NCBI RefSeq assembly: GCF_004364775.1
Contig: NZ_SOAL01000004.1
Location: 1 to 64,000, forward strand
Source of the DNA: Comamonas sp. JUb58
GTDB lineage: Bacteria; Pseudomonadota; Gammaproteobacteria; Burkholderiales; Burkholderiaceae_C
Direction: 5' to 3'
DNA: 64,000 bases
In this document: positions 1 to 64,000 of the stretch, one piece after another
How the letters are laid out: each line of letters begins with the position of its first letter
Position numbering within the stretch: position 1 is the stretch's first letter
The notes under the pieces: generated by a model
The model's database searches: none
Seen by the model: the letters and a program-made list of their open reading frames with translations, nothing else
Told to the model about the DNA's origin: nothing
Program-made: the position numbers and the translations under genes

Positions 1-14
1 TTGCGGTCGAGCAC
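1..14 (-). CDS. 5' tip of an unidentified leftward gene
   Basis: On the minus strand an AGGAGG ribosome-binding site (25-20) lies five bases before a GTG codon (14-12), followed by Leu-Asp-Arg before the window edge. This is a convincing translation start, but only four codons are visible, so the product cannot be named. It is divergent from the SDR gene, and the roughly 150 bp between them would hold both promoters. Confidence 0.4.
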
Positions 15-165
15 TTGTTCCTCCTGATTGCCGTTGAATCAGGCCTTAGGGTACTCAAGCGTTCGCCAGTCATCCACGGAATTCAGCGATGAACCTTTTT
101 TTGTGACTGCTCGCCGCCCAGCTCTGGGCTAAGATGCATCGATCCAACAACCAGGAGACATAGCG

Positions 166-924
166 ATGCAAATCGCCAACAAGGTATTTATCGTCACAGG
201 CGGCGCTTCGGGCCTGGGAGAAGGCTCGGCACGCATGCTGACCCGCGAGGGCGCGACCGTCGTCATCGCCGATATGCAGGCAGAAAAAGGCAAGGCACTG
301 GCCCAGGAACTGGGCGGCGCCTTTGTGCAATGCGATGTGTCCAATGCAGAACAGGCCCAGGCCGTGGTCGCCAAGGCGGTATCGCTGGGCAAGCTGTTTG
401 GCCTGGTCAACTGCGCCGGCATCGCACCGGCTGAAAAGACCGTGGGCAAAAAAGGCGCCCACTCGCTGGAGGTGTTCAGCAAGACCATCACGGTCAACCT
501 GATCGGCAGCTTCAACATGATCCGCCTCTGCGCCGAAGCCATGGGCCAGAACGAGCCCGAAGCCACTGGCGAGCGCGGCGTGCTGATCTCGACGGCCAGC
601 GTTGCCGCCTACGACGGCCAGATCGGCCAGGCCGCCTATGCAGCCTCCAAGGGCGGCGTGGTCGGCATGACCTTGCCCATCGCCCGCGATCTGGCGCGCA
701 GCGGCATCCGCAACATGACGATTGCTCCCGGCATTTTCGGCACCCCCATGCTGTTTGGCATGCCCCAGGAGGTGCAGGATGCCCTCGCCGCCGGCGTGCC
801 CTTCCCCAGCCGCCTGGGCACCCCTGAGGACTATGCCAAGCTGGTCAAACACATTGTCGAGAACGACATGCTCAATGGCGAAGTGATTCGCCTCGACGGC
901 GCCATCCGACTGGCACCGAAGTAA
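166..924 (+). CDS. SDR family oxidoreductase, 3-hydroxyacyl-CoA dehydrogenase type
   Basis: A 252-residue short-chain dehydrogenase, the normal size for the classical SDR family. The Rossmann motif TGGASGLG is at residues 11-18, NCAG at about 82-85, and the catalytic triad is Ser145, Tyr158 and Lys162 (YAASK). The C-terminal GxxGTPM-like segment and overall pattern resemble the type II 3-hydroxyacyl-CoA dehydrogenase (HSD17B10-like) group, which oxidises 3-hydroxyacyl-CoA with NAD in the cytoplasm. The start is the ATG after an AGGAGA site. It is monocistronic, with a terminator hairpin about 30 bp downstream. Substrate is inferred from family only; another secondary alcohol is possible. Confidence 0.85.
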
Positions 925-954
925 GACTGCAGGCCTGCGGGCCTTGCCAAGCAA

Positions 955-995
955 AAAAGCCGATCTGCAGGGGCCACCCGGCGATCGGCTTTTTC
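955..995 (+). terminator. Rho-independent terminator after the SDR gene
   Basis: Inverted arms AGCCGATC (958-965) and GATCGGCT (983-990), followed by a T run and preceded by an A run, so it may work in both directions. Confidence 0.7.
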
Positions 996-1026
996 TTGGG
1001 CGCTGCACGCCGGCAGCGGCCATGAA

Positions 1027-1060
1027 AAAAGCCTTCTTGCCGCATGACAAGAAGGCTTTT
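1027..1060 (-). terminator. Terminator of the tRNA array
   Basis: Arms AAAAGCCTTCTTG (1027-1039) and CAAGAAGGCTTTT (1048-1060) form a 13-bp stem. Read leftward it ends in a T run directly after the last tRNA-Asp, so it should end the tRNA transcript. Confidence 0.8.
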
Positions 1061-1066
1061 GGAATC

Positions 1067-1143
1067 TGGCGGAGTGGACGGGACTCGAACCCGCGACCCC
1101 CGGCGTGACAGGCCGGTATTCTAACCAACTGAACTACCACTCC
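1067..1143 (-). tRNA. tRNA-Asp (GUC), copy 1
   Basis: 77-nt cloverleaf with encoded CCA. The anticodon loop CTGTCAC gives GUC. It is the last gene of the leftward array. Confidence 0.97.
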
Positions 1144-1159
1144 TGGCAGAAAGCTTTGC

Positions 1160-1174
1160 TAGCCGTGACGGCTA
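1160..1174 (-). repeat. Spacer hairpin between tRNA-Glu and tRNA-Asp, variant form
   Basis: TAGCCG-TGA-CGGCTA. The same spacer in the other three units carries GCTAT-TAT-ATAGC (1603-1615, 2045-2057, 2329-2341). The bases differ but the hairpin is kept, which points to a structural role such as processing of the tRNA precursor. Confidence 0.55.
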
Positions 1175-1189
1175 CAAGTGCTTCAAACT

Positions 1190-1265
1190 TGGCGACCCTA
1201 CGGGGATTCGAACCCCGGTACTCACCGTGAAAGGGTGATGTCCTAGGCCTCTAGACGATAGGGTC
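1190..1265 (-). tRNA. tRNA-Glu (UUC), copy 1
   Basis: 76-nt cloverleaf with encoded CCA. The anticodon loop CTTTCAC gives UUC. Confidence 0.97.
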
Positions 1266-1323
1266 AATCCTAGAACTTTGTCTGCGCTGCATTGCTGGTG
1301 CAATGCCTCAGACAAGTTTTAAT

Positions 1324-1399
<76 letters not shown>

Positions 1400-1507
1400 C
1401 AATTTGCTGATATCAAGCCATGACTTTGTCGGTCTCACTCGCTGTACCTTAGTACAGCTTCGCGAGCCCTTCGCGTCCTGACATGATCTCAACAAATTTC
1501 TAAACTG

Positions 1508-1584
1508 TGGCGGAGTGGACGGGACTCGAACCCGCGACCCCCGGCGTGACAGGCCGGTATTCTAACCAACTGAACTACCACTCC
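1508..1584 (-). tRNA. tRNA-Asp (GUC), copy 2
   Basis: Same sequence as copy 1. It starts the second repeat of the roughly 441-bp unit. Confidence 0.97.
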
Positions 1585-1632
1585 TGGCAGAAAGCTTTGC
1601 TAGCTATTATATAGCATCAAGTGCTTCAAACT

Positions 1633-1708
1633 TGGCGACCCTACGGGGATTCGAACCCCGGTACTCACCGTGAAAGGGTGATGTCCTAGGCCTCTAGACG
1701 ATAGGGTC
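1633..1708 (-). tRNA. tRNA-Glu (UUC), copy 2
   Basis: Same sequence as copy 1, with encoded CCA and anticodon UUC. Confidence 0.97.
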
Positions 1709-1765
1709 AATCCTAGAACTTTGTCTGCGCTGCATTGCTGGTGCAATGCCTCAGACAAGTTTAAT

Positions 1766-1841
<76 letters not shown>

Positions 1842-1949
1842 CAATATTTTTATATCAACCCAATACTTTGTCGGAGTCACTCGCTGTACCTGAGTACAGC
1901 TTCGCGGCTCCTTCGCGCCTTGGCTCGATCTAAAAACATTTAACAACTG

Positions 1950-2026
1950 TGGCGGAGTGGACGGGACTCGAACCCGCGACCCCCGGCGTGACAGGCCGGT
2001 ATTCTAACCAACTGAACTACCACTCC
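1950..2026 (-). tRNA. tRNA-Asp (GUC), copy 3
   Basis: Same sequence as the other copies. In this unit no tRNA-Ala precedes the Glu gene. Confidence 0.97.
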
Positions 2027-2074
2027 TGGCAGGAAGCTTTGCTAGCTATTATATAGCATCAAGTGCTTCAAACT

Positions 2075-2150
2075 TGGCGACCCTACGGGGATTCGAACCC
2101 CGGTACTCACCGTGAAAGGGTGATGTCCTAGGCCTCTAGACGATAGGGTC
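2075..2150 (-). tRNA. tRNA-Glu (UUC), copy 3
   Basis: Same sequence as the other copies. Upstream, where tRNA-Ala stands in the other units, there is a terminator-like hairpin instead (2181-2211). Confidence 0.97.
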
Positions 2151-2180
2151 AAAACCTGGACTTGCCTTGCGGCTGTCGAT

Positions 2181-2211
2181 TAAAAAAGCGCCCTCTTACT
2201 CAAAGGCGCTT
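2181..2211 (-). terminator. Internal terminator in the tRNA array
   Basis: Arms AAGCGCC (2186-2192) and GGCGCTT (2205-2211), followed in the leftward direction by six T. It would end the gltX-Ala-Glu-Asp transcript and leave the remaining eight tRNAs to another promoter or to read-through. No good promoter is visible in the 37 bases before tRNA-Glu copy 3. Confidence 0.6.
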
Positions 2212-2233
2212 CTCATCGAGCGACTAACCAAAC

Positions 2234-2310
2234 TGGCGGAGTGGACGGGACTCGAACCCGCGACCCCCGGCGTGACAGGCCGGTATTCTAACCAACTGAA
2301 CTACCACTCC
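2234..2310 (-). tRNA. tRNA-Asp (GUC), copy 4
   Basis: Same sequence as the other copies, with encoded CCA and anticodon GUC. Confidence 0.97.
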
Positions 2311-2358
2311 TGGCAGGAAGCTTTGCTAGCTATTATATAGCATCAAGCGCTTCAAACT

Positions 2359-2434
2359 TGGCGACCCTACGGGGATTCGAACCCCGGTACTCACCGTGAA
2401 AGGGTGATGTCCTAGGCCTCTAGACGATAGGGTC
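2359..2434 (-). tRNA. tRNA-Glu (UUC), copy 4
   Basis: Same sequence as the other copies, with encoded CCA and anticodon UUC. Confidence 0.97.
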
Positions 2435-2471
2435 AAAACCTAAGAACCGATTTCTCGTTTCCGATAATCTT

Positions 2472-2547
<76 letters not shown>

Positions 2548-2611
2548 GTATCGGCAAGTTTTACAATTTACTTGTTGCTGCTCACCGAAGACTCGAATTA
2601 TAGGGTGTATT

Positions 2612-4012
2612 TCAGCGCTTTTGCAGTCTTTCGATAATTTTTTCACGACCGAGTAATGCAAGCACTGCGTCTACCGAAGGCGTATGGGCTGTACCCACGG
2701 CCAAAACACGCACCGGCATCGCCAGTTGCGGCATCTTCATGCCGTGTGCCTTGAGCACTTGCTTGAAGCCAGCGCTGATCGCTTCCTTGCTCCAATCACC
2801 CTCTTGCAGCACCTGCAGCAGCTCGTCGATCACCGGAATGATCTCGGGCGTTACATGGGTGCTCAGGTCTTCTGCGCTGGGCTGCACGTCCTTGTAGAAC
2901 ACCTGGGCCCATTGCGCCAGATCCACCAGGGTATCGCAGCGGTCTTTGAACAGCGCACAGATGCGTGGCAGGCGGCCATCGCCCACGGTGATGCTGTCCA
3001 GGCCCAGGTTCTTCAGGAACGGGGTCAGCATGGCGGCCAGTTCGTCATCGGGCGTCAGCTTCATGTGCTGGGCATTGACCCAGCGCAGCTTGGCCTCGTC
3101 GAACTGGCCCGCGCTGCGGCCCAGGTGGTCCAGGTTGAACCACTCCAGGAACTGCTGGCGCGAGAAGATTTCGTCATCGCCGTGGCTCCAGCCCAGGCGT
3201 GCCAGGTAGTTCACCATGGCATCGGCCAGGTAGCCTTCGTCGCGGTATTGGGTCACGGCCTTGGCGCCATTGCGCTTGCTCATCTTCTCGCCCTGCTCGT
3301 TGAGCACGGTGGGCAGGTGGGCAAACACGGGCACATCGGCACCCAGCGCTTCAAAAATGTGGATCTGGCGCGGCGTGTTGTTCACATGGTCGTCACCACG
3401 GATCACGTGGGTGATGGCCATGTCCATGTCATCGACGCAGACGCAGAAGTTGTAGGTCGGCGTGCCATCAGGGCGGGCAATGACCAGGTCATCCAGTTCC
3501 GAATTCTGGAACTCGATGCGGCCCTTGCACTTGTCTTCCCAGGCCACCACGCCGGTCAGCGGCGTCTTGAAACGCAGCACGGGCTTGACGCCTTCGGGCA
3601 CAGGCGGCAGCACCTTGCCTTCTTCGGGGCGCCAAGTGCCGTCATAGCGTGGCTTTTCCTTGTTGGCCATCTGCTTTTCACGCAGCGCGTCCAGCTCTTC
3701 CATGCTCATGTAGCAGGGGTAGACAGCACCCTTTTCTTGCAGCGTGGCCAGCACTTCCTTGTATCGGTCCATGCGCTGCATCTGGTAGAACGGGCCCTCA
3801 TTGGGGTCCAGTTGCAGCCAGGCCATGCCTTCCAGAATCACATCGACGGAGGCCTGGTTGGAGCGCTCCAGATCGGTGTCTTCGATGCGCAGGATGAAAT
3901 CGCCCTGGTTGGCGCGTGCAAAGGCCCAGGGGTAGAGGGCCGAGCGGATGTTGCCCAGGTGGATAAAGCCGGTAGGCGATGGGGCAAAACGGGTACGTAC
4001 TTTGGTGCTCAT
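2612..4012 (-). CDS. gltX: Glutamate--tRNA ligase
   Basis: A class I aminoacyl-tRNA synthetase of 466 residues, the usual bacterial length, which charges tRNA-Glu with glutamate in the cytoplasm. The HIGH-type motif is at about residues 11-21 ([11 protein letters not shown]) and the KMSKR loop at about 245. The ATG start overlaps the metZ stop by four bases (ATGA), so the two are translationally coupled. Downstream on the same strand is the tRNA array with four tRNA-Glu genes, which places the enzyme and its substrate RNA in one transcription unit. Linkage of gltX to tRNA-Ala(GGC) and tRNA-Glu genes is also known in gammaproteobacteria. Confidence 0.97.
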
Positions 4013-5223
4013 GTCAGGGTATCCAGGCCGCGCAACAGGTCGGCTTTCAAATCATCCAGGTGTTCCAGGCCGACGGAAATGCGGATCAGGCCCTGGCCCA
4101 CGCCAGCGGACTGGCGCTGCTCTTCGGTCAGGCGGCCATGCGAGGTACTGGCCGGGTGGGTGATCGTGGTCTTCACATCACCCAGGTTGGCCGTGATCGA
4201 GCACAGCAAGGTGCTGTCGACCACATGGAAGGCATTGGCGCGCAGCTGTTCCGCGCCCTCACCCACCACATCAAAGGCCAGCACGGCGCCGCCCATGCCA
4301 TTTTGCTGGCGCATCGCCAGCGCATGCTGCGGGTGGCTTTCCAGACCAGGGTAGTACACCCGTGCCACCTTGGGATGCGCCTCCAGCCAGCGTGCCAGCT
4401 CCAGCGCCGCAGCGCTTTCGGCCTTCACACGCAGGGACAGGGTCTCCATACCCTTCATCACCACCCAGGCGTTAAAAGGCGAGAGGTTCAGACCCCCACT
4501 GCGCAGGAAGGTACCCATGACCTTGTCGACCAGCGCGACGGTGCCGCAGACGGCGCCGGCCATCACACGGCCCTGGCCATCGAGGAACTTGGTGCCCGAA
4601 TGCACCACCAGATCAGCGCCCAGCTTGGCCGGTTGCTGCAGCACGGGGGTGGCAAAGCTGTTGTCCACCGCCAGCAGGGCGCCATGCGCATGGGCGATGT
4701 CGGCCAGCGCGGCAATGTCGCACAGATCGGTCAGCGGGTTGGTCGGCGTCTCGGCAAACAGCATGCGCGTGTTGGGCCGGATGGCGGCCTTCCAGGCTTC
4801 CACATCGGTTTGCGACACAAAGCTGGTTTCCACGCCAAAGCGGGCCATCTCGGTGCCCAGCAGCTTGATCGTCGAGCCGAACATGGACTGCGAGCAGATC
4901 ACATGGTCACCGGTCTTCAGCACGGTCAGGGCCACCAGCAAGATGGCGGACATGCCGGTCGAGGTGGCGATGGCGCACTCGGTGCCTTCCATCGCGGCCA
5001 GGCGGCGCTCAAAGCTGGTCACCGTGGGGTTGCCAGTGCGGGTGTAGGTGTAGCCCTCTTCCAGCGCGGCAAAGCGGCGCGCGGCCGTCTCGGCATTGGG
5101 TTGCACAAAGCTGCTGGCCAGGTACAGGGCTTCGCTGTGCTCGCCCCATTGGCTGCGCTCCACCGCCTCACGGACCGCCAAGGTATCGGGATGCAGGCCC
5201 GGCGGCAATTTCTTATCAGTCAT
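4009..5223 (-). CDS. metZ: O-succinylhomoserine sulfhydrylase
   Basis: A PLP enzyme of the Cys/Met metabolism family (404 residues from the chosen ATG) that makes homocysteine from O-succinylhomoserine and sulfide in methionine biosynthesis. The YTRTGNPT motif and the PLP lysine in SGTKF (about residue 210) are present. The ATG at 5223 follows a GGGAAGAAG site; an upstream in-frame TTG at 5235 is less likely. It lies between purF and gltX in a leftward operon, an order known from Burkholderiales and Pseudomonas. Cystathionine gamma-synthase is the close alternative, but the context and sequence favour MetZ. Confidence 0.93.
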
Positions 5224-5253
5224 TCTTCTTCCCAAACAGTACGCAGACCGCTA

Positions 5254-6765
5254 TCAAGCCGCATCCGTCACATCTGCATTGCGCAGCGACAGACGCGAGG
5301 TATCGAGATCATCCTCTTCGATGGACACGCGGCCTTCGTTGACCTGCGAGATGCCCTCGGGCGTGATGCCGGTGACATAGACGCCGTCAAAGCAAGAAGC
5401 CTCGAAACCATGCACGCCCGTGTTGAGCTTGCCCACGGCATTCTTCATGCCATCGACATCCTGGTAGATCAGCGCATCGCAGCCGATGTACTGGCGAATC
5501 TCTTCCAGGCTGCGGCCATGGGCCACCAGTTCCTTGGCGGTGGGCATGTCGATACCGTAGACATTGGGGAAACGCACCGGTGGCGCAGCGCTGGCCAGGT
5601 AAACCTTGTTGGCGCCGGCGTCGCGGGCCATCTGCACGATTTCCTTGGAGGTGGTGCCGCGCACGATGGAGTCATCGACCAGCAGCACATTGCGGCCCTG
5701 GAACTCGCTGCCAATGGCGTTGAGCTTCTGGCGCACCGACTTCTTGCGCGCGCCTTGGCCCGGCATGATGAAGGTACGGCCCACATAGCGGTTCTTGACG
5801 AAGCCTTCGCGGTAGGGCTTGCCCAGCAGTTGGGCCAGTTGCATCGCGCTGGGGCGGCTCGATTCGGGGATCGGGATCACCGCATCGATCTCGTTGGGCG
5901 GCACCATCGAGATCACGCGCTTGGCCAGGGTCTCGCCCAGGTTCAGACGTGCCTGGTAGACCGACATGCCATCGAGCACAGAATCCGGACGTGCCAGGTA
6001 GACAAACTCGAAAATGCAGGGGTGCAGGCTGGGGTTCTCCGCGCATTGCTCGAAGGTCAGCGAGCCATCGTCGCCGATGAACACGGCTTCGCCCGGGGCA
6101 ATATCGCGCTCCAGCTGCTGCATCGTGCCTTCCAGCGCCACCGATTCGCTGGCCACCATCACGGTGCCATCGGCGCCACGGCCAATGCACAGCGGGCGGA
6201 TGCCGTTGGGATCGCGGAAAGCGACCACACCGTGGCCGGCGATCAGCGCGATCACCGCGTAGGAGCCCTGCACGCGCTTGTGCACCGCGCGGATGGCGTT
6301 GAACACATCCTGCTTTTGCAGCGGGATGCCATGGGTGGCGCGCTCCAGCTCATGGGCGAACACGTTGAGCAGCACTTCCGAATCGCTCTCGGTGTTGGTG
6401 TGGCGGTGGTCGGTGGAGAACAGCTCCTTGCGCAGCTCAACCGCATTGGTCAGGTTGCCGTTGTGCACCAGCACAATGCCGAAGGGCGCATTCACGTAGA
6501 AAGGCTGGGCTTCCTCTTCGCTGTAGGCATTGCCTGCCGTGGGGTAGCGCACCTGGCCCAGGCCCACATTGCCGGGCAAGGCCCGCATATTGCGGGTACG
6601 GAAGACATCCTTGACCATGCCCTTGGCCTTGTGCATGAAGAATTTGCGACCCTGCTGGGTTGCAATGCCTGCCGCATCCTGTCCACGGTGTTGCAGCAGC
6701 AACAGCGCGTCATAGATCAATTGATTGACCGGCGTGCTACTGACGACTCCGACGATTCCACACAT
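5254..6765 (-). CDS. purF: Amidophosphoribosyltransferase
   Basis: First enzyme of de novo purine synthesis, transferring amide nitrogen from glutamine to PRPP. 503 residues. The N-terminal nucleophile hydrolase domain begins MCGIVGVV, with Cys2 directly exposed once Met is removed, so there is no propeptide, as in the E. coli type. The PRPP-binding motif [13 protein letters not shown] is at about residues 360-375. It is 19 bp from cvpA upstream, and cvpA-purF linkage is widely conserved. Purine repression would act at an upstream promoter; I saw no PurR box that I could defend. Confidence 0.97.
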
Positions 6766-6784
6766 ATTGAGCGTTCCAAAAACG

Positions 6785-7324
6785 TTAACGCGGCTCTGCC
6801 GCGATGCGTGAACCAGCTTCGGTGAGCTGATCCACCAGCGAAGACCAATGTCTTCCCAATTCTTGCGGCATCCATGGCCGCAACACTGACACTGCCGACA
6901 CCAGATGCGGTGCGAAGACTGAAGTGTTCCAGATTTGCGATTCCCGCATCGATGTCAGCATAAAAACCAGAGCGATCAACACAAGTAGTAACACCCCACG
7001 CAGGGCGCCAAACAGCGCGCCCAGCGTGCGGTCAAAGGGCCGCAAACCCACGATCTGAACCAGCTTGCCGATGATGCGAATCACCAGGCCCAAAGCAAAG
7101 ATGGCGACAACAAAGACGATCACAAGGCCTGCGGCGATCCGCACGCCCTCGTCCATCTCCTGCATCGGCAACCACAGGCCGACCTGTGCGCCCCACAGGC
7201 GAGCGGCAAAAAAGGCCAGCACCCAGCTGATCAGCGACAGCACCTCGAACACCAGACCGCGCAGGGCGCCGATTAGCACCGATCCCAGCAGGATCAAGAT
7301 AAATACCCAGTCCAGTGCCGACAT
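6785..7324 (-). CDS. cvpA: CvpA family membrane protein
   Basis: A 179-residue inner-membrane protein with four hydrophobic segments (about residues 5-25, 28-50, 65-90 and 103-125) and a polar C-terminus. It is typical of the CvpA/colicin V production family, whose members affect envelope and biofilm traits by an unknown mechanism. Its position directly before purF is the classic arrangement. The ATG at 7324 follows a purine-rich stretch, and a 139-bp gap separates it from the SPOR gene upstream. Confidence 0.9.
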
Positions 7325-7463
7325 GTCAATGCTCCGTCCACAAGGACCAGGGAGCGCCTGCCAGGGCCCGCACCCGGCATGGGGTGCATGGCAATGACGA
7401 GGCGCGGTAGAAAGGTGTCACAACAACAGGTGGTGGGGTCGGCAGTGGGCAGCGGCGCCAGTC

Positions 7464-8450
7464 TTACATCGGCAGCAGCGCAGCGGGCAGGCCCTGGGCG
7501 CGCACCTTGGCTGCGGCGCTGTCAGCCTCTTCCTTGCTGTTGAACGGCCCGACCCGCACACGGATGCGGTTGCCCGATGCCGTCTTGACCGACTGCGTAT
7601 ACGCAGGCACACCGGCCATCTGCAGCTTGGCGCGCACTTCGGCGGCCTTGCTCTCTTCGGCAAAGGCACCCACCTGGATCGCATAGCGGCTGGCTGCCGC
7701 CGCCGGCTTGGCAGCGGGCGCAGCAGCTGGTGCTGCCGCAGGCGCGCTGGCCGTGCGGCCTTCCATCATCGCGCGGACCCGGTCGGCTTCGTCATCGCGC
7801 TTGGGCTTGGCGGGTTCTGCCGGCTTGGGCTTGGGCTCTTCCTTGGGCTTGGCCTCAGGTTTGGGCTCGGGCTTGGGTTCGGGTTTAGGTGCCGGCTTGG
7901 GCTCAGGTTTGGGTTCTGGCTTGGCAGCAGGCTCTGGTTTGGCCGCTGGCTCGGGCTTGCTGGTCGTGGTGGCCGGCTTGTCGGCGGGTTTGCTGGTGGC
8001 AGCCGTTGCTGCGGCGGCGGTCGCGGCGGCTGCGGCAGTGGCGCCAGCCGCTGCAGAGGCCGCGGGGGCCGTAGCAGCAGGGCTGGCCGCATTGTTTCTC
8101 GCGCCGACGATCTCTTCGCCCGCATCCAGGCCATTGTCATTGCCCGAATGGCTGCCGTGCGGCGCTGCGGCATTGGACGATGGCGGCACGGCCAGGGCGG
8201 CCACGCGCTCGCGGTCCGGGATCTCGATCGAGGCATTGACCGGCACGGGGCGTGGCTGGGTGTCGAACAGCATCGGAAAGCCGATGATAGCCGCCAGCAC
8301 CAGCACCGTGGCACCGATCAGGCGGTGGCGCGCACGGCGGCGCATGGCATCCACACTTTCGGCGGGATTGCTGCGCGGCGCGCGAATCACGCGCGGGCTC
8401 TCCGCTTCCTGTTGCTTTTTACCGGGCCATCGAAGATTGAAAATTGCCAT
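7464..8450 (-). CDS. SPOR domain cell-envelope protein (DedD-like)
   Basis: 328 residues. There is a short basic cytoplasmic N-terminus, one transmembrane helix at about residues 43-63 (RLIGATVLVLAAIIGFPMLF), and a long Ala/Pro/Lys/Glu-rich linker with KPEPKPEP repeats (about 130-240). The C-terminal SPOR domain (about 250-328) binds denuded septal peptidoglycan glycan. The architecture matches DedD/FtsN-type proteins that localise to the division site, with the bulk in the periplasm. In many betaproteobacteria a DedD-like gene sits between folC and cvpA, as here. The linker repeats are compositional and are not a separate element. Confidence 0.88.
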   Translation of the reverse strand: MAIFNLRWPGKKQQEAESPRVIRAPRSNPAESVDAMRRRARHRLIGATVLVLAAIIGFPMLFDTQPRPVPVNASIEIPDRERVAALAVPPSSNAAAPHGSHSGNDNGLDAGEEIVGARNNAASPAATAPAASAAAGATAAAAATAAAATAATSKPADKPATTTSKPEPAAKPEPAAKPEPKPEPKPAPKPEPKPEPKPEAKPKEEPKPKPAEPAKPKRDDEADRVRAMMEGRTASAPAAAPAAAPAAKPAAAASRYAIQVGAFAEESKAAEVRAKLQMAGVPAYTQSVKTASGNRIRVRVGPFNSKEEADSAAAKVRAQGLPAALLPM

Positions 8451-8510
8451 GGACGATTGGAGGTGGAGCTTGAAAACAGGTCGCTGGACAAGCCCTATGG
8501 AGGGCTGCTT

Positions 8511-9830
8511 TTAGTTCAGATGCTTGGCATCGAGCCGTGGCACGCCATGCTTCAACACCCCGCCCACCGTAAAGAACGAGCCGAAAACGACGATTCTATC
8601 AGCGGGCCCCGCCGCTTCGACGGCCGCCTGGAATGCGGCCATCGGGTCTGGGTAACAAGCTGTAGCCACATCACGGCGCTGGTCGGACAGCAGGTGCACC
8701 GCATTCCATTTGGACTGCAGGTCCGCCGCCTTCTCGGCGCGCTCGGTCGGCAGGTCGCAGAAATACCAGCGATCCACCAGGGGGCCGACCTTGCGCAGCA
8801 TCGGCGTCAGGTCCTTGTCATGCATGGCGCCAAAGATCGCGTGGGTGACGGGGAAGTAGCCCATCGCATCCAGGTTGGCCGTCAAGGCCGCAATGGCGTG
8901 CGGGTTGTGCGCCACATCCAGCACCAGGGCCGGCTGGCCGGGCACGATCTGGAAGCGGCCTGGCAGCTCGACCATGGCCAGGCCATTGCGCACAGCCTGG
9001 GCCGTGACGGGCAGCACCTGGCGCAGCGCCTCGTAAGCGGCCAGCACGCCGGAGGCATTGACCAGCTGGTTGGCACCGCGCAGCGCCGGGTAGGCCATGC
9101 CGGCATAGCGGCGGCCGCGCCCTGCCCAGCTCCACTGCTGCTTGTCGCCCTCATAGTTGAAATCGCGGCCGAAGCGCCACAGGTCGGCGCCAATGCTTTG
9201 CGCGTAGTCAATCACGCTTTGCGGCGGCACCGGGTCGCTGACGATGGCCGGTTTGCCCGGGCGCATGATGCCGGCCTTCTCGCGGCCGATCGATTCGCGG
9301 TCGGGGCCCAGCAGGTCCATATGGTCCAGATCGATGCTGGTGATGATGGCGCAGTCCGTGTCGATCATATTGGTGGCATCGAGCCGGCCGCCCAGGCCCA
9401 CTTCCAGAATCGCCACATCCAGCTTGGCCTGGCTCAGCAGGCGCAGGATCGCCAGGGTGGTGAACTCGAAATAGCTCAGCGATATCTCGGGCGCCTGCAG
9501 GCGAGCCGCTTCCACCGCTTCGAAATGCGGCAGCAGATCGGCGGCCGAGACGATCTCGCCGTGCACGCGGCAGCGCTCTTCAAAATGCACCAGGTGGGGC
9601 GAGGTGAACACCCCGGGGCGGTAGCCGGCTTCCAGCGCCACGGCCTCCAGCATGGCGCAGGTCGAACCCTTGCCATTGGTGCCCGCCACCGTGATCACCG
9701 GGCAGGGAAAGCGCAGCGCCAGGCGCTCGGCCACGGCCTTGACGCGGGTCAGCCCCATGTCAATGGTTTTGGGATGAATCTGCTCGCAGTGGCTCAGCCA
9801 CTGGTCCAAGGTATCGAAACGGGTTTGCAT
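8511..9830 (-). CDS. folC: Bifunctional folylpolyglutamate synthase/dihydrofolate synthase
   Basis: A Mur-ligase-like ATP enzyme of about 439 residues that adds glutamate to dihydropteroate and to tetrahydrofolates. The P-loop VAGTNGKGST is near residue 50 and the folate-ligase signature GLGGRLDATN near residue 145. I chose the ATG at 9830 (MQTRFDTL) because homologues begin there and because a longer frame would run past the divergent ArsC-like start. It heads the leftward block SPOR-cvpA-purF-metZ-gltX. In other Burkholderiales accD precedes folC; here the upstream neighbour is divergent instead. Confidence 0.95.
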   Translation of the reverse strand: MQTRFDTLDQWLSHCEQIHPKTIDMGLTRVKAVAERLALRFPCPVITVAGTNGKGSTCAMLEAVALEAGYRPGVFTSPHLVHFEERCRVHGEIVSAADLLPHFEAVEAARLQAPEISLSYFEFTTLAILRLLSQAKLDVAILEVGLGGRLDATNMIDTDCAIITSIDLDHMDLLGPDRESIGREKAGIMRPGKPAIVSDPVPPQSVIDYAQSIGADLWRFGRDFNYEGDKQQWSWAGRGRRYAGMAYPALRGANQLVNASGVLAAYEALRQVLPVTAQAVRNGLAMVELPGRFQIVPGQPALVLDVAHNPHAIAALTANLDAMGYFPVTHAIFGAMHDKDLTPMLRKVGPLVDRWYFCDLPTERAEKAADLQSKWNAVHLLSDQRRDVATACYPDPMAAFQAAVEAAGPADRIVVFGSFFTVGGVLKHGVPRLDAKHLN

Positions 9831-9876
9831 GGGGCCAGATTGTCGCGTAATTGCGGCTGTGTCATCATTGTTCCCC

Positions 9877-10239
9877 ATGAGTAACCACACCATCGCCGTC
9901 TACGGCATCCCCAACTGCAGCACCGTCAAAAAAGCCCGTACCTGGCTCGATGCGCAGGGCGTTCAGCACCAGTTCCACGATTTCAAGAAAGCCGGCGTGC
10001 CCGCCAGCCATCTGCCCGACTGGATCGCCAAGGCGAGCTGGGAAAAACTGGTCAACCGCCAAGGCACTACCTGGCGCAAGCTGGATCCCGCCGTGCAGCA
10101 GGCCGTGGCCGATGCAGAAAGCGCCAGCGCGCTGATGATTGCCAACCCCAGCGTCATCAAGCGTCCGGTGGTGGAATGGGCCGATGGCTCCGTCACCGTG
10201 GGCTTTGATGAGGCGCTCTGGAGCAGCAAGATCGCCTGA
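9877..10239 (+). CDS. ArsC/Spx/YffB-like thioredoxin-fold protein
   Basis: 120 residues, the usual length of the family. The motif YGIPNCSTVKKARTWL (about residues 9-24) has a single N-terminal cysteine followed by CxxxxK. This is the YffB/Spx-like pattern and not the full arsenate reductase active site. The fold is related to glutathione-dependent reductases; the function of YffB-type proteins is not settled. The start ATG is 46 bp from the divergent folC start. There is no arsenic resistance gene nearby, so an arsenate role is not supported. Confidence 0.85.
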   Translation: MSNHTIAVYGIPNCSTVKKARTWLDAQGVQHQFHDFKKAGVPASHLPDWIAKASWEKLVNRQGTTWRKLDPAVQQAVADAESASALMIANPSVIKRPVVEWADGSVTVGFDEALWSSKIA

Positions 10240-10441
10240 GCCGATACGGCTGGTCCGTGTTGACCGGCGCTTTACGCGGCGACATGGCACAGATACATGC
10301 CAGGAGCAGCATGTGTGCATGCTGAACTTAATGCCTGCAGCCCAGTCTTAGATATTTGTGCAGGCGGTGTAAAGCGTGTCGCCCAGACTGGGTACTGGCG
10401 CGTTGAGCACCCAGCAACTTATCGCTTTTTTGGAGGCATTC

Positions 10442-11230
10442 ATGCCACATCTGCTCTCAGCCCGCCTGATCGTGTTGGCTGCGCTGTCCACCTTGGCGGC
10501 AGCCAGCCCCTCGGTCTGGGCCCAAAATTACTCGCCCTCGTCTGATCCCTTCTTGCCACAGCAGGCGCCTGGCGCGCAGCCACCGCTACCAGCGGGCGAG
10601 CAGCCTTATGGCCGCGTGCTGTCGGTCACGCCAGCCTACCGCCAGGTCAACACCCCGCAAACCGTCTGCAATGACCAGCAGGTCTATACCGGCCAGCGCA
10701 CCTCCGGCGTGGGCGCCATTACCGGCGCCGTGGTTGGCGGCCTGCTGGGCAATGGCATTGGCCATGGTTTTGGCCGGGCTGCGGCCACCGGCGCGGGCGT
10801 GATCGCCGGCTCGGCGATTGGCAACCAGCTTGAAGGCGGTACGCCCAGCTACCAAACGGTACGGCAATGTGCCAACCAGTACACCACGCAAAACCAGCCC
10901 GATGGCTACAACGTGGAGTATGAATACGCAGGCCGCCGCTACAGCACGCGCACGGCCACCGCCCCCGGCGAATGGCTGCCGCTGAGCGTGCAGCCTGCCG
11001 CAGCGGCCTACGACAACCCGCCGCCCCAGGACTATGCCAACACGGCACCCGAGCCCGGCGTTGTCGTCAGCAGCCAGCCGGTCTACCAGCAGCCGGTGTA
11101 CATGGCACCGCCCCCCGTCTATGTCGCGCCGGCGCCTGTGTACTATGCGCCGCCGCCCGTCATGCTGCAGCCCTCGGTGCAGATTGGAGTGGGCGGTTAC
11201 TGGGGCGGCCATCGCGGCCACTGGCGTTAA
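10442..11230 (+). CDS. Exported glycine-zipper (2TM) envelope protein
   Basis: 262 residues from the ATG at 10442, which follows a TTGGAGG site. A signal peptide spans residues 1-28, ending VWAQ. A glycine-zipper segment (about residues 95-140) has GxxxG repeats such as GAVVGGLLGNGIG, as in the glycine-zipper 2TM family of outer-membrane or periplasmic proteins (SlyB/OsmB-like). The C-terminal 80 residues are rich in Tyr, Pro and Val (YVAPAPVYYAPP). The role is probably structural in the envelope, but no experiment-based function can be assigned. A strong terminator follows, so the gene is monocistronic. Confidence 0.8.
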   Translation: MPHLLSARLIVLAALSTLAAASPSVWAQNYSPSSDPFLPQQAPGAQPPLPAGEQPYGRVLSVTPAYRQVNTPQTVCNDQQVYTGQRTSGVGAITGAVVGGLLGNGIGHGFGRAAATGAGVIAGSAIGNQLEGGTPSYQTVRQCANQYTTQNQPDGYNVEYEYAGRRYSTRTATAPGEWLPLSVQPAAAAYDNPPPQDYANTAPEPGVVVSSQPVYQQPVYMAPPPVYVAPAPVYYAPPPVMLQPSVQIGVGGYWGGHRGHWR

Positions 11231-11279
11231 ATCGGAGCGCCAGCACCTCCCCATGCCACGCATCCTGGCATGACAACCC

Positions 11280-11310
11280 GCAGCAGTGCAGACGCACTGC
11301 TGCTTTTTTA
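11280..11310 (+). terminator. Terminator after the glycine-zipper gene
   Basis: A perfect 10-bp stem, GCAGCAGTGC (11280-11289) and GCACTGCTGC (11294-11303), with loop AGAC and a T run. Confidence 0.85.
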
Positions 11311-11406
11311 TGCCTGCCATGCCGCTCAACTGCCCCACCATGTTCCAGAGACGGGCAAAGGCCTCGCCTACAATGGCGGTTTTCCTCCATTTACCTGTTG
11401 TCTTCC

Positions 11407-11724
11407 ATGATCACTGAGAGCATCGACGGCGTACGCCTCACCACCAAGGCCAATGTTTATTTTGATGGCAAGTGCGTCAGCCACAGCTACCAGCTGGCGG
11501 ACGGCACCAAGCAATCGGTTGGTGTGGTGCTTGCAGCCACCTTGACCTTTGGCACGGCCGCCGCCGAGATCATGGAGTGCGTTGCCGGCGCTTGCGAGTA
11601 CAAGCTCGACGGCAGCGACGAATGGAAAAAGTCCGGCCCTGGCGACAAGTTCAGCGTACCGGCCAACAGCAAGTTCGATATCCGCGTGGCTGAGGCCTAC
11701 CACTACATCTGCCACTACGCCTGA
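11407..11724 (+). CDS. ppnP: Pyrimidine/purine nucleoside phosphorylase (PpnP, DUF1255)
   Basis: A 105-residue single-domain cupin, close to the 94 residues of E. coli PpnP. It phosphorolyses several nucleosides to base and ribose-1-phosphate for salvage. Family features seen are the N-terminal ANVYFDGKCVSH segment, KQSVGVV, and the C-terminal FDIRV...YHYICHY. The ATG at 11407 is preceded by a weak site (TTGTCTTCC), so it may be weakly translated. It is followed 128 bp later by argG on the same strand with no clear terminator between. Confidence 0.88.
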   Translation: MITESIDGVRLTTKANVYFDGKCVSHSYQLADGTKQSVGVVLAATLTFGTAAAEIMECVAGACEYKLDGSDEWKKSGPGDKFSVPANSKFDIRVAEAYHYICHYA

Positions 11725-11795
11725 TTTTTGGGGTCTGCGCCGGGCTAGCTGGCGCATACCTCCCGCTGCACAACGCTGCTCGGGCCCATCGCTGA

Positions 11796-13190
<1,395 letters not shown>

Positions 13191-13218
13191 TTCCGCCAGC
13201 GGAATCCCTTTACTCAGC

Positions 13219-13258
13219 AAAACCGCTGTGTGCCTGCCAAGGCCACGGCGGTTTTTTT
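13219..13258 (+). terminator. Terminator after argG
   Basis: Arms AACCGC (13221-13226) and GCGGTT (13248-13253), extended by GTG/CAC with a bulge, then a seven-T run. Confidence 0.75.
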
Positions 13259-13289
13259 ATCGTCTGGATGCGCTGGGGAAGAACGGTGC

Positions 13290-13667
13290 TCAGGCCTCAG
13301 CTACCAGGTAGACCTTCTTCACAAAGCTGTCCACTTCCCAGTGGCCGGTCCAGCCCTCGGGCATGATGAAATGGTCGCCCACGCCAAAGCGGTGCACAGT
13401 GCCATCAGGGTCGACCAGGCGGCAGTCGCCTTCGACAATCACGCAAAACTCGATATAGCCCTGCACATTGGAGCTGAAGTGGCCGGCGCTGGACTGCCAG
13501 GTGCCCGAGCTCACCTTGCCGCCCAGGCCCTCGAACACATTCATGGTCTGGTACTCGGTATCGCCGCTGATCGGGCGGCTGGGCTTGCCGATGACAGGAT
13601 TGACCAGGGTCTTGGCGGGCCAATGGATGATGGAGATCTTGGAATCGGCGGAGCTGGGATGGGACAT
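13290..13667 (-). CDS. Cupin domain protein (DUF861-like)
   Basis: 125 residues from the ATG at 13667. It is a single conserved beta-barrel. The block GHFSSNVQGYIEFCVIVEG is followed by the turn HRFGVGDHFIMPEGWTGHW, as in the (S)-ureidoglycine aminohydrolase/DUF861 cupins. The usual metal histidines are only partly present, so it may bind a ligand and not act as a metalloenzyme. It lies downstream of aceA on the same strand but is separated from it by a terminator. Function unknown. Confidence 0.75.
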   Translation of the reverse strand: MSHPSSADSKISIIHWPAKTLVNPVIGKPSRPISGDTEYQTMNVFEGLGGKVSSGTWQSSAGHFSSNVQGYIEFCVIVEGDCRLVDPDGTVHRFGVGDHFIMPEGWTGHWEVDSFVKKVYLVAEA

Positions 13668-13754
13668 GGCGGGGATCAAGGAGCTTGTGCAAATGCGCAA
13701 GCAGGCATTATCTGACAGCGCTGCTGCGCGGCGCCTGGCCCCTTTGCGAAAAGC

Positions 13755-13785
13755 CCAAGAAAAGGCGGCTCCGATGGAGCCGCCT
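13755..13785 (-). terminator. Terminator after aceA
   Basis: A perfect stem, AGGCGGCTCC (13763-13772) and GGAGCCGCCT (13776-13785), with a T-rich tail in the leftward direction. Confidence 0.8.
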
Positions 13786-13825
13786 GTTTGCATCTGCCAC
13801 GCCTGCTGGCGTAGCAGCTTGAAGA

Positions 13826-15157
13826 TCAGTGGAACTGCTCTTCTTCGGTCGAGCCGGTCAGCGCCTTGACGCTGGACGAGCCGCCCTGGATCACCGTGGT
13901 CACATCGTCGAAGTAGCCTGCGCCCACTTCCTGCTGGTGCGACACAAAGGTGTAGCCTTGCTCACGGGCAGCGAATTCGGGCTCCTGGATCATTTCCACA
14001 TAGTGCTTCATGCCTTCGCCACGGGCATAGGCGTGGGCAAACTTGAAGGTGTTGTACCAGTTGCTGTGGATGCCAGCCAAGGTGATGAACTGGTACTTGT
14101 AGCCCAGCGCAGCCAGCTCGTCCTGGAATTTGGCAATCGTGGCATCGTCGAGGTTCTTCTTCCAGTTGAAGGACGGCGAGCAGTTGTAGCTCAGCAGCTT
14201 GCCAGGGCTGGTGGCATGCACCGCCTGGGCGAACTCACGGGCAAAGCCCAGGTCCGGCGTGCCGGTCTCGCACCACACCAGATCGGCATAGGGTGCGTAG
14301 GCCACGCCACGGCTGATCGCCTGCTCCAGACCGTTCTTGACACGGTAGAAGCCTTCTTGCGTACGCTCGCCCACCAGGAAGGGCTTGTCATTGGCATCAT
14401 GGTCGCTGGTGATCAGGTTGGCCGCTTCGGCATCGGTGCGGGCCAGCACGATGGTGGGCACGCCCATCACATCGGCGGCAAAGCGCGCAGCGATCAGCTT
14501 CTCGCAGGCTTCATGCGTGGGCACCAGCACCTTGCCACCCATGTGGCCGCACTTCTTGACGGCCGCCAGCTGGTCTTCAAAGTGCACGCCGGCAGCGCCC
14601 GAGGCAATCATGTTCTTCATCAGCTCGAAGGCATTGAGCACGCCGCCAAATCCCGCTTCTGCATCGGCCACGATGGGCAGGAAGTAGTCGATGAACTCCT
14701 TGTCGCCCGGGTTCACGCCCTTGGCCCATTGGATCTCGTCAGCGCGCTTGAAGGTGTTGTTGATGCGGCGCACCATGGTGGGCACCGAGTCATAGGCGTA
14801 GAGCGACTGGTCGGGGTACATGGTCTCCGAGGTGTTGCCGTCCGCCGCCACCTGCCAGCCCGACAGGTAAACCGCTTCCAGACCCGCCTTGGCCTGCTGC
14901 ATGGCCTGGCCGGCAGTGATCGCACCGAAGGCATTCACATAGCCTTTCTTGGCGCCGCCATTGATCTTGTCCCACAGCACCTGGGCACCGCGCTGGGCCA
15001 GGGTGTACTCAGGCTGCACGCTGCCACGCAGACGCACCACATCGGCGGCCGAGTAACCGCGCTTGACGCCCTTCCAACGGGGGTTTTGTGCCCAATCCAA
15101 TTCAAGGGCGGCAATTTGCTGTTCGCGGCTGAGTTGCTGGTTCAGTTTCTGAGACAT
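13826..15157 (-). CDS. aceA: Isocitrate lyase
   Basis: 443 residues, the size of the E. coli-type enzyme, which splits isocitrate to glyoxylate and succinate in the glyoxylate shunt during growth on acetate or fatty acids. The active-site signature KKCGHMGGK is at about residues 200-208. The ATG follows an AGGAGTCC site (read leftward). No malate synthase gene is in the window. The 414-bp upstream gap shared with the divergent EamA exporter carries several dyads that look like operators (listed separately), so expression is probably controlled by carbon source. Confidence 0.97.
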
Positions 15158-15270
15158 GGGGGACTCCTGTGGTCAAGTTGGATGAACTAACGGATCGAAA
15201 ACCGGTGGACAGATACCGTCTGTCCATGGCTTTAACTGTACGCCTGCCCCACCGAATATTTTTGTCTTAT

Positions 15271-15284
15271 GTCTTATATAAGAC
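15271..15284. promoter_or_regulatory. Perfect 14-bp palindrome upstream of aceA
   Basis: GTCTTATATAAGAC is its own reverse complement. An extra half site, GTCTTAT, lies directly before it (15264-15270). It sits 114 bp upstream of the aceA start. It resembles operators of GntR-type (FCD) regulators, but the protein that binds it is not known from this sequence. Confidence 0.55.
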
Positions 15285-15323
15285 TAATTTTTAATCATTC
15301 AAAATCAACAAACTACTAACTAT

Positions 15324-15404
15324 ATTTCGCATTAAGAAATGCCATTTCTCGTATTGAGAAATATTGACGCACTGCAATATCGGCATATTTCACAATATGA
15401 GAAT
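15324..15404. promoter_or_regulatory. Three phased operator-like dyads
   Basis: Three related inverted repeats of 7-5-7 form: ATTTCGC-n5-GAAATGC (15324-15342), ATTTCTC-n5-GAGAAAT (15344-15362, perfect) and ATTTCAC-n5-GAGAATC (15387-15405). Their centres are about 20 and 43 bp apart, close to two and four helical turns, which would place bound dimers on one face of DNA. They lie midway between the aceA and EamA starts. Confidence 0.55.
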
Positions 15405-15571
15405 CCGTTTTCAGAACCGCTGCTGTCCAGGCTGCAGTAGCGCTGCCTGCCCGAGGCTGGCCAATTGCGGCATGATGCGGATGGCCCATTGTGCAAAGCG
15501 GATGTGACAGGTTTCTTGCGCTGGCGCCCTCTGCCCTGATCGCCTTGCACTCCCTTACCGTCTTTGCACCC

Positions 15572-16528
15572 ATGCGCATCCATAGCAAGCCCCTGGCTTA
15601 TTTCTACCTGGCACTCAGCATGTCGCTGGTGGGCGCCTATGTGGCGCTCTCCAAGCCGCTGGCCGCCACCTTTCCAGTCCTGTTACTGGCTTGGCTGCGT
15701 TTTGGCATTGGCGGGGTCGCCATGCTGGGTTGGCTCAAACGCCCGGTCACCGAGGCGCCCTTGCCCGCCAAGGCCAAGGGGCTGCTGTTCCTGGAATCCT
15801 TTTTCGGCAACTTTCTCTTCACGCTGTGCATGATCACCGGCGTGTCGATGACCAGCGCCGTCACCGCCAGTGTCACGATGGCGACCATCCCGGCCGCCAT
15901 TGCGCTGCTCAGCTGGTTGGTGCTCAAGGAGCGCATCAGCCTGCGCGTGATGATTGCCATCAGCCTGGCCGTGCTGGGCATCGTGCTGCTGGCCTTTGCC
16001 AAGCCCAGCGCCAGTGCCCATGCGGGCGCGGTGGTGGAGACGGACACCAGCAAGCACTGGCTGGGCCAGCTGCTCTTGGTGGGCGCGGTGTTCTGCGAGG
16101 CCTGCTACGCCGTCATCGGCAAAAAGCTCACCAGCAGCCTGAGCCCCAAGCGCATTGCGGCGCTGATCAACCTCTGGGGCTTTGTGCTGACCCTGCCCTT
16201 TGGCCTGTACCTGGCCTGGCAGTTTGACTTTGGCCAGGTGGGCATGGCCACCTGGTTGCTGCTGCTGGGCTATGCCTTGGCGGCCTGCATGGTCACGGTA
16301 TGGCTCTGGATGACCGGGCTGCAGGTGGTGCCCGCCTCGCAAAGCGCGGTGTTCACGGTGATGCTGCCACTGTCCACCGCGCTGGTCGGCGTGGTGTTTC
16401 TGGGCGAAACACTTAATGGCCTGCAGATGTTGGCCTTTGCGATTGCCGTCTCCAGCCTGGCACTGACCACCTTGCCAATGCCCCTACGTGGCAGAGGGCA
16501 GACAGATTTGCAACGTGAGCCGGATTGA
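15572..16528 (+). CDS. EamA/DMT family transporter
   Basis: A 318-residue inner-membrane protein with about ten hydrophobic helices arranged as two EamA repeats, the standard drug/metabolite transporter build. I chose the ATG at 15572 (MRIHSKPL), which places the first helix at residues 8-28. The best match is to the RhaT/EamA group exporting amino acids or other metabolites; the substrate is unknown. It is divergent from aceA across a gap rich in operator-like dyads. Confidence 0.85.
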   Translation: MRIHSKPLAYFYLALSMSLVGAYVALSKPLAATFPVLLLAWLRFGIGGVAMLGWLKRPVTEAPLPAKAKGLLFLESFFGNFLFTLCMITGVSMTSAVTASVTMATIPAAIALLSWLVLKERISLRVMIAISLAVLGIVLLAFAKPSASAHAGAVVETDTSKHWLGQLLLVGAVFCEACYAVIGKKLTSSLSPKRIAALINLWGFVLTLPFGLYLAWQFDFGQVGMATWLLLLGYALAACMVTVWLWMTGLQVVPASQSAVFTVMLPLSTALVGVVFLGETLNGLQMLAFAIAVSSLALTTLPMPLRGRGQTDLQREPD

Positions 16529-16600
16529 CACCGCCTTGGGAGCCAGTACCATGCTTCGAGGGGAACAGGCCCCAATCTGACCAGAATCAACGCCCTAAGC

Positions 16601-16654
16601 TGCTTGTTGATAGCTTTGATCCATCAACAAAGGTTAGCAAAGCTAAAACAAGCA
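16601..16654. repeat. Long imperfect inverted repeat
   Basis: The arm at 16601-16618 begins TGCTTGTT and ends TAGCTTTG. The arm at 16638-16654 begins CAAAGCTA and ends ACAAGCA. The two pair over about 16 bases with a small internal mismatch around a 19-nt loop. It lies in the 250-bp gap after the EamA gene. It could be a dispersed intergenic repeat or a transcript-end structure. Confidence 0.5.
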
Positions 16655-16663
16655 ACATTTCGA

Positions 16664-16706
16664 GGCAAAAAAATGCGGCGCTCCCTTGGAAAGCGGTTTT
16701 TTTGCC
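16664..16706 (+). terminator. Possible terminator, GGCAAAAAAA/TTTTTTTGCC
   Basis: Ten-base perfect inverted arms (16664-16673 and 16697-16706) around a GC-rich centre. The A/T arms make it a weak but plausible end for the EamA transcript. Confidence 0.4.
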
Positions 16707-16778
16707 GTTAGCATGGCCGTAACCAGCGGAGGGAAACTCTGGCTGGCGATAGAGATATTGACACAAGGAAACCAAAAC

Positions 16779-17066
16779 ATGGCAACCGCATCCAAGACCG
16801 CAGCGCCTGCAAAGAAGCGCACCCCCAACGCAGCTTTCATGAAGCCGCTGACCCCTAGCGCCGAACTTGGCGCCGTTGTGGGCACCGCTCCGCTGCCACG
16901 CACGGAAATCATCAGCAAGCTGTGGGTCTACATCAAGGCCCACAACCTGCAAGACGCCGCCAACAAGCGCATGATCAACGCCGATGACAAGCTCAAGAAG
17001 GTGTTTGGCAAGCCCCAGGTGTCGATGTTCGAGATGGCTGGCCTGATCGGCAAGCACGTCAAGTAA
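16779..17066 (+). CDS. SWIB/MDM2 domain mini-protein
   Basis: 95 residues: a short Ala/Lys/Thr basic tail (1-15), then a single SWIB fold covering almost the rest (about 20-95, with LGAVVGTAPLPRTEIISKLWVYIK and DDKLKKVFG, each read in part). SWIB domains are best known from eukaryotic SWI/SNF complexes and from chlamydial proteins; free-standing versions occur in several betaproteobacteria, with a DNA- or protein-binding role suspected but not shown. The ATG at 16779 follows an ACAAGGAAACC stretch. A strong terminator follows. Confidence 0.85.
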   Translation: MATASKTAAPAKKRTPNAAFMKPLTPSAELGAVVGTAPLPRTEIISKLWVYIKAHNLQDAANKRMINADDKLKKVFGKPQVSMFEMAGLIGKHVK

Positions 17067-17112
17067 GTCATAGCGACGCAGCGCAGCGCAAGCTTTGGCA
17101 CTGCCTCCCAGA

Positions 17113-17140
17113 AACCAGCATCCACCATGCTGGTTTTTTT
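17113..17140 (+). terminator. Terminator after the SWIB gene
   Basis: Stem AACCAGCAT (17113-17121) and ATGCTGGTT (17127-17135), loop CCACC, then a T run. Confidence 0.85.
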
Positions 17141-17489
17141 ACGTCTGTACGCTCCAGGCAGACGCGTTGCCCAGCGCAGCGCCATAAGGGCTGCACTGTT
17201 GGTTGCGCGATGGCACGAGGCGCCCGTTTCAGCAGCCGCTCCATCCTCATTTCAGCGCTTTCTGCCCTCTTTCATTCAGCAATCAGCCACTCATTCCCGG
17301 CTTCCGAGGGCTAGCAGACCCCTCTGAAACCACCAAGTCAGCAGATTTTTTCTGAAACCAGGCTTCAAGCAAGGCATTTGACACACTATTGATTCATAAC
17401 AATAAATATGATCAATCCTGTCTGAATACAGAGGCTATCGCGTACATATCCACCACAGCAGCCCTATTGCGGTCAGGAGATTATTGCGA

Positions 17490-17507
17490 ATGCGACAAAT
17501 TCTTATT
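17490..17507. promoter_or_regulatory. Weak Fur-box-like site before bfd
   Basis: By my count ATGCGACAAATTCTTATT matches 11 of 18 bases of the repeated-hexamer Fur consensus. It lies about 50 bp before bfd. It is supported mainly by the iron-related genes downstream. Confidence 0.3.
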
Positions 17508-17559
17508 TATAATTCGCTTCAGTTATTCACTAGCCAGCCACCACGCTGTTCATCTGACC

Positions 17560-17832
17560 ATGATCGTTTGTGTATGCCGCAGAGTCTCGGACAAAGAGAT
17601 CGCTCGCCACGCGCATGCGGGGATGTCGTTCGATGAGATCCAGTTCGAACTGGGTGTTGGACTGCAATGCGGCTGCTGCGAAGGTTGCGCCCGCGATGTG
17701 GTCGAACAGTGCAGCGCGTCGCGTCCGGTTGCCGCCTTGCGCAATGAGGCAGCAGTGCACCCGGTCCAGCTTGCCACCACCATCATGGAAAGCAAAGCAT
17801 GGAACTCTTCGCCGCTGTCCTCGGTAGCCTGA
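17560..17832 (+). CDS. bfd: Bacterioferritin-associated ferredoxin
   Basis: A 90-residue [2Fe-2S] protein that helps release iron from bacterioferritin. The N-terminal MIVCVCRRVSDKEI and later CGCCEGCA supply the four cluster cysteines in the CxC...CxxC order of the Bfd/BFD-like fold. The C-terminal 25 residues are longer than the minimal 64-residue E. coli protein. The ATG at 17560 starts the conserved MIVCVC. It is upstream of tonB-exbB-exbD, and a small membrane peptide frame overlaps its 3' end. Confidence 0.92.
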   Translation: MIVCVCRRVSDKEIARHAHAGMSFDEIQFELGVGLQCGCCEGCARDVVEQCSASRPVAALRNEAAVHPVQLATTIMESKAWNSSPLSSVA

Positions 17833-17873
17833 TTCTGGTCGCTGCCTCTCTCTGGTGGGTCTTTCAGAAGTAA
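17799..17873 (+). CDS. Candidate 24-residue single-pass membrane peptide
   Basis: An ATG at 17799, seven bases after a GGAAAG stretch, opens a 24-codon frame overlapping the last 34 bases of bfd in another frame. It encodes MELFAAVLGS followed by a hydrophobic run and the ending WWVFQK. About 18 consecutive residues are nonpolar, then Gln-Lys, which is a clean transmembrane helix with a positive end. It is too short for most gene callers. It could form a small membrane subunit associated with the TonB system, or be chance. Conservation of the frame in relatives would decide. Confidence 0.45.
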   Translation: MELFAAVLGSLILVAASLWWVFQK

Positions 17874-17934
17874 GCCACCAACGCATTGATATGCCGTGCT
17901 GCGGCTTGAGGCTGCAGCATTTTTTATTGCCCTT

Positions 17935-18663
17935 ATGCTTTCACCAGACCCTTACAGCCCCTCCAAAAAAATGGGGCGCAATATCGTGGTTACGGGTTCG
18001 GTGCTGGCAGCGCACGTTGCAGGTCTTTGGGCCTTGCAGGCGGGCCTGCTCAAAAGTGCAGCTGTCGAGATGCCCAAGCCAGAACCGGTCATGGTGCAGC
18101 TGATTGCGCCCGAGCCTATGCCCGTGGTTGCGCCGCCCCCTCCCCCGACTCCCAAGCCACCACCGCCCGCACCAACGCCGCCTCCCAAGCCGACGCCCAA
18201 GCCAGTCCCCAAACCTGCGCCCAAGCCCCAGGCTATCAAGGATCCGACGCCTGCGCCTAACGCAGTGACCGGCACCACCGAGGCCCAGCCACCGGCACCG
18301 CCCATCGAGGCACCGCCGCCCGCCCCGCCATCGCCACCACCGGCTCCGCCCGCACCGCCAGCACCTCCACCGCCACCGGTGATCCAGCTACCGTCGAGCA
18401 ATGCCGCCTACCTGAACAATCCTGCTCCGCAGTACCCGGCCATCAGCCGCCGTATGGGCGAGACCGGGACCACGATCGTGCGTGCCTTCATCGACGAAGA
18501 AGGCAAGCCTCAGGAGTTGCAGCTCAAAAAGTCCAGCGGCTATGACCGCCTGGACCAGGCCGCCATGGATACGGTGCGCAAATGGCGCTTCAAGGCAGGC
18601 ACCTCCAACGGAACTCCCCGGCCCATGTGGGTCAACGTGCCCATCAAGTGGGAACTCAATTAA
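17935..18663 (+). CDS. tonB: Energy transducer TonB
   Basis: About 242 residues from the ATG at 17935; an ATG at 17971 (MGRNIVV) or an earlier GTG at 17896 are alternatives, since no clear ribosome-binding site marks the start. It has an N-terminal membrane helix (VTGSVLAAHVAGLWALQ), then a long Pro-rich periplasmic spacer with PPPP and KP repeats. The C-terminal TonB domain has YPAISRRMGETGTT, a conserved block, and ends VPIKWELN. It carries proton-motive energy from ExbB-ExbD to outer-membrane receptors for iron chelates. tonB-exbB-exbD are in one operon. Confidence 0.92.
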   Translation: MLSPDPYSPSKKMGRNIVVTGSVLAAHVAGLWALQAGLLKSAAVEMPKPEPVMVQLIAPEPMPVVAPPPPPTPKPPPPAPTPPPKPTPKPVPKPAPKPQAIKDPTPAPNAVTGTTEAQPPAPPIEAPPPAPPSPPPAPPAPPAPPPPPVIQLPSSNAAYLNNPAPQYPAISRRMGETGTTIVRAFIDEEGKPQELQLKKSSGYDRLDQAAMDTVRKWRFKAGTSNGTPRPMWVNVPIKWELN

Positions 18664-18686
18664 ATCGAACGGAAATAGGATCAGTT

Positions 18687-19412
18687 ATGGACTCGCAATT
18701 CGGCATCGCCCACGTCTGGGCTCAGGGAGATTTCGTGACCAAGACGGTCGCAGTCATTCTGGTGGCCATGTCTCTCGCTTCCTGGATCGTGATCGTCATC
18801 AAGGCGCTCGACATCATGCGTTTCAAGAAGTACGCCCGCAGTGCCCAGGACTTCTGGCACAGCGCTGACTTCGCAGCCGGCCTGAGCAAGCTGGGCGAGC
18901 AAGGCGACAACCCCTTCCGCCAACTGGCCATCGAAGGCCGCGAAGCTACCGCCCACCACCGCAAGACCGCCGAGCACCTGCATGACTCGCTGGACGTCAG
19001 CGACTGGATCACGCGTTGCCTGCGCAATGGCATCGACGAATTCACCGCCCGTGCCCAATCCGGCCTGGCCGTGCTCGCATCGGTGGGCTCCACCGCTCCC
19101 TTCATCGGTCTGTTCGGTACCGTCTGGGGCATCTACCACGCACTGGTGGCCATCGGCATGTCGGGCCAGTCGTCCATCGACAAGGTCGCCGGCCCCATCG
19201 GTGAAGCGCTGATCATGACCGCCCTGGGTCTGGCCGTTGCGATTCCCGCCGTGCTGGGTTACAACGCCCTGGTGCGTGGCAACAAGTCGGTGCTCAACCG
19301 CCTCAACAGCTTTGCCCATGACCTGCACGCCTTCTTCGTGACCGGCACCCGTCTGAACGTGGATTCCAGCAAGCCAGGCGCCGTGGTCACGCCGCTCAAG
19401 AAAGGTGCCTGA
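18687..19412 (+). CDS. exbB: TonB-system biopolymer transporter ExbB
   Basis: 241 residues with three membrane helices (about 16-38, 135-158 and 170-195) and a cytoplasmic loop, the MotA/ExbB proton channel fold. The GSTAPFIGLFGTVWGI block is diagnostic. With ExbD it forms the proton-driven motor of the TonB complex in the inner membrane. The ATG at 18687 follows GGAAATAGGA, 23 bp after tonB; exbD follows after two bases. Confidence 0.95.
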   Translation: MDSQFGIAHVWAQGDFVTKTVAVILVAMSLASWIVIVIKALDIMRFKKYARSAQDFWHSADFAAGLSKLGEQGDNPFRQLAIEGREATAHHRKTAEHLHDSLDVSDWITRCLRNGIDEFTARAQSGLAVLASVGSTAPFIGLFGTVWGIYHALVAIGMSGQSSIDKVAGPIGEALIMTALGLAVAIPAVLGYNALVRGNKSVLNRLNSFAHDLHAFFVTGTRLNVDSSKPGAVVTPLKKGA

Positions 19413-19414
19413 TC

Positions 19415-19828
19415 ATGGCTTTTGGAACGCAAGACGATGCCGATGAGGTCATGAACGAGATCAACATGACGCCGCTGGTGGACGTCATGTTGGTGCTGCT
19501 CATCATCTTCATCATCACCGTGCCGGTGATGAAGCACTCGGTCAACATCGACCTGCCACGCGCCGTCAACACGCCGGAAGATGCCAAGCCGGATACCATC
19601 CAGCTGGCCATCCTGCCCGACGGCAGCTACAACTGGAATGGCAAGGCCGTGACCGACGCCGAACTGGAATCCAATATGCAGGCCGAAGCCAGCAAGGAAC
19701 CCCAGCCCGAGCTGCACATCCGCGGTGCCCGCGATGTGAAGTACGAAAAAGTGGCCCAGGCCATGGCCGCTGCCCAGCGCAGCAACCTCAAGAAGATCGG
19801 TTTCATCACCGACCAGGTGGGCGAGTAA
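19415..19828 (+). CDS. exbD: TonB-system biopolymer transporter ExbD
   Basis: 137 residues. One N-terminal helix contains the essential proton-path aspartate in PLVDVMLVLLIIF (about residue 23), then a periplasmic domain. It pairs with ExbB in the TonB motor. It starts two bases after the exbB stop, so translation is probably coupled. A strong terminator ends the tonB-exbB-exbD transcript. Confidence 0.95.
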   Translation: MAFGTQDDADEVMNEINMTPLVDVMLVLLIIFIITVPVMKHSVNIDLPRAVNTPEDAKPDTIQLAILPDGSYNWNGKAVTDAELESNMQAEASKEPQPELHIRGARDVKYEKVAQAMAAAQRSNLKKIGFITDQVGE

Positions 19829-19845
19829 AGCGCTCCCCTCCCAGC

Positions 19846-19872
19846 AAGGGCTCCAGCAGGAGCCCTTTTTTC
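19846..19872 (+). terminator. Terminator after exbD
   Basis: Stem AAGGGCTCC (19846-19854) and GGAGCCCTT (19859-19867), loop AGCA, then a T run. Confidence 0.88.
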
Positions 19873-20062
19873 TTGCCGGCTGCAGACCAGATCAGGTTTA
19901 CCCGCAGTGACGCCCAAGCGACGCCGACAGCCCGCCTGCCCTGCCTAAACTGGGCCGCAGGACAAGCGCCATGGCGACCTGTACTGGCCGAAGCAGCGGC
20001 GGGCAAACCGACCATCACCAGCGCCTCCCCCAACTATCACTAGATTGAGGAGACACCGATTG

Positions 20063-21106
20063 ATGAAGACGTCCCGCACCCAGCCATCCCCCACCCCCTT
20101 GCGCAGGCGCCAGATGCTGCGCTTGGCTGTGGCCAGTGCCGCTGCCGCCAGTGGCCTGCCGCTGGCCACCGTCGCGCGTGCAGCCAGCGACAAGGCCAGC
20201 TTCCCCACCAAGCCTTTGCGCGTGATCGTGCCCTTCGCCCCCGGGGGCGCTACTGATGTGCTGGCGCGCGGCGTCAGTGACCGGCTAGGCCAGCAGCTGA
20301 GCCAGCCGGCCATCGTCGACAACCGCCCCGGCGCAGCGGGCCTGCTGGCCTGCGATGCAGTGGCCAAGGCCGCTGCCGATGGCCATACGCTGACTTTGGG
20401 GACGACCAGTACCATGCTGTCCAACCAGTTCATGTTCAAGAAAATGGCCTATGACCCGCAAAAGGACATTGTGCCCGTGGTGCGTATCTGCTGGTCGCCC
20501 ATCGTGCTGGTCACCAACAGCCAGGTACCGGCACGCAATCTGCAGGAGCTGATTGCCTATATCGTCGCCAACAAGGGCAAGCTCTCCTACGGCAGCTACG
20601 GCATTGGCTCGCAAGGCCATCTGGTGCTGGCCAGCCTGAGCAACCTGACGAATGCCGACATGAGCCATATCGCCTACAAGGGCGAGGCACCGATGGTGCA
20701 GGATCTGGTCGGTGGCCAACTGATGATGGGCATCGGCAGCATCCTCTCGCTCAAGCAGCATATCGACACCGGCAAGCTGCGTGCCATCAGCTTCACCGGC
20801 CCCAGCCGCGTGCCCGCGCTGCCCGATGTGCCCACCTTTTCCGAGCAGGGCCACAAGGAAGATGCCTTCACCATCTCCGGCTGGCTGGGCATCGCCGCCA
20901 CCGGGGGCACGCCCGCGCCCGTGGTGGAACAGCTGGGTGCCGAAGTGCGCAAGGCCCTGCAGACGCGCGAGGTGAATGCCCGGGTGCTGATGGCTGGCTT
21001 TGTGCCCTTTACCGATGACAGCCCGGCACGCTTTCAGGACGACTGGAAGCGCGATCTGCCGATCTGGAAAAAGCTGCTGGTCGATGCCGGCGTGCAGCCC
21101 ACCTGA
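20063..21106 (+). CDS. Bug family tripartite tricarboxylate transporter receptor
   Basis: 347 residues. The N-terminus has Arg residues and a hydrophobic core (RRRQMLRLAVASAAAA) ending VARA, a secretion signal that may use the Tat path. The mature part begins with the Bug signature PLRVIVPFAPGGATDV. Such periplasmic receptors bind carboxylates and feed TctAB-type permeases; hundreds of orphan copies occur in Comamonadaceae and Bordetella. No tctA or tctB gene is adjacent, so this is an orphan receptor with an unknown ligand. The start was chosen for its GAGGAGA site. Confidence 0.9.
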   Translation: MKTSRTQPSPTPLRRRQMLRLAVASAAAASGLPLATVARAASDKASFPTKPLRVIVPFAPGGATDVLARGVSDRLGQQLSQPAIVDNRPGAAGLLACDAVAKAAADGHTLTLGTTSTMLSNQFMFKKMAYDPQKDIVPVVRICWSPIVLVTNSQVPARNLQELIAYIVANKGKLSYGSYGIGSQGHLVLASLSNLTNADMSHIAYKGEAPMVQDLVGGQLMMGIGSILSLKQHIDTGKLRAISFTGPSRVPALPDVPTFSEQGHKEDAFTISGWLGIAATGGTPAPVVEQLGAEVRKALQTREVNARVLMAGFVPFTDDSPARFQDDWKRDLPIWKKLLVDAGVQPT

Positions 21107-21154
21107 GCCCTCGCATCCCGTTTAGCGCCTCTGCCAGCGCCCCAAAAGGCAGCC

Positions 21155-21190
21155 AGCCACGGTCGGCCATGCCTGCACCGTGGCTTTTTG
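21155..21190 (+). terminator. Terminator after the Bug receptor
   Basis: Stem AGCCACGGT (21155-21163) and ACCGTGGCT (21177-21185), followed by a T run. Confidence 0.75.
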
Positions 21191-21233
21191 ACTTTTACCA
21201 AGGCAAATTTCAAATAAACACTGGACTTCACGA

Positions 21234-21251
21234 ATACGAATCGTTATCATT
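21234..21251 (+). promoter_or_regulatory. Fur box before hemP
   Basis: By my count ATACGAATCGTTATCATT matches 14 of 18 bases of the Fur consensus built from three GATAAT-type hexamers. It lies 31 bp before the hemP ATG, where Fur binding would block the promoter when iron is plentiful. Confidence 0.7.
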
Positions 21252-21281
21252 TGCTTCAGTTTTATCCCTGTGAGTACTGCC

Positions 21282-21482
21282 ATGCAAACCATCGCCCTAC
21301 CCGCCACCCCGCTTGCCGCTGCCAGCAAGAGTGCCAGCGTGTCCCAAGGCCATGCCACGCAATCGGCCGCCCTGGAAAGCAGCGAGCTGCTCCAAGGCGC
21401 CAAAGCGGTATCCATCGTGCACAACGGTGCCATCTACCGTTTGCAAACCACCAAGCTCGGCAAGCTGATCCTGACCAAGTAA
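21282..21482 (+). CDS. hemP: Hemin uptake protein HemP
   Basis: 66 residues. The C-terminal HemP core has SSELLQGAKAVSIVHNG and YRLQTTKLGKLILTK. Family members are small and often precede haem receptor genes; in some species (HmuP) they act as co-activators of haem uptake. An in-frame GTG at 21270 is an alternative start. Here the gene stands alone, with a Fur box before it and a terminator after it. No haem receptor or ABC importer adjoins it, so the target genes lie elsewhere. Confidence 0.88.
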   Translation: MQTIALPATPLAAASKSASVSQGHATQSAALESSELLQGAKAVSIVHNGAIYRLQTTKLGKLILTK

Positions 21483-21550
21483 GCCTGCATCGCCCGCCAA
21501 TGGCTGCCGCCCTCCCCATCAGGGACTCGGCGGCAACAAACGCAGCCAGC

Positions 21551-21582
21551 AAAAAGCCAACTCCTTGCAGTTGGCTTTTTTA
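21551..21582. terminator. Bidirectional terminator between hemP and the Lrp gene
   Basis: Stem AGCCAACT (21555-21562) and AGTTGGCT (21569-21576), with A and T runs on both flanks. It serves the convergent genes. Confidence 0.85.
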
Positions 21583-21625
21583 TGCGCGCCTGACATGCCA
21601 GGGGCAAGGCCGGCTACACACCCAA

Positions 21626-22087
21626 CTACACACCCAATGGCAAATCTGCATGCTTGAGGGTGCGCAGCACAAAGCTCGACTGGCTGTGCCGTATGCCCTT
21701 GATCTTGTAGAGCTTCTCGCGCAGCAGGCGCTCGTAGTCGCGGGTGTCTTTGACGACCACGCGCAGCAGGTAGTCGTATTCACCCGAGACCAGGTGCGCC
21801 TCCACCACCTCAGGGATCGTGGCCAGCAGCTCGCCAAACTTTTCCAGGGTGTTGTCGCTGTGGCTGTCGAGGGTGACCATCACCAGGACCGTATCGCCCA
21901 AGCCCAGCGCCTGCGGCGACAGCCGCACCGAATAGCCCTGGATGACACCGGCCTCTTCCATCTTCTTGATGCGGCCCCAGCAGGGCGAGGCGCTCAAGCC
22001 CACCGCCTGGCCAATCTCCTGCAGGCTGGCCCGGCTGTTGTGCTGCAGCTGGCGGAGTATTTTGCGGTCCAACGTGTCGAGAAGCAT
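21626..22087 (-). CDS. Lrp/AsnC family transcriptional regulator
   Basis: 153 residues from the ATG at 22087; a GTG four codons earlier is less likely. The N-terminal winged helix-turn-helix includes ASLQEIGQAVGLSASPCW, and the C-terminal RAM domain (about 65-150) would bind an amino-acid effector and build oligomers. It is a typical amino-acid-responsive local regulator. The upstream 386-bp gap, shared with the divergent desaturase-type gene, is AT-rich near the start, as expected for self-regulation. The effector is unknown. Confidence 0.9.
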   Translation of the reverse strand: MLLDTLDRKILRQLQHNSRASLQEIGQAVGLSASPCWGRIKKMEEAGVIQGYSVRLSPQALGLGDTVLVMVTLDSHSDNTLEKFGELLATIPEVVEAHLVSGEYDYLLRVVVKDTRDYERLLREKLYKIKGIRHSQSSFVLRTLKHADLPLGV

Positions 22088-22473
22088 GATTTTCTGCACC
22101 AGCCTTAAATTTAGAATATTTTTCTATATTAATGCGATGCATCCAGAAAAACAAAATATTTTTTGCCAACCAAGCCGGCATACTTTCTGCATCGAAACAC
22201 TTTTACCGAAGCCTCTTTCTGGCAGAGCCTGCTTACCGGCAGCCCCTCTCTCCACCAGCCCCCAGGCGGTTTCCGCTGCCATGGGGGCTGTTGCATTGCG
22301 GCGCAGCGTCTGCGCTGGTTATGTAACAAAACTATTGCATTTGCGCATCCGTTTCCCTGTGCGGCCTGCGCCTGCTCCGTGGCATAGTGGCGCCCTGGAA
22401 CAACGACAACAGACCGCCCTCTATGCGTTGAAGGGTTTGGAGATCAGCGCATACGACCGGTCAATAAACAGCT
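22088..22473. other. 386-bp divergent promoter gap
   Basis: No gene is visible. The first 90 bases next to the Lrp gene are AT-rich, with repeated AATATTTT-like patches (22110-22160) fitting Lrp-type binding. The rest is ordinary. Confidence 0.45.
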
Positions 22474-23598
22474 ATGTTTAAGCGACTCAACGAACTGTCT
22501 GAAAGCCATGGCGCCTTGCGCGCGGGCCAGGGCATGGTGGCCGGCGTCATCGCGCTGATCCTGGCGGCCCTGTGCTTCCTGGGCGTGCTGGCCTTTCACT
22601 TCCCGCAGTACCTCACCACGCCGGAGCTGCGCCGCAGCTACAACGTCGATGTGATGCGCCAGCTGCTGTTCTGGAGCATGGTGATCGCCGGAGGTCTGTC
22701 GGTAGCGCTGATCGTGCTGGGCCGCGTCCGCTGGCTGGCCGCCTCGGCCTTTGGCCTGGTGGTGCTGTCGGCGCTGCTGGGCGGCCACAAAGTGCCGGTG
22801 GGCAGCTTTGCCACCAATACGCCCTACATCGGCCTGGACTGGTTCATTCTGGATCTGATGGGCAGCGCACTGATCTTCATCTTCATCGAAAAGCTGTTTG
22901 CGCTGCGCAAGGACCAGCCGGTCTTCCGCCCCGAGTGGCAAACCGACTTCCACCACTTCCTCGTCAACCACATGGTGGTGGGCTTTGTGCTGCTGGCCAC
23001 CAACCTGATGGTGCACCAGTTCTTTGGCTGGGCCGCCAATGACGGCATTCGGGGCTGGGTGGCCAACCTGAACTTCTGGGTCGCGCTGTTCCTGATCATC
23101 CTGGTGGCCGATCTGGTCCAGTACTGGACGCACCGCGCCTACCATGAGGTGCCCTTGCTCTGGCGCATCCACGCGGTGCACCACAGCGTCAAAAGCATGG
23201 ATTGGCTGGCCGGCTCGCGCCAGCACATTCTGGAGCTGCTGATCACCCGCACCCTGGTGCTCGCCCCCATCTATGTGCTGGGCTTCAGCAAGGAAGTGAT
23301 CGATGCCTACATCATCATCGTCGGCTTCCAGGCGGTGTTCAACCACGCCAATGTCAGCGTGCGGCTCGGCCCGCTGCGCTATATCATCGTCACGCCCAAC
23401 TTCCACCACTGGCACCACAGCCAGGATGCCGAGGCGCTGGACAAGAACTACGCCGCCCATTTCGCCTTTTTGGATTACCTGTTCGGCACCGCCGTCAAGA
23501 GCGATAAAGTCTGGCCTACCGATTACGGTGTGCTCGGCGACTATGTGCCCAACGGCTTTTTCAAGCAGCTGAAGTTTCCCTTCACCTGGAAGGGCTGA
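22474..23598 (+). CDS. Sterol desaturase/fatty acid hydroxylase family protein
   Basis: A 374-residue integral membrane protein with about six helices. The di-iron histidine clusters are HRAYH (WTHRAYH), HAVHH and HHWHH, in the order and spacing of the fatty acid hydroxylase superfamily. These enzymes use oxygen to hydroxylate or desaturate lipids in the membrane; the bacterial substrate is usually unknown, with hopanoids, ornithine lipids and lipid A fatty acids as possibilities. It is followed after 36 bp by a MurU-like gene on the same strand, so the two may share a transcript. Confidence 0.88.
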   Translation: MFKRLNELSESHGALRAGQGMVAGVIALILAALCFLGVLAFHFPQYLTTPELRRSYNVDVMRQLLFWSMVIAGGLSVALIVLGRVRWLAASAFGLVVLSALLGGHKVPVGSFATNTPYIGLDWFILDLMGSALIFIFIEKLFALRKDQPVFRPEWQTDFHHFLVNHMVVGFVLLATNLMVHQFFGWAANDGIRGWVANLNFWVALFLIILVADLVQYWTHRAYHEVPLLWRIHAVHHSVKSMDWLAGSRQHILELLITRTLVLAPIYVLGFSKEVIDAYIIIVGFQAVFNHANVSVRLGPLRYIIVTPNFHHWHHSQDAEALDKNYAAHFAFLDYLFGTAVKSDKVWPTDYGVLGDYVPNGFFKQLKFPFTWKG

Positions 23599-23634
23599 GC
23601 ACACACCCGCTCATCTCCATTGCTTCCACCACCA

Positions 23635-24390
23635 ATGTCATTTCCTCCCGATTTTCGCGCCCAGGCCATGGTGCTGGCCGCCGGCCGGGGCGAGCGCATG
23701 CGCCCGCTGACCGACCACACACCCAAGCCCCTGCTCCCCGTGCAGGGCAAGCCGCTGATGCAGTACAGCATGGAGCAGCTCGCCCGCGCCGGCGTGCAGC
23801 GCCTGGTCATCAACACCGGCTGGCTGGGCCAGCAGGTGGCCGATGCCTGGCCGGCAGCGCCCGCCCTGGCCCAGTTGGGCAGCGAGCAGCTGCAGATTGC
23901 CTATTCCCGCGAGGACCTGGATTTTGGCGGTGGTATCGAGACCAGCGGCGGCATCAGCCGCGCGCTGCCGGCGCTGGACGATGCCTTCTGGCTGGTCTCG
24001 GGCGATGTCTTCATCCCCGGCTTTCCGTTTGATGAGGCCCTGCGCCAGCGCTTTGCGCAGAGCGATGACCTGGCCCATCTCTGGCTGGTGCCCAATGCCC
24101 CCCACCACCCCAAGGGCGACTTTGTGCTGACCGCCGAAGGCCGGGCCGAGAACCCCGCTGCCGACGACCCGCGCCCGCGCCTGACCTACTGCTCCGTCGC
24201 CCTGCTGAAAAAAGACTTGTTCAGCGCGCCCTACTGCGATATTTCTGCGGGCAACCCGCAAGGTACCAAGATGCCGCTGGTGCAGCAGTTGCGCGCCGCG
24301 ATGCAGGCGGGCCGCTGCAGCGCCAGCCGCTATGACGGCCCCTGGGTGGATGTGGGCACTGTCGAGCGCCTGCAGGCCATTGGCGGCTGA
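23635..24390 (+). CDS. murU: MurNAc-1-phosphate uridylyltransferase (MurU-like)
   Basis: 251 residues of the nucleotidyltransferase (NTP_transferase) fold. The N-terminal signature is VLAAGRGERMRPLTDHTPKP (about residues 14-33), followed by the lysine that binds phosphate. The closest known type is MurU of the cell-wall recycling path, which makes UDP-MurNAc from MurNAc-1-phosphate and gives intrinsic fosfomycin tolerance in Pseudomonas and many proteobacteria. Its usual partner, the kinase AmgK, is not adjacent here. Other sugar-1-phosphate nucleotidyltransferases are the alternative. The ATG at 23635 is used. Confidence 0.78.
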   Translation: MSFPPDFRAQAMVLAAGRGERMRPLTDHTPKPLLPVQGKPLMQYSMEQLARAGVQRLVINTGWLGQQVADAWPAAPALAQLGSEQLQIAYSREDLDFGGGIETSGGISRALPALDDAFWLVSGDVFIPGFPFDEALRQRFAQSDDLAHLWLVPNAPHHPKGDFVLTAEGRAENPAADDPRPRLTYCSVALLKKDLFSAPYCDISAGNPQGTKMPLVQQLRAAMQAGRCSASRYDGPWVDVGTVERLQAIGG

Positions 24391-24654
24391 GAGCCTGCAC
24401 TAAAAACCCTGCAAACCACTGCCGCAATTGGGTAATTTGCGACGGCAGCAGCTTTGTTGCCATCGCAGCTATATGTAATTTTTATTTATATATCAGTCAT
24501 TTAAATAAATAACCCAGTATCGGTGCAGAAAATCGGCAGAACGACAGCATAAAAACCCCAATACCGGATGGTTTGACCTTGCCCACAATGCAAAACGCAG
24601 GCGGGCTTCCGCAGGCGCCTATAAAACCATTCGGCACAGCCGGGGAGACACGTC

Positions 24655-25632
24655 ATGCAGATGAAGACATTGGCCTGGGGGATTGGACTTGCAATGGGCC
24701 TGATGGCCGCAGGACCCGCATTGGCGCAGACCACGATGCGCATCAGCATCTCCGTCGCCCAGAATTCGCACCAGGGCATTGCCATTGACACCTTTGCCAA
24801 GGAAGTGGAACAACGCACCGGCGGCCGCTACAAGGTGCAGACCTTCTACAACGGCTCCCTGGGGGGCGAGCGCGAGTCGATCGAGGCCGTGCAGCTGGGC
24901 ACCCAGGAGCTGGCCTTCAGCTCCAGCGGCCCGGTGCCCAATTTCGTGCCCGAGACCAAGATCCTCGATGTGCCCTTCCTGTTCCGCGACAAGGCCCATG
25001 CCCGTGCTGTGCTGGACGGCCCCATCGGCAACGAGCTGCTGGCCAAGTTCGACAGCAAGGGCTTCAAGGCCCTGGCCTGGGCGGAGAACGGCTTTCGCCA
25101 CATGACCAATTCCAAGCGCGCCATCAACAGCCCGGACGACACCAAGGGCCTGAAGATCCGCACCATGGAGAACCCGGTCCACATCCAGGCCTACAAGGCC
25201 CTGGGCATCATCACCACGCCGATGGCCTTCCCCGAGGTGTTCACCGCGCTGCAGCAGGGCACGGTCGATGGCCAGGAGAACCCGCTGCCCGTCATCACCT
25301 CGGCCAAGTTTGACCAGGTGCAAAAGCACCTGAGCCTCACAGGCCATGTCTACTCGCCCTGCATTCTGGTGATGAACAAGGCCGCCTACGACAAGCTCAG
25401 CGCCGACGACAAGACCGCCTTTGTCCAAGCCGCCCAGGCCGCCACCAAGGCCAACCGCGCCCGTGTGGACCTGGACGACGCCAACGGCGTGGCCGAGCTG
25501 CGCGCCAAGGGCATGCAGGTGGTCGAGAACGTCGACAAGGCCAAGTTTGTTGCCACCTTGACGAAGACCAATGCCGACTTCGAGAAGCAGTTCGGCAAGG
25601 CCAACCTCGACCGCATCCGCAACTTCCAATAA
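24655..25632 (+). CDS. TRAP transporter substrate-binding protein DctP
   Basis: 325 residues with a cleavable signal (MQMKTLAWGIGLAMGLMAAG, cleaved after ALAQ). The DctP fold shows GSLGGERESIEAVQLG, the selector arginine region KIRTMENP, and AFPEVFTALQQGTVDGQENP. It binds an organic acid in the periplasm for the Q/M permease encoded downstream. The ATG follows GGGGAGACACGTC. The three genes form a complete TRAP operon; the ligand could be a C4-dicarboxylate or a sugar acid, which the sequence alone does not settle. Confidence 0.92.
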   Translation: MQMKTLAWGIGLAMGLMAAGPALAQTTMRISISVAQNSHQGIAIDTFAKEVEQRTGGRYKVQTFYNGSLGGERESIEAVQLGTQELAFSSSGPVPNFVPETKILDVPFLFRDKAHARAVLDGPIGNELLAKFDSKGFKALAWAENGFRHMTNSKRAINSPDDTKGLKIRTMENPVHIQAYKALGIITTPMAFPEVFTALQQGTVDGQENPLPVITSAKFDQVQKHLSLTGHVYSPCILVMNKAAYDKLSADDKTAFVQAAQAATKANRARVDLDDANGVAELRAKGMQVVENVDKAKFVATLTKTNADFEKQFGKANLDRIRNFQ

Positions 25633-25769
25633 GCCCTGCGCTGGGACAGGTGGCTGCACCTCTCCATCGCAGCGCCTCCCTTGATTCCCCCCACCGCTGC
25701 TGACGCCTGCCCGGCGCCAGCAGTTGCCGTGTCAACTCTCGCAAGGAGGATGGCGCCAGGCGGCTTTGC

Positions 25770-26288
25770 ATGCGCCTGGCCACCCCGGTCACCATGAAAA
25801 AAGCTTTTCTCAACTTTGAGCGCTGGACATCGGGCATCGCCATGGCCGGCGCCTGCCTGATGCTGGCCATCGCATCCGTGCTGGGCATGTTCCAGATCCT
25901 CACCCGCTTTGTGCTGGAGCAGCCCGCCGAATGGACGGAGGTCCTGATCCGCTTCAGCATCATCTGGATGGTCTTCCTTGCCATTCCGATGGCCTTCCGC
26001 CAGGGAGCCATGGTCAGCGTCGATGTGCTGAAGCGCTGGGCACCACCGGCGATGCGCCGGCTGCTCAGCGGCCTGGTCTGCATCGCCACCCTGGTGCTGC
26101 TGGCCGTGCTCATCTGGTGGGGCTGGGACTATGCCCGCCGTGGCGGCGTGCAGACCATGGCCGGGCTGGAATCGCTGTCCATGTTCTGGGCCTACCTGGC
26201 CGTGCCGGTCGGCGCGCTGTTCGCTGTATTTGGCGTCATTGGCAACCTGCTCGAACCCCAAAACACCGAACTGGAGAACGCGCAATGA
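25770..26288 (+). CDS. TRAP transporter small permease DctQ
   Basis: 172 residues with four membrane helices (about residues 24-45, 57-78, 98-120 and 138-160). It is the small subunit of the TRAP permease that supports the large subunit. An AGGAGG site lies 20 bp before the ATG at 25770, a loose spacing; the ATG at 25794 (MKKAFLNF) is an equally good start. Its stop overlaps the dctM-type start by four bases (ATGA). Confidence 0.88.
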   Translation: MRLATPVTMKKAFLNFERWTSGIAMAGACLMLAIASVLGMFQILTRFVLEQPAEWTEVLIRFSIIWMVFLAIPMAFRQGAMVSVDVLKRWAPPAMRRLLSGLVCIATLVLLAVLIWWGWDYARRGGVQTMAGLESLSMFWAYLAVPVGALFAVFGVIGNLLEPQNTELENAQ

Positions 26289-27559
26289 CCGCCGTGATGC
26301 TCACCACCATGGTGCTGTGCTTTGCGCTCACCGTCTCCGTGGCCGTGTCCATCGGCCTGGCCGCTGTCCTGGGCATCCAGGTCAGCAATGCCAACATGCT
26401 CATCTCCGTCAAGGAGATGTTTGGCGCGATCAACAAATTCCCGCTCGCCGCCATCCCGTTCTTCATTCTGGCCGGCAACCTGATGGAGACCGGCGGCATC
26501 TCGCGCCGGCTGGTGGAGTTTGCCAAGAGCATTGTGGGCGGCATCCAGGGCGGCCTGCCGATGACCTGCGTGCTCACCTGCATGATCTTTGCTGCGGTCT
26601 CGGGCTCCTCGGTCGCCACCACCTTTGCGATCGGCGCCATCCTGATCCCCGCGCTGATCAAGCACGGCTACCCCAAGACCTATGCGGCCGCGCTGCAGGC
26701 CACCAGTGCCGAGCTGGGGGTGATCATCCCGCCATCGATTCCGATGATTCTCTATGGCGTCAGCGCCGAGGTGTCGATTGGCGAGCTATTCATCGCCGGC
26801 GTTGGCCCGGGCTTGTTCATCAGTGCGGTGCTGATGTTTTTCGTCTGGGCCTACTGCAAATACAAGGGCTGGGGCAAGAACGATGGCGAGGGCCGGCTGG
26901 GCTTTGGCAAGGCCGCGCTGCAGGCGGGTTGGGCGCTGTTGATGCCGGTGATCATCCTGGGCGGTATCTATGGCGGGGTCTTCACCCCCACCGAGGCCTC
27001 GGCCGTGGCCGTGTTCTATGCGCTGGTCGTCGGCATGCTGATCTACCGGGAGATCAAGATCCGCGACCTGTATGCGATCTTCCGCAAATCGGCGATCTCC
27101 TCGTCGATCATCATGTTCATCATCGCCAATGCCGGGCTGTTCGCGTTCCTGATCACCCGCGCCGGTGTGCCCGATGCGATTGGCCGCTGGCTTGAAGAGG
27201 TGCTGCAAAGCCCGGCCATGTTCCTGCTTGGCGTGAACGCAGCGCTGTTCATCATCGGCATGTTCATCGAGACCAGTGCCGCCATCATCGTGCTGGCCCC
27301 GATCCTGGCACCGGTGGCCATGCACTTTGGCATCGACCCGGTGCATTTCGGCCTGATCATGGTGGTGAACCTGGCGCTGGGCATGATCACGCCGCCGTTT
27401 GGCGTCAACCTGTTTGCCGCCTGTACGGTGGCCCGAATATCACTGGACCAGATCATGAAACACCTGCTGCCCTTTGTCGGGGTGATCTTGCTGTGCCTGA
27501 TGGTGATCACCTATGTGCCGGGCATCTCGCTGGCCTTGCGCGACTTGGTCTACCGCTGA
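26285..27559 (+). CDS. TRAP transporter large permease DctM
   Basis: 424 residues with about twelve hydrophobic segments. Family motifs include PFFILAGNLMETGGI near residue 60 and PPSIPMILYG near residue 150. It is the sodium-driven translocating subunit working with DctQ and DctP. It starts in the overlap with the small permease gene, so the two are translationally coupled. A terminator closes the operon before the glycine riboswitch. Confidence 0.93.
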   Translation: MTAVMLTTMVLCFALTVSVAVSIGLAAVLGIQVSNANMLISVKEMFGAINKFPLAAIPFFILAGNLMETGGISRRLVEFAKSIVGGIQGGLPMTCVLTCMIFAAVSGSSVATTFAIGAILIPALIKHGYPKTYAAALQATSAELGVIIPPSIPMILYGVSAEVSIGELFIAGVGPGLFISAVLMFFVWAYCKYKGWGKNDGEGRLGFGKAALQAGWALLMPVIILGGIYGGVFTPTEASAVAVFYALVVGMLIYREIKIRDLYAIFRKSAISSSIIMFIIANAGLFAFLITRAGVPDAIGRWLEEVLQSPAMFLLGVNAALFIIGMFIETSAAIIVLAPILAPVAMHFGIDPVHFGLIMVVNLALGMITPPFGVNLFAACTVARISLDQIMKHLLPFVGVILLCLMVITYVPGISLALRDLVYR

Positions 27560-27580
27560 TCTGGCCCACCTGCATCGCTG

Positions 27581-27607
27581 AGCCACCGCCCGCCGGTGGC
27601 TTTTTTG
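27581..27607 (+). terminator. Terminator after the TRAP operon
   Basis: Stem AGCCACCG (27581-27588) and CGGTGGCT (27594-27601), loop CCCGC, then a six-T run. Confidence 0.88.
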
Positions 27608-27663
27608 TATGTTGACCGACCCTTTTGCAGGCGCAAGCGACCAGTTGCCGCTAAAATCGCCGC

Positions 27664-27900
27664 AGTCAGGAGAGAGTCGCCCCCGTTGGACCCCAACGCG
27701 CAGCGCGGCCGCCGAAGGCGCAGGCTACTGCATATGCAGCTGCTGAACGCTCAGGCAAAAGGACTGGCCCCGCCGCGCAGCTTATGCCTGCCGGCGTTCC
27801 CAGCTGGAGAGAGGTGGCGCCTGGACGCCATCCACCGAAGGAGCAAGCCCCCAGGCCTCAAAGCGGCGGGTGAATCTCTCAGGTAAAGCGGACAGCAGGG
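27664..27900 (+). ncRNA. Tandem glycine riboswitch upstream of gcvT
   Basis: Two glycine aptamers in a row. Aptamer 1 (about 27664-27768) has GGAGAGAG, the core CCGAAGG (27712-27718) and GCTCAGGCAAAAGGAC. Aptamer 2 (about 27803-27900) has GGAGAGAGG, CCGAAGGAGCAA (27835-27846) and ATCTCTCAGGTAAAG. These match the conserved glycine riboswitch core and order. The element ends about 57 bp before the gcvT ATG. In this family glycine binding turns on the glycine cleavage genes. No strong terminator stem is visible after aptamer 2, so control may be at translation. Confidence 0.95.
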
Positions 27901-27956
27901 CAAACAGCGTGCAACCGGCAACGGCTGCATGCCTTGATATTTGCCCTGGAGAGTCC

Positions 27957-29090
27957 ATGTCCGCCAACGCATCCGCCCTGCTGTCCACCCCTTTGAACGC
28001 CCTGCACATCGAGCTGGGCGCCCGCATGGTGCCCTTTGCCGGCTATTCCATGCCCGTGCAGTACCCGCAAGGCCTGATCGCCGAACACAAGCACACCCGC
28101 ACGGCAGCAGGCCTGTTTGATGTTTCCCACATGGGCCAGCTGCGCCTGATCGGCCCCGACGCCGCCGCTGCCTTTGAAACCCTGGTGCCCGTCGATATGG
28201 TCGACCTGGCCATTGGCAAGCAGCGCTACGGCCTGCTGCTCAATGACGAGGGCGGCATCGTCGATGACCTGATGTTCTTCCGCGTCTCGGAGCAAGAGCT
28301 GTTCGTCATCGTCAACGGCGCCTGCAAGGTGGCCGACATTGCGCTGATCCGCGAACGCATCGGCCAGCGCTGCCAGGTGCTGCCCCTGCCCGACCAGGGC
28401 CTGCTGGCCTTGCAAGGCCCCCAGGCTGCGACCGCGCTGGCGCGCCTGGCACCCGGCGTTGACCAGCTGGTGTTCATGACTGGTGGCGATTTTGATGTCG
28501 ACGGCATCGCCTGCTTCATCACCCGCAGCGGCTACACCGGCGAAGACGGATTCGAGATTTCGGTGGCCGGCCATGAGGCTGAGGCACTGGCCCGCAAGCT
28601 GCTGGCCCAGCCCGAGGTGCAACCCATTGGCCTGGGCGCACGTAACTCGCTGCGCCTGGAAGCGGGTCTCTGCCTCTACGGCAGCGACCTTGATGCCACC
28701 ACCACCCCACCCGAAGCCGGCCTGAACTGGGCCATCCAGAAGGTGCGCCGCACCGGCGGTGCGCGCGCAGGCGGCTTCCCCGGTGCCGACAAGGTGCTCG
28801 CGCAGATCGACACCCCCGCCAGCCTGACCCGCAAGCGCGTCGGCCTGGTGGCGCAAGAGCGCATTCCGGTGCGCGAGCAGGTCGAGATCCGCAACCTCGA
28901 TGGCCAGGTCGTCGGCGTGACCACCAGCGGCCTGCTGGCCCCAACCATCGACAAGCCGATTGCCATGGCCTATGTGGAGCCCGCTTTGGCGGCCATCGGA
29001 ACGCAGCTGCATGCGATGGTGCGCGGCAAAGCGGTGCCCGTCGAGGTGGTAGCCATGCCTTTTGTCCCTCCCCGCTATTTCCGCGGCTAA
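27957..29090 (+). CDS. gcvT: Glycine cleavage system T protein (aminomethyltransferase)
   Basis: 377 residues, the usual length. It moves the aminomethyl carbon from lipoyl-H protein to tetrahydrofolate, releasing ammonia. The N-terminal LGARMVPFAGYSMPVQY and DVSHMGQ blocks and the SGYTGEDGFEI segment are typical of GcvT. The ATG at 27957 follows CTGGAGAG. It is the first gene of the gcvT-gcvH-gcvP cluster under riboswitch control, with gcvH 70 bp downstream. Confidence 0.96.
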   Translation: MSANASALLSTPLNALHIELGARMVPFAGYSMPVQYPQGLIAEHKHTRTAAGLFDVSHMGQLRLIGPDAAAAFETLVPVDMVDLAIGKQRYGLLLNDEGGIVDDLMFFRVSEQELFVIVNGACKVADIALIRERIGQRCQVLPLPDQGLLALQGPQAATALARLAPGVDQLVFMTGGDFDVDGIACFITRSGYTGEDGFEISVAGHEAEALARKLLAQPEVQPIGLGARNSLRLEAGLCLYGSDLDATTTPPEAGLNWAIQKVRRTGGARAGGFPGADKVLAQIDTPASLTRKRVGLVAQERIPVREQVEIRNLDGQVVGVTTSGLLAPTIDKPIAMAYVEPALAAIGTQLHAMVRGKAVPVEVVAMPFVPPRYFRG

Positions 29091-29160
29091 AGTAGCTGCT
29101 GGGTGCGGCTGTCCGCACCCGCCTGAGCACAATTCAAGCCTACAAAACTGGAGTATTCCT

Positions 29161-29535
29161 ATGACGATCAAGTTCTCCCGCGACCACGAATGGATCAACA
29201 GCGCCGACACCAATGCCGCCATCGTCGGCATCACCGTCCATGCGCAAGACGCGCTGGGCGATGTGGTGTTTGTCGATCTGCCTGAAGTCGGCGCCTCCTT
29301 CAACCAGGGCGATGTCGCCGGCGTGGTGGAGTCCGTCAAGGCTGCCGCTGACGTCTTCATGCCCGTGACCGGCGAGATCGTCGAAGTCAACGAAGCGCTG
29401 CGCAACGACCCGTCGCTGGCCAACTCCGACCCACTGAACACCGGCTGGTTCTTCAAGGTCAAGCTGAGCGATGTGGCCCAGCTCGACGCGCTGCTGGACG
29501 AAACCGCCTACAACGACTTCGCCGCCAACGCCTGA
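29161..29535 (+). CDS. gcvH: Glycine cleavage system H protein
   Basis: 124 residues. It is the lipoate carrier that shuttles the aminomethyl intermediate between P, T and L proteins. The lipoylated lysine lies in VESVKAAADVFMPV (about residue 60), and the GDVVFVDLPEVG strand is present. The ATG at 29161 is preceded by ACTGGAGTATTCCT. A terminator-like hairpin lies between this gene and gcvP, which may lower P protein levels relative to H. Confidence 0.97.
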   Translation: MTIKFSRDHEWINSADTNAAIVGITVHAQDALGDVVFVDLPEVGASFNQGDVAGVVESVKAAADVFMPVTGEIVEVNEALRNDPSLANSDPLNTGWFFKVKLSDVAQLDALLDETAYNDFAANA

Positions 29536-29601
29536 TGGCCCAGCCCTGCTGCTGGCCTGCCACTGCTGATTGAGCAGGCCGCCAGCAGGATTGACAGGCC
29601 C

Positions 29602-29633
29602 AGGAGGCCCCAGGCCTCCTCCCCTTTTTTCCT
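29602..29633 (+). terminator. Terminator-like hairpin between gcvH and gcvP
   Basis: Stem AGGAGGCC (29602-29609) and GGCCTCCT (29613-29620), loop CCA, then CCCC and six T. A second hairpin (about 29540-29575) lies just before it. It could end part of the transcripts. Confidence 0.6.
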
Positions 29634-29700
29634 TTTCCTCGCTGCCAGCGCTCTTTGATACCGCGCCAGCCCAAACCATCCATTTATACCGATTCGGACC

Positions 29701-32601
<2,901 letters not shown>

Positions 32602-32630
32602 GTCTTAAGATAGCCTTCGGGCTTCTTCCG

Positions 32631-32656
32631 AAGCGACCCCAGCGGGTCGCTTTTTT
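32631..32656 (+). terminator. Terminator after gcvP
   Basis: Stem AAGCGACCC (32631-32639) and GGGTCGCTT (32644-32652), loop CAGC, then a T run. Confidence 0.88.
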
Positions 32657-32719
32657 ACGGCCCTGCCCCATCAGCAAAAATCAGCCCGGGACTGCACCCG
32701 AGCCCGGAGACTTCTCGGC

Positions 32720-33472
32720 ATGGACACCCTTCTCATCATCGTCATTGGCGCGGCCCTGGCCGGCTTTGTGCAGGGCCTCTCGGGCTTTGGCTACAGCATG
32801 ACCGCCATGGCCCTCTGGGCCTGGACCCTGGAGCCCTCGCTGGCAGCGGTGCTGGCGGTGTTTGGTGGTTTGTGCGGGCAGATCATCCAGGCACTCAAGG
32901 TGCGGCGCGGCTTTGACTGGCGCATGCTCTGGCCCTTCTTGCTGGGCGGCCTCTGTGGCCTGCCGCTGGGCCTGCGGCTGCTGCCCATGCTCGATGCCCA
33001 GTTGTTCAAGACCGTGCTGGGCGCGCTGCTGGTCATCTTCTGCCCGCTGATGGCCTTCTCCCACCGGCTGGGTGGCATCGCATCGGGCCCGCTCGGCCAG
33101 GGCCCTGGGCGCTCGCTGGCCAATGGCCTGGCCGGGCTGGCCGGGGGCGCCATGGCGGCGCTGGGTGGCTTCTCGGGCGTCGTGCCAACCTTGTGGTGCC
33201 AGATCACCGGCATGGCGCGCGATACCCAGCGCCAGGTGATCCAGAACTTCAACCTCACGATGCTGGCCGTCACCTTTGCCAGCTATGTGGGCACGGGCCT
33301 GGTCAGCCAGCGCATGCTGCCGCAGCTGGCGGTGGCGCTGCCGGCCATGGTGCTGCCCTCGCTGTGGGGCGCGCGGCTCTATGAGCGCATCAGCGATGTG
33401 GCCTTCAAGCGCGTGGTGCTGGGCCTGCTGACCTTGGCCGGCCTGGCCATGCTGGCCTCCAACTGGGCTTAA
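32720..33472 (+). CDS. TauE/SafE family sulfite exporter-like permease
   Basis: A 250-residue membrane protein with about seven to eight helices in two repeats. The N-terminal GAALAGFVQGLSGFGYSMTAM and a second GLAGGAMAALGGFSGVVP are typical of the TauE/SafE superfamily. Members export sulfite or sulfoacetate, or take up organic anions, and the substrate here is unknown. The ATG at 32720 follows CGGAGACTTCTCGGC. It has no sulfonate genes beside it. Confidence 0.85.
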   Translation: MDTLLIIVIGAALAGFVQGLSGFGYSMTAMALWAWTLEPSLAAVLAVFGGLCGQIIQALKVRRGFDWRMLWPFLLGGLCGLPLGLRLLPMLDAQLFKTVLGALLVIFCPLMAFSHRLGGIASGPLGQGPGRSLANGLAGLAGGAMAALGGFSGVVPTLWCQITGMARDTQRQVIQNFNLTMLAVTFASYVGTGLVSQRMLPQLAVALPAMVLPSLWGARLYERISDVAFKRVVLGLLTLAGLAMLASNWA

Positions 33473-33682
33473 GCTGTTGCGCATAACCGACAAGCGCCCA
33501 ACAGGCGCTCCCCCTGCTGCAGCTGCGATGCTGGCCCAATCGTATAACAATTGTCAGAGCGGCTGCCTGCCGCAGAAATAGCGCCGCCTGCGCTGGATAA
33601 TCCTATCGGCCTTCTTCAGCCCAGGCTGCCCGTGTCCCCGCGCATCTCGCTCTGCGCCAGCGGACCGGCCCCGCCCCAGCCA

Positions 33683-35680
33683 ATGCCCTCACGACGCCCC
33701 CTGACCCTTTTGACCGCAGCCACCATGCCGTCCAATGGCCATGCCATGGACGGCGCAGCTGCGGGCGGGCGCAGCCTGAGCACCTACCTGGTGCTGCTGA
33801 TGCTGGCGGCTGCGCTGCCCATTCTGGCCGCCGGCATCTACACGGTGCAGCATGTGGCGCAGTCCTACCGCGACAGCAGCCTCAACCGCATGCTCGACAT
33901 CACCAGCAACCTGGGCCATGCGGCCGAGGCGGACCTGCTCAGCCGCGCCAGCATGCTGCAGTCCTTTGCGGCGGATGGCAACTTTTCATCGCCCCGCGCC
34001 TTGGACCGCTGGCTGCGCTTGACCGGCCTGCATGCGCCCAGCAGCTTGGTGCTGATGCGGCCCGGCCAGCCGCAGGCTGACATGGCGTCGTCCACCGCGC
34101 CCAGCCTGCTGCCCATTCAGCGCGCGCTGGCAGATCAGGCGCTGCGCAGCAATGCGCCGGCTTTCTCGCAGCTTTTCTTCCAGGATGGCCAGGCGGCGGT
34201 GGCCATGGCCGTGCGCGTGGCCCCAACATCGCCGCAGGTGCTAGTGCTGACCACGCCGCCGGCCGAGGCGCTGAGCATTGCGCCTAACCAGACCAGTGAC
34301 GGCGTGCTGATTGCCATCACCGATGGCGAGGGCCGGATTCTGGCGCGCTCGGCCCAGGCAGAGCGCTTTATCGGCAGCACCGTGCCTGACTGGGCCCGGC
34401 TGCAGGCCGTGGGCGACAGCCGGGGCAGCTTTGAGGCCCTGCGTGCCGATGGCGGCCAGGTGATCTTCAGCTTCTACCAACTGCCCAAGACGCCTGGCTG
34501 GGTGGTGGTGGCCGGCGAGCCGCTGGAGGCCTTCAATGCCCGCTGGCAAACGCCCGTCACCCGCATCGTTCTCGCCAGCCTGTTGGCGCTGGCGATTGCA
34601 GGCCTGCTGTGCGCCTGGGTCTCGCGCCAGCTGCTGCGGCCGATTCGGCAGTTGACGGTCAGCGCGCGCACCGGTGCGTCCTACGTCAGCAACAGCGACG
34701 ACGGCCCGGTCGTCAGGGTGCGGGAGTTCGACATGCTGCGCCAGAGCCTGGCGCAGTCACGCGCGCAACTCGAATCGACCCTGGCAGCACTGGCCGCCAG
34801 CGAGCAGCGCGCCCGCACCCTGGCGCATGCCGGCGCCTCGGTGCAATGGAGCCTGGATGCCCGGGGCCGCGCGCTGGCCATTGTGGGCTGGCAGGCACTG
34901 GGCGGCACCCCCGATGCGCAAGCGCTGCAGCTGGGCTGGCTGCGCCATGTGCACCCCGAGGATGCCGCGCAGTTGCAAACCCAGGCCCAGCAGCTTTTGG
35001 CCGAGCAGAACCACACCTTGGATGTGGAGCTGCGCCTGCGCACCCAGGACGGCAGCTGGCGCTGGATGCGCGCCCGGGGCGCTGCCATCCTGGATGCGCA
35101 GCAACGCATTGCCGAATGGCTGGGCGTGCTCGAAGACGTGGACGACCGCAAGCGCGCCCAGGCCGAGGTAGCCTACCTGGCGCTGCACGATCCCCTGACC
35201 GGCCTGCCCAACCGCAGCCTGCTGCAAAAGCCGATCTGCACCCCGGGCGGCACCGCTGGCGCCTTGCTCTACCTGGATCTGGACCGTTTCAAGCAGGTCA
35301 ACGACACCCTGGGCCATGCCACCGGGGACGCCCTGCTCTGCGCAGTGGCCGAGCGCCTGCGGGAGCTGCTGCGCGACACCGACCTGGTGGTGCGCATGGG
35401 CGGCGATGAGTTCTGCATTGTGCAAAACGCCTCATCGGCGCAAGCGGCCGCCGGCCTGGCCCAGCGGGTGATCGACCGGCTCAGCGCCGACTATGAGATC
35501 GAGGGCCAGCGGGTCAGCATTGGCGTGTCGGTGGGCATTGCGCTGCTGACCCAGCCCTCCGACACGCAAGACCCGGACAGCCTGCTGCGCAAGGCCGATA
35601 TGGCGCTCTACCAGGCCAAGCAGCAAGGCCGGGGGCGCTATGCCTTCTATACCGAGGCACTGGCCAACGCCAGCCCATAA
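33683..35680 (+). CDS. Membrane PAS-GGDEF diguanylate cyclase
   Basis: About 665 residues from the ATG at 33683; starts at 33551 (TTG), 33725 or 33746 are also possible because no ribosome-binding site is clear. Order: membrane helix near residues 35-57, a periplasmic sensor region (about 60-330), a second helix near 335-357, a short HAMP-like linker, a PAS/PAC domain (about 395-500) and a GGDEF domain (about 505-660). The active site is intact (RMGGDEF) and a product-inhibition I-site RDTD lies five residues before GGDEF. It should make cyclic di-GMP in response to an external signal. There is no EAL domain. Confidence 0.88.
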   Translation: MPSRRPLTLLTAATMPSNGHAMDGAAAGGRSLSTYLVLLMLAAALPILAAGIYTVQHVAQSYRDSSLNRMLDITSNLGHAAEADLLSRASMLQSFAADGNFSSPRALDRWLRLTGLHAPSSLVLMRPGQPQADMASSTAPSLLPIQRALADQALRSNAPAFSQLFFQDGQAAVAMAVRVAPTSPQVLVLTTPPAEALSIAPNQTSDGVLIAITDGEGRILARSAQAERFIGSTVPDWARLQAVGDSRGSFEALRADGGQVIFSFYQLPKTPGWVVVAGEPLEAFNARWQTPVTRIVLASLLALAIAGLLCAWVSRQLLRPIRQLTVSARTGASYVSNSDDGPVVRVREFDMLRQSLAQSRAQLESTLAALAASEQRARTLAHAGASVQWSLDARGRALAIVGWQALGGTPDAQALQLGWLRHVHPEDAAQLQTQAQQLLAEQNHTLDVELRLRTQDGSWRWMRARGAAILDAQQRIAEWLGVLEDVDDRKRAQAEVAYLALHDPLTGLPNRSLLQKPICTPGGTAGALLYLDLDRFKQVNDTLGHATGDALLCAVAERLRELLRDTDLVVRMGGDEFCIVQNASSAQAAAGLAQRVIDRLSADYEIEGQRVSIGVSVGIALLTQPSDTQDPDSLLRKADMALYQAKQQGRGRYAFYTEALANASP

Positions 35681-35707
35681 CGCTCCTGCCTGCTGCGCGC
35701 GCAGAAA

Positions 35708-35735
35708 CAAAAAAAGCCAGCGCTGCGGCTGGCTT
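35708..35735 (-). terminator. Terminator after mltG
   Basis: Stem AAGCCAGC (35714-35721) and GCTGGCTT (35728-35735). Leftward it runs into a T tract. It lies between the convergent cyclase and mltG genes. Confidence 0.78.
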
Positions 35736-35755
35736 CCTTCTGCTATTCCCTCGGA

Positions 35756-36745
35756 CTACTTGCCACGGATATAGGTGTTCACCGCGCGGTTGTGCTCGTC
35801 CAGGCTCTGGCTGAAATGGCTGCTGCCATCGCCCTTGGCCACAAAGTACAGCGCCTTGGTGTTTTCCGGCTGGATGGCGGCCATCAGCGAAGCCTTGCCC
35901 GGCATCGCAATCGGTGTGGGCGGCAGGCCGGCGCGGGTATAGGTGTTCCAGGGCGTATCGGTCTGCAGATCGCGCTTGCGCAGATTGCCGTCAAATTTCT
36001 CGCCCAGGCCGTAGATCACAGTTGGGTCGGTCTGCAGCAGCATGCCAATGCGCAGGCGGTTGATGAACACGCCCGCCACCATCGCGCGGTCCTCGGCCTT
36101 GCCGGTTTCCTTCTCGACAATGCTGGCCAGGGTCAGCAGGTCCTGGGGGGTCTTGAGCGGGCTGTCTGAGGGGTTCAGCGACCAGACCGCTTCGAGCCGC
36201 TTGTCCATTGCCAGCATCGCGCGGCGCATCAAGGCCAGATCGCTGCTGCCCTTGGAGAAGGCATAGGTGTCGGGGAAAAAGCGTCCTTCCGCCGGCACAT
36301 CAGGGCGGCCCAGCGCCGCCATGATTTCTTCCGGTGTCATCGCGGCGCTGTCGTGGCGCAGATGCTCTTCCTTGGCCATGGCCGCACGCATCTGGCGCAG
36401 GTTCCAGCCCTCGACAATGGTCAGCACGCGCTGGCTGTCTTCACCGCGCACCAGGCGCGCCAGCAGACTGCGCGGCGAGGTGCCTGCGGGTATCTCGTAG
36501 TTGCCGGCGCGGATCTTGCGGTCCTGCCCTGACAAGCGGAACCACCAGTACAGCAGATCCGGGTTCACCTCGATGCCCACGGCCTGCACAGCCTGTGCCA
36601 CCGCACGGGGCGAGGTGCCGGGCTCGATCTCCAGCTCCACCGTCGTGCCGCCCTTGCCCAGCACCAGCGGCTGGTTCAACCAGAAATAGCCAGCACCGGC
36701 TGCAGCCAGCATCACCACCACGATCAATTTCAATAAACGCTTCAC
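35756..36745 (-). CDS. mltG: Endolytic murein transglycosylase MltG
   Basis: 329 residues. One N-terminal membrane helix (about residues 5-25) precedes a periplasmic YceG domain. It cleaves nascent peptidoglycan strands and so sets glycan length. The catalytic glutamate lies in LASIVEKETGKAEDR (about residue 215). It is divergent from ygfZ across 46 bp, an arrangement I recall from other betaproteobacteria. The usual downstream neighbour tmk is absent here. Confidence 0.93.
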   Translation of the reverse strand: MKRLLKLIVVVMLAAAGAGYFWLNQPLVLGKGGTTVELEIEPGTSPRAVAQAVQAVGIEVNPDLLYWWFRLSGQDRKIRAGNYEIPAGTSPRSLLARLVRGEDSQRVLTIVEGWNLRQMRAAMAKEEHLRHDSAAMTPEEIMAALGRPDVPAEGRFFPDTYAFSKGSSDLALMRRAMLAMDKRLEAVWSLNPSDSPLKTPQDLLTLASIVEKETGKAEDRAMVAGVFINRLRIGMLLQTDPTVIYGLGEKFDGNLRKRDLQTDTPWNTYTRAGLPPTPIAMPGKASLMAAIQPENTKALYFVAKGDGSSHFSQSLDEHNRAVNTYIRGK

Positions 36746-36791
36746 AACCCTACCGCCTCAGTGCAATGGAGCGAGCATCATAATTCACCCC

Positions 36792-37712
36792 ATGACTCAA
36801 GCATTCCAGGGACACCTTTCGCTCCAGCATTTGGGCGTTATCCGCGCCGAGGGCGCCGATGCGGCCAGCTTTTTGCAGGGCCAGCTCAGCCATGATGTGC
36901 AGTTGCTGCCCGTCGGCCAGGCCAGGCTGGCCGCCTTTTTGTCGGCCAAGGGCCGCATGCAGGCCAGCTTTATCGTCATCAAGCGCAGCGCAGAGGAGTT
37001 CTGGCTGCTCACCAGCCGCGATGTGCTGCCCGCCACGCTCAAGCGCCTGTCGATGTTTGTGCTGCGCGCCAAGTGCAAGCTGAGCGATGCCACCGAGGCC
37101 GTGCAACTGCTGGGCCTAGCCGGTGATGCCGTGCCCGCCGAAGCGCGCAACCTGGCGCCCTGGCAAGTAGTTGCACTGGAGGATGCCTCCGTCGTGCGCC
37201 TCTATGCCGTCGAGGGCGAAAGCCGTGCCCTGCTCGCCGCCCCTGCCGGCAGCGCGCTGCCCGCGCAGATCACGGGCAGCCCCGCGATCAGCGCTGAGGC
37301 CTGGCAGCTGTCCATGGTGCAAGCCGGTGTGCCGCTGATCACCACACCGGTGGTCGATGCCTTTGTGCCGCAGATGCTGAACTTTGAATCGGTTGATGGC
37401 GTGAGCTTCAAAAAAGGCTGCTACCCCGGCCAGGAAGTGGTGGCTCGCAGCCAGTTCCGAGGCACGCTCAAGCGCCGCATGTACCGTCTGGCCTCGGCCA
37501 CCCAGCCCCAGCCCGGCCAGGAAGTCTTTGCCGCCAGCGACGACAGCCAGCCCGTGGGCACCGTGGTGCAGTCGGCCGCCAGCGCATCGGGCTTTGAAGC
37601 GCTGGTTTCGATGCAGATTGCAGCGGCCAGCGAGCCTTTGCACCTGGGAAGCAGCACTGGCGCGGCTTTGCAGCTGCTCAGCCTGCCTTATGCACTGAAG
37701 GAAGACATCTGA
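36792..37712 (+). CDS. ygfZ: Folate-dependent Fe-S protein YgfZ
   Basis: 306 residues, related to GcvT. It helps repair or assemble certain iron-sulfur enzymes using tetrahydrofolate. The signature KGCYPGQEVVARSQFRG is at about residues 212-228, containing the conserved cysteine. The ATG lies 46 bp from the divergent mltG start. In the convergent gap that follows there is a separate promoter- and terminator-like unit, so the gene's own transcript end is unclear. Confidence 0.93.
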   Translation: MTQAFQGHLSLQHLGVIRAEGADAASFLQGQLSHDVQLLPVGQARLAAFLSAKGRMQASFIVIKRSAEEFWLLTSRDVLPATLKRLSMFVLRAKCKLSDATEAVQLLGLAGDAVPAEARNLAPWQVVALEDASVVRLYAVEGESRALLAAPAGSALPAQITGSPAISAEAWQLSMVQAGVPLITTPVVDAFVPQMLNFESVDGVSFKKGCYPGQEVVARSQFRGTLKRRMYRLASATQPQPGQEVFAASDDSQPVGTVVQSAASASGFEALVSMQIAAASEPLHLGSSTGAALQLLSLPYALKEDI

Positions 37713-37833
37713 TTTGTGATCGGCTATGACAGCAGTAACTGTCTGCTTCATCACAAATACGACAATTTCTCAGGTAAAAAGACTACCTCTGCGGCCGTTA
37801 CAGAATTTTTATGGCATTTGCGCTGCAATTTGC

Positions 37834-37958
37834 TAAAATTGCGGGACTTTGCAAGCAGGAGCCGCCCAGGCAGCCCCTGCGGGCACGACGGAACAACTAC
37901 TCAAGCGCATCTTGACCATCACACTTGCCGGGTCTGGGAAACCAGACCCGGCTTTTTA
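37834..37958 (+). ncRNA. Candidate small RNA in the ygfZ convergent gap
   Basis: The 306-bp gap 37713-38018 between convergent genes holds no protein frame that I can support. It contains a -10-like TAAAAT (37834-37839) with a poor -35, then about 85 bases. A very strong terminator follows: 11-bp stem GCCGGGTCTGG (37927-37937) and CCAGACCCGGC (37942-37952), GAAA loop, then a T run that works only rightward. A transcript of about 110 nt starting near 37845 would fit. The alternative is a long 3' tail of ygfZ ending at this hairpin. Confidence 0.4.
37927..37958 (+). terminator. Strong rightward terminator with GAAA tetraloop
   Basis: A perfect 11-bp GC-rich stem closed by GAAA, then five T. 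There is no T run on the other strand. Confidence 0.9.
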
Positions 37959-38018
37959 TTGGCCAAGTTATCGGGCCGCTGCATAGCGCCATTGATGGCT
38001 GCTTGCGGCCCCCGTTGA

Positions 38019-38927
38019 TCAGCGCAGGGTTTTCTGCATCGAGATGTGGGCGATGCCCGCTTCCTCATAGGGCTCGCCCACCACCGTGAAGCCGGCGCGG
38101 CGGTAGAAGTTCTCTGCCGTGCGCTGCGCATGCAGCTCCACCTGCCGCTTGCCCTGGCGTGCAGCGGCATCGACCAAGGCATCGAGCACCTGGCGGCCAA
38201 GGTTGCCGCCGCGCAGCGGCTTGGCCACGGCCATGCGGCCAATGCGCATCACATCGGCGCGGTGCTCTTCCTGCGCGCTGGGCAGCATGCGGCCGGTGGC
38301 CACGCACATGCCCAGGCCATTGAGCGCCACCGCATGCAGCGAGCTCACATCAAAGGCATCGGCCTCGATCTCGGCAGGAATGCCCTGCTCGCGCACAAAG
38401 ACCTGCATGCGCAGGCGCATCGCCTCCTGGCCCAGCACATTCCAGCTGCCGGTCTTCAACGCCACCATCTCTTCGCCCGCTTCAAAGCGCTGCACCATGC
38501 TGCGGTAGGCCTCGGGCAATGGCTGGGGCTGCTGCGCGCTGTCGGCAAACACATAGACCATGGTGGCCGTGGCCAGCAAGGTGCCCGCACAGTAGATGGC
38601 CGCCTCGTACTGCACCGAGGTGTTGCCCAGCTTGGCCACGCGCAGGCCGATATCAATCACATCGTCAAGGCGCGCCGAGGCATGGAACTCCAGCTGCGAG
38701 GCGCGCAGAAACAGCTCGCCGCCCAGGCGCTGCATGCCCTCTTCATAAGGCACGGCCAGTTGGCGCCAGTACTCGGACATCGCAATATCCACATAGCTCA
38801 GGTAGTGGGCGTTGAAGACCACCTTCTGCAGATCGACCTCGGACCAGCGCACACGCTGGCGGCTGCGGCAGCGGAAATCAGCCAGGCTTTGGGCGGGGGT
38901 GGCAAACAGGGTCTGGGAGGTGCTCAT
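38019..38927 (-). CDS. Fusion protein: 4HBT acyl-CoA thioesterase plus GNAT acetyltransferase
   Basis: 302 residues in two domains. Residues about 20-145 form a YbgC/FadM hotdog thioesterase, with the catalytic Asp in RWSEVDLQKVVFNAHY. Residues about 155-302 form a GNAT domain resembling ElaA-type acetyltransferases (MRLRMQVFVREQGIPAE, then RIGRMAVAKPLRGGNLGR, the acetyl-CoA loop). Both domains handle acyl-CoA, so the fusion may release or transfer an acyl group on one substrate. The frame is continuous with no sign of a sequencing join. Substrates unknown. Confidence 0.85.
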   Translation of the reverse strand: MSTSQTLFATPAQSLADFRCRSRQRVRWSEVDLQKVVFNAHYLSYVDIAMSEYWRQLAVPYEEGMQRLGGELFLRASQLEFHASARLDDVIDIGLRVAKLGNTSVQYEAAIYCAGTLLATATMVYVFADSAQQPQPLPEAYRSMVQRFEAGEEMVALKTGSWNVLGQEAMRLRMQVFVREQGIPAEIEADAFDVSSLHAVALNGLGMCVATGRMLPSAQEEHRADVMRIGRMAVAKPLRGGNLGRQVLDALVDAAARQGKRQVELHAQRTAENFYRRAGFTVVGEPYEEAGIAHISMQKTLR

Positions 38928-38986
38928 GGTGTTGTCGCTGTTCTAAAAATTGGCAATCAAGAAAGGGGCTGGCTGCAGGGCCGCAC

Positions 38987-39988
38987 TCAGTCAAACGCGG
39001 CGCGCAGCGCCTGGGCCATCTGCGCATGGCAGGCCCGCGCTTCCTTGAGCGCACGGCCCATTTTCACAAACTCATGGGCCACGCCGGCATAGGTGTGCAG
39101 CTCTACATCGATGCCGGCAGCGCGCAAGCGTTCGGCATACATGACGCCCTCGTCCACCAGCGAATCGCATTGCGCCAGGTGGATGCTGGCAGGGGCCAGG
39201 CCGCGCAGATCCCGCGCCAGCAAGGGCGCAAAACGCCAGTCTTCGCGGTCGGCCAGCGAGCGCAGGTAGTTGCTGAACATCCAGCTGATCATCGGCTTGG
39301 TGAGGATCGGGCCCTCGCTGTAGCGGGCATGCGAAGGCGTGTCCTGGTGGGCCGCGCAACCGGGGTAGATCAGCAGCTGCAGGGCCAGGTCGATACCGGC
39401 ATCGCGCGCCAGGATGGCGTTGACCGCCGCCAAGGTGCCGCCGGCGCTGTCGCCACCTACAGCCACACGGCCGGTATCGGCACCGAGTGACATGCCTTCG
39501 GCCACCAGCCACTGCAAGGCATCCCAGGCATCGTTGCTGGCGGTGGGAAAGCGGTGCTCGGGCGCCAGCCGGTAGTCCACCGAGACAACCATGCATCCCG
39601 CTTGGTGGGCCAGCTCGCGGCACAGCGTGTCATGCGTGTCCACACTGCCGATCGTGAAGCCGCCGCCATGGGTGAACAGCAAGACCGGTTGCAGCGGATC
39701 CCAGCTGGCCGCATAGAGGCGTGCTGATATCTGAAAACCATCGCGCGCAGGGATGTGCAAATCCTCAACGCGCGCCAGCTCGGGCTTGGCAATCTCCAGC
39801 ACCCCGGCGCCGATGCCATAGGCCTGGCGCGCCTGCTCCACCGTCATCTCCCACATGGGGGTGTGCTGGGCGCGAGCCATGCGCTCGACCACGCTGCGCA
39901 TCGTGGGGGTCAGCTCGGCGATCACATCGGCAGGCATGGGCAGTTCGGCGGGGAGATGGGCTTTGGAGCGGGCTGGGACGTCAGACAT
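38987..39988 (-). CDS. Alpha/beta hydrolase, HSL-type esterase
   Basis: 333 residues from the ATG at 39988. The oxyanion motif HGGGF (about residue 97), the nucleophile elbow GDSAGG (about residue 168) and a late Asp/His pair (GVAHEFVKM) define the hormone-sensitive-lipase family. It would hydrolyse short-chain esters in the cytoplasm; no signal peptide is present. It lies 59 bp upstream of the thioesterase-GNAT gene on the same strand, so they may form a small acyl-ester operon. Confidence 0.88.
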   Translation of the reverse strand: MSDVPARSKAHLPAELPMPADVIAELTPTMRSVVERMARAQHTPMWEMTVEQARQAYGIGAGVLEIAKPELARVEDLHIPARDGFQISARLYAASWDPLQPVLLFTHGGGFTIGSVDTHDTLCRELAHQAGCMVVSVDYRLAPEHRFPTASNDAWDALQWLVAEGMSLGADTGRVAVGGDSAGGTLAAVNAILARDAGIDLALQLLIYPGCAAHQDTPSHARYSEGPILTKPMISWMFSNYLRSLADREDWRFAPLLARDLRGLAPASIHLAQCDSLVDEGVMYAERLRAAGIDVELHTYAGVAHEFVKMGRALKEARACHAQMAQALRAAFD

Positions 39989-40086
39989 AGATCGTGGCCC
40001 CGCAGGCATGCAGGGGCGCAGTTCAGGGAAAGGGCCGGCTGATTATCAGCCATTGGCCAATCACAATGGGGCGCGTCGGTCACCTA

Positions 40087-40247
40087 GGGATCCTCTGCAA
40101 AACTCCCTGCCGTAGTCTGAACGCAGTCTCGGGCGATCCGCTGCGTTGTCTTCCTTGTCAATAGCTCGCTATTGACTGCAAAAGACGCCTTGCGACTCAT
40201 CCCGATCTGCGTCCATCCCGCTGGGCGAGGGTTTTGCAGAGCATCCC
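40087..40247. repeat. 161-bp full-length palindromic (MITE-like) element
   Basis: The ends GGGATCCTCTGCAAAAC and GTTTTGCAGAGCATCCC match in 16 of 17 inverted bases. The centre is a perfect hairpin, GTCAATAG-CTCG-CTATTGAC (about 40159-40178). The two halves also resemble each other in reverse complement in between, for example GAACGCAGTCTCGGG against GGACGCAGATCGGG, so the whole can fold as one long stem. It has no coding capacity. This is the build of a non-autonomous transposable or REP-type element; no other copy was noticed in the window. Confidence 0.65.
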
Positions 40248-40251
40248 TTGT

Positions 40252-40280
40252 AAAAAAGGCCCTGCCGATTGGCAGAGCCC
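40252..40280 (-). terminator. Terminator after the exported hydratase-like gene
   Basis: Read leftward, stem GGCTCTGCC and GGCAGGGCC (40271-40279 with 40258-40266, one G-U pair), then six T. It abuts the palindromic element. Confidence 0.75.
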
Positions 40281-40305
40281 CTCATCAAAGCCTGCTGCAG
40301 GCTAG

Positions 40306-41193
40306 TTATTCGAAGCGCAGCTCCACCGGCTGCGCACCATCCAGTCCCTTGTAGTCCACCCGGATCTGCTGGCCTGGCTGGGGCGGCATCAGCGCCGAGT
40401 ACGAGCCCAGGCTGATCCAGTCGCCCACCTTGAGCCGCTGCCCTTCGGCCTTGAGGGCCTGGGCCAGCCAGACCACGGCATTGAGCGGCTGGCCCATCAG
40501 ATCACCGCCGCGCCCACCGCCCAGCCGCGCGCCGCTCTGGTCGGTGACATCGACCTGCATGCTCTGCAGCGCATTCAGGAGCGCATAGCGCTCGGCCCGG
40601 AACTGCGGCACGGCCATCGCATTGCCCATCACGCCCATGCGGGCGCCGACATTCATCGCTTCCACGGCCGCGCCATCAAGCTGCGCCGGGTTCGCCACCA
40701 CCAGGTCGGGCAGCTCGACAAAGGGAACGATGCGGTCGATGTTGTTGAGCACCTGCAGCGGCGTGGTGGCGCGGTTGATCGCACTGCTGGAGACGCGCAC
40801 CAGCATGTCCGCCTCAAACATGGGCCGCGCGCCAAAGGCGGCAGGCACCGTGCTGCGGTTGGGCAGCAAGGCACCTTCGTACAGCACGCCCCATACCGGC
40901 TTGTCAGTCTGAAAGCGCTTTTGCATGGCCGCGCTGGTCAGCCCGGCCTTGTAGCCAATGGGCTTCTTGCCCTGGGCCAGCCAGGCGGCATTGAGCTTGT
41001 TGCGGCTGCACTTGCCATCGGCCTCGGTCATCGCAGCGGCTGCGGGCACGGGCTGCTTGGCCTCATAGGCCTGCAGCCACTGCGCGACCTGGGCATCATC
41101 CAGGCAAGCGGCCTGGGCCAAGCCACTGCCGGCAGCCAGACCAGCGGCCAGCCAGAGCGGGGAGAGACGAAAACGCAAAGCGGGGTGCATCAT
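40306..41193 (-). CDS. Exported 2-keto-4-pentenoate hydratase-like protein (FAH superfamily)
   Basis: 295 residues from the ATG at 41193, which follows AGGAGACTTT. It begins with a clear signal peptide (hydrophobic core LWLAAGLAAGSGLAQA, cut near residue 29). The rest aligns in pattern with MhpD/2-oxopent-4-enoate hydratases: GYKAGLTSAAMQKRF, the acidic patch around MFEADMLVRV, and a late GDWISLGSYS. Cytoplasmic relatives act in aromatic meta-cleavage paths. An exported copy is unusual, and no other aromatic gene adjoins it. Catalytic activity is uncertain. Confidence 0.78.
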   Translation of the reverse strand: MMHPALRFRLSPLWLAAGLAAGSGLAQAACLDDAQVAQWLQAYEAKQPVPAAAAMTEADGKCSRNKLNAAWLAQGKKPIGYKAGLTSAAMQKRFQTDKPVWGVLYEGALLPNRSTVPAAFGARPMFEADMLVRVSSSAINRATTPLQVLNNIDRIVPFVELPDLVVANPAQLDGAAVEAMNVGARMGVMGNAMAVPQFRAERYALLNALQSMQVDVTDQSGARLGGGRGGDLMGQPLNAVVWLAQALKAEGQRLKVGDWISLGSYSALMPPQPGQQIRVDYKGLDGAQPVELRFE

Positions 41194-41416
41194 CCAAAGT
41201 CTCCTGTTCCAAGAACCTGTTCTGAATGCGGTTGTGTAGACCGCCCCGGGCACCAACATACCACCCGCGCTGCAGGGCCTGACTAGGGAAAGCGCGCAGC
41301 TTGCGCGGAGCATCGACCACGGACCCCGTTTTGCTTGATGCAGGTCATGCCGCCATAGCCACAAAGCAACAGACGCTATAGTATTTGCATGATCCACCTG
41401 CAATAGGAGACCCAAC

Positions 41417-41974
41417 ATGCGCACTGTTTATGAGCCGGCCAGCGCCGTGCAAGCCCATGTTCTGCAGGACGTGCTGCGCCAGCACGGCATCAGCAGCTTT
41501 GTCAGCGGCGAGCACCTGCAAGGGGCCATTGGCGAACTGCCCGCTGGCAGCCTGGTGCGGCTGCTGGTCGACGACGCCGATTGGGCGCCGGCCCGCCGCG
41601 CGCTGGAAGAATGGGAGCGCGCGCCGCTGATCGACGATGCCGAACTGGCCCTGGCCGACCCCAGCCTGGCCGAGCAGGCGCCGGCTGAGCCCCGCCATGA
41701 CCCGCGCTTTGACCTGGCCTGCGACCCGCGCGAGCGCGCCAGCGCTGATCGAGACGGCGAACAGGAAGCCTACAGCGATGCCCGGCGCTGGTACCCCTGC
41801 TGGTGGGCTGGGGCTGCGGCATTGCTGGCCTTGTGCCTGCACTATCTGCTGGGTGGCGTGCCGCAGCCGGATGCCGCTGCGAGCGCGGGTGCAGCCGAGC
41901 AGGCACAGCAGGCCTCGGATGCCGCATCAGACAACGGTGAACGCCAGCGCGCGGAACCATCCGGCAGCCGCTGA
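41417..41974 (+). CDS. DUF2007-type protein with C-terminal membrane anchor
   Basis: 185 residues. Residues 1-65 form a DUF2007 (putative signal-transducing) domain: MRTVYEPASAVQAHVLQ, then a strand ending VRLLVDDADW. A polar, Asp/Glu/Arg-rich linker follows (70-120), then one membrane helix (about 127-147, CWWAGAAALLALCLHYLL) and a polar tail. The family has no proven function. The ATG follows AATAGGAGACCC. It lies between the divergent hydratase-like gene and the acyl-CoA ligase. Confidence 0.7.
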   Translation: MRTVYEPASAVQAHVLQDVLRQHGISSFVSGEHLQGAIGELPAGSLVRLLVDDADWAPARRALEEWERAPLIDDAELALADPSLAEQAPAEPRHDPRFDLACDPRERASADRDGEQEAYSDARRWYPCWWAGAAALLALCLHYLLGGVPQPDAAASAGAAEQAQQASDAASDNGERQRAEPSGSR

Positions 41975-42198
41975 AAGACCGCCTCGTCCGGCATCAGGCC
42001 TCCAGATAAAGTATCAAATATTGATACCTACCCGGTATAAAAATCACACAAGCATTCAAATTTCAGCACCTGCCACAGCGTGCTGCAGACAATCGCCTCG
42101 TTGCAAATCGCAGCAACCCCGCACGCAGTCTGGCCCCTAAATGGCCGCCACCGCGCCGCGCCAATGCGATGATGACACCCGAGGAGAATCTGAGAGAT

Positions 42199-44052
42199 AT
42201 GAACGCCCAACTTCCAGCGCCCCTGGCCCCTGCGCTCAGCGCCCTGACCACCCTGCCGGCACTGTTTGCCTACCGTTGCACCCACACGCCAGAGCGCGAA
42301 GCCTACCGCTGGTTTGATACAGCGACGAATGCCTGGCAATCGTTCAGCTGGGCAGAGATGCAGACCCAGGTCAACCGCTGGGGCCGGGCGCTGCAGGGCC
42401 TGCAGTTGGCGCGCGGCGCACGCATTGCCACCTTGCTGACCCACAGCGTGCATGCCATCTGCATCGACCAGGCGGGCATGGCCCAGGCCTGCGCCACCGT
42501 GCCGCTGCATGCCAATGACAACCCCGGCAATATCGCCTTTATCCTGGCCGATGCGGGGGCATCGCTGCTGCTCATCAACCGCCTGGAAACCTGGGAGCAG
42601 ATTGTGGCCACCGGCACAGCACTGCCCGCGCTGCGCTGTGTGGTGATCGATGACCCGCAGCAGGCGCCCATCCCGCTACTGGCCGGCAGCGAAGGCCTGC
42701 CGCGCCTGGTCCGTTTGCAGGATTGGCTGGCCGAGGCCGATGGAAGCACCCCAGCGCAAGCACACCAAGCGCCAGAAGCGCAGGACATGGCCGCCATCGT
42801 CTACACCAGCGGCACCACCGGCAAGCCCAAGGGTGTGATGCTCAGCCACCAGAATGTGCTGAGCGATGTCAAAGCCGTGCTGGGCCGGGTCGTGCCGACG
42901 CAGGACGATGTCTTTCTGTCCTTTCTGCCGGTGTCGCACACCTTTGAGCGCAGCTGCGGCTACTACCTGCCGATGGCAGTCGCCAGCACCGTGGTCTATG
43001 CCCGCTCGGTCGCCCTGCTGGCCGAGGACATGCTCAGCATCCGCCCGACCATCCTGGTGTCCGTGCCCCGCATCTACGAACGTATCTACGCCAAGATCCA
43101 GGAAAAGCTGGCCAAGTCGGCCTTCAAGCGCGCGCTGTTTGCGGCCGCCGTCTCCAAAGGCTGGGCCCGCCACTGCCAGGCCCATGGCCTGGCCAATACC
43201 GATGCACCGCAAGGCGGCTGGGCGCGCTGGCTGCCCTGGTCGCTGCTGCAAAAGAAGGTGGCCCAGCCGATTCTGGATTTGTTTGGCGGCCGGCTGCGCA
43301 TTGCCGTGACAGGCGGCGCGGCCATTCCCTCGGTGGTATCGCACAGCTTCTTGGGCCTGGGCCTGAATGTGCTGCAGGGCTTTGGCATGACCGAGACCTC
43401 GCCGGTGCTGACCGCCAACTCGCTGCAGCACAACGACCCCTCCACCGTGGGCAAGCCGCTCGATGGCATGGAAGTGCGCATTGGCGAGAACAAGGAGCTG
43501 CAGGCGCGCGGCCCCAACATCATGATGGGCTACTGGGGCCGTCCGGAAGACACGCGCCTGGCCTTTACCGATGACGGCTGGCTGCGCACCGGTGACCAGG
43601 CCGAGCTGGTCGATGGCGAGGTGCGCATTGTGGGCCGCATCAAGGAGATCATCGTCACCGCCACCGGCGAGAAGGTACCGCCCTCGGACATCGAGCAGGC
43701 GCTCTGCGCCGATCCGCTGTTCGAGCAAAGCTTTGTCGTTGGCGAGCACCAGCCCTTTATCGCCTGTATGGCCGTGGTCAACCGCGAAGAATGGAAGCAA
43801 CTGGCCAGCAGCCTGGGCCTGGACCCGGACAACAGCGTCAGCCTGCAGGCCAGCGCCGTGCGCAAGATCACGCTGGAGCGCATTGCCGCGCAATGCCAGG
43901 GCTTGGCCAAGTATGCGGTGCCGCGCGCGGTCTATCTGGTCAGCGAGCCCTGGACCATTGACAACGGCCTGATGACCCCGACCCTGAAACTGCGCCGCCC
44001 GCAGCTGATGCAGAAGTTCGCCAGCGAAATCGCGAACATCTACGCCAAGTAA
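42199..44052 (+). CDS. Long-chain acyl-CoA ligase (AMP-forming)
   Basis: 617 residues from the ATG at 42199, chosen because GAGGAG and GAGAG lie just before it; a start ten codons earlier is possible. It activates fatty acids to acyl-CoA through acyl-AMP. The P-loop-like motif YTSGTTGKPKGV (about residues 210-221), GFGMTETSP, and the hinge GRIKEIIVTATGEK are intact. It resembles the FadD15/FAA1-like branch of long ligases. Together with aceA and ETF-QO in this window it points to fatty-acid use. Confidence 0.93.
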   Translation: MNAQLPAPLAPALSALTTLPALFAYRCTHTPEREAYRWFDTATNAWQSFSWAEMQTQVNRWGRALQGLQLARGARIATLLTHSVHAICIDQAGMAQACATVPLHANDNPGNIAFILADAGASLLLINRLETWEQIVATGTALPALRCVVIDDPQQAPIPLLAGSEGLPRLVRLQDWLAEADGSTPAQAHQAPEAQDMAAIVYTSGTTGKPKGVMLSHQNVLSDVKAVLGRVVPTQDDVFLSFLPVSHTFERSCGYYLPMAVASTVVYARSVALLAEDMLSIRPTILVSVPRIYERIYAKIQEKLAKSAFKRALFAAAVSKGWARHCQAHGLANTDAPQGGWARWLPWSLLQKKVAQPILDLFGGRLRIAVTGGAAIPSVVSHSFLGLGLNVLQGFGMTETSPVLTANSLQHNDPSTVGKPLDGMEVRIGENKELQARGPNIMMGYWGRPEDTRLAFTDDGWLRTGDQAELVDGEVRIVGRIKEIIVTATGEKVPPSDIEQALCADPLFEQSFVVGEHQPFIACMAVVNREEWKQLASSLGLDPDNSVSLQASAVRKITLERIAAQCQGLAKYAVPRAVYLVSEPWTIDNGLMTPTLKLRRPQLMQKFASEIANIYAK

Positions 44053-44070
44053 TCGCCGCACCAGCATGCA

Positions 44071-44107
44071 AAAACCGCCGATGCCCTCTGCAGGCATCGG
44101 CGGTTTT
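44071..44107. terminator. Bidirectional terminator
   Basis: 15-base arms, AAAACCGCCGATGCC (44071-44085) and GGCATCGGCGGTTTT (44093-44107), between convergent genes, with A and T runs. Confidence 0.9.
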
Positions 44108-44165
44108 TTGGGGTCTCTGCTGCACAGCGGCCTGGGGTACAGGCCCGCTGGCAAGTTCCGGGGGC

Positions 44166-45203
44166 TTACTTCTTGGGGAAGTAGTAGTTCAGCAAGGCGG
44201 CTGCACCGTCCACACCGGCCTTGGACGACCATTCACGGGCAAACTTCTCGCCCATCAGGTCCAGCGCGCGGCGCAGTTCGTAGGACGGCTGGCTGATCTT
44301 GGTGCCATGCTCGACCAGCACCTTCTGTGCCGCATCGTCGGCATCCTTGGCCAGTTGCCAGCCGCGTGCCTCGGCCTGTTTGGCGGCGGTGTCCAGCGCG
44401 GTCTTGGCGCTGTCGGACAGGCCCGACCAGCTCTTCTCGCTCATCAGGATCAGGTTCTTCGGAATCCAGGCGCGCATGTCGATGAAGATGCCCATGGCAT
44501 TCCAGGACTGGCTGTCCACACCGGTGGTACTCGATGTCAGCATGACATCGACCTTGCCTGCCTGGATGGCCTTGGCCAGGTCGTTGGCAGGCGTGTCGAC
44601 CGGGGTCGCACCAGCCACTTCGGCGATGTACTTGGAGGCGATGTTGTTGACGCGGAATTTCTGGCCCTTGACGTCTTCAAGCTTGTTCACCGGCGTGCGC
44701 GAGAACAGGCCCTGGCCTGGCCATGGCGCGGTGTAGAGCAGGCGAATGCCCTGCTTCTTCAGCAGTGCTTCAATGGGCTCGCGCGTGGCGACCCAGAGGC
44801 GCTTGGCGTCGTCAAAACTGCGCACGATAAAGGGCAGCGAGTCGATGGCGAACGCGGGGTACTGGTCGCTGAAGTTCGACATGAAAATCTCGCCGATCGC
44901 CAGATCGCCCTTGCTGAGCGCAGGCATCACCTGGTTCATCGGCATCAGCTTGGCATTGGTGACCACCTCGATTTGCATGCTGCCCTGGCTCAGGCCATTG
45001 GCCTCGCGGGCAAATTGCGTCAGGTTGCGGGTGTGGAACAGCGCGTCGGTATAGGCGCCAGCGCATTTGAGCGGGGTGGCAGCCGCTCTGGCGATGTTCG
45101 GCAGCGACCAGACCAGACCCGAGCCAGCGGCCAGGCCCATGCTGGCCAGTGCCTTGCGCCGGGACGGACTGGCAAGCGTTTTGTTGGTGTTGTGATCTGC
45201 CAT
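44166..45203 (-). CDS. Orphan TRAP-type substrate-binding protein
   Basis: 345 residues. The twin-arginine-like leader SRRKALASMGLAAGSG is followed by a cut near ARAA. The DctP fold is supported by GLSQGSMQIEVVTNAKLMP, the central GQKFRVNN with the ligand arginine, and AIQAGKVDVMLTSSTT. It would bind an organic acid in the periplasm. No DctQ/DctM permease is adjacent; it may work with a permease encoded elsewhere, such as the one at 25.8-27.6 kb, or a distant one. Confidence 0.88.
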   Translation of the reverse strand: MADHNTNKTLASPSRRKALASMGLAAGSGLVWSLPNIARAAATPLKCAGAYTDALFHTRNLTQFAREANGLSQGSMQIEVVTNAKLMPMNQVMPALSKGDLAIGEIFMSNFSDQYPAFAIDSLPFIVRSFDDAKRLWVATREPIEALLKKQGIRLLYTAPWPGQGLFSRTPVNKLEDVKGQKFRVNNIASKYIAEVAGATPVDTPANDLAKAIQAGKVDVMLTSSTTGVDSQSWNAMGIFIDMRAWIPKNLILMSEKSWSGLSDSAKTALDTAAKQAEARGWQLAKDADDAAQKVLVEHGTKISQPSYELRRALDLMGEKFAREWSSKAGVDGAAALLNYYFPKK

Positions 45204-45703
45204 ATGACGATTCCTTGGTATCTGAGCCAGGCATTCCCATTCCCAAGGATGCTGCAGGCCGCATGTGTACTGAAAAGCCCCACAAAGAGCAAAACGCTGC
45301 CCGCAGCGCAGGGCGAGCCATGCGATGCATTCAGCAACCGTGCCATTCGATTTATTTGGTCACTAACGTCACCACTTGTGTGAGGCGCCGACGCAATCTA
45401 TCTTGGCTTGCGCAACAATGCAATCGCTATCGATCACCGCTGAGACATTGCTTGATACAAGTCAGCTGTTGCGGGCCTCAGAAGTTGGTGATGACTAGCA
45501 TTTAGTCACAGCACATACTTTCTGAAACTACAAAAATAATAGCTGCTTTCCTCCCCTGTCCGGGACGAAAGCAGCCATTTTTTAGCGGATAGATGTATGC
45601 GCCCCACAGCCTTGCCAGCCGCTGGGGATCACCACATCCCGCCCCCTGGGAGCGGAGTTGGCGCCCGCTCGCTGGGCAGGCTGCGAGCGGCGCGGCTCTG
45701 CCC
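45204..45703. other. 500-bp gap
   Basis: No gene is visible. It holds the upstream region of the TRAP receptor, a hairpin listed separately (45542-45575), and a small dyad GACTA-GCATT-TAGTC (about 45493-45507). Confidence 0.45.
45542..45585. terminator. Terminator after the saccharopine dehydrogenase-like gene
   Basis: Stem GCTGCTTTC (45542-45550) and GAAAGCAGC (45567-45575), with a T run on the right and, leftward, a tail of T-rich bases (TATTATTTTT). Confidence 0.6.
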
Positions 45704-46867
45704 TCAGGCGGCCAGCGATGCGTTCAGATCCTGCGCGCGGTAGTACTGGCCAAAGCGGTTGGCCATGAAGTCGCCCAGCTGGATCGACTCTTGCGCAATA
45801 AAGCCCTTTTGCGGCAGCACGCCGCTGGCCACCAGGTCCAGCGCGCAGCAGATGCCGGCAGCGGTGGTCAGCTGGATGGCGGTGAGGGCATGGCCGGCCA
45901 CTGTGGTGCCCACGATACGGGCCGAGTAGGACTCCTGCATCAGACGCTCCCCCTTGTAGCCGGTGGCGCTGGCAAAGATCACGATCACATCCTGGCGCGT
46001 GGCGGCAATGGCGTTGTCGAAAATCTCGTTGAGCAGCTCGCGCTTGTCGCGCAGCTTGAGCTCGTTGAGCAGGATCTTCAGGATCGCGCAGTGGCCGGGA
46101 TAGCGGATGGACTTGTAGTCCACATTGCGCGCCTTGCCGGCCCAGGTTTCTGTCAGGGTGCCCAGGCCACCGCTGGTGTTGAAGGCTTCGTACTCGATGC
46201 CATCGAGCGCAAAGGTCTCCAGGCCTTCAAGGGCATGCACGGTCAGCGGCTGGCCATCGACCAAGGCCTCGCAGGGGTTGATGTACTCGTTGATCAGGCC
46301 CTCGGTGCTCCAGGTCAGGTTGTAGCGCAGGCTGCCTTGCGGGTAACGGGGCAGCGCACCGACGCGCATCTTCAGGTCGTGCAGGCTGTCGAAATGCTTG
46401 GCCACGTCATTGCCGACAATGCCGATAAAGCCTGGCGCCAGGCCGCACTGGGGCATCAGCACGCTGCCGGCCTTGGCGGCGATCTTGCGGATCGCATGGG
46501 TGGACTGCACGTCTTCGGTCAGGTCAAAGTAGTGCACGCCATGCGCAGCGGCAACACCAGCCACCTCGATCGCCATATGGAAGGGCAGCGCATTGAGCAC
46601 CGCGAACTGGCCTTGCACCGCCGGCAGCAGATCACCGCCCTTGCCGATGTGCACTGTCTCCAGGCCCAGCGCCGCAGCCGCCTTGAGCTGTGCCTTGGAC
46701 TGGTCGGCAATGCGCAGCTGGTAGCCGCCCGCAGCCTGCAGCAGCACCGCCATCGCAAAGCCGATTTTGCCGGCGCCCAGGATGGTCACTTTCTTGTCTG
46801 CGGCGATGGCCTTGGCGGAAGTGGCTGGGGCAGCTTGTGCCGACTTTTTGCTGGTTTTGTCGTTCAT
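45704..46867 (-). CDS. Saccharopine dehydrogenase family protein
   Basis: 387 residues from the ATG at 46867. An Ala/Lys-rich N-terminal tail (1-25) precedes the Rossmann motif VTILGAGKIGFAMA (about 27-40). The CGLAPGFIGIVGNDVA segment (about residue 145) is typical of the Sacchrp_dh_NADP/C group, which includes saccharopine reductase, lysine dehydrogenase and carboxynorspermidine synthase. The exact reaction is not fixed by sequence. The gene stands alone, with long gaps on both sides. Confidence 0.82.
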   Translation of the reverse strand: MNDKTSKKSAQAAPATSAKAIAADKKVTILGAGKIGFAMAVLLQAAGGYQLRIADQSKAQLKAAAALGLETVHIGKGGDLLPAVQGQFAVLNALPFHMAIEVAGVAAAHGVHYFDLTEDVQSTHAIRKIAAKAGSVLMPQCGLAPGFIGIVGNDVAKHFDSLHDLKMRVGALPRYPQGSLRYNLTWSTEGLINEYINPCEALVDGQPLTVHALEGLETFALDGIEYEAFNTSGGLGTLTETWAGKARNVDYKSIRYPGHCAILKILLNELKLRDKRELLNEIFDNAIAATRQDVIVIFASATGYKGERLMQESYSARIVGTTVAGHALTAIQLTTAAGICCALDLVASGVLPQKGFIAQESIQLGDFMANRFGQYYRAQDLNASLAA

Positions 46868-47112
46868 GGTTGGCTCTCTGATCAGGGTGAATGATGGAGA
46901 AATGTTACAGCCAGCACATGTCAAAATGAACATATTAAACCGTCATATTATTTATTTTATCTAGCCATTACGGCAATATTTAACGACATATCAACCAAAA
47001 TCATGGTTAACCCGTAGATTAATGTGTCAAAAATCAGGGGCTTAGCGCTCGCGGGCACAATGGGCGGCTCGCACTTCCTCCATCCCCTTTTTCCGTTATC
47101 CGTATCCAAGCC

Positions 47113-47472
47113 ATGGCCGACTCCGCATCCAACAAAGTTCTTCGTTTTCTGCTGGCACGCGACATCCTCAAAGGCAAGTCGCGCGAAGAGTTGTTGGCCA
47201 AGCTGGAGGCCTCGGGGTTCAGCGGCGAGCATGCCGAGCTGTTCATCGCCCAGGCGGAAAAGCGCGTGCTGGCACGCAACCGGCGTTGCGCCGTCATTTC
47301 GGCGGTGGTCGTAGCCGTGTTGCTGGGCCGCGTGATCTGGGGGCCCTATGCCAACAACCCCGACATGCAGCTGCTGCTGGGCGTGATGGCCGCCATCTTT
47401 GCCGCGGCCGGTTTTTACTTCTGGTTTGTTGCGCGCTGGCAGGCGCCGCTGCCCAAGGCCAGCGCCTCCTGA
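47113..47472 (+). CDS. Small two-helix membrane protein of unknown function
   Basis: 119 residues. A polar, helical N-terminal half (residues 1-55, KSREELLAKLEASGFS, with a RecX-like or UBA-like feel) is followed by two hydrophobic helices (about 58-75 and 85-107) and a short tail. I do not recognise the family. The ATG follows a pyrimidine-rich leader without a clear ribosome-binding site. Confidence 0.65.
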   Translation: MADSASNKVLRFLLARDILKGKSREELLAKLEASGFSGEHAELFIAQAEKRVLARNRRCAVISAVVVAVLLGRVIWGPYANNPDMQLLLGVMAAIFAAAGFYFWFVARWQAPLPKASAS

Positions 47473-47813
47473 TCACTGAGTCCAGGTTCCGTCGTTTACG
47501 GCATCTGCTTAACCGGCTTGCCGTCCACGACTGATCGTCCGCGACTGCCCTGCCCCGCAGCGATGACAAGCGCCTGCAGCAGCGCATCGGGTGCTGCGCG
47601 GCGGTGTTGGCGTGTGCTCGCTTGCCGCCAAAAATTGCACCCACCGTCTTCCCCGGCATTGTTCCGCGCCGATAATGCGCTGTCGCGGACATGACATAGA
47701 TCAAGCCGCGCCTCTCTCCAGCCCATGCGATGGGTCTGCCGGGCTTTGCGGCCCCAGGCCCGCCATCCGCCCGCCCACGGCGATGCAGCGATTCGCATAA
47801 CTTAATAGTGACA
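47473..47813. other. 341-bp gap before the PQQ dehydrogenase
   Basis: No supported gene. On the minus strand an open frame ending at 47496 finishes VVDGKPVKQMP after LLQALVIAAGQGS, which reads like a natural protein end, but the frame loses sense upstream. It may be a decayed gene remnant. Confidence 0.3.
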
Positions 47814-50255
47814 ATGGATAAACATAACACGCGACCCGGCTTGGCTTCCAAGGCCTGGCTGCTTCTTCTGGGCCTGTGCCTGCTGGCCTCGGGCCTGTTC
47901 TTTGCTGTCTATGGCTACCAGCTGGTGGCGCTGCAGGGCAGTTGGTACTTTCTGATCAGCGGTATTGCGCTGGTCCTCTCCGGCCTGCTGATTGCCGCCG
48001 CGCGCCCCGGTGGCGCCTGGCTGTATGCCCTGACCTTGCTGGCAACGGCAGTCTGGGCCCTGGCCGATGTGGGCCTGGATTTCTGGCCCCTGGTCTCGCG
48101 CCTGCTGCTGCTGGCCGGCATCGGCATTCTGGTGGCGCTGTCCTTCCCGCTGCTGCGCCGTGCACGCGGCCAGGCCGCTGGCAAAAGCGGCTCCATCGCC
48201 ATCGCCGGCTTGCTGCTGCTGGGTTGCCTGGCAACCGTGGGCGGCATGTTCCTGCCCCATGCCTCGGTGTCGGCCAAGTCGGATGCGACCGTGCTGCAAC
48301 CGGTGGCCAAGGGCCAGGCGCCTGCTGACTGGGCGCACTATGGCAGCACGCCAGGCGGCACCCGCTTTGCGGCGCTGGACCAGATCACGCGCAGCAATGT
48401 CAAGGATCTGCAGGTGGCCTGGAGCTACCAGACCGGTGATGTGCCAGTGAGCCCTGGCGGCGGCGGTGCCGAAGACCAGCTGACCCCGCTGCAGATTGGC
48501 AACCAGGTCTTTGTCTGCACCCCCCACAACAATGTGATCGCGTTGGACGCGACCACCGGCAAGGAACTCTGGAAGACCGAGATCAATGCCAAGCAGAAAA
48601 AATGGATGCGCTGCCGTGGCCTGGCCTATTTTGATGCCGCCCAGCCGCTGAGCCAGCCCACGGTGGCCGGCGCAACGCCGGTGCAGGCCGTGAGCGTAGC
48701 GCCTGGCGCTGCCTGCCAACGCCGCATTCTGATGAACAGCGTGGCACCTGAGCTGATCGCCCTGGACGCCGACACCGGCGCCTTCTGCGAAGACTTTGGC
48801 ACCCACGGCCGCGTGGACCTGCGCAACGGCATGGGCAAGGGCGCCGACAAGGGCGAGTACTACCCCACCTCCGCCCCCACCCTGGCCGGCACCACCATCG
48901 TGATTGGTGGCCGCGTGGCCGACAACGTCAGCACCGACATGCCTGGTGGCGTGGTGCGTGGCTTTGATGTGGTGAGCGGCGCGCTGCGCTGGGCCTTTGA
49001 CCCGGGCAACCCCGAGGACCAGGCCGCCCCCGCTGACGGCAAGACCTATGTGCGCTCGACCCCCAACGTCTGGGCACCGATGTCCTACGACCCGCAGTCC
49101 AACACCGTGTTCATGCCTGTCGGCAGCGCGGCGGTGGATCTTTGGGGTGTGAAGCACACTGCGCTGGACCGCAAGTACGGTGCCTCGATGCTGGCCGTGG
49201 ATGCCAGCACCGGTAAGGAAAAATGGGTCTACCAGACCGTGCACGATGACCTCTGGGACTTCGATGTGCCGATGCAGCCTTCGTTTGTGGACTTCCCCGG
49301 CGCTGGTGGCAAGACCACGCCTGCGCTGGTGTTCGGCACCAAGGCCGGCCAGATCTTTGTGCTGGACCGCGCGACCGGCCAGCCCCTGACCCAGGTGGAA
49401 GAGCGCCGCGTGCCTGCCGGCAAGATCGAGGGCGAGACCTACTCGCCCACCCAGCCCTTCTCGGTCGGCATGCCCAATATCGGCGCTGACGACATGCGCG
49501 AATCCGACATGTGGGGTGCAACGCCGTTTGACCAGCTGCTCTGCCGCCTGAAGTTCAAGTCCAAGCGCTACACCGGCCTGTTCACGCCGCCGGGCACCGA
49601 TGCATCCTTGAACCTGCCCGGCTCGCTGGGTGGCATGAACTGGGGTGGCATCTCGGTCGACCCGACCAACAACTACCTGTTCATCAACGACATGCGCGTG
49701 GGCCTGGAAGTGCAGCTGATCAAGGCCGACCCGGCCGATGCCGGCGCCAAGTCCGATGGCAACGAAGCCGCTGCGATCACCAAGCCCGTGCCGCTGGATG
49801 GCACGCCTTATGCGATCAACGCCAAGGTGCGTTTCATGTCGCCGCTGGAGATCCCTTGCCAGAAGCCGCCTTTTGGCACACTGACCGCCGTGGACCTGAA
49901 GACCCAGCAGATCGCCTGGCAAGTGCCGGTCGGCACCGTCAAGGACACGGGCCCCTTCGGCATCAAGATGGGCCTGCCCATCCCCATTGGCATGCCCACC
50001 ATTGGTGGCACGATGGCCACGCAAGGCGGCCTGGTCTTTATCGCCGCCACGCAGGATTACTACCTGCGCGCCTATGAAACCGGCACCGGCCAGGAAGTGT
50101 GGAAAGCACGTCTGCCCGTGGGCAGCCAGGGCACGCCCATCAGCTACCAGTCGCCGGTGACGGGCCAGCAGTTTGTGCTGGTCTCGGCAGGCGGTGCACG
50201 CAACTCGCCTGACCGTGGCGACTATGTGATCGCCTACGCGCTGCCACGCCGCTGA
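47814..50255 (+). CDS. Membrane PQQ-dependent glucose/quinate/shikimate-type dehydrogenase
   Basis: 813 residues, near the 796 of E. coli Gcd. The N-terminal membrane part (about 1-150) has five helices. The rest is an eight-bladed quinoprotein propeller facing the periplasm (WAHYGSTPGGTRFAAL, TGKELWKTE, DLWDFDVPMQPSF, TPAL..GTKAGQ). It oxidises a sugar or cyclic polyol with PQQ and passes electrons to ubiquinone. Glucose versus quinate/shikimate cannot be decided here. No pqq synthesis genes are in the window. The ATG at 47814 (MDKHNTRPG) is the first with a proper membrane start. Confidence 0.92.
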   Translation: MDKHNTRPGLASKAWLLLLGLCLLASGLFFAVYGYQLVALQGSWYFLISGIALVLSGLLIAAARPGGAWLYALTLLATAVWALADVGLDFWPLVSRLLLLAGIGILVALSFPLLRRARGQAAGKSGSIAIAGLLLLGCLATVGGMFLPHASVSAKSDATVLQPVAKGQAPADWAHYGSTPGGTRFAALDQITRSNVKDLQVAWSYQTGDVPVSPGGGGAEDQLTPLQIGNQVFVCTPHNNVIALDATTGKELWKTEINAKQKKWMRCRGLAYFDAAQPLSQPTVAGATPVQAVSVAPGAACQRRILMNSVAPELIALDADTGAFCEDFGTHGRVDLRNGMGKGADKGEYYPTSAPTLAGTTIVIGGRVADNVSTDMPGGVVRGFDVVSGALRWAFDPGNPEDQAAPADGKTYVRSTPNVWAPMSYDPQSNTVFMPVGSAAVDLWGVKHTALDRKYGASMLAVDASTGKEKWVYQTVHDDLWDFDVPMQPSFVDFPGAGGKTTPALVFGTKAGQIFVLDRATGQPLTQVEERRVPAGKIEGETYSPTQPFSVGMPNIGADDMRESDMWGATPFDQLLCRLKFKSKRYTGLFTPPGTDASLNLPGSLGGMNWGGISVDPTNNYLFINDMRVGLEVQLIKADPADAGAKSDGNEAAAITKPVPLDGTPYAINAKVRFMSPLEIPCQKPPFGTLTAVDLKTQQIAWQVPVGTVKDTGPFGIKMGLPIPIGMPTIGGTMATQGGLVFIAATQDYYLRAYETGTGQEVWKARLPVGSQGTPISYQSPVTGQQFVLVSAGGARNSPDRGDYVIAYALPRR

Positions 50256-50273
50256 TCCGCTTCGGCCTCAGCC

Positions 50274-50320
50274 GCCCGGTGCAAGACTTCCCGCCAGGGA
50301 AGGCCTTCACCGGGCTTTTT
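50274..50320 (+). terminator. Terminator after the PQQ dehydrogenase
   Basis: Outer stem GCCCGGTG (50274-50281) and CACCGGGC (50308-50315), with an inner CTTCCC/GGGAAG hairpin, then a T run. Confidence 0.75.
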
Positions 50321-50390
50321 CATGCCTGCGCGGGATGCAGGGCATGCGGCCCGAGCGCCGACCAACCCCAAAACTGCCACAGATTTTGAT

Positions 50391-50434
50391 TTGCTATACA
50401 TTGCATAGCAACAATGCATCGCAAAATTGCATAG
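50391..50434. repeat. AT-rich repeats with TTGCATAG units
   Basis: An inverted pair TTGCTAT (50391-50397)/ATAGCAA (50405-50411), and the direct repeat TTGCATAG at 50401 and 50427, in the gap between convergent genes. The nature is unknown. Confidence 0.4.
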
Positions 50435-50467
50435 TAAATCAGCCAACCGCAGCAGAATCCGGTGTTA

Positions 50468-50890
50468 TCAGCCTTCCACCATGCCACGCATCCAGTCGGG
50501 CAGATCCACCGCCTTCTGGCGCGCAAAATCCACCCACAGCACGGTAGCGCCACCGCTGGCGTAGACCTCGCCGGGCGCACCCTGCTTTTCGATGTGGTAC
50601 CAGGTCTCGAAGGCCGTGCGTGCCGCATCGCTGACATACATCTTGACGACCAGCTGGGCCGGGTACTCGATCTGCCGCAGGTAGTTGCAAAAGCAGTTCA
50701 CCACCACCGGGCCTTGGCCCGCGCCATGGGGCGTGTCGCGCGTCGAGCGCAACCACTCCACCCGCGCGCTTTCCATGTAGCGAAAATAGACGGTGTTGTT
50801 GACATGGCCCAGACTGTCCATATCCCCCCAGCGAACATCCATCAGCGAGTCATGAACCCAGCGTTTGTGGTCAGGCAGCAAGATTTTCAT
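50468..50890 (-). CDS. 4HBT-fold acyl-CoA thioesterase
   Basis: 140 residues, a single hotdog domain. The catalytic Asp lies in DVRWGDMDSLGHVNNTVYFRY (about residues 18-38, read in part), the pattern of FadM/YbgC-like thioesterases, which release CoA from acyl-CoA in the cytoplasm. It ends in a gap shared with the PQQ dehydrogenase. It is divergent from ETF-ubiquinone oxidoreductase, which also serves fatty-acid oxidation. Confidence 0.88.
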   Translation of the reverse strand: MKILLPDHKRWVHDSLMDVRWGDMDSLGHVNNTVYFRYMESARVEWLRSTRDTPHGAGQGPVVVNCFCNYLRQIEYPAQLVVKMYVSDAARTAFETWYHIEKQGAPGEVYASGGATVLWVDFARQKAVDLPDWMRGMVEG

Positions 50891-51134
50891 AGACTCGCAT
50901 CTTACGGTGCGCCCATGAACGCCGGCGACAGCCCCTTGTCGCCGACTTTCACAGGCACAAAGCCCCTGTCTCAGAAATCAGAGCGGAGAAGCACCTAAAT
51001 CTAGGGCTAACCCTAGGATCAGGGCGGTTACCGCACTGCAACATCCTCATAAAATCCATGGCACTGCATGCAACCCAGACACAGATCTGCCACATGCCTG
51101 CCAATCGCTTGAAAAGAATTTGTACGGAGCCCCG

Positions 51135-52841
51135 ATGACCAACGAAGAAATACTGGCCCAATATGGCCCCCGCGAGTCGATGGAGTACGACGTTGTCATC
51201 GTCGGCGGCGGCCCAGGCGGGCTGGCCACGGCCATCCGTTTGAAGCAGCTGGCTGCGGAAAAAGGCAGCGATGTCTCCGTCGTCGTGCTGGAAAAAGGCT
51301 CTGAGCCCGGTGCGCACACCTTGTCCGGCGCCATCATGGATCCCCGCGCGCTGACCGAGCTGATCCCTGACTGGAAAGCCAAGGGTGCACCGCTGACCCA
51401 GCCGGTGACCGAAGACGCGATGGTCTTCCTGAGCGAAAAATCCGGTCTGCGCACCCCCAACTGGCTGCTGCCGCCCTGCTTTCACAACGAAGGCAACTAC
51501 ATCGTGCAGCTGGGCTTTGTCGTCAAATGGCTGGCCGAGCAGGCCGAGGCCCTGGGCGTCGAGATTTTCCCCGGCTTTGCCGCCGCTGAAGTGGTCTACA
51601 ACGAAGACGGCTCCGTCAAGGGCGTGGCCACCGGCAACATGGGCGTCGGCAAGAACGGCGAGCCCACCGGCGAGTTCCAGCTGGGCATGGAACTGCATGG
51701 CAAATACACCATCTTTGCCGAAGGCTCGCGTGGCAACCTGGGCAAGCAGCTGATCGCCAAGTTCAAGCTCGACGAAGGCAAGGACCCGCAGACCTATGGC
51801 CTGGGTGTGAAGGAGTTGTGGGAGATCGATCCCCAGCGCCACCAGCCCGGCTTTGTGATGCACACCGCCGGCTGGCCGATGAACAACGACACCTACGGTG
51901 GCGCCTTCCTCTACCACCTGGACGACAACAAGGTCACCCTGGGCTTCATCACCGGTCTGGATTATTCCAACCCCTACCTGTCTCCGTTTGAGGAGATGCA
52001 GCGCTGGAAGACCCACCCCAACATCCGCTACTACCTGGAAGGCGACGAGTCCAAGGGCATCAAGCCGGCCAAGCGCATTGGCTATGGCGCCCGCGCCATT
52101 ACCGCCGGCGGCCTGATGAGCCTGCCCAAGACCGTGTTCCCTGGTGGCGCGCTGGTCGGTTGCGATGCCGGTTTCCTGAACGTCAGCCGCATCAAGGGCA
52201 GCCACGCCGCCATCAAGACCGGCATGCTGGCCGCAGAAGCCGCCTTTGAAGCCATTGCCGCTGGCCGCCAGGGCGATGAGCTGAGCGCCTACCCGGCTGC
52301 GTTTGAGAAGAGCTGGCTCTACGAAGAGCTCAACAAGAGCCGCAACTTCAAGAGCTGGTTCAAGAAGGGCCTGGTCACCGCCTCCATCATGAACGGCCTG
52401 GAGCAGTTTGTGCTGCGCGGCAACATGCCCTGGACCCTGCACCGCGACAAGCCCGACCACGCCTACCTCAAGCCCGCGTCGCAATGCAAACCCATCCAGT
52501 ACCCCAAGCCCGATGGCAAGCTGACCTTTGACCGCCTCTCCAGCGTCTTCATCAGCGGCACCAACCATGCCGAAGACCAGCCCGCCCACCTGACCTTGAA
52601 AGATGCCAGCGTGCCGGTGCAGATCAACCTGGCCAAGTACGCAGGCCCCGAGCAGCGCTACTGCCCGGCGGGGGTCTATGAGTTCGTGGCGGACGAAAGC
52701 CAGGGCGGCGATGCCCAGCGCCTGCAGATCAATGCGCAAAACTGCGTGCACTGCAAGACCTGCGACATCAAGGACCCGACCCAGAACATCGTCTGGGTAA
52801 CGCCCGAAGGCGGTGGCGGCCCGAACTACACGGGCATGTAA
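51135..52841 (+). CDS. Electron transfer flavoprotein-ubiquinone oxidoreductase
   Basis: 568 residues, the full length of ETF-QO. It takes electrons from ETF, reduced by acyl-CoA and other dehydrogenases, and passes them to ubiquinone at the inner membrane. The FAD motif VVIVGGGPGGLATAIRL is at about residues 20-36. The C-terminal 4Fe-4S cysteines are in CPAG and CVHCKTCDIKDP. The ATG at 51135 follows GGAGCCCCG. It is monocistronic, and the etfAB genes lie outside the window. Confidence 0.96.
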   Translation: MTNEEILAQYGPRESMEYDVVIVGGGPGGLATAIRLKQLAAEKGSDVSVVVLEKGSEPGAHTLSGAIMDPRALTELIPDWKAKGAPLTQPVTEDAMVFLSEKSGLRTPNWLLPPCFHNEGNYIVQLGFVVKWLAEQAEALGVEIFPGFAAAEVVYNEDGSVKGVATGNMGVGKNGEPTGEFQLGMELHGKYTIFAEGSRGNLGKQLIAKFKLDEGKDPQTYGLGVKELWEIDPQRHQPGFVMHTAGWPMNNDTYGGAFLYHLDDNKVTLGFITGLDYSNPYLSPFEEMQRWKTHPNIRYYLEGDESKGIKPAKRIGYGARAITAGGLMSLPKTVFPGGALVGCDAGFLNVSRIKGSHAAIKTGMLAAEAAFEAIAAGRQGDELSAYPAAFEKSWLYEELNKSRNFKSWFKKGLVTASIMNGLEQFVLRGNMPWTLHRDKPDHAYLKPASQCKPIQYPKPDGKLTFDRLSSVFISGTNHAEDQPAHLTLKDASVPVQINLAKYAGPEQRYCPAGVYEFVADESQGGDAQRLQINAQNCVHCKTCDIKDPTQNIVWVTPEGGGGPNYTGM

Positions 52842-52874
52842 GCACGGTTCCTAGAACCAACTCCTCGGGTTTCC

Positions 52875-53732
52875 ATGGCAGGGCAAACACGGGCCGGCCC
52901 GCCATGGATTGCCGAACTTGGCCGACAAGCACGCCACAGCTGGCGTGCCGACAATGGCCCCATGTTTGTCTGGTTACGCTCCCCACGCTGTTCAGCCCGA
53001 CACAGGCCCTGCCAGGCCCAGGGCCCGGTGGGGACTGTTCGGTCCCGCCCGTTACTTACAGTGGCCTCTGCACTGTTGGCCAGTCTGCTCTGGGCCCAGG
53101 CCAGCATCGCAGCCCCAGCCGCTGCCAGCACAACGCCTGCTGCGCCCAGCAAACGCGCCAAGCGTCCCCCTCCGCCTGTACCACCCAAGGCTGCAGCGCC
53201 ATCCCCGCCCGCAGCAGCGCCTGCCCCTGCGCCTTTGGTATCGGCCACCGAACTGGATCTGGAGCGTTTTATGGGCCTTTGGTACAAGGCCGCCAAGGTC
53301 GAGGAGCCGCAGGATGCCCTGCGCACCCGCGAACGCTATGAGTTTTTGCAGCGCTATGACGGCGGCGTGCGGGTGATCGCCACCTCCTACGATCCGCTCT
53401 CCAACCGCTGGGACCGCCGCCAGGACTATATGGCGCCGGTCGATGCCAAGGGCGCGGCACTGAGCAGCCACTACCAGATGCCCATGCCAGTGCATTTCAG
53501 CATCAGCCGCTTCGGGCCCTTTGGCGTCAGCTACTACGTGGTGGCGCTGGATCCCAACTACCAATGGGCGATGGTGTCGGGGCCGGGGCCCAAGTCCTTT
53601 TCCATCCTGAGCCGCCGCAGCGAGCTGGAACCCGAGCTGCGCGCACCGCTGGAGCAGCTGGCCACGCGCCAGAACCTGCTGAAGGCGCCGCTGCAATGGG
53701 CCGTTCCGGACCAGGAAACCGCGCCTCGGTGA
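52875..53732 (+). CDS. Lipocalin family protein
   Basis: 285 residues from the first ATG, but the real start may be later: a GTG at 53028 puts a good export signal (LLTVASALLASLLWAQASIAA) at the N-terminus, and an ATG at 52962 is another choice. After a Pro/Ala/Lys-rich linker comes a lipocalin barrel with the family motif FMGLWYKAAKVE and a later strand NRWDRRQDY. Blc-type lipocalins bind lipids in the envelope. No lipobox cysteine is seen in the signal, so it is probably soluble in the periplasm. Confidence 0.72.
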   Translation: MAGQTRAGPPWIAELGRQARHSWRADNGPMFVWLRSPRCSARHRPCQAQGPVGTVRSRPLLTVASALLASLLWAQASIAAPAAASTTPAAPSKRAKRPPPPVPPKAAAPSPPAAAPAPAPLVSATELDLERFMGLWYKAAKVEEPQDALRTRERYEFLQRYDGGVRVIATSYDPLSNRWDRRQDYMAPVDAKGAALSSHYQMPMPVHFSISRFGPFGVSYYVVALDPNYQWAMVSGPGPKSFSILSRRSELEPELRAPLEQLATRQNLLKAPLQWAVPDQETAPR

Positions 53733-54075
53733 ATACCCTGGGTGCGCGACAGCGGCGCCTCCAGGGCTTGCGGCAGGCAAAATTCCACGCACAGTTTTAT
53801 TGCCAGAGCGCTGCATATTTCTCCACCAAACACAGTTTTATTGATCCAGGAAACTATTCCAGGAAATATTTATGCAAGCATACGCCAACTTGCGCAAGCC
53901 AGCACAGCTTTTCAGGCAGGGCTGCAACTAGGGCAATCCCATAGATCACAAATGTGTCATCCCATGGGTGGCGGGGTGTAGACTGCTGCTACCTGTTTGC
54001 CACCTGTTGTAACAGGGGGCGGATCAAGCAGCAGTGCTGCGGATGCAATTCAACAAATTTGGCGGAGATATACGC
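53733..54075. other. 343-bp gap with a structured leader
   Basis: No gene is visible. The last 90 bases, before the ABC receptor gene, can fold: TGCTGCT (53984-53990) with AGCAGCA (54027-54033), and inside it CCTGT (53992-53996) with ACAGG (54012-54016). It could be a 5' leader with a regulatory role or chance. Confidence 0.35.
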
Positions 54076-55044
54076 ATGAAGAAATTGGCTTGGGCCCCTC
54101 TGGGCGCCGTGGCACTGGCAATCGCGGCCATCGCGCCCGCACAGGCAGCAGACCAGAAATCGGTGGCCGTGACGGCCATCGTGGAACACCCTGCGCTGGA
54201 CGCAGTGCGCGACGGCGTCAAGGCGGCACTCAAGGCCGAAGGCTTTGAAGAAGGCAAGAACCTCAAGTGGCAGTACCAAAGCGCCCAGGGCAACCCTGGC
54301 ACCGCTGCCCAGATCGCCCGCAAGTTTGTCGGTGACAAGCCCGATGCCATCGTCGCGATCGCCACACCATCGGCCCAAGCCGTGGTCGCCGCCACCAAGA
54401 CCGTGCCCGTGGTCTTCTCCGCAGTGACCGATCCCGTGGCCGCCAAGCTGGTGCCCAGCTGGGAGCCATCGAAGAACAACGTGACCGGCGTGTCCGACCT
54501 GCTGGCCCTGGACAAGCAGATGGAACTGCTGAAGAAGGTCGTGCCCAACGCCAAGCGCGTCGGCATGGTCTACAACCCCGGCGAGGCCAACTCTGCCGTG
54601 GTGGTCAAAGAGCTGAAGGAACTGCTGCCCAAGCTGGGCATGACCCTGGTGGAAGCAGCGGCTCCCCGCTCGGTGGACGTCTCGAGCGCAGCGCGCTCGC
54701 TGGTCGGCAAGGCCGATGTGATCTACACCAACACCGACAACAATGTGGTGTCCTCCTATGAAGCCCTGGTCAAGGTTGGCCAGGATTCCAAGCTGCCGCT
54801 GGTGGCATCGGACACCGACTCGGTGGCCCGTGGCGCCGTGGCTGCCCTGGGTATCAACTACCGCGATCTGGGCGATCAGACCGGCCGCATGGTGGCACGT
54901 ATCCTCAAGGGTGAAAAGCCCGGCGACATCAAGACCGAAGTCTCGACCAAGATGGAGCTGTACGTGAACCCCGGTGCCGCTGAAAAGCAAGGCATCAAGC
55001 TGTCCGACGAGCTGGTCAAGTCGGCTGCCAAAGTAATTCAGTGA
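54076..55044 (+). CDS. ABC transporter substrate-binding protein (DUF534/TrpX type)
   Basis: 322 residues with a signal peptide (MKKLAWAPLGAVALAIAAIA, cut after AQAA). The periplasmic-binding fold opens AVTAIVEHPALDAVRDGVK, then GNPGTAAQIARKFVGDKPD. This is the ABC_sub_bind (DUF534) family, some members of which bind aromatic amino acids or related small molecules. It forms a three-gene importer with the permease and ATPase downstream. The ATG at 54076 follows GGCGGAGATATACGC. Confidence 0.9.
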   Translation: MKKLAWAPLGAVALAIAAIAPAQAADQKSVAVTAIVEHPALDAVRDGVKAALKAEGFEEGKNLKWQYQSAQGNPGTAAQIARKFVGDKPDAIVAIATPSAQAVVAATKTVPVVFSAVTDPVAAKLVPSWEPSKNNVTGVSDLLALDKQMELLKKVVPNAKRVGMVYNPGEANSAVVVKELKELLPKLGMTLVEAAAPRSVDVSSAARSLVGKADVIYTNTDNNVVSSYEALVKVGQDSKLPLVASDTDSVARGAVAALGINYRDLGDQTGRMVARILKGEKPGDIKTEVSTKMELYVNPGAAEKQGIKLSDELVKSAAKVIQ

Positions 55045-55102
55045 TGGATGCCGCCTCGCCTGTGGCTGTGCAACCCGCGCAGCCCAGGGGGTGACAAGAC
55101 GC

Positions 55103-55123
55103 AGCCCCGCCAGAAGCGGGGCT
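55103..55123 (+). terminator. Hairpin between ABC receptor and permease genes
   Basis: Stem AGCCCCGC (55103-55110) and GCGGGGCT (55116-55123) with a poor T tail (TGTTCGTT). It probably stabilises the receptor mRNA or ends part of the transcripts, a common way to make more receptor than permease. Confidence 0.5.
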
Positions 55124-55160
55124 TGTTCGTTATCCAGACCCCATCAGATAAGAAAACTCC

Positions 55161-56045
55161 ATGACCTTATTTTCATTTTTGGGAGCCATCGAGATCGGCC
55201 TGATCTTCGCGCTGGTCGCGCTCGGTGTGTTCATCTCCTTCCGCCTGCTGCGCTTTCCTGACCTGACGGTCGATGGCAGCTTCCCCTTGGGCGCTGCTGT
55301 CTGCGCCGTGATGATCACCGGTGGCTACAGCCCGTTTCTGGCCACCATCGGTGCCACGCTGGCCGGCGCGATTGCCGGCCTGATCACCGGCTGGCTGAAC
55401 GTCAAGCTCAAGATCATGGACCTGCTCGCGTCGATCCTGATGATGATCGCGCTGTACTCCATCAACCTGCGCATCATGGGTGGCCCCAATGTGCCGCTGA
55501 TCAACGACCCGACCTTGTTCAACCAGCTGCAACCCGCCGGCATCGAAGACTATGTGTTCCGCCCGCTGCTGATGTGCGTGATCGTGGTTCTGGCCAAGCT
55601 GGCGATGGACTGGTTCTTCCTGACCGAGCGAGGCCTGGCCATTCGCGCCACCGGCACCAATGCCCGCATGGCGCGCGCACAGGGCGTCAACACCGGCGGC
55701 ATGATCCTGCTGGGCATGGCCGTCTCCAACGGCCTGGTGGGCCTGGCGGGCGCACTGTTTGCCCAGACCCAGGGCGGCGCCGACAGCTCCATGGGCATCG
55801 GCACCATCGTGATCGGTCTGGCGGCGGTGATCGTTGGTGAGTCCATCCTGCCTTCGCGCAAGCTGATTCTGGCCACCCTGGCCGTGGTGATTGGCGCCAT
55901 CGTCTACCGCTTCTTCATTGCGCTGGCGCTGAACAGCGACTTCATCGGCCTCAAGGCCCAGGATCTGAACCTGGTGACGGCCTTGCTGGTCACGATCGCG
56001 CTGGTCATCCCCCAGCTCAAACGTCGTTTTGCGAAAAAGCACTGA
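55161..56045 (+). CDS. ABC transporter permease
   Basis: 294 residues with eight to nine hydrophobic helices, of the branched-chain amino-acid permease-like (BPD_transp_2) family. The DLTVDGSFPLGAAVCAVMI segment near residue 35 and NGLVGLAGALFAQTQGGADS near residue 193 are typical of the permeases paired with DUF534 receptors. It forms the membrane channel of the importer. The ATPase gene begins 13 bp later. Confidence 0.92.
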   Translation: MTLFSFLGAIEIGLIFALVALGVFISFRLLRFPDLTVDGSFPLGAAVCAVMITGGYSPFLATIGATLAGAIAGLITGWLNVKLKIMDLLASILMMIALYSINLRIMGGPNVPLINDPTLFNQLQPAGIEDYVFRPLLMCVIVVLAKLAMDWFFLTERGLAIRATGTNARMARAQGVNTGGMILLGMAVSNGLVGLAGALFAQTQGGADSSMGIGTIVIGLAAVIVGESILPSRKLILATLAVVIGAIVYRFFIALALNSDFIGLKAQDLNLVTALLVTIALVIPQLKRRFAKKH

Positions 56046-56058
56046 CAAGGAGAGAGAC

Positions 56059-56853
56059 ATGCTGAGCGCAAAAGACCTCAAGATCACCTTCAACCCCGGC
56101 ACCCCGATCGAAACCCGCGCGCTGCGCGGCATGGCGCTGGACATTCCAGCCGGCCAGTTCGTCACCGTCATCGGCTCCAATGGCGCGGGTAAATCGACCT
56201 TTTTGAACGCCATCTCCGGCGACCTGATGGTCGACTCGGGCAGCATCGTCATCGACGGTGAAGACATGACCCGCAAGCCCGTCTGGGACCGCGCCCACAG
56301 GGTGGCCCGCGTGTTCCAGGACCCGATGGCCGGCACCTGCGAAGACCTGTCGATCGAAGAGAACATGGCCCTGGCGCATGAGCGCGGCAACTTTCGCGGC
56401 CTGTCCAAGGCCGTCAAGCAAGCCAACCGTGCGCTCTACCGCGAAAAGCTCGCCACCCTGGGCCTGGGCCTGGAAAACCGTCTGACCGACCGCATCGGCC
56501 TGCTCTCGGGCGGCCAGCGCCAGGCCGTCAGCCTGCTGATGGCCGCACTGCAGCCTTCGCGCATTCTGCTGCTGGACGAGCACACCGCTGCGCTCGATCC
56601 GCGCACGGCCGACTTTGTGCTCAAGCTCACCGCCCGCATCGTCGATGAAGGCAAGCTGACCACGATGATGGTGACCCACAGCATGCGCCAGGCACTCGAT
56701 GTGGGCGACCGCACCGTGATGCTGCACCAGGGCCAGGTGGTGCTCGATGTCAGCGGCGAAGAGCGCGCCAAGATGGACGTGCCCGATCTGCTGCAGATGT
56801 TCGAGAAGGTGCGTGGTGAAAAGCTCGCCGATGATGCCTTGTTGTTGAGCTGA
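56059..56853 (+). CDS. ABC transporter ATP-binding protein
   Basis: 264 residues. Walker A GSNGAGKST (about residues 37-45), signature LSGGQRQ, Walker B ILLLDEHTAALD and the switch His (MVTHS) are all intact. It powers the permease encoded upstream. The ATG at 56059 follows AAGGAGAGAGAC, and it is the last gene of the importer operon. Confidence 0.95.
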   Translation: MLSAKDLKITFNPGTPIETRALRGMALDIPAGQFVTVIGSNGAGKSTFLNAISGDLMVDSGSIVIDGEDMTRKPVWDRAHRVARVFQDPMAGTCEDLSIEENMALAHERGNFRGLSKAVKQANRALYREKLATLGLGLENRLTDRIGLLSGGQRQAVSLLMAALQPSRILLLDEHTAALDPRTADFVLKLTARIVDEGKLTTMMVTHSMRQALDVGDRTVMLHQGQVVLDVSGEERAKMDVPDLLQMFEKVRGEKLADDALLLS

Positions 56854-56874
56854 GCAACACCCGCCTCCTCCCCC

Positions 56875-56912
56875 AAAACAGCGGAGCCACCCAGGTGGCA
56901 TCCGCTGTTTTT
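56875..56912. terminator. Bidirectional terminator after the ABC operon
   Basis: Outer stem AAAACAGCGGA (56875-56885)/TCCGCTGTTTT (56901-56911) with an inner GCCACC/GGTGGC hairpin, between convergent genes. Confidence 0.88.
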
Positions 56913-56932
56913 TTATGCCTGCTGCCAGGCGA

Positions 56933-58375
56933 CTAGCCGCGCAAAAAGCGCCGCAGCGACCAGGCTGCCAGCGCAGGGAACAGCGCAAACACCGCAAACA
57001 GCCAGAGCGCCGAGCGGCCCAGCGCTGCCGGGTCGGCCAGCGCAGTCAGCCCCAGCGCATTGGCCACCAGGCCCACCAGCGCAGCACCGACGGCCATGCC
57101 ATAGAGCTGCACCGTGGTGATACCCGAGGCAGCGCTGTCGGCCTCCTGCGCACTGGCGCTGTGCATGATGGCATTGAGCACATGCGGCCAGGCCATGCCT
57201 ACGCCCAGACCCAGCAGCGCCAGCGCAATGCCGCAGACCACCAAGGCCGCCATCCCCTGCCAGGGCATGGCCAGCGCCAGCGCCACCAGGCCCAAGGTGC
57301 ACAGCAGCGGGCCGATCAGCATCAGCGCCCTGCCCGCCCGGCCGCTTTTGCCCGAGAACAGCACCGAGGCCACCGACCAGCCGCCGGCGAGCAAGGCCGT
57401 CACATAGCCGGCCGTCAAGGGCTGCAGGCCATGCAGATGCTGCAGCAGATAGGGTACAAACACCTCGGTCATCGTCCCCATCAGCAGCAAGGCGACGGCG
57501 GCATAGAGCATGCCCAGCGGCTGGCCCAAGGCCGTGCCACCCTGGGGCAGCAAGCGGCGGCTGGCGCGGCGCTCATGCCAGATCGCAGCAGCACCAGCCA
57601 GCAAACCGGCCGCCGCCAGCAGCCATTGCCAAAGCGGCGCCGTGACCACGCTGGCCGCCGCCACCAAGAGCACGGACAGCGCCAGCAGCGCGATCTGCAG
57701 GCCGGCAATGCCGCCATCCTGCGCGGGTGTGCTGCGCAGCAGGCGCTGCGGTGCCAGCTGGCGCTGCACCAGCAACATTTGCAGCAGCAGCAAAGGCAGC
57801 AAGGCGCCAAAGGCCAGCCGCCAATGGCCGGCCTGGGCAAACAGGCCGCCTACCGCTGGGCCGCTGAGCGTGGCCACACCCCACATGGCTGAGATCAGCC
57901 CAATCGCACGTGGCCACAGCGCGGGTGGAAACACCAGCCGGATCAAGGTATAGCTCAGCGCCCCCACCGCGCCACCGCCCAGGCCCTGCACCGCGCGGCC
58001 CAGCAGCAGCATGGGCATGGACGGCGCCGTCGCGCACAGCAGGCTGCCCAGGCTGAACACCAGCAAGCCCGCCAGCATGGCACCCCGTGCGCCCCAGCCG
58101 GCCAGCATGCGCACCGCCAGTGCGGCGCCGATGATGGAGGCCACGACAAACAAGGTGGTGCTCCAGGCATACCAGGCCAGGCCGCCAATCTCCTGCACCA
58201 CCGAGGGCAGGATGGTGGTGACGATATGCACATTGATCGCATGCATGGCGACCGCGCCGGTCAGCGCCAGCGCCTTGAGGCCATGGGGCCGGCCCAGCAG
58301 CTGGGCCCAGCCAGCCGGCGCTTCGGGCACCGGCACAGCGGCCGGGTTGAGTGACGATGAAGGGGACGATGCCAT
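56933..58375 (-). CDS. MFS exporter (DHA-type)
   Basis: 480 residues from the ATG at 58375, with about fourteen hydrophobic helices. The LGRAVQGLGGGAVGALSYTLI block (motif C-like) and the early HAINVHIVTTILPSVVQEIG segment fit the drug-proton antiporter group. The natural substrate is unknown. It is divergent from a Cys-rich HTH regulator across 88 bp that contain dyads, so that regulator probably controls it. Confidence 0.88.
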   Translation of the reverse strand: MASSPSSSLNPAAVPVPEAPAGWAQLLGRPHGLKALALTGAVAMHAINVHIVTTILPSVVQEIGGLAWYAWSTTLFVVASIIGAALAVRMLAGWGARGAMLAGLLVFSLGSLLCATAPSMPMLLLGRAVQGLGGGAVGALSYTLIRLVFPPALWPRAIGLISAMWGVATLSGPAVGGLFAQAGHWRLAFGALLPLLLLQMLLVQRQLAPQRLLRSTPAQDGGIAGLQIALLALSVLLVAAASVVTAPLWQWLLAAAGLLAGAAAIWHERRASRRLLPQGGTALGQPLGMLYAAVALLLMGTMTEVFVPYLLQHLHGLQPLTAGYVTALLAGGWSVASVLFSGKSGRAGRALMLIGPLLCTLGLVALALAMPWQGMAALVVCGIALALLGLGVGMAWPHVLNAIMHSASAQEADSAASGITTVQLYGMAVGAALVGLVANALGLTALADPAALGRSALWLFAVFALFPALAAWSLRRFLRG

Positions 58376-58395
58376 GCCATTCCTTGTTGTGAAAT

Positions 58396-58407
58396 AATGC
58401 AAGCATT
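58396..58407. promoter_or_regulatory. Dyad near the MFS start
   Basis: AATGC-AA-GCATT, an inverted repeat 21 bp upstream of the MFS ATG. Confidence 0.35.
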
Positions 58408-58439
58408 GTCTTTGATAATTCCCCAGCCCCAGAAATAAA

Positions 58440-58455
58440 ACAAGCTATTGCTTGT
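58440..58455. promoter_or_regulatory. Perfect dyad at the HTH regulator start
   Basis: ACAAGC-TATT-GCTTGT, perfect 6-bp arms, eight bases before the regulator's ATG. A regulator bound here would block its own translation start region or promoter. Confidence 0.5.
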
Positions 58456-58463
58456 ATTAATAA

Positions 58464-59102
58464 ATGCCATCGCTCCCCATCGATCCCTCAGCCACCATGC
58501 GCATGCTGGAGGCGCTCAAGCGCCAGGCCCCCGCCAGCACGGCAGACTTGGCGCGCGCACTGCAGATGACGGCCGAGGCCGCCCGCCAGCAGATCAACAA
58601 GCTGGCCGACCAGGGCTTGGTGCAGGCCGATCTGCAAAAGCCAGCCGGCGCAGGCCGGCCGCGCCAGTTGTGGACCTTGACCGCTGCGGGCCAGCGTTAT
58701 TTCCCCGACGCCCATGCCCAGCTCACGGTGCAGCTGATTGGCGCGATCGAAAAGCTGTTTGGCCAGCAAGGCATGGACGGCCTGATCAGCGAGCGCGAAG
58801 CGCAATCACGCAGCCGCTACCGCCAGGCCTGCACCGCCCCCGGCCTGCCCGAGCGCCTGGCCCAGCTGGCCGAGGTCCGTACCCAGGAGGGCTATATGGC
58901 CCATGTCGAGCCCCACCCGCAAGGCTGGCTGCTGGTGGAGCACCACTGCCCTATCTGTGCAGCTGCGCAAAGCTGCCGGGGCTTTTGCCGTTCGGAGCAG
59001 GCGCTGTTCCAGGAAGTGGTCGAAGGCCTGGCTACGCTGGAGCGCAGCGAATACCTGCTCGAAGGCGGCCAGCGCTGCGTTTACCTGGTGCAGCCGCTGT
59101 AG
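58464..59102 (+). CDS. HTH regulator with SufR-like cysteine cluster
   Basis: 212 residues of the COG2345 type. The winged helix-turn-helix spans about residues 12-75. The C-terminal half has Cys162, Cys165, Cys171, Cys175 (HHCPICAAAQSCRGFC) and Cys205 (GQRCVY). The spacing C162-x12-C175 and the late C205 recall the Fe-S ligands of SufR-type sensors, so an iron-sulfur or metal/redox signal is likely, though not proved. It lies between two leftward MFS exporters and is divergent from the first. No suf or isc genes adjoin it. Confidence 0.75.
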   Translation: MPSLPIDPSATMRMLEALKRQAPASTADLARALQMTAEAARQQINKLADQGLVQADLQKPAGAGRPRQLWTLTAAGQRYFPDAHAQLTVQLIGAIEKLFGQQGMDGLISEREAQSRSRYRQACTAPGLPERLAQLAEVRTQEGYMAHVEPHPQGWLLVEHHCPICAAAQSCRGFCRSEQALFQEVVEGLATLERSEYLLEGGQRCVYLVQPL

Positions 59103-59106
59103 CCGC

Positions 59107-60654
59107 TCAGGCGCAAGCGCTACTGCTGTCGCCCACCGCCTGGGCATCGGTGAGTGGCAGCGCCTGCGGCTTGGCCATGCGCAGGCAGACCAGCCAGGCC
59201 AGCAAGGCCAGGCCCGCTGCGCCCCATTGCGCATGCTGCAAGCCCTGGGCATTGGCCTGGCGCAGGGTCTCGGCGCTGGCCCCCTCCAGGCCAGCCAACG
59301 GCGCGGCTGCCAGCATCACCAGCAAGGCCAGGCCCAGCGCCGCACCCACCTGCTGCGCAGTAGCCGCCACCCCCGATGCCACGCCTTGGCGCGCCGGCGC
59401 AATACCCTGGCCTACCATGACCCACATGCCGGTCCAACTCGCGCCCTGCCCCAGGCTCATCACCACAAAGCCCGGCACCAGCCAGGCATAGTTGCCGGCC
59501 AGCGGCAGCACGGCTGCAATCCAGACCATGCCCAGCACACCGGCCGCCCAGCCCCGCAGCAGCACGCTGCGTGTACCCTGCTGCGCCAGGCCGCGCTCGG
59601 CCAGGCGTATGCCCCAGGTGCAGACCGCCGTTGGCAGCACAAAGGCCAGGCCGGCCTGCAGCGGGCTCCAGCCCAGCACCTGCTGGAAATACAGACCCAG
59701 AAAGTAGTACTGCACGCCATAGCTGCTCATAAACAACATGGCCAGCAGCATGCTGGTCTGCAGGCTGCCCACCCGCAGCATGGCCAGCGGCATCAGGGGG
59801 GCGGCCACGCGCGCCTCGGTGCGCCAGAACAGGCCCAGCACGGCCAGCGCCAGCACCAGCAGGCTGGCCGTGCGCAGATCGCCCCAACCCCATTGCGGGC
59901 CCTGCACCAGCACGGCCACCAAGGCACTGGCACCCACGGTCACGCTGATGCAGCCCAGCAGGTCAAAACGGCGCTGCGCAGCGGGCACGGCAGGCATCGC
60001 CGGCAGGTAGCGGCCTGCGGCCATCGCGCAAGGCCAGGCAATCGGCACCAGCACCCAGAGCACCCAGTTCCAGCCCAAGGTCTGGGTCAGCAAGCCCCCC
60101 AGCAAGGCCCCGGCCGCCAGCCCGCCGGCACTGGCCATGCTCCACACCGCCAGCGCGCGGTTGCGCTCAGCGCCAGCGGCATACAAGGTATTGATCATCG
60201 ACAGGGTGGCCGGGAACAGCAGCGCCGCTGCCACACCCTGCCCGGCACGCGCTGCCACCAGTTGCCAGGGCAGATGCGCAAAGCCGCCAGCGAAGGAGGC
60301 CAGGCCAAACAGCGCCATGGCCGCCACATACATGCGGCGCTGGCCCAGCAGGTCCGCACAGCGCCCGGCCAGCAGCAGGCAGCCGCCAAAGGCCACGCTG
60401 TAGCCGCTGATGACCCATTGCAGGTGGCGGGCATCGAGCTGCAGCTGCTGGCCCATGGCATCCAGCGCGACAAAGACAATCGTGGCATCAAGCGCAATCA
60501 GCAGCTGCGCAAACGACAGCAGGGCCAGCGCGGCGCGCGGATGGCGCAGCACCCCAGCGGGGTGCACAGGTTTTTCAAGGGTCACTTCATCACTCCAAAA
60601 CATACGAACCTGCAGTGCTGGGGCAGCGCCTGCAGGCGGGTGATGACCGGTCAT
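59107..60654 (-). CDS. MFS exporter, DHA2 (EmrB/QacA) type
   Basis: 515 residues from the ATG at 60654; the ATG at 60603 (MFWSDEV) is an equal candidate. It has about fourteen membrane helices. The early FAQLLIALDATIVFVALDAM (DATIV is a common DHA2 feature) and GAERNRALAVWSMASAGG fit the EmrB/QacA-like drug exporters. It is divergent from the LysR gene across 94 bp, which suggests control by that regulator. The substrate is unknown. Confidence 0.88.
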   Translation of the reverse strand: MTGHHPPAGAAPALQVRMFWSDEVTLEKPVHPAGVLRHPRAALALLSFAQLLIALDATIVFVALDAMGQQLQLDARHLQWVISGYSVAFGGCLLLAGRCADLLGQRRMYVAAMALFGLASFAGGFAHLPWQLVAARAGQGVAAALLFPATLSMINTLYAAGAERNRALAVWSMASAGGLAAGALLGGLLTQTLGWNWVLWVLVPIAWPCAMAAGRYLPAMPAVPAAQRRFDLLGCISVTVGASALVAVLVQGPQWGWGDLRTASLLVLALAVLGLFWRTEARVAAPLMPLAMLRVGSLQTSMLLAMLFMSSYGVQYYFLGLYFQQVLGWSPLQAGLAFVLPTAVCTWGIRLAERGLAQQGTRSVLLRGWAAGVLGMVWIAAVLPLAGNYAWLVPGFVVMSLGQGASWTGMWVMVGQGIAPARQGVASGVAATAQQVGAALGLALLVMLAAAPLAGLEGASAETLRQANAQGLQHAQWGAAGLALLAWLVCLRMAKPQALPLTDAQAVGDSSSACA

Positions 60655-60748
60655 GGCGACATGGTATTTAAATCAATAACGAAGATAAACAGCAATCTCA
60701 TCTTTTACTTATGCAAAAATGAATCAATAGTTTGGCAGGAGCAGCCCC

Positions 60749-61639
60749 ATGGATTTGAACGCGGTACAGATGCTGATCAAGGTGGCCGAGCACAAGAGCT
60801 TTACCCAGGCCGCCCACTGCCTGGGCACCACGCAGTCACGCATCTCCCGCGCCATTGCCCAGCTGGAGGCCGACCTGGGCACGCGCTTGCTGCACCGCAA
60901 TACCCGCAATGTGTCCTTGACCCCCGATGGCTGCCTGCTGGTGGACCGCAGTGCCGAGCTGATCGCCGGGCTGGACGATGCCAGGCAGCAGCTGCTGGAC
61001 CGGCGCTGCGAGCCCACTGGCGTGCTGCGCATGACGGCGCCCTCGGTGCTGGGCCGGGTGGTGCTGACACCCCTGCTCGGCCAGCTGCTGCAGCAGTACC
61101 CGGGCCTGCAGATCGAGGCCAGCTTTACCGACCGCCTGGTGGACATGGTGGACGAGGGCTATGACGCCGCGGTGCGCATTGGCCCCCTGCTGGACAGCCG
61201 CATGATCGGCCGGCCGCTGCCGCCGCTGCACTGGGTGACGGTGGCATCGCCCGCCTACACGGCCCGCCATGGCCGGCCGCAGAATCTGGACGAGCTGGCC
61301 ACGCACCGCTGCCTGTCGGTCTACAACCACTACCGGGGTTTTGCCGTGCCCTGGCAGTTTCGCCTGCCCGATGGCAGCACCATCGACTGGCCCGCGCCCC
61401 ATGCCATCCGCTTTGACAGTGGCGACCCCTTGATCGAAGGCGCGATTGCCGGTCTGGGCGTGGCCCAGGTGATGGGCTTTGCGGTGCGCGATGCGCTGGC
61501 CGATGGTCGGCTGGAACGGCTGCTGCCCGCGCTGGAAGGCCGCAGCCGCGAGCTCTCCCTGGTCTACCCGCGCACACGCCATGCCTCGCCTAAGGTGCAG
61601 GCGCTGTGCAAGCTGCTGCTGGGGCGCAGCGCCTGGTGA
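60749..61639 (+). CDS. LysR family transcriptional regulator
   Basis: 296 residues, standard length. The N-terminal HTH (about 1-60) includes [20 protein letters not shown], and a C-terminal periplasmic-binding-like effector domain spans about 90-290. The pattern is close to the DsdC/AaeR-like LysR subgroup that often neighbours quinone or drug genes. It lies between a divergent DHA2 exporter and wrbA on its own strand; either could be the target. The ATG follows GGCAGGAGCAGCCCC. Confidence 0.92.
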
Positions 61640-61823
61640 TGGCCGCTGGCCGGCGGTCGGCTGGCAGCGATTGTTCAAATCCATGCAACGCTGCGTTCAA
61701 ACCAGCGGCACCCCAAACCGGCAGCCAAGCCCTACAGTGGATACAGGCGCCAACAACCAATGGCAAGCAGGCGCTCTTCACCGCGGTTGCGGTCCGTATT
61801 CAACGATTGAGGAAATATTCACC

Positions 61824-62423
61824 ATGGCTAAAGTTCTGGTTCTCTACCATTCCATGTACGGTCACATCGAGACCATGGCCGGCAAGATCGCCGAAGGCGC
61901 AGGCAGCGTGGCAGGCACCGAGGTCGTCATCAAGCGCGTGCCCGAGACCATGCCCCAGGAAGCCTTCCAGGCCGCCGGCGGCAAGGTCGACCAGGCCGCT
62001 GCGGTGGCCACGCCCGCCGAGCTGGCCGAGTACGACGCCATCATCTTTGGCACCCCCACCCGTTTTGGCAATATGAGCGGCCAGATGCGCAGCTTCCTCG
62101 ACCAGACCGGCGGCCTCTGGGCCAAGGGCGCGCTGTCGGGCAAGGTGGGCAGCGTGTTCACCTCCACCGGCACCCTGGGCGGCCAGGAAACCACGGTCAC
62201 CTCGTTCTGGAACACCCTGGCCCACCACGGCATGGTGATCGTGCCCGCCGGCTTTGGCCTGCCTTCGCAGTTTGACCTGTCGCAGGCCAAGGGCGGCTCG
62301 CCCTACGGCGCCGCCACGCTGGCCGGTGCCGATGGCTCGCGCCAGCCTTCCGCCCCCGAGCTGGAACTGGCCTTTGCCCAGGGCGCCAAGGTCGCCGCAC
62401 TGGCCGCCAAGCTGAGCGCCTGA
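61824..62423 (+). CDS. wrbA: NAD(P)H:quinone oxidoreductase, WrbA type
   Basis: 199 residues, the normal WrbA length. This flavodoxin-like tetramer reduces quinones by two electrons and so avoids semiquinone damage. The FMN-binding loop [11 protein letters not shown] is at about residues 9-19, and [12 protein letters not shown] and [11 protein letters not shown] follow. The ATG at 61824 follows TTGAGGAAATATTCACC. It is 184 bp after the LysR gene on the same strand. Confidence 0.95.
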
Positions 62424-62465
62424 GCCTCTAGCCGGCCCGGCCGGCTGCAGCCGTCTTGGAACGTA

Positions 62466-62498
62466 AAAAAGCCAGTCAGAGGTTCTGACTGGCTTTTT
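62466..62498. terminator. Bidirectional terminator between wrbA and ppsA
   Basis: 15-base arms, AAAAAGCCAGTCAGA (62466-62480) and TCTGACTGGCTTTTT (62484-62498), with loop GGT. Confidence 0.92.
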
Positions 62499-62553
62499 GG
62501 TTTTGGCGCCTTGTGAGGCGCCTGCCACCGCGCTGGTGGCAGAGCAGTACCGC

Positions 62554-64000
62554 TTACTTGGCGGCCAGGCGCTGCCAGGTGTCGATCACGCTGTCGGGGT
62601 TCAGCGAGATCGAGGCAATACCCTTGTCCGCCAGCCACTGCGCAAAGTCAGGGTGGTCCGAAGGTCCCTGGCCGCAGATACCGACGTACTTGTTCTGTGC
62701 CAGGCAGGCGCTGATGGCGCGCTCGAGCATCTTTTTGACGGCAGGGTCGCGCTCGTCAAAGTCGGCGGCCAGCAGTTCCAGACCGGAGTCGCGGTCCAGG
62801 CCCAGGGTCAGCTGGGTCAGGTCGTTCGAACCGATCGAGAAACCGTCGAAGTACTCCAGGAACTCATCGGCCAGGATGGCGTTCGAGGGCACTTCGCACA
62901 TCATGATGACTTCCAGGCCGTTCTCGCCGCGCTTGAGGCCATTGGCCGCCAGCAGCTCGGTCACGCGCTTGGCCTGGTCCAGGGTACGCACGAAGGGGAT
63001 CATGATCTTGACATTGGTCAGGCCCATCTCGTTGCGCACGCGCTTGAGCGCCTCGCATTCCATCTTGAAGGCTTCGCCGAAGTCCTTGGAGATGTAGCGC
63101 GCTGCACCACGGAAGCCCAGCATCGGGTTTTCTTCATCGGGCTCGTAACGGCTGCCACCGATCAGCTTGCGGTATTCGTTGGACTTGAAGTCCGACATGC
63201 GCACGATGACGGGCTTGGGGTAGAACGCCGCAGCGATCGTTGCCACACCTTCGGTGATCTTGTCCACGTAGAAAGCGCGCGGCGAGGCATGGCCACGGGC
63301 CACGGATTCGACGGCCTTCTTCAGGTCGGCATCCACAGCCGGGTAGTCCAGGATGGCCTTGGGGTGCACACCGATGTTGTTGTTGATGATGAATTCCAGA
63401 CGTGCCAGACCCACGCCGTCGTTGGGCAGCTGGGCAAAGTCAAAGGCCAGTTGGGGGTTGCCCACGTTCATCATGATCTTGGTCTTGATCGGAGGCATCT
63501 CGCCACGCTTGACCTCGGTCACTTCGGTTTCGAGCAGGCCGTCATAGATGCGGCCGGTGTCGCCTTCTGCGCAGCTGACCGTCACCAGGGTGCCGTTCTT
63601 CAGCAGCTCGGTGGCATTGCCGCAGCCCACGACGGCGGGGATGCCCAGCTCGCGCGCAATGATCGCGGCGTGGCAGGTACGGCCACCGCGGTTGGTGACG
63701 ATGGCCGCCGCCTTCTTCATCACCGGCTCCCAGTTCGGGTCGGTCATGTCGGTCACCAGCACATCGCCGGCTTCGACCTGGTCCATTTGCGAGATGTCGG
63801 AGACCAGGCGCACACGGCCGGTGCCGATCTTCTGGCCAATCGCGCGGCCTTCGGCCAGCACGGTGCCGCTGCCCTTGAGCTTGTAGCGCTGCTCGGCCTG
63901 GCCCTTGGACTGGCTCTTCACCGTCTCAGGGCGTGCCTGCAGGATGTAGAGCTTGCCGTCGGTGCCGTCCTTGCCCCATTCGATGTCCATCGGGCGGGCA
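62554..64000 (-). CDS. ppsA: Phosphoenolpyruvate synthase, C-terminal part (cut by the window edge)
   Basis: The last 481 or so codons of a leftward gene whose start lies beyond 64000; the full protein is usually about 795 residues. It makes PEP from pyruvate and ATP for gluconeogenesis. Visible are [15 protein letters not shown] and QARPETV at the end of the ATP-grasp half, the phospho-histidine domain [15 protein letters not shown], and the PEP/pyruvate-binding TIM barrel with [15 protein letters not shown] and the active-site cysteine in [12 protein letters not shown]. The frame is intact. Confidence 0.95.

Follow-up and report, generated by a model that had tools for sequence, protein, structure and literature searches.

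IS5-group MITEs are already known. The literature on the IS5 family and MITEs includes a paper on a Porphyromonas MITE (PMC4596501), and YTAR is given as the target motif of IS5 in the available portion of PMC10359306. For the Correia/NEMIS repeats of Neisseria, processing by RNase III is reported in the accessible text of PMC2229807 and PMC10969869. In the open literature on Comamonas and Comamonadaceae MITEs, nothing among the matches listed was relevant by title or abstract, and among the matches listed for palindromic intergenic repeats, including PMC2267715 and PMC5896051 as far as their accessible text extends, there was no Comamonas.

The element analyzed here lies in a window of 64,000 nucleotides, the whole stretch of DNA studied, from Comamonas sp. 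JUb58 (G000 in our genome set). Neither its family nor its core was found in Rfam 15 or in the open literature, which takes in few subscription papers and no ISfinder entries, and the family may carry another name; strings of core sequence also gave no match in the open literature. We consider it probable, at about 0.72, that this is an IS5-group MITE moved by an IS5-type transposase and bearing the core of a wider superfamily that is kept by selection on its fold. The window family taken alone is one more IS5-group MITE. The unexpected finding is that the middle of the element is conserved across element types with differing ends, in dozens of genera, with several genomes holding at least 10 copies.

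The initial annotation described a 161-bp palindrome at 40087-40247 with paired ends and a perfect central hairpin, lacking a coding frame and placed next to a terminator between two genes, and most of this description held. The sequence at 40087-40103 (GGGATCCTCTGCAAAAC) and the reverse complement of 40231-40247 (GGGATGCTCTGCAAAAC) agree at 16 of 17 positions, the central hairpin lies where it was described, gene calling gave no gene over this copy, and the flanking ORFs (38987-40009 and 40306-41424) are both on the minus strand. The coordinates were trimmed: alignment of the copies defines the ends as CTAG followed by GGA..CTCTGCAAAAC, and the mobile unit is 159 bp long (Table 1). The adjacent terminator was borne out in part, in that a hairpin with a T run is present (GGGGCTCTGCC-AATC-GGCAGGGCC-TTTTTT, minus strand), whereas a scan for consensus promoters and terminators around the element reported nothing, this hairpin included.

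The element is an imperfect palindrome with a perfect hairpin in its centre. For its plus strand the fold energy is -76.8 kcal/mol (z = -6.3), which none of 200 dinucleotide shuffles equalled. Among 20 diverse copies of the family (set A1, consisting of 19 of 100 copies picked for diversity and the window copy trimmed by 3 bp), 17 of 48 pairs showed double changes, compared to 3.8 in shuffles, and 95.3% of cells paired, compared to 36-50% in slid structures. Several genomes contain a short form of 90-100 bp alongside the long form. Because the short forms join at an 8-bp repeat, GCGGATCG, which brackets the central ~70 bp of the long form, they likely would have arisen by slippage or recombination between the 8-bp repeats.

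Table 1. Features of the window element and its flanks (positions in the 64,000-nucleotide window).
Feature	Position	Strand	Basis or remark
Left target-duplication copy (CTAG)	40084-40087		A length of 4 bp suits the 97 copies tested; the most frequent flank is CTAG
Left terminal inverted repeat GGATCCTCTGCAAAAC	40088-40103	+	Same kind of end as in the IS5-family elements of L063 and L076
MITE, long form, 159 bp	40088-40246	+	33 near-full-length copies in the genome, this one counted
Conserved core hairpin	40131-40200	-	Covariance model R2, without window-family rows: 53.5 bits, E 1.4e-10
First 8-bp direct repeat CGATCCGC	40134-40141	+	Junction point in the short forms
Central perfect hairpin GTCAATAG-CTCG-CTATTGAC	40157-40176		Covaries among copies
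Second 8-bp direct repeat CGATCTGC, one mismatch in window copy	40203-40210	+	Putative role, from the short forms
Right terminal inverted repeat GGATGCTCTGCAAAAC (minus strand)	40231-40246	-	End comparison
Right target-duplication copy (CTTG, one change from CTAG)	40247-40250		Sequence, orthologous locus and flank test
Terminator-like hairpin, outside the element, after gene 40306-41424	about 40252-40282	-	Fold -21.6 kcal/mol

The initial annotation proposed a non-autonomous repeat family, mobile or regulatory, and the mobile reading is supported. The proposal hinged on a second copy in some Comamonas genome, and such copies proved plentiful. The JUb58 genome (5.46 Mb in 60 contigs) holds 33 near-full-length copies including the window one, 79-100% identical, plus some partial copies, and the motif GGNNNCTCTGCAAAAC occurs there 116 + 120 times with up to 2 mismatches, compared to 30 + 38 times when the pattern is reversed as a control. 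Nine of the 61 genomes searched (own and relatives) matched, all from one genus; the eight carriers other than JUb58 had 1 to 44 matches apiece, partial copies counted, and two of the genomes, G011 and G005, match the window element solely through diverged copies (70-73%). An exact 31-base stretch scanned across named genomes was found at 38 places, all in Comamonas (Comamonas sp. B21-038, sp. BIGb0152, koreensis and odontotermitis). A search of a plasmid collection returned one record, a partial copy in Comamonas odontotermitis NZ_CP083452.1.

Direct duplications of 4 bp, a sign of transposition that the initial annotation had named as a check, were seen across the copies. The left and right flanking 4-mers were identical in 43 of 97 copies, compared to 23.4 ± 2.9 in shuffles; this test covered 97 of 100 copies, with 3 lacking a recognisable anchor omitted, and includes several orthologues from different genomes, so that the 97 are not all independent. 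Among copies without CTAG on either side, 10 of 37 still had identical flanks (2.0 ± 1.3 when shuffled; 0 of 5000 shuffles reached this), and duplications of 2, 3, 5 or 6 bp at the same boundary were found in 0, 3, 1 and 0 of the 97 copies, respectively. The target of the family is a 4-bp YTAR sequence, most often CTAG, which is present next to the left end in 48 and next to the right end in 45 of the 97 copies. In the five blocks counted, CTAG occurs 4-7 times less often than expected from base composition, so its frequency at the flanks reflects a genuine target preference. Some copies lie head to tail with one CTAG-type site between two neighbours, and copies in G011 and G017 adjoin an IS end, both of which are expected if a duplicated site serves again as a target. 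One G017 locus (L138, C1:3882901-3883392) contains three tandem MITE copies, with adjacent copies using one common 4-bp site.

Insertions are polymorphic between related species, and empty sites are found. Of eight aligned orthologues of the window locus, those of G000, G067 and G013 carry the insertion, those of G031, G017 and G019 are empty, and those of G007 and G068 are too diverged to call. Because the empty orthologues read CCATGT, which is neither CTAG nor CTTG, the duplication is unreadable at this locus. Elsewhere, the filled copy at G000 C4:198383 is flanked by CTAG/CTTG and the empty site of G031 reads CTTG. Two other empty sites mismatch the duplicated sequence: TTTG for flanks CTAG/CTAG (G017 block position 380389) and TTGG for flanks TTAG/TTAG (block position 295993). 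The site common to G000 C4:158551, G017 and G013 is read more readily as a 3-bp than as a 4-bp duplication against G031.

A transposase with the same terminal sequence, which the initial annotation had suggested looking for, was found as an IS5-family DDE gene between matching ends at two loci, L063 and L076. In G019 (L076, 1098-2258), an intact IS of about 1.16 kb with CTAG on both sides and ends GGGAAACTCTGCAAAACG and GGGAAGGTCTGCAAAACC encodes, at 1150-2121, a 323-aa transposase that matches NF033581 (IS5 family) at 320 bits as well as PF01609 and PF05598. The JUb58 genome holds its IS5-family transposase (IS5_4 type) only in decayed pieces; those at G000 C8 (L063, about 3720-4580) are flanked by CTAG on both sides, and the right end of this decayed IS is GTTTTGCAGAGGATCCCTAG, with GTTTTGCAGAGGATCC as in the MITE consensus. 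Beside it, an ORF at 4749-5252 of L063 (G000 C8, about 55.2-55.8 kb) is TIR-domain-like by eye and is possibly a defence gene. With the G019 transposase as query, six of ten genomes (G000, G067 and the eight other carriers) matched and four were without a match, with G007 having a 375-aa open frame that is 58% identical over part of its length. Since a clearly intact copy is present in G019 alone among these ten genomes, the MITEs seem to have persisted after the decay or loss of most of the elements that were their likely partners. A simple internal deletion of the IS was rejected as the origin of the MITE, as the resemblance to the IS is confined to the ends.

These results also bear on whether the element is instead of the REP/REPIN type and moved by a RAYT (Y1 transposase). 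Such elements are likewise palindromic, intergenic and multi-copy, and some distant relatives of the core occur as two inverted copies separated by about 100 bp, but the 4-bp direct target duplications, the 16-17 bp terminal repeats and the presence of these ends on a DDE element of the IS5 family make this reading very improbable. Classification by the 20-40 bp palindrome of REPs, as given in the abstract of PMC3733652, was also tried and rejected, since the unit here is 159 bp and has direct target duplications.

From the copies, ends, target duplications, empty sites and matching IS ends, all of which are observed, we infer the act of transposition. Under the favoured reading, an IS5-family DDE transposase of the IS5_4 type would have recognised the 16-17 bp ends of the MITE in trans and would have inserted it at YTAR sites, preferably CTAG, with duplication of 4 bp. 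This part of the reading follows established IS biology and the tests above, from which mobilisation in trans is predicted. The ends may drift toward whichever IS5-type transposase is at hand, while selection on the fold may preserve the core, whether as RNA in read-through transcripts or as a DNA hairpin in replication or transposition.

The core hairpin (~55-71 bp) recurs in elements bearing at least four other terminal repeats. With a diverged Comamonas relative from G011 (L046) as query, matches were found in 92 of 250 genomes of the bacterial family, representing 64 of 141 genera, and were often limited to the central 55 bp, at identities up to 100%. Reading of 40 loci from this search gave end type A, GGANNCTCTGCA; the other end types were A3, GGAACCTCTGAACAA; B, GGCAACGCTGAAYAAG; D, CTAG-TGCRGYGTTC-like and heterogeneous; and F and G, GGAACGYGTTTACG and GAACCTGTTCAAA, each represented by one locus. 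For types C and E, a matching right end was sought and not found. Several ends of the core-bearing elements have CTAG or similar flanks. A search for ends at 51 loci, window-family copies included, detected spans of 150-171 bp in 40, other spans in 8 and none in 3, and seven of 28 class-level loci had ends resembling those of IS5, for example GGAACCTCTGATTTATTC, and gave spans of 149-168 bp.

Two further arrangements of the core were observed. In the JUb58 genome, a longer repeat with the same core occurs on C1, C2, C5 and C18 (L394, L397, L374-L376), with AGAACGTGTTTACGATCTCC or a near sequence as its left end; a matching right end for it was not found at these loci, and the repeat is possibly composite. 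In distant genomes (L428, L438, L439, L445, L451 and others), two cores often face each other in inverted orientation at a distance of about 100 bp, an architecture unlike that of the 160-bp MITE.

The link between the window element and this superfamily was examined with a covariance model (R2, from set A4) of 28 cores that contains no window-family row and in which each row was found letter for letter in a locus. In the window, R2 found only the core copy of Table 1 before a next match at E 2.2. On the G000 C4 and C8 stretches searched it found the window copy together with 10 further long ones, which are all 11 of the 11 expected from the copy list, and one additional place, and it also recovered the relatives from G007 and G030. 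With a sequence-only profile of the same 28 cores, the window copy had an E of 0.018; six sister or related copies ranged from 1.2e-7 to 0.04, G030 reached 0.00031 and the second L012 copy 0.21. The letter identity between the window core and cores of other types is 0.47-0.64, a direct sequence match of the window element to G011 has an E of 3.8e-5, and the G030 core is intermediate, with an identity of 0.80 to the window and 0.65 to G011. Because letter similarity is weak, the link of the window element to the superfamily rests on structure, on the better-scoring sister copies and on the direct G011 matches. By structure, R2 places the window element within the core-hairpin superfamily.

To cover a wider range of genomes we used model R1, whose 33 rows, like those of set A2 (33 hand-chosen loci of 51), include the window copy and four relatives; its scores for the window family are thus partly by construction, whereas A4 and R2 omit these five rows. 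The G030 row of A2 and R1 deviates from its locus at the 5' end (a typing error), which the figures derived from either carry. R1 found 53 places in the JUb58 genome; by comparison with the copy list, 32 of them belong to the window family and the remaining 21 do not. At E <= 1e-5 it matched 64 of 369 genomes (50 of 271 genera) drawn from the class and 40 of 398 genomes (25 of 212 genera) drawn from the phylum, the latter draw overlapping the former and including 27 matches among 338 good-quality genomes. This core model allows a large repeat superfamily to be located and masked.

Conservation within these elements is concentrated in the core. In the independent core set, A4, 13 of 22 pairs showed double changes and 98.5% of cells paired, compared to 89.4% in shuffles and at most 45.9% in slid structures. 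In 42 model-chosen matches from 28 class-level loci, C(A)AGGCG and CAACG hardly vary, while compensatory changes occur in the stems; CAAGGCG and CAACG are core letters that are mostly unpaired in the model. Across seven types, which were hand-chosen and of which F and G are single loci, the core had a mean ungapped identity of 0.81, the inner arms one of 0.53-0.54 and the outer parts one of 0.36-0.38, although the statement that the core is most conserved carries an ascertainment bias, because elements with other ends are findable only through the core. Within type D, which spans five genera, core identity was 0.95, compared to 0.66-0.70 in the inner arms; within types A and B the excess was smaller (0.88-0.89 versus 0.70-0.78).

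The shared core, the differing ends and the covariation are observed, and from them we infer the reason for the conservation of the core. An ordinary explanation, which we regard as doubtful, is that the element is an orphan MITE whose core is the oldest part of one lineage that spread across genera by horizontal transfer, with self-complementarity maintained not by function but by template-directed repair of DNA hairpins. Consistent with this, core sets that were not selected with an RNA model show many double Watson-Crick changes and few G-U intermediates (one pair of the independent set has GC 12, CG 9, AU 6 and GU 1), and set A2, with the error noted above, has 6 G-U and 4 A-C cells, showing no bias, as would be expected from hairpin-templated correction. 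By eye, the ends of types A, A3 and B also look graded. Such repair, however, leaves unexplained both the conservation of the mostly unpaired CAAGGCG and CAACG and the identity excess of the type D core over its inner arms in five genera.

A different possibility, which we put forward tentatively and at somewhat less than even odds, is that the core is an exchangeable functional module, such that IS5-type MITE families across the phylum, whether unrelated or strongly diverged, would retain one ~55-bp core. The unpaired letters would then be near-invariant while ends and arms turn over, and the core may be recognised by a host factor. This would be the reverse of the usual MITE, in which the ends are the conserved part, and a host factor that recognises the core would, if this holds, make these MITEs successful. 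If the core is functional, it offers one testable 55-bp hairpin bearing on MITE success and on how hosts use or tolerate these elements.

The genomic placement of the copies bears on a further explanation, namely that the hairpin is a conserved RNA or regulatory element (a small RNA, a processing site or part of a 3' UTR) that is maintained because it affects neighbouring genes, with mobility incidental. Element midpoints fell in called genes in 4 of 32 cases (32 of 41 merged matches, those with a score over 40), compared to 71% of random positions, and in a second set in 0 of 49 loci, 8 of which had no gene called on one side. Because the genes were called by our own GC3 rule, which found only 66-75% coding in the midpoint test, some of the copies counted as intergenic may be misjudged. 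The mostly intergenic placement, the strong covariation and the greater stability of the minus-strand fold in 97 of 100 copies are in keeping with a regulatory role. The insertions, however, are polymorphic between related species, and single copies are therefore not retained; in tandem contexts the elements show no preferred orientation to transcription (13 opposite, 11 same); and Rfam 15 gave no match for the element or for the cores of 27 other loci, the matches listed lying outside the cores and below gathering. We consider this explanation unlikely.

Evidence for an RNA role of the core itself is mixed. The loops on the plus strand of the window are of the tetraloop classes C-UNCG-G and G-CUYG-C, with exceptions. 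G-U cells outnumbered A-C cells 41 to 4 in set A3, which was selected by an RNA model, and 97 to 42 on the minus strand of the window family with four G011 copies, which are related copies. Strand-specific RNA selection was thus considered and is not claimed: the loop types point to the plus strand and the fold energies to the minus strand, and the G-U bias is confined to related or RNA-model-selected sets. Selection on the folded form, as RNA or as DNA, stays within the favoured reading.

Membership of the Correia/NEMIS family was rejected, the window MITE having the ends GGATCCTCTGCAAAAC and a 4-bp YTAR target, whereas Correia/NEMIS elements have another terminal sequence and a TA target. 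There is nonetheless a likeness in architecture, as Correia/NEMIS elements have 155-bp and 107-bp forms and a hairpin (accessible parts of PMC2229807 and PMC10969869), compared to forms of 159 and 90-100 bp here. MITEAba12 of Acinetobacter is similarly a small non-autonomous element with terminal repeats common with a resident IS, but it is 111-114 bp long with a 9-bp duplication and other ends, and the accessible part of PMC6382973 does not describe a core common to MITE families. RUP of pneumococcus is, like the window family, a MITE family tied to a resident IS by common ends; it differs in being of IS630 type, with a TA target and a length of 107 bp (PMC2229807, accessible part). Relative to the IS5 group itself, the MITE lacks a transposase and has only the ends in common, whereas the likeness includes ends that start with GG, the 4-bp YTAR/CTAG duplication, and NF033581 and PF01609 in elements with the same ends. 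The window family thus presents the features of an IS5-group MITE: a short multi-copy element with inverted repeats, a 4-bp YTAR duplication, IS5-family ends and insertion polymorphism.
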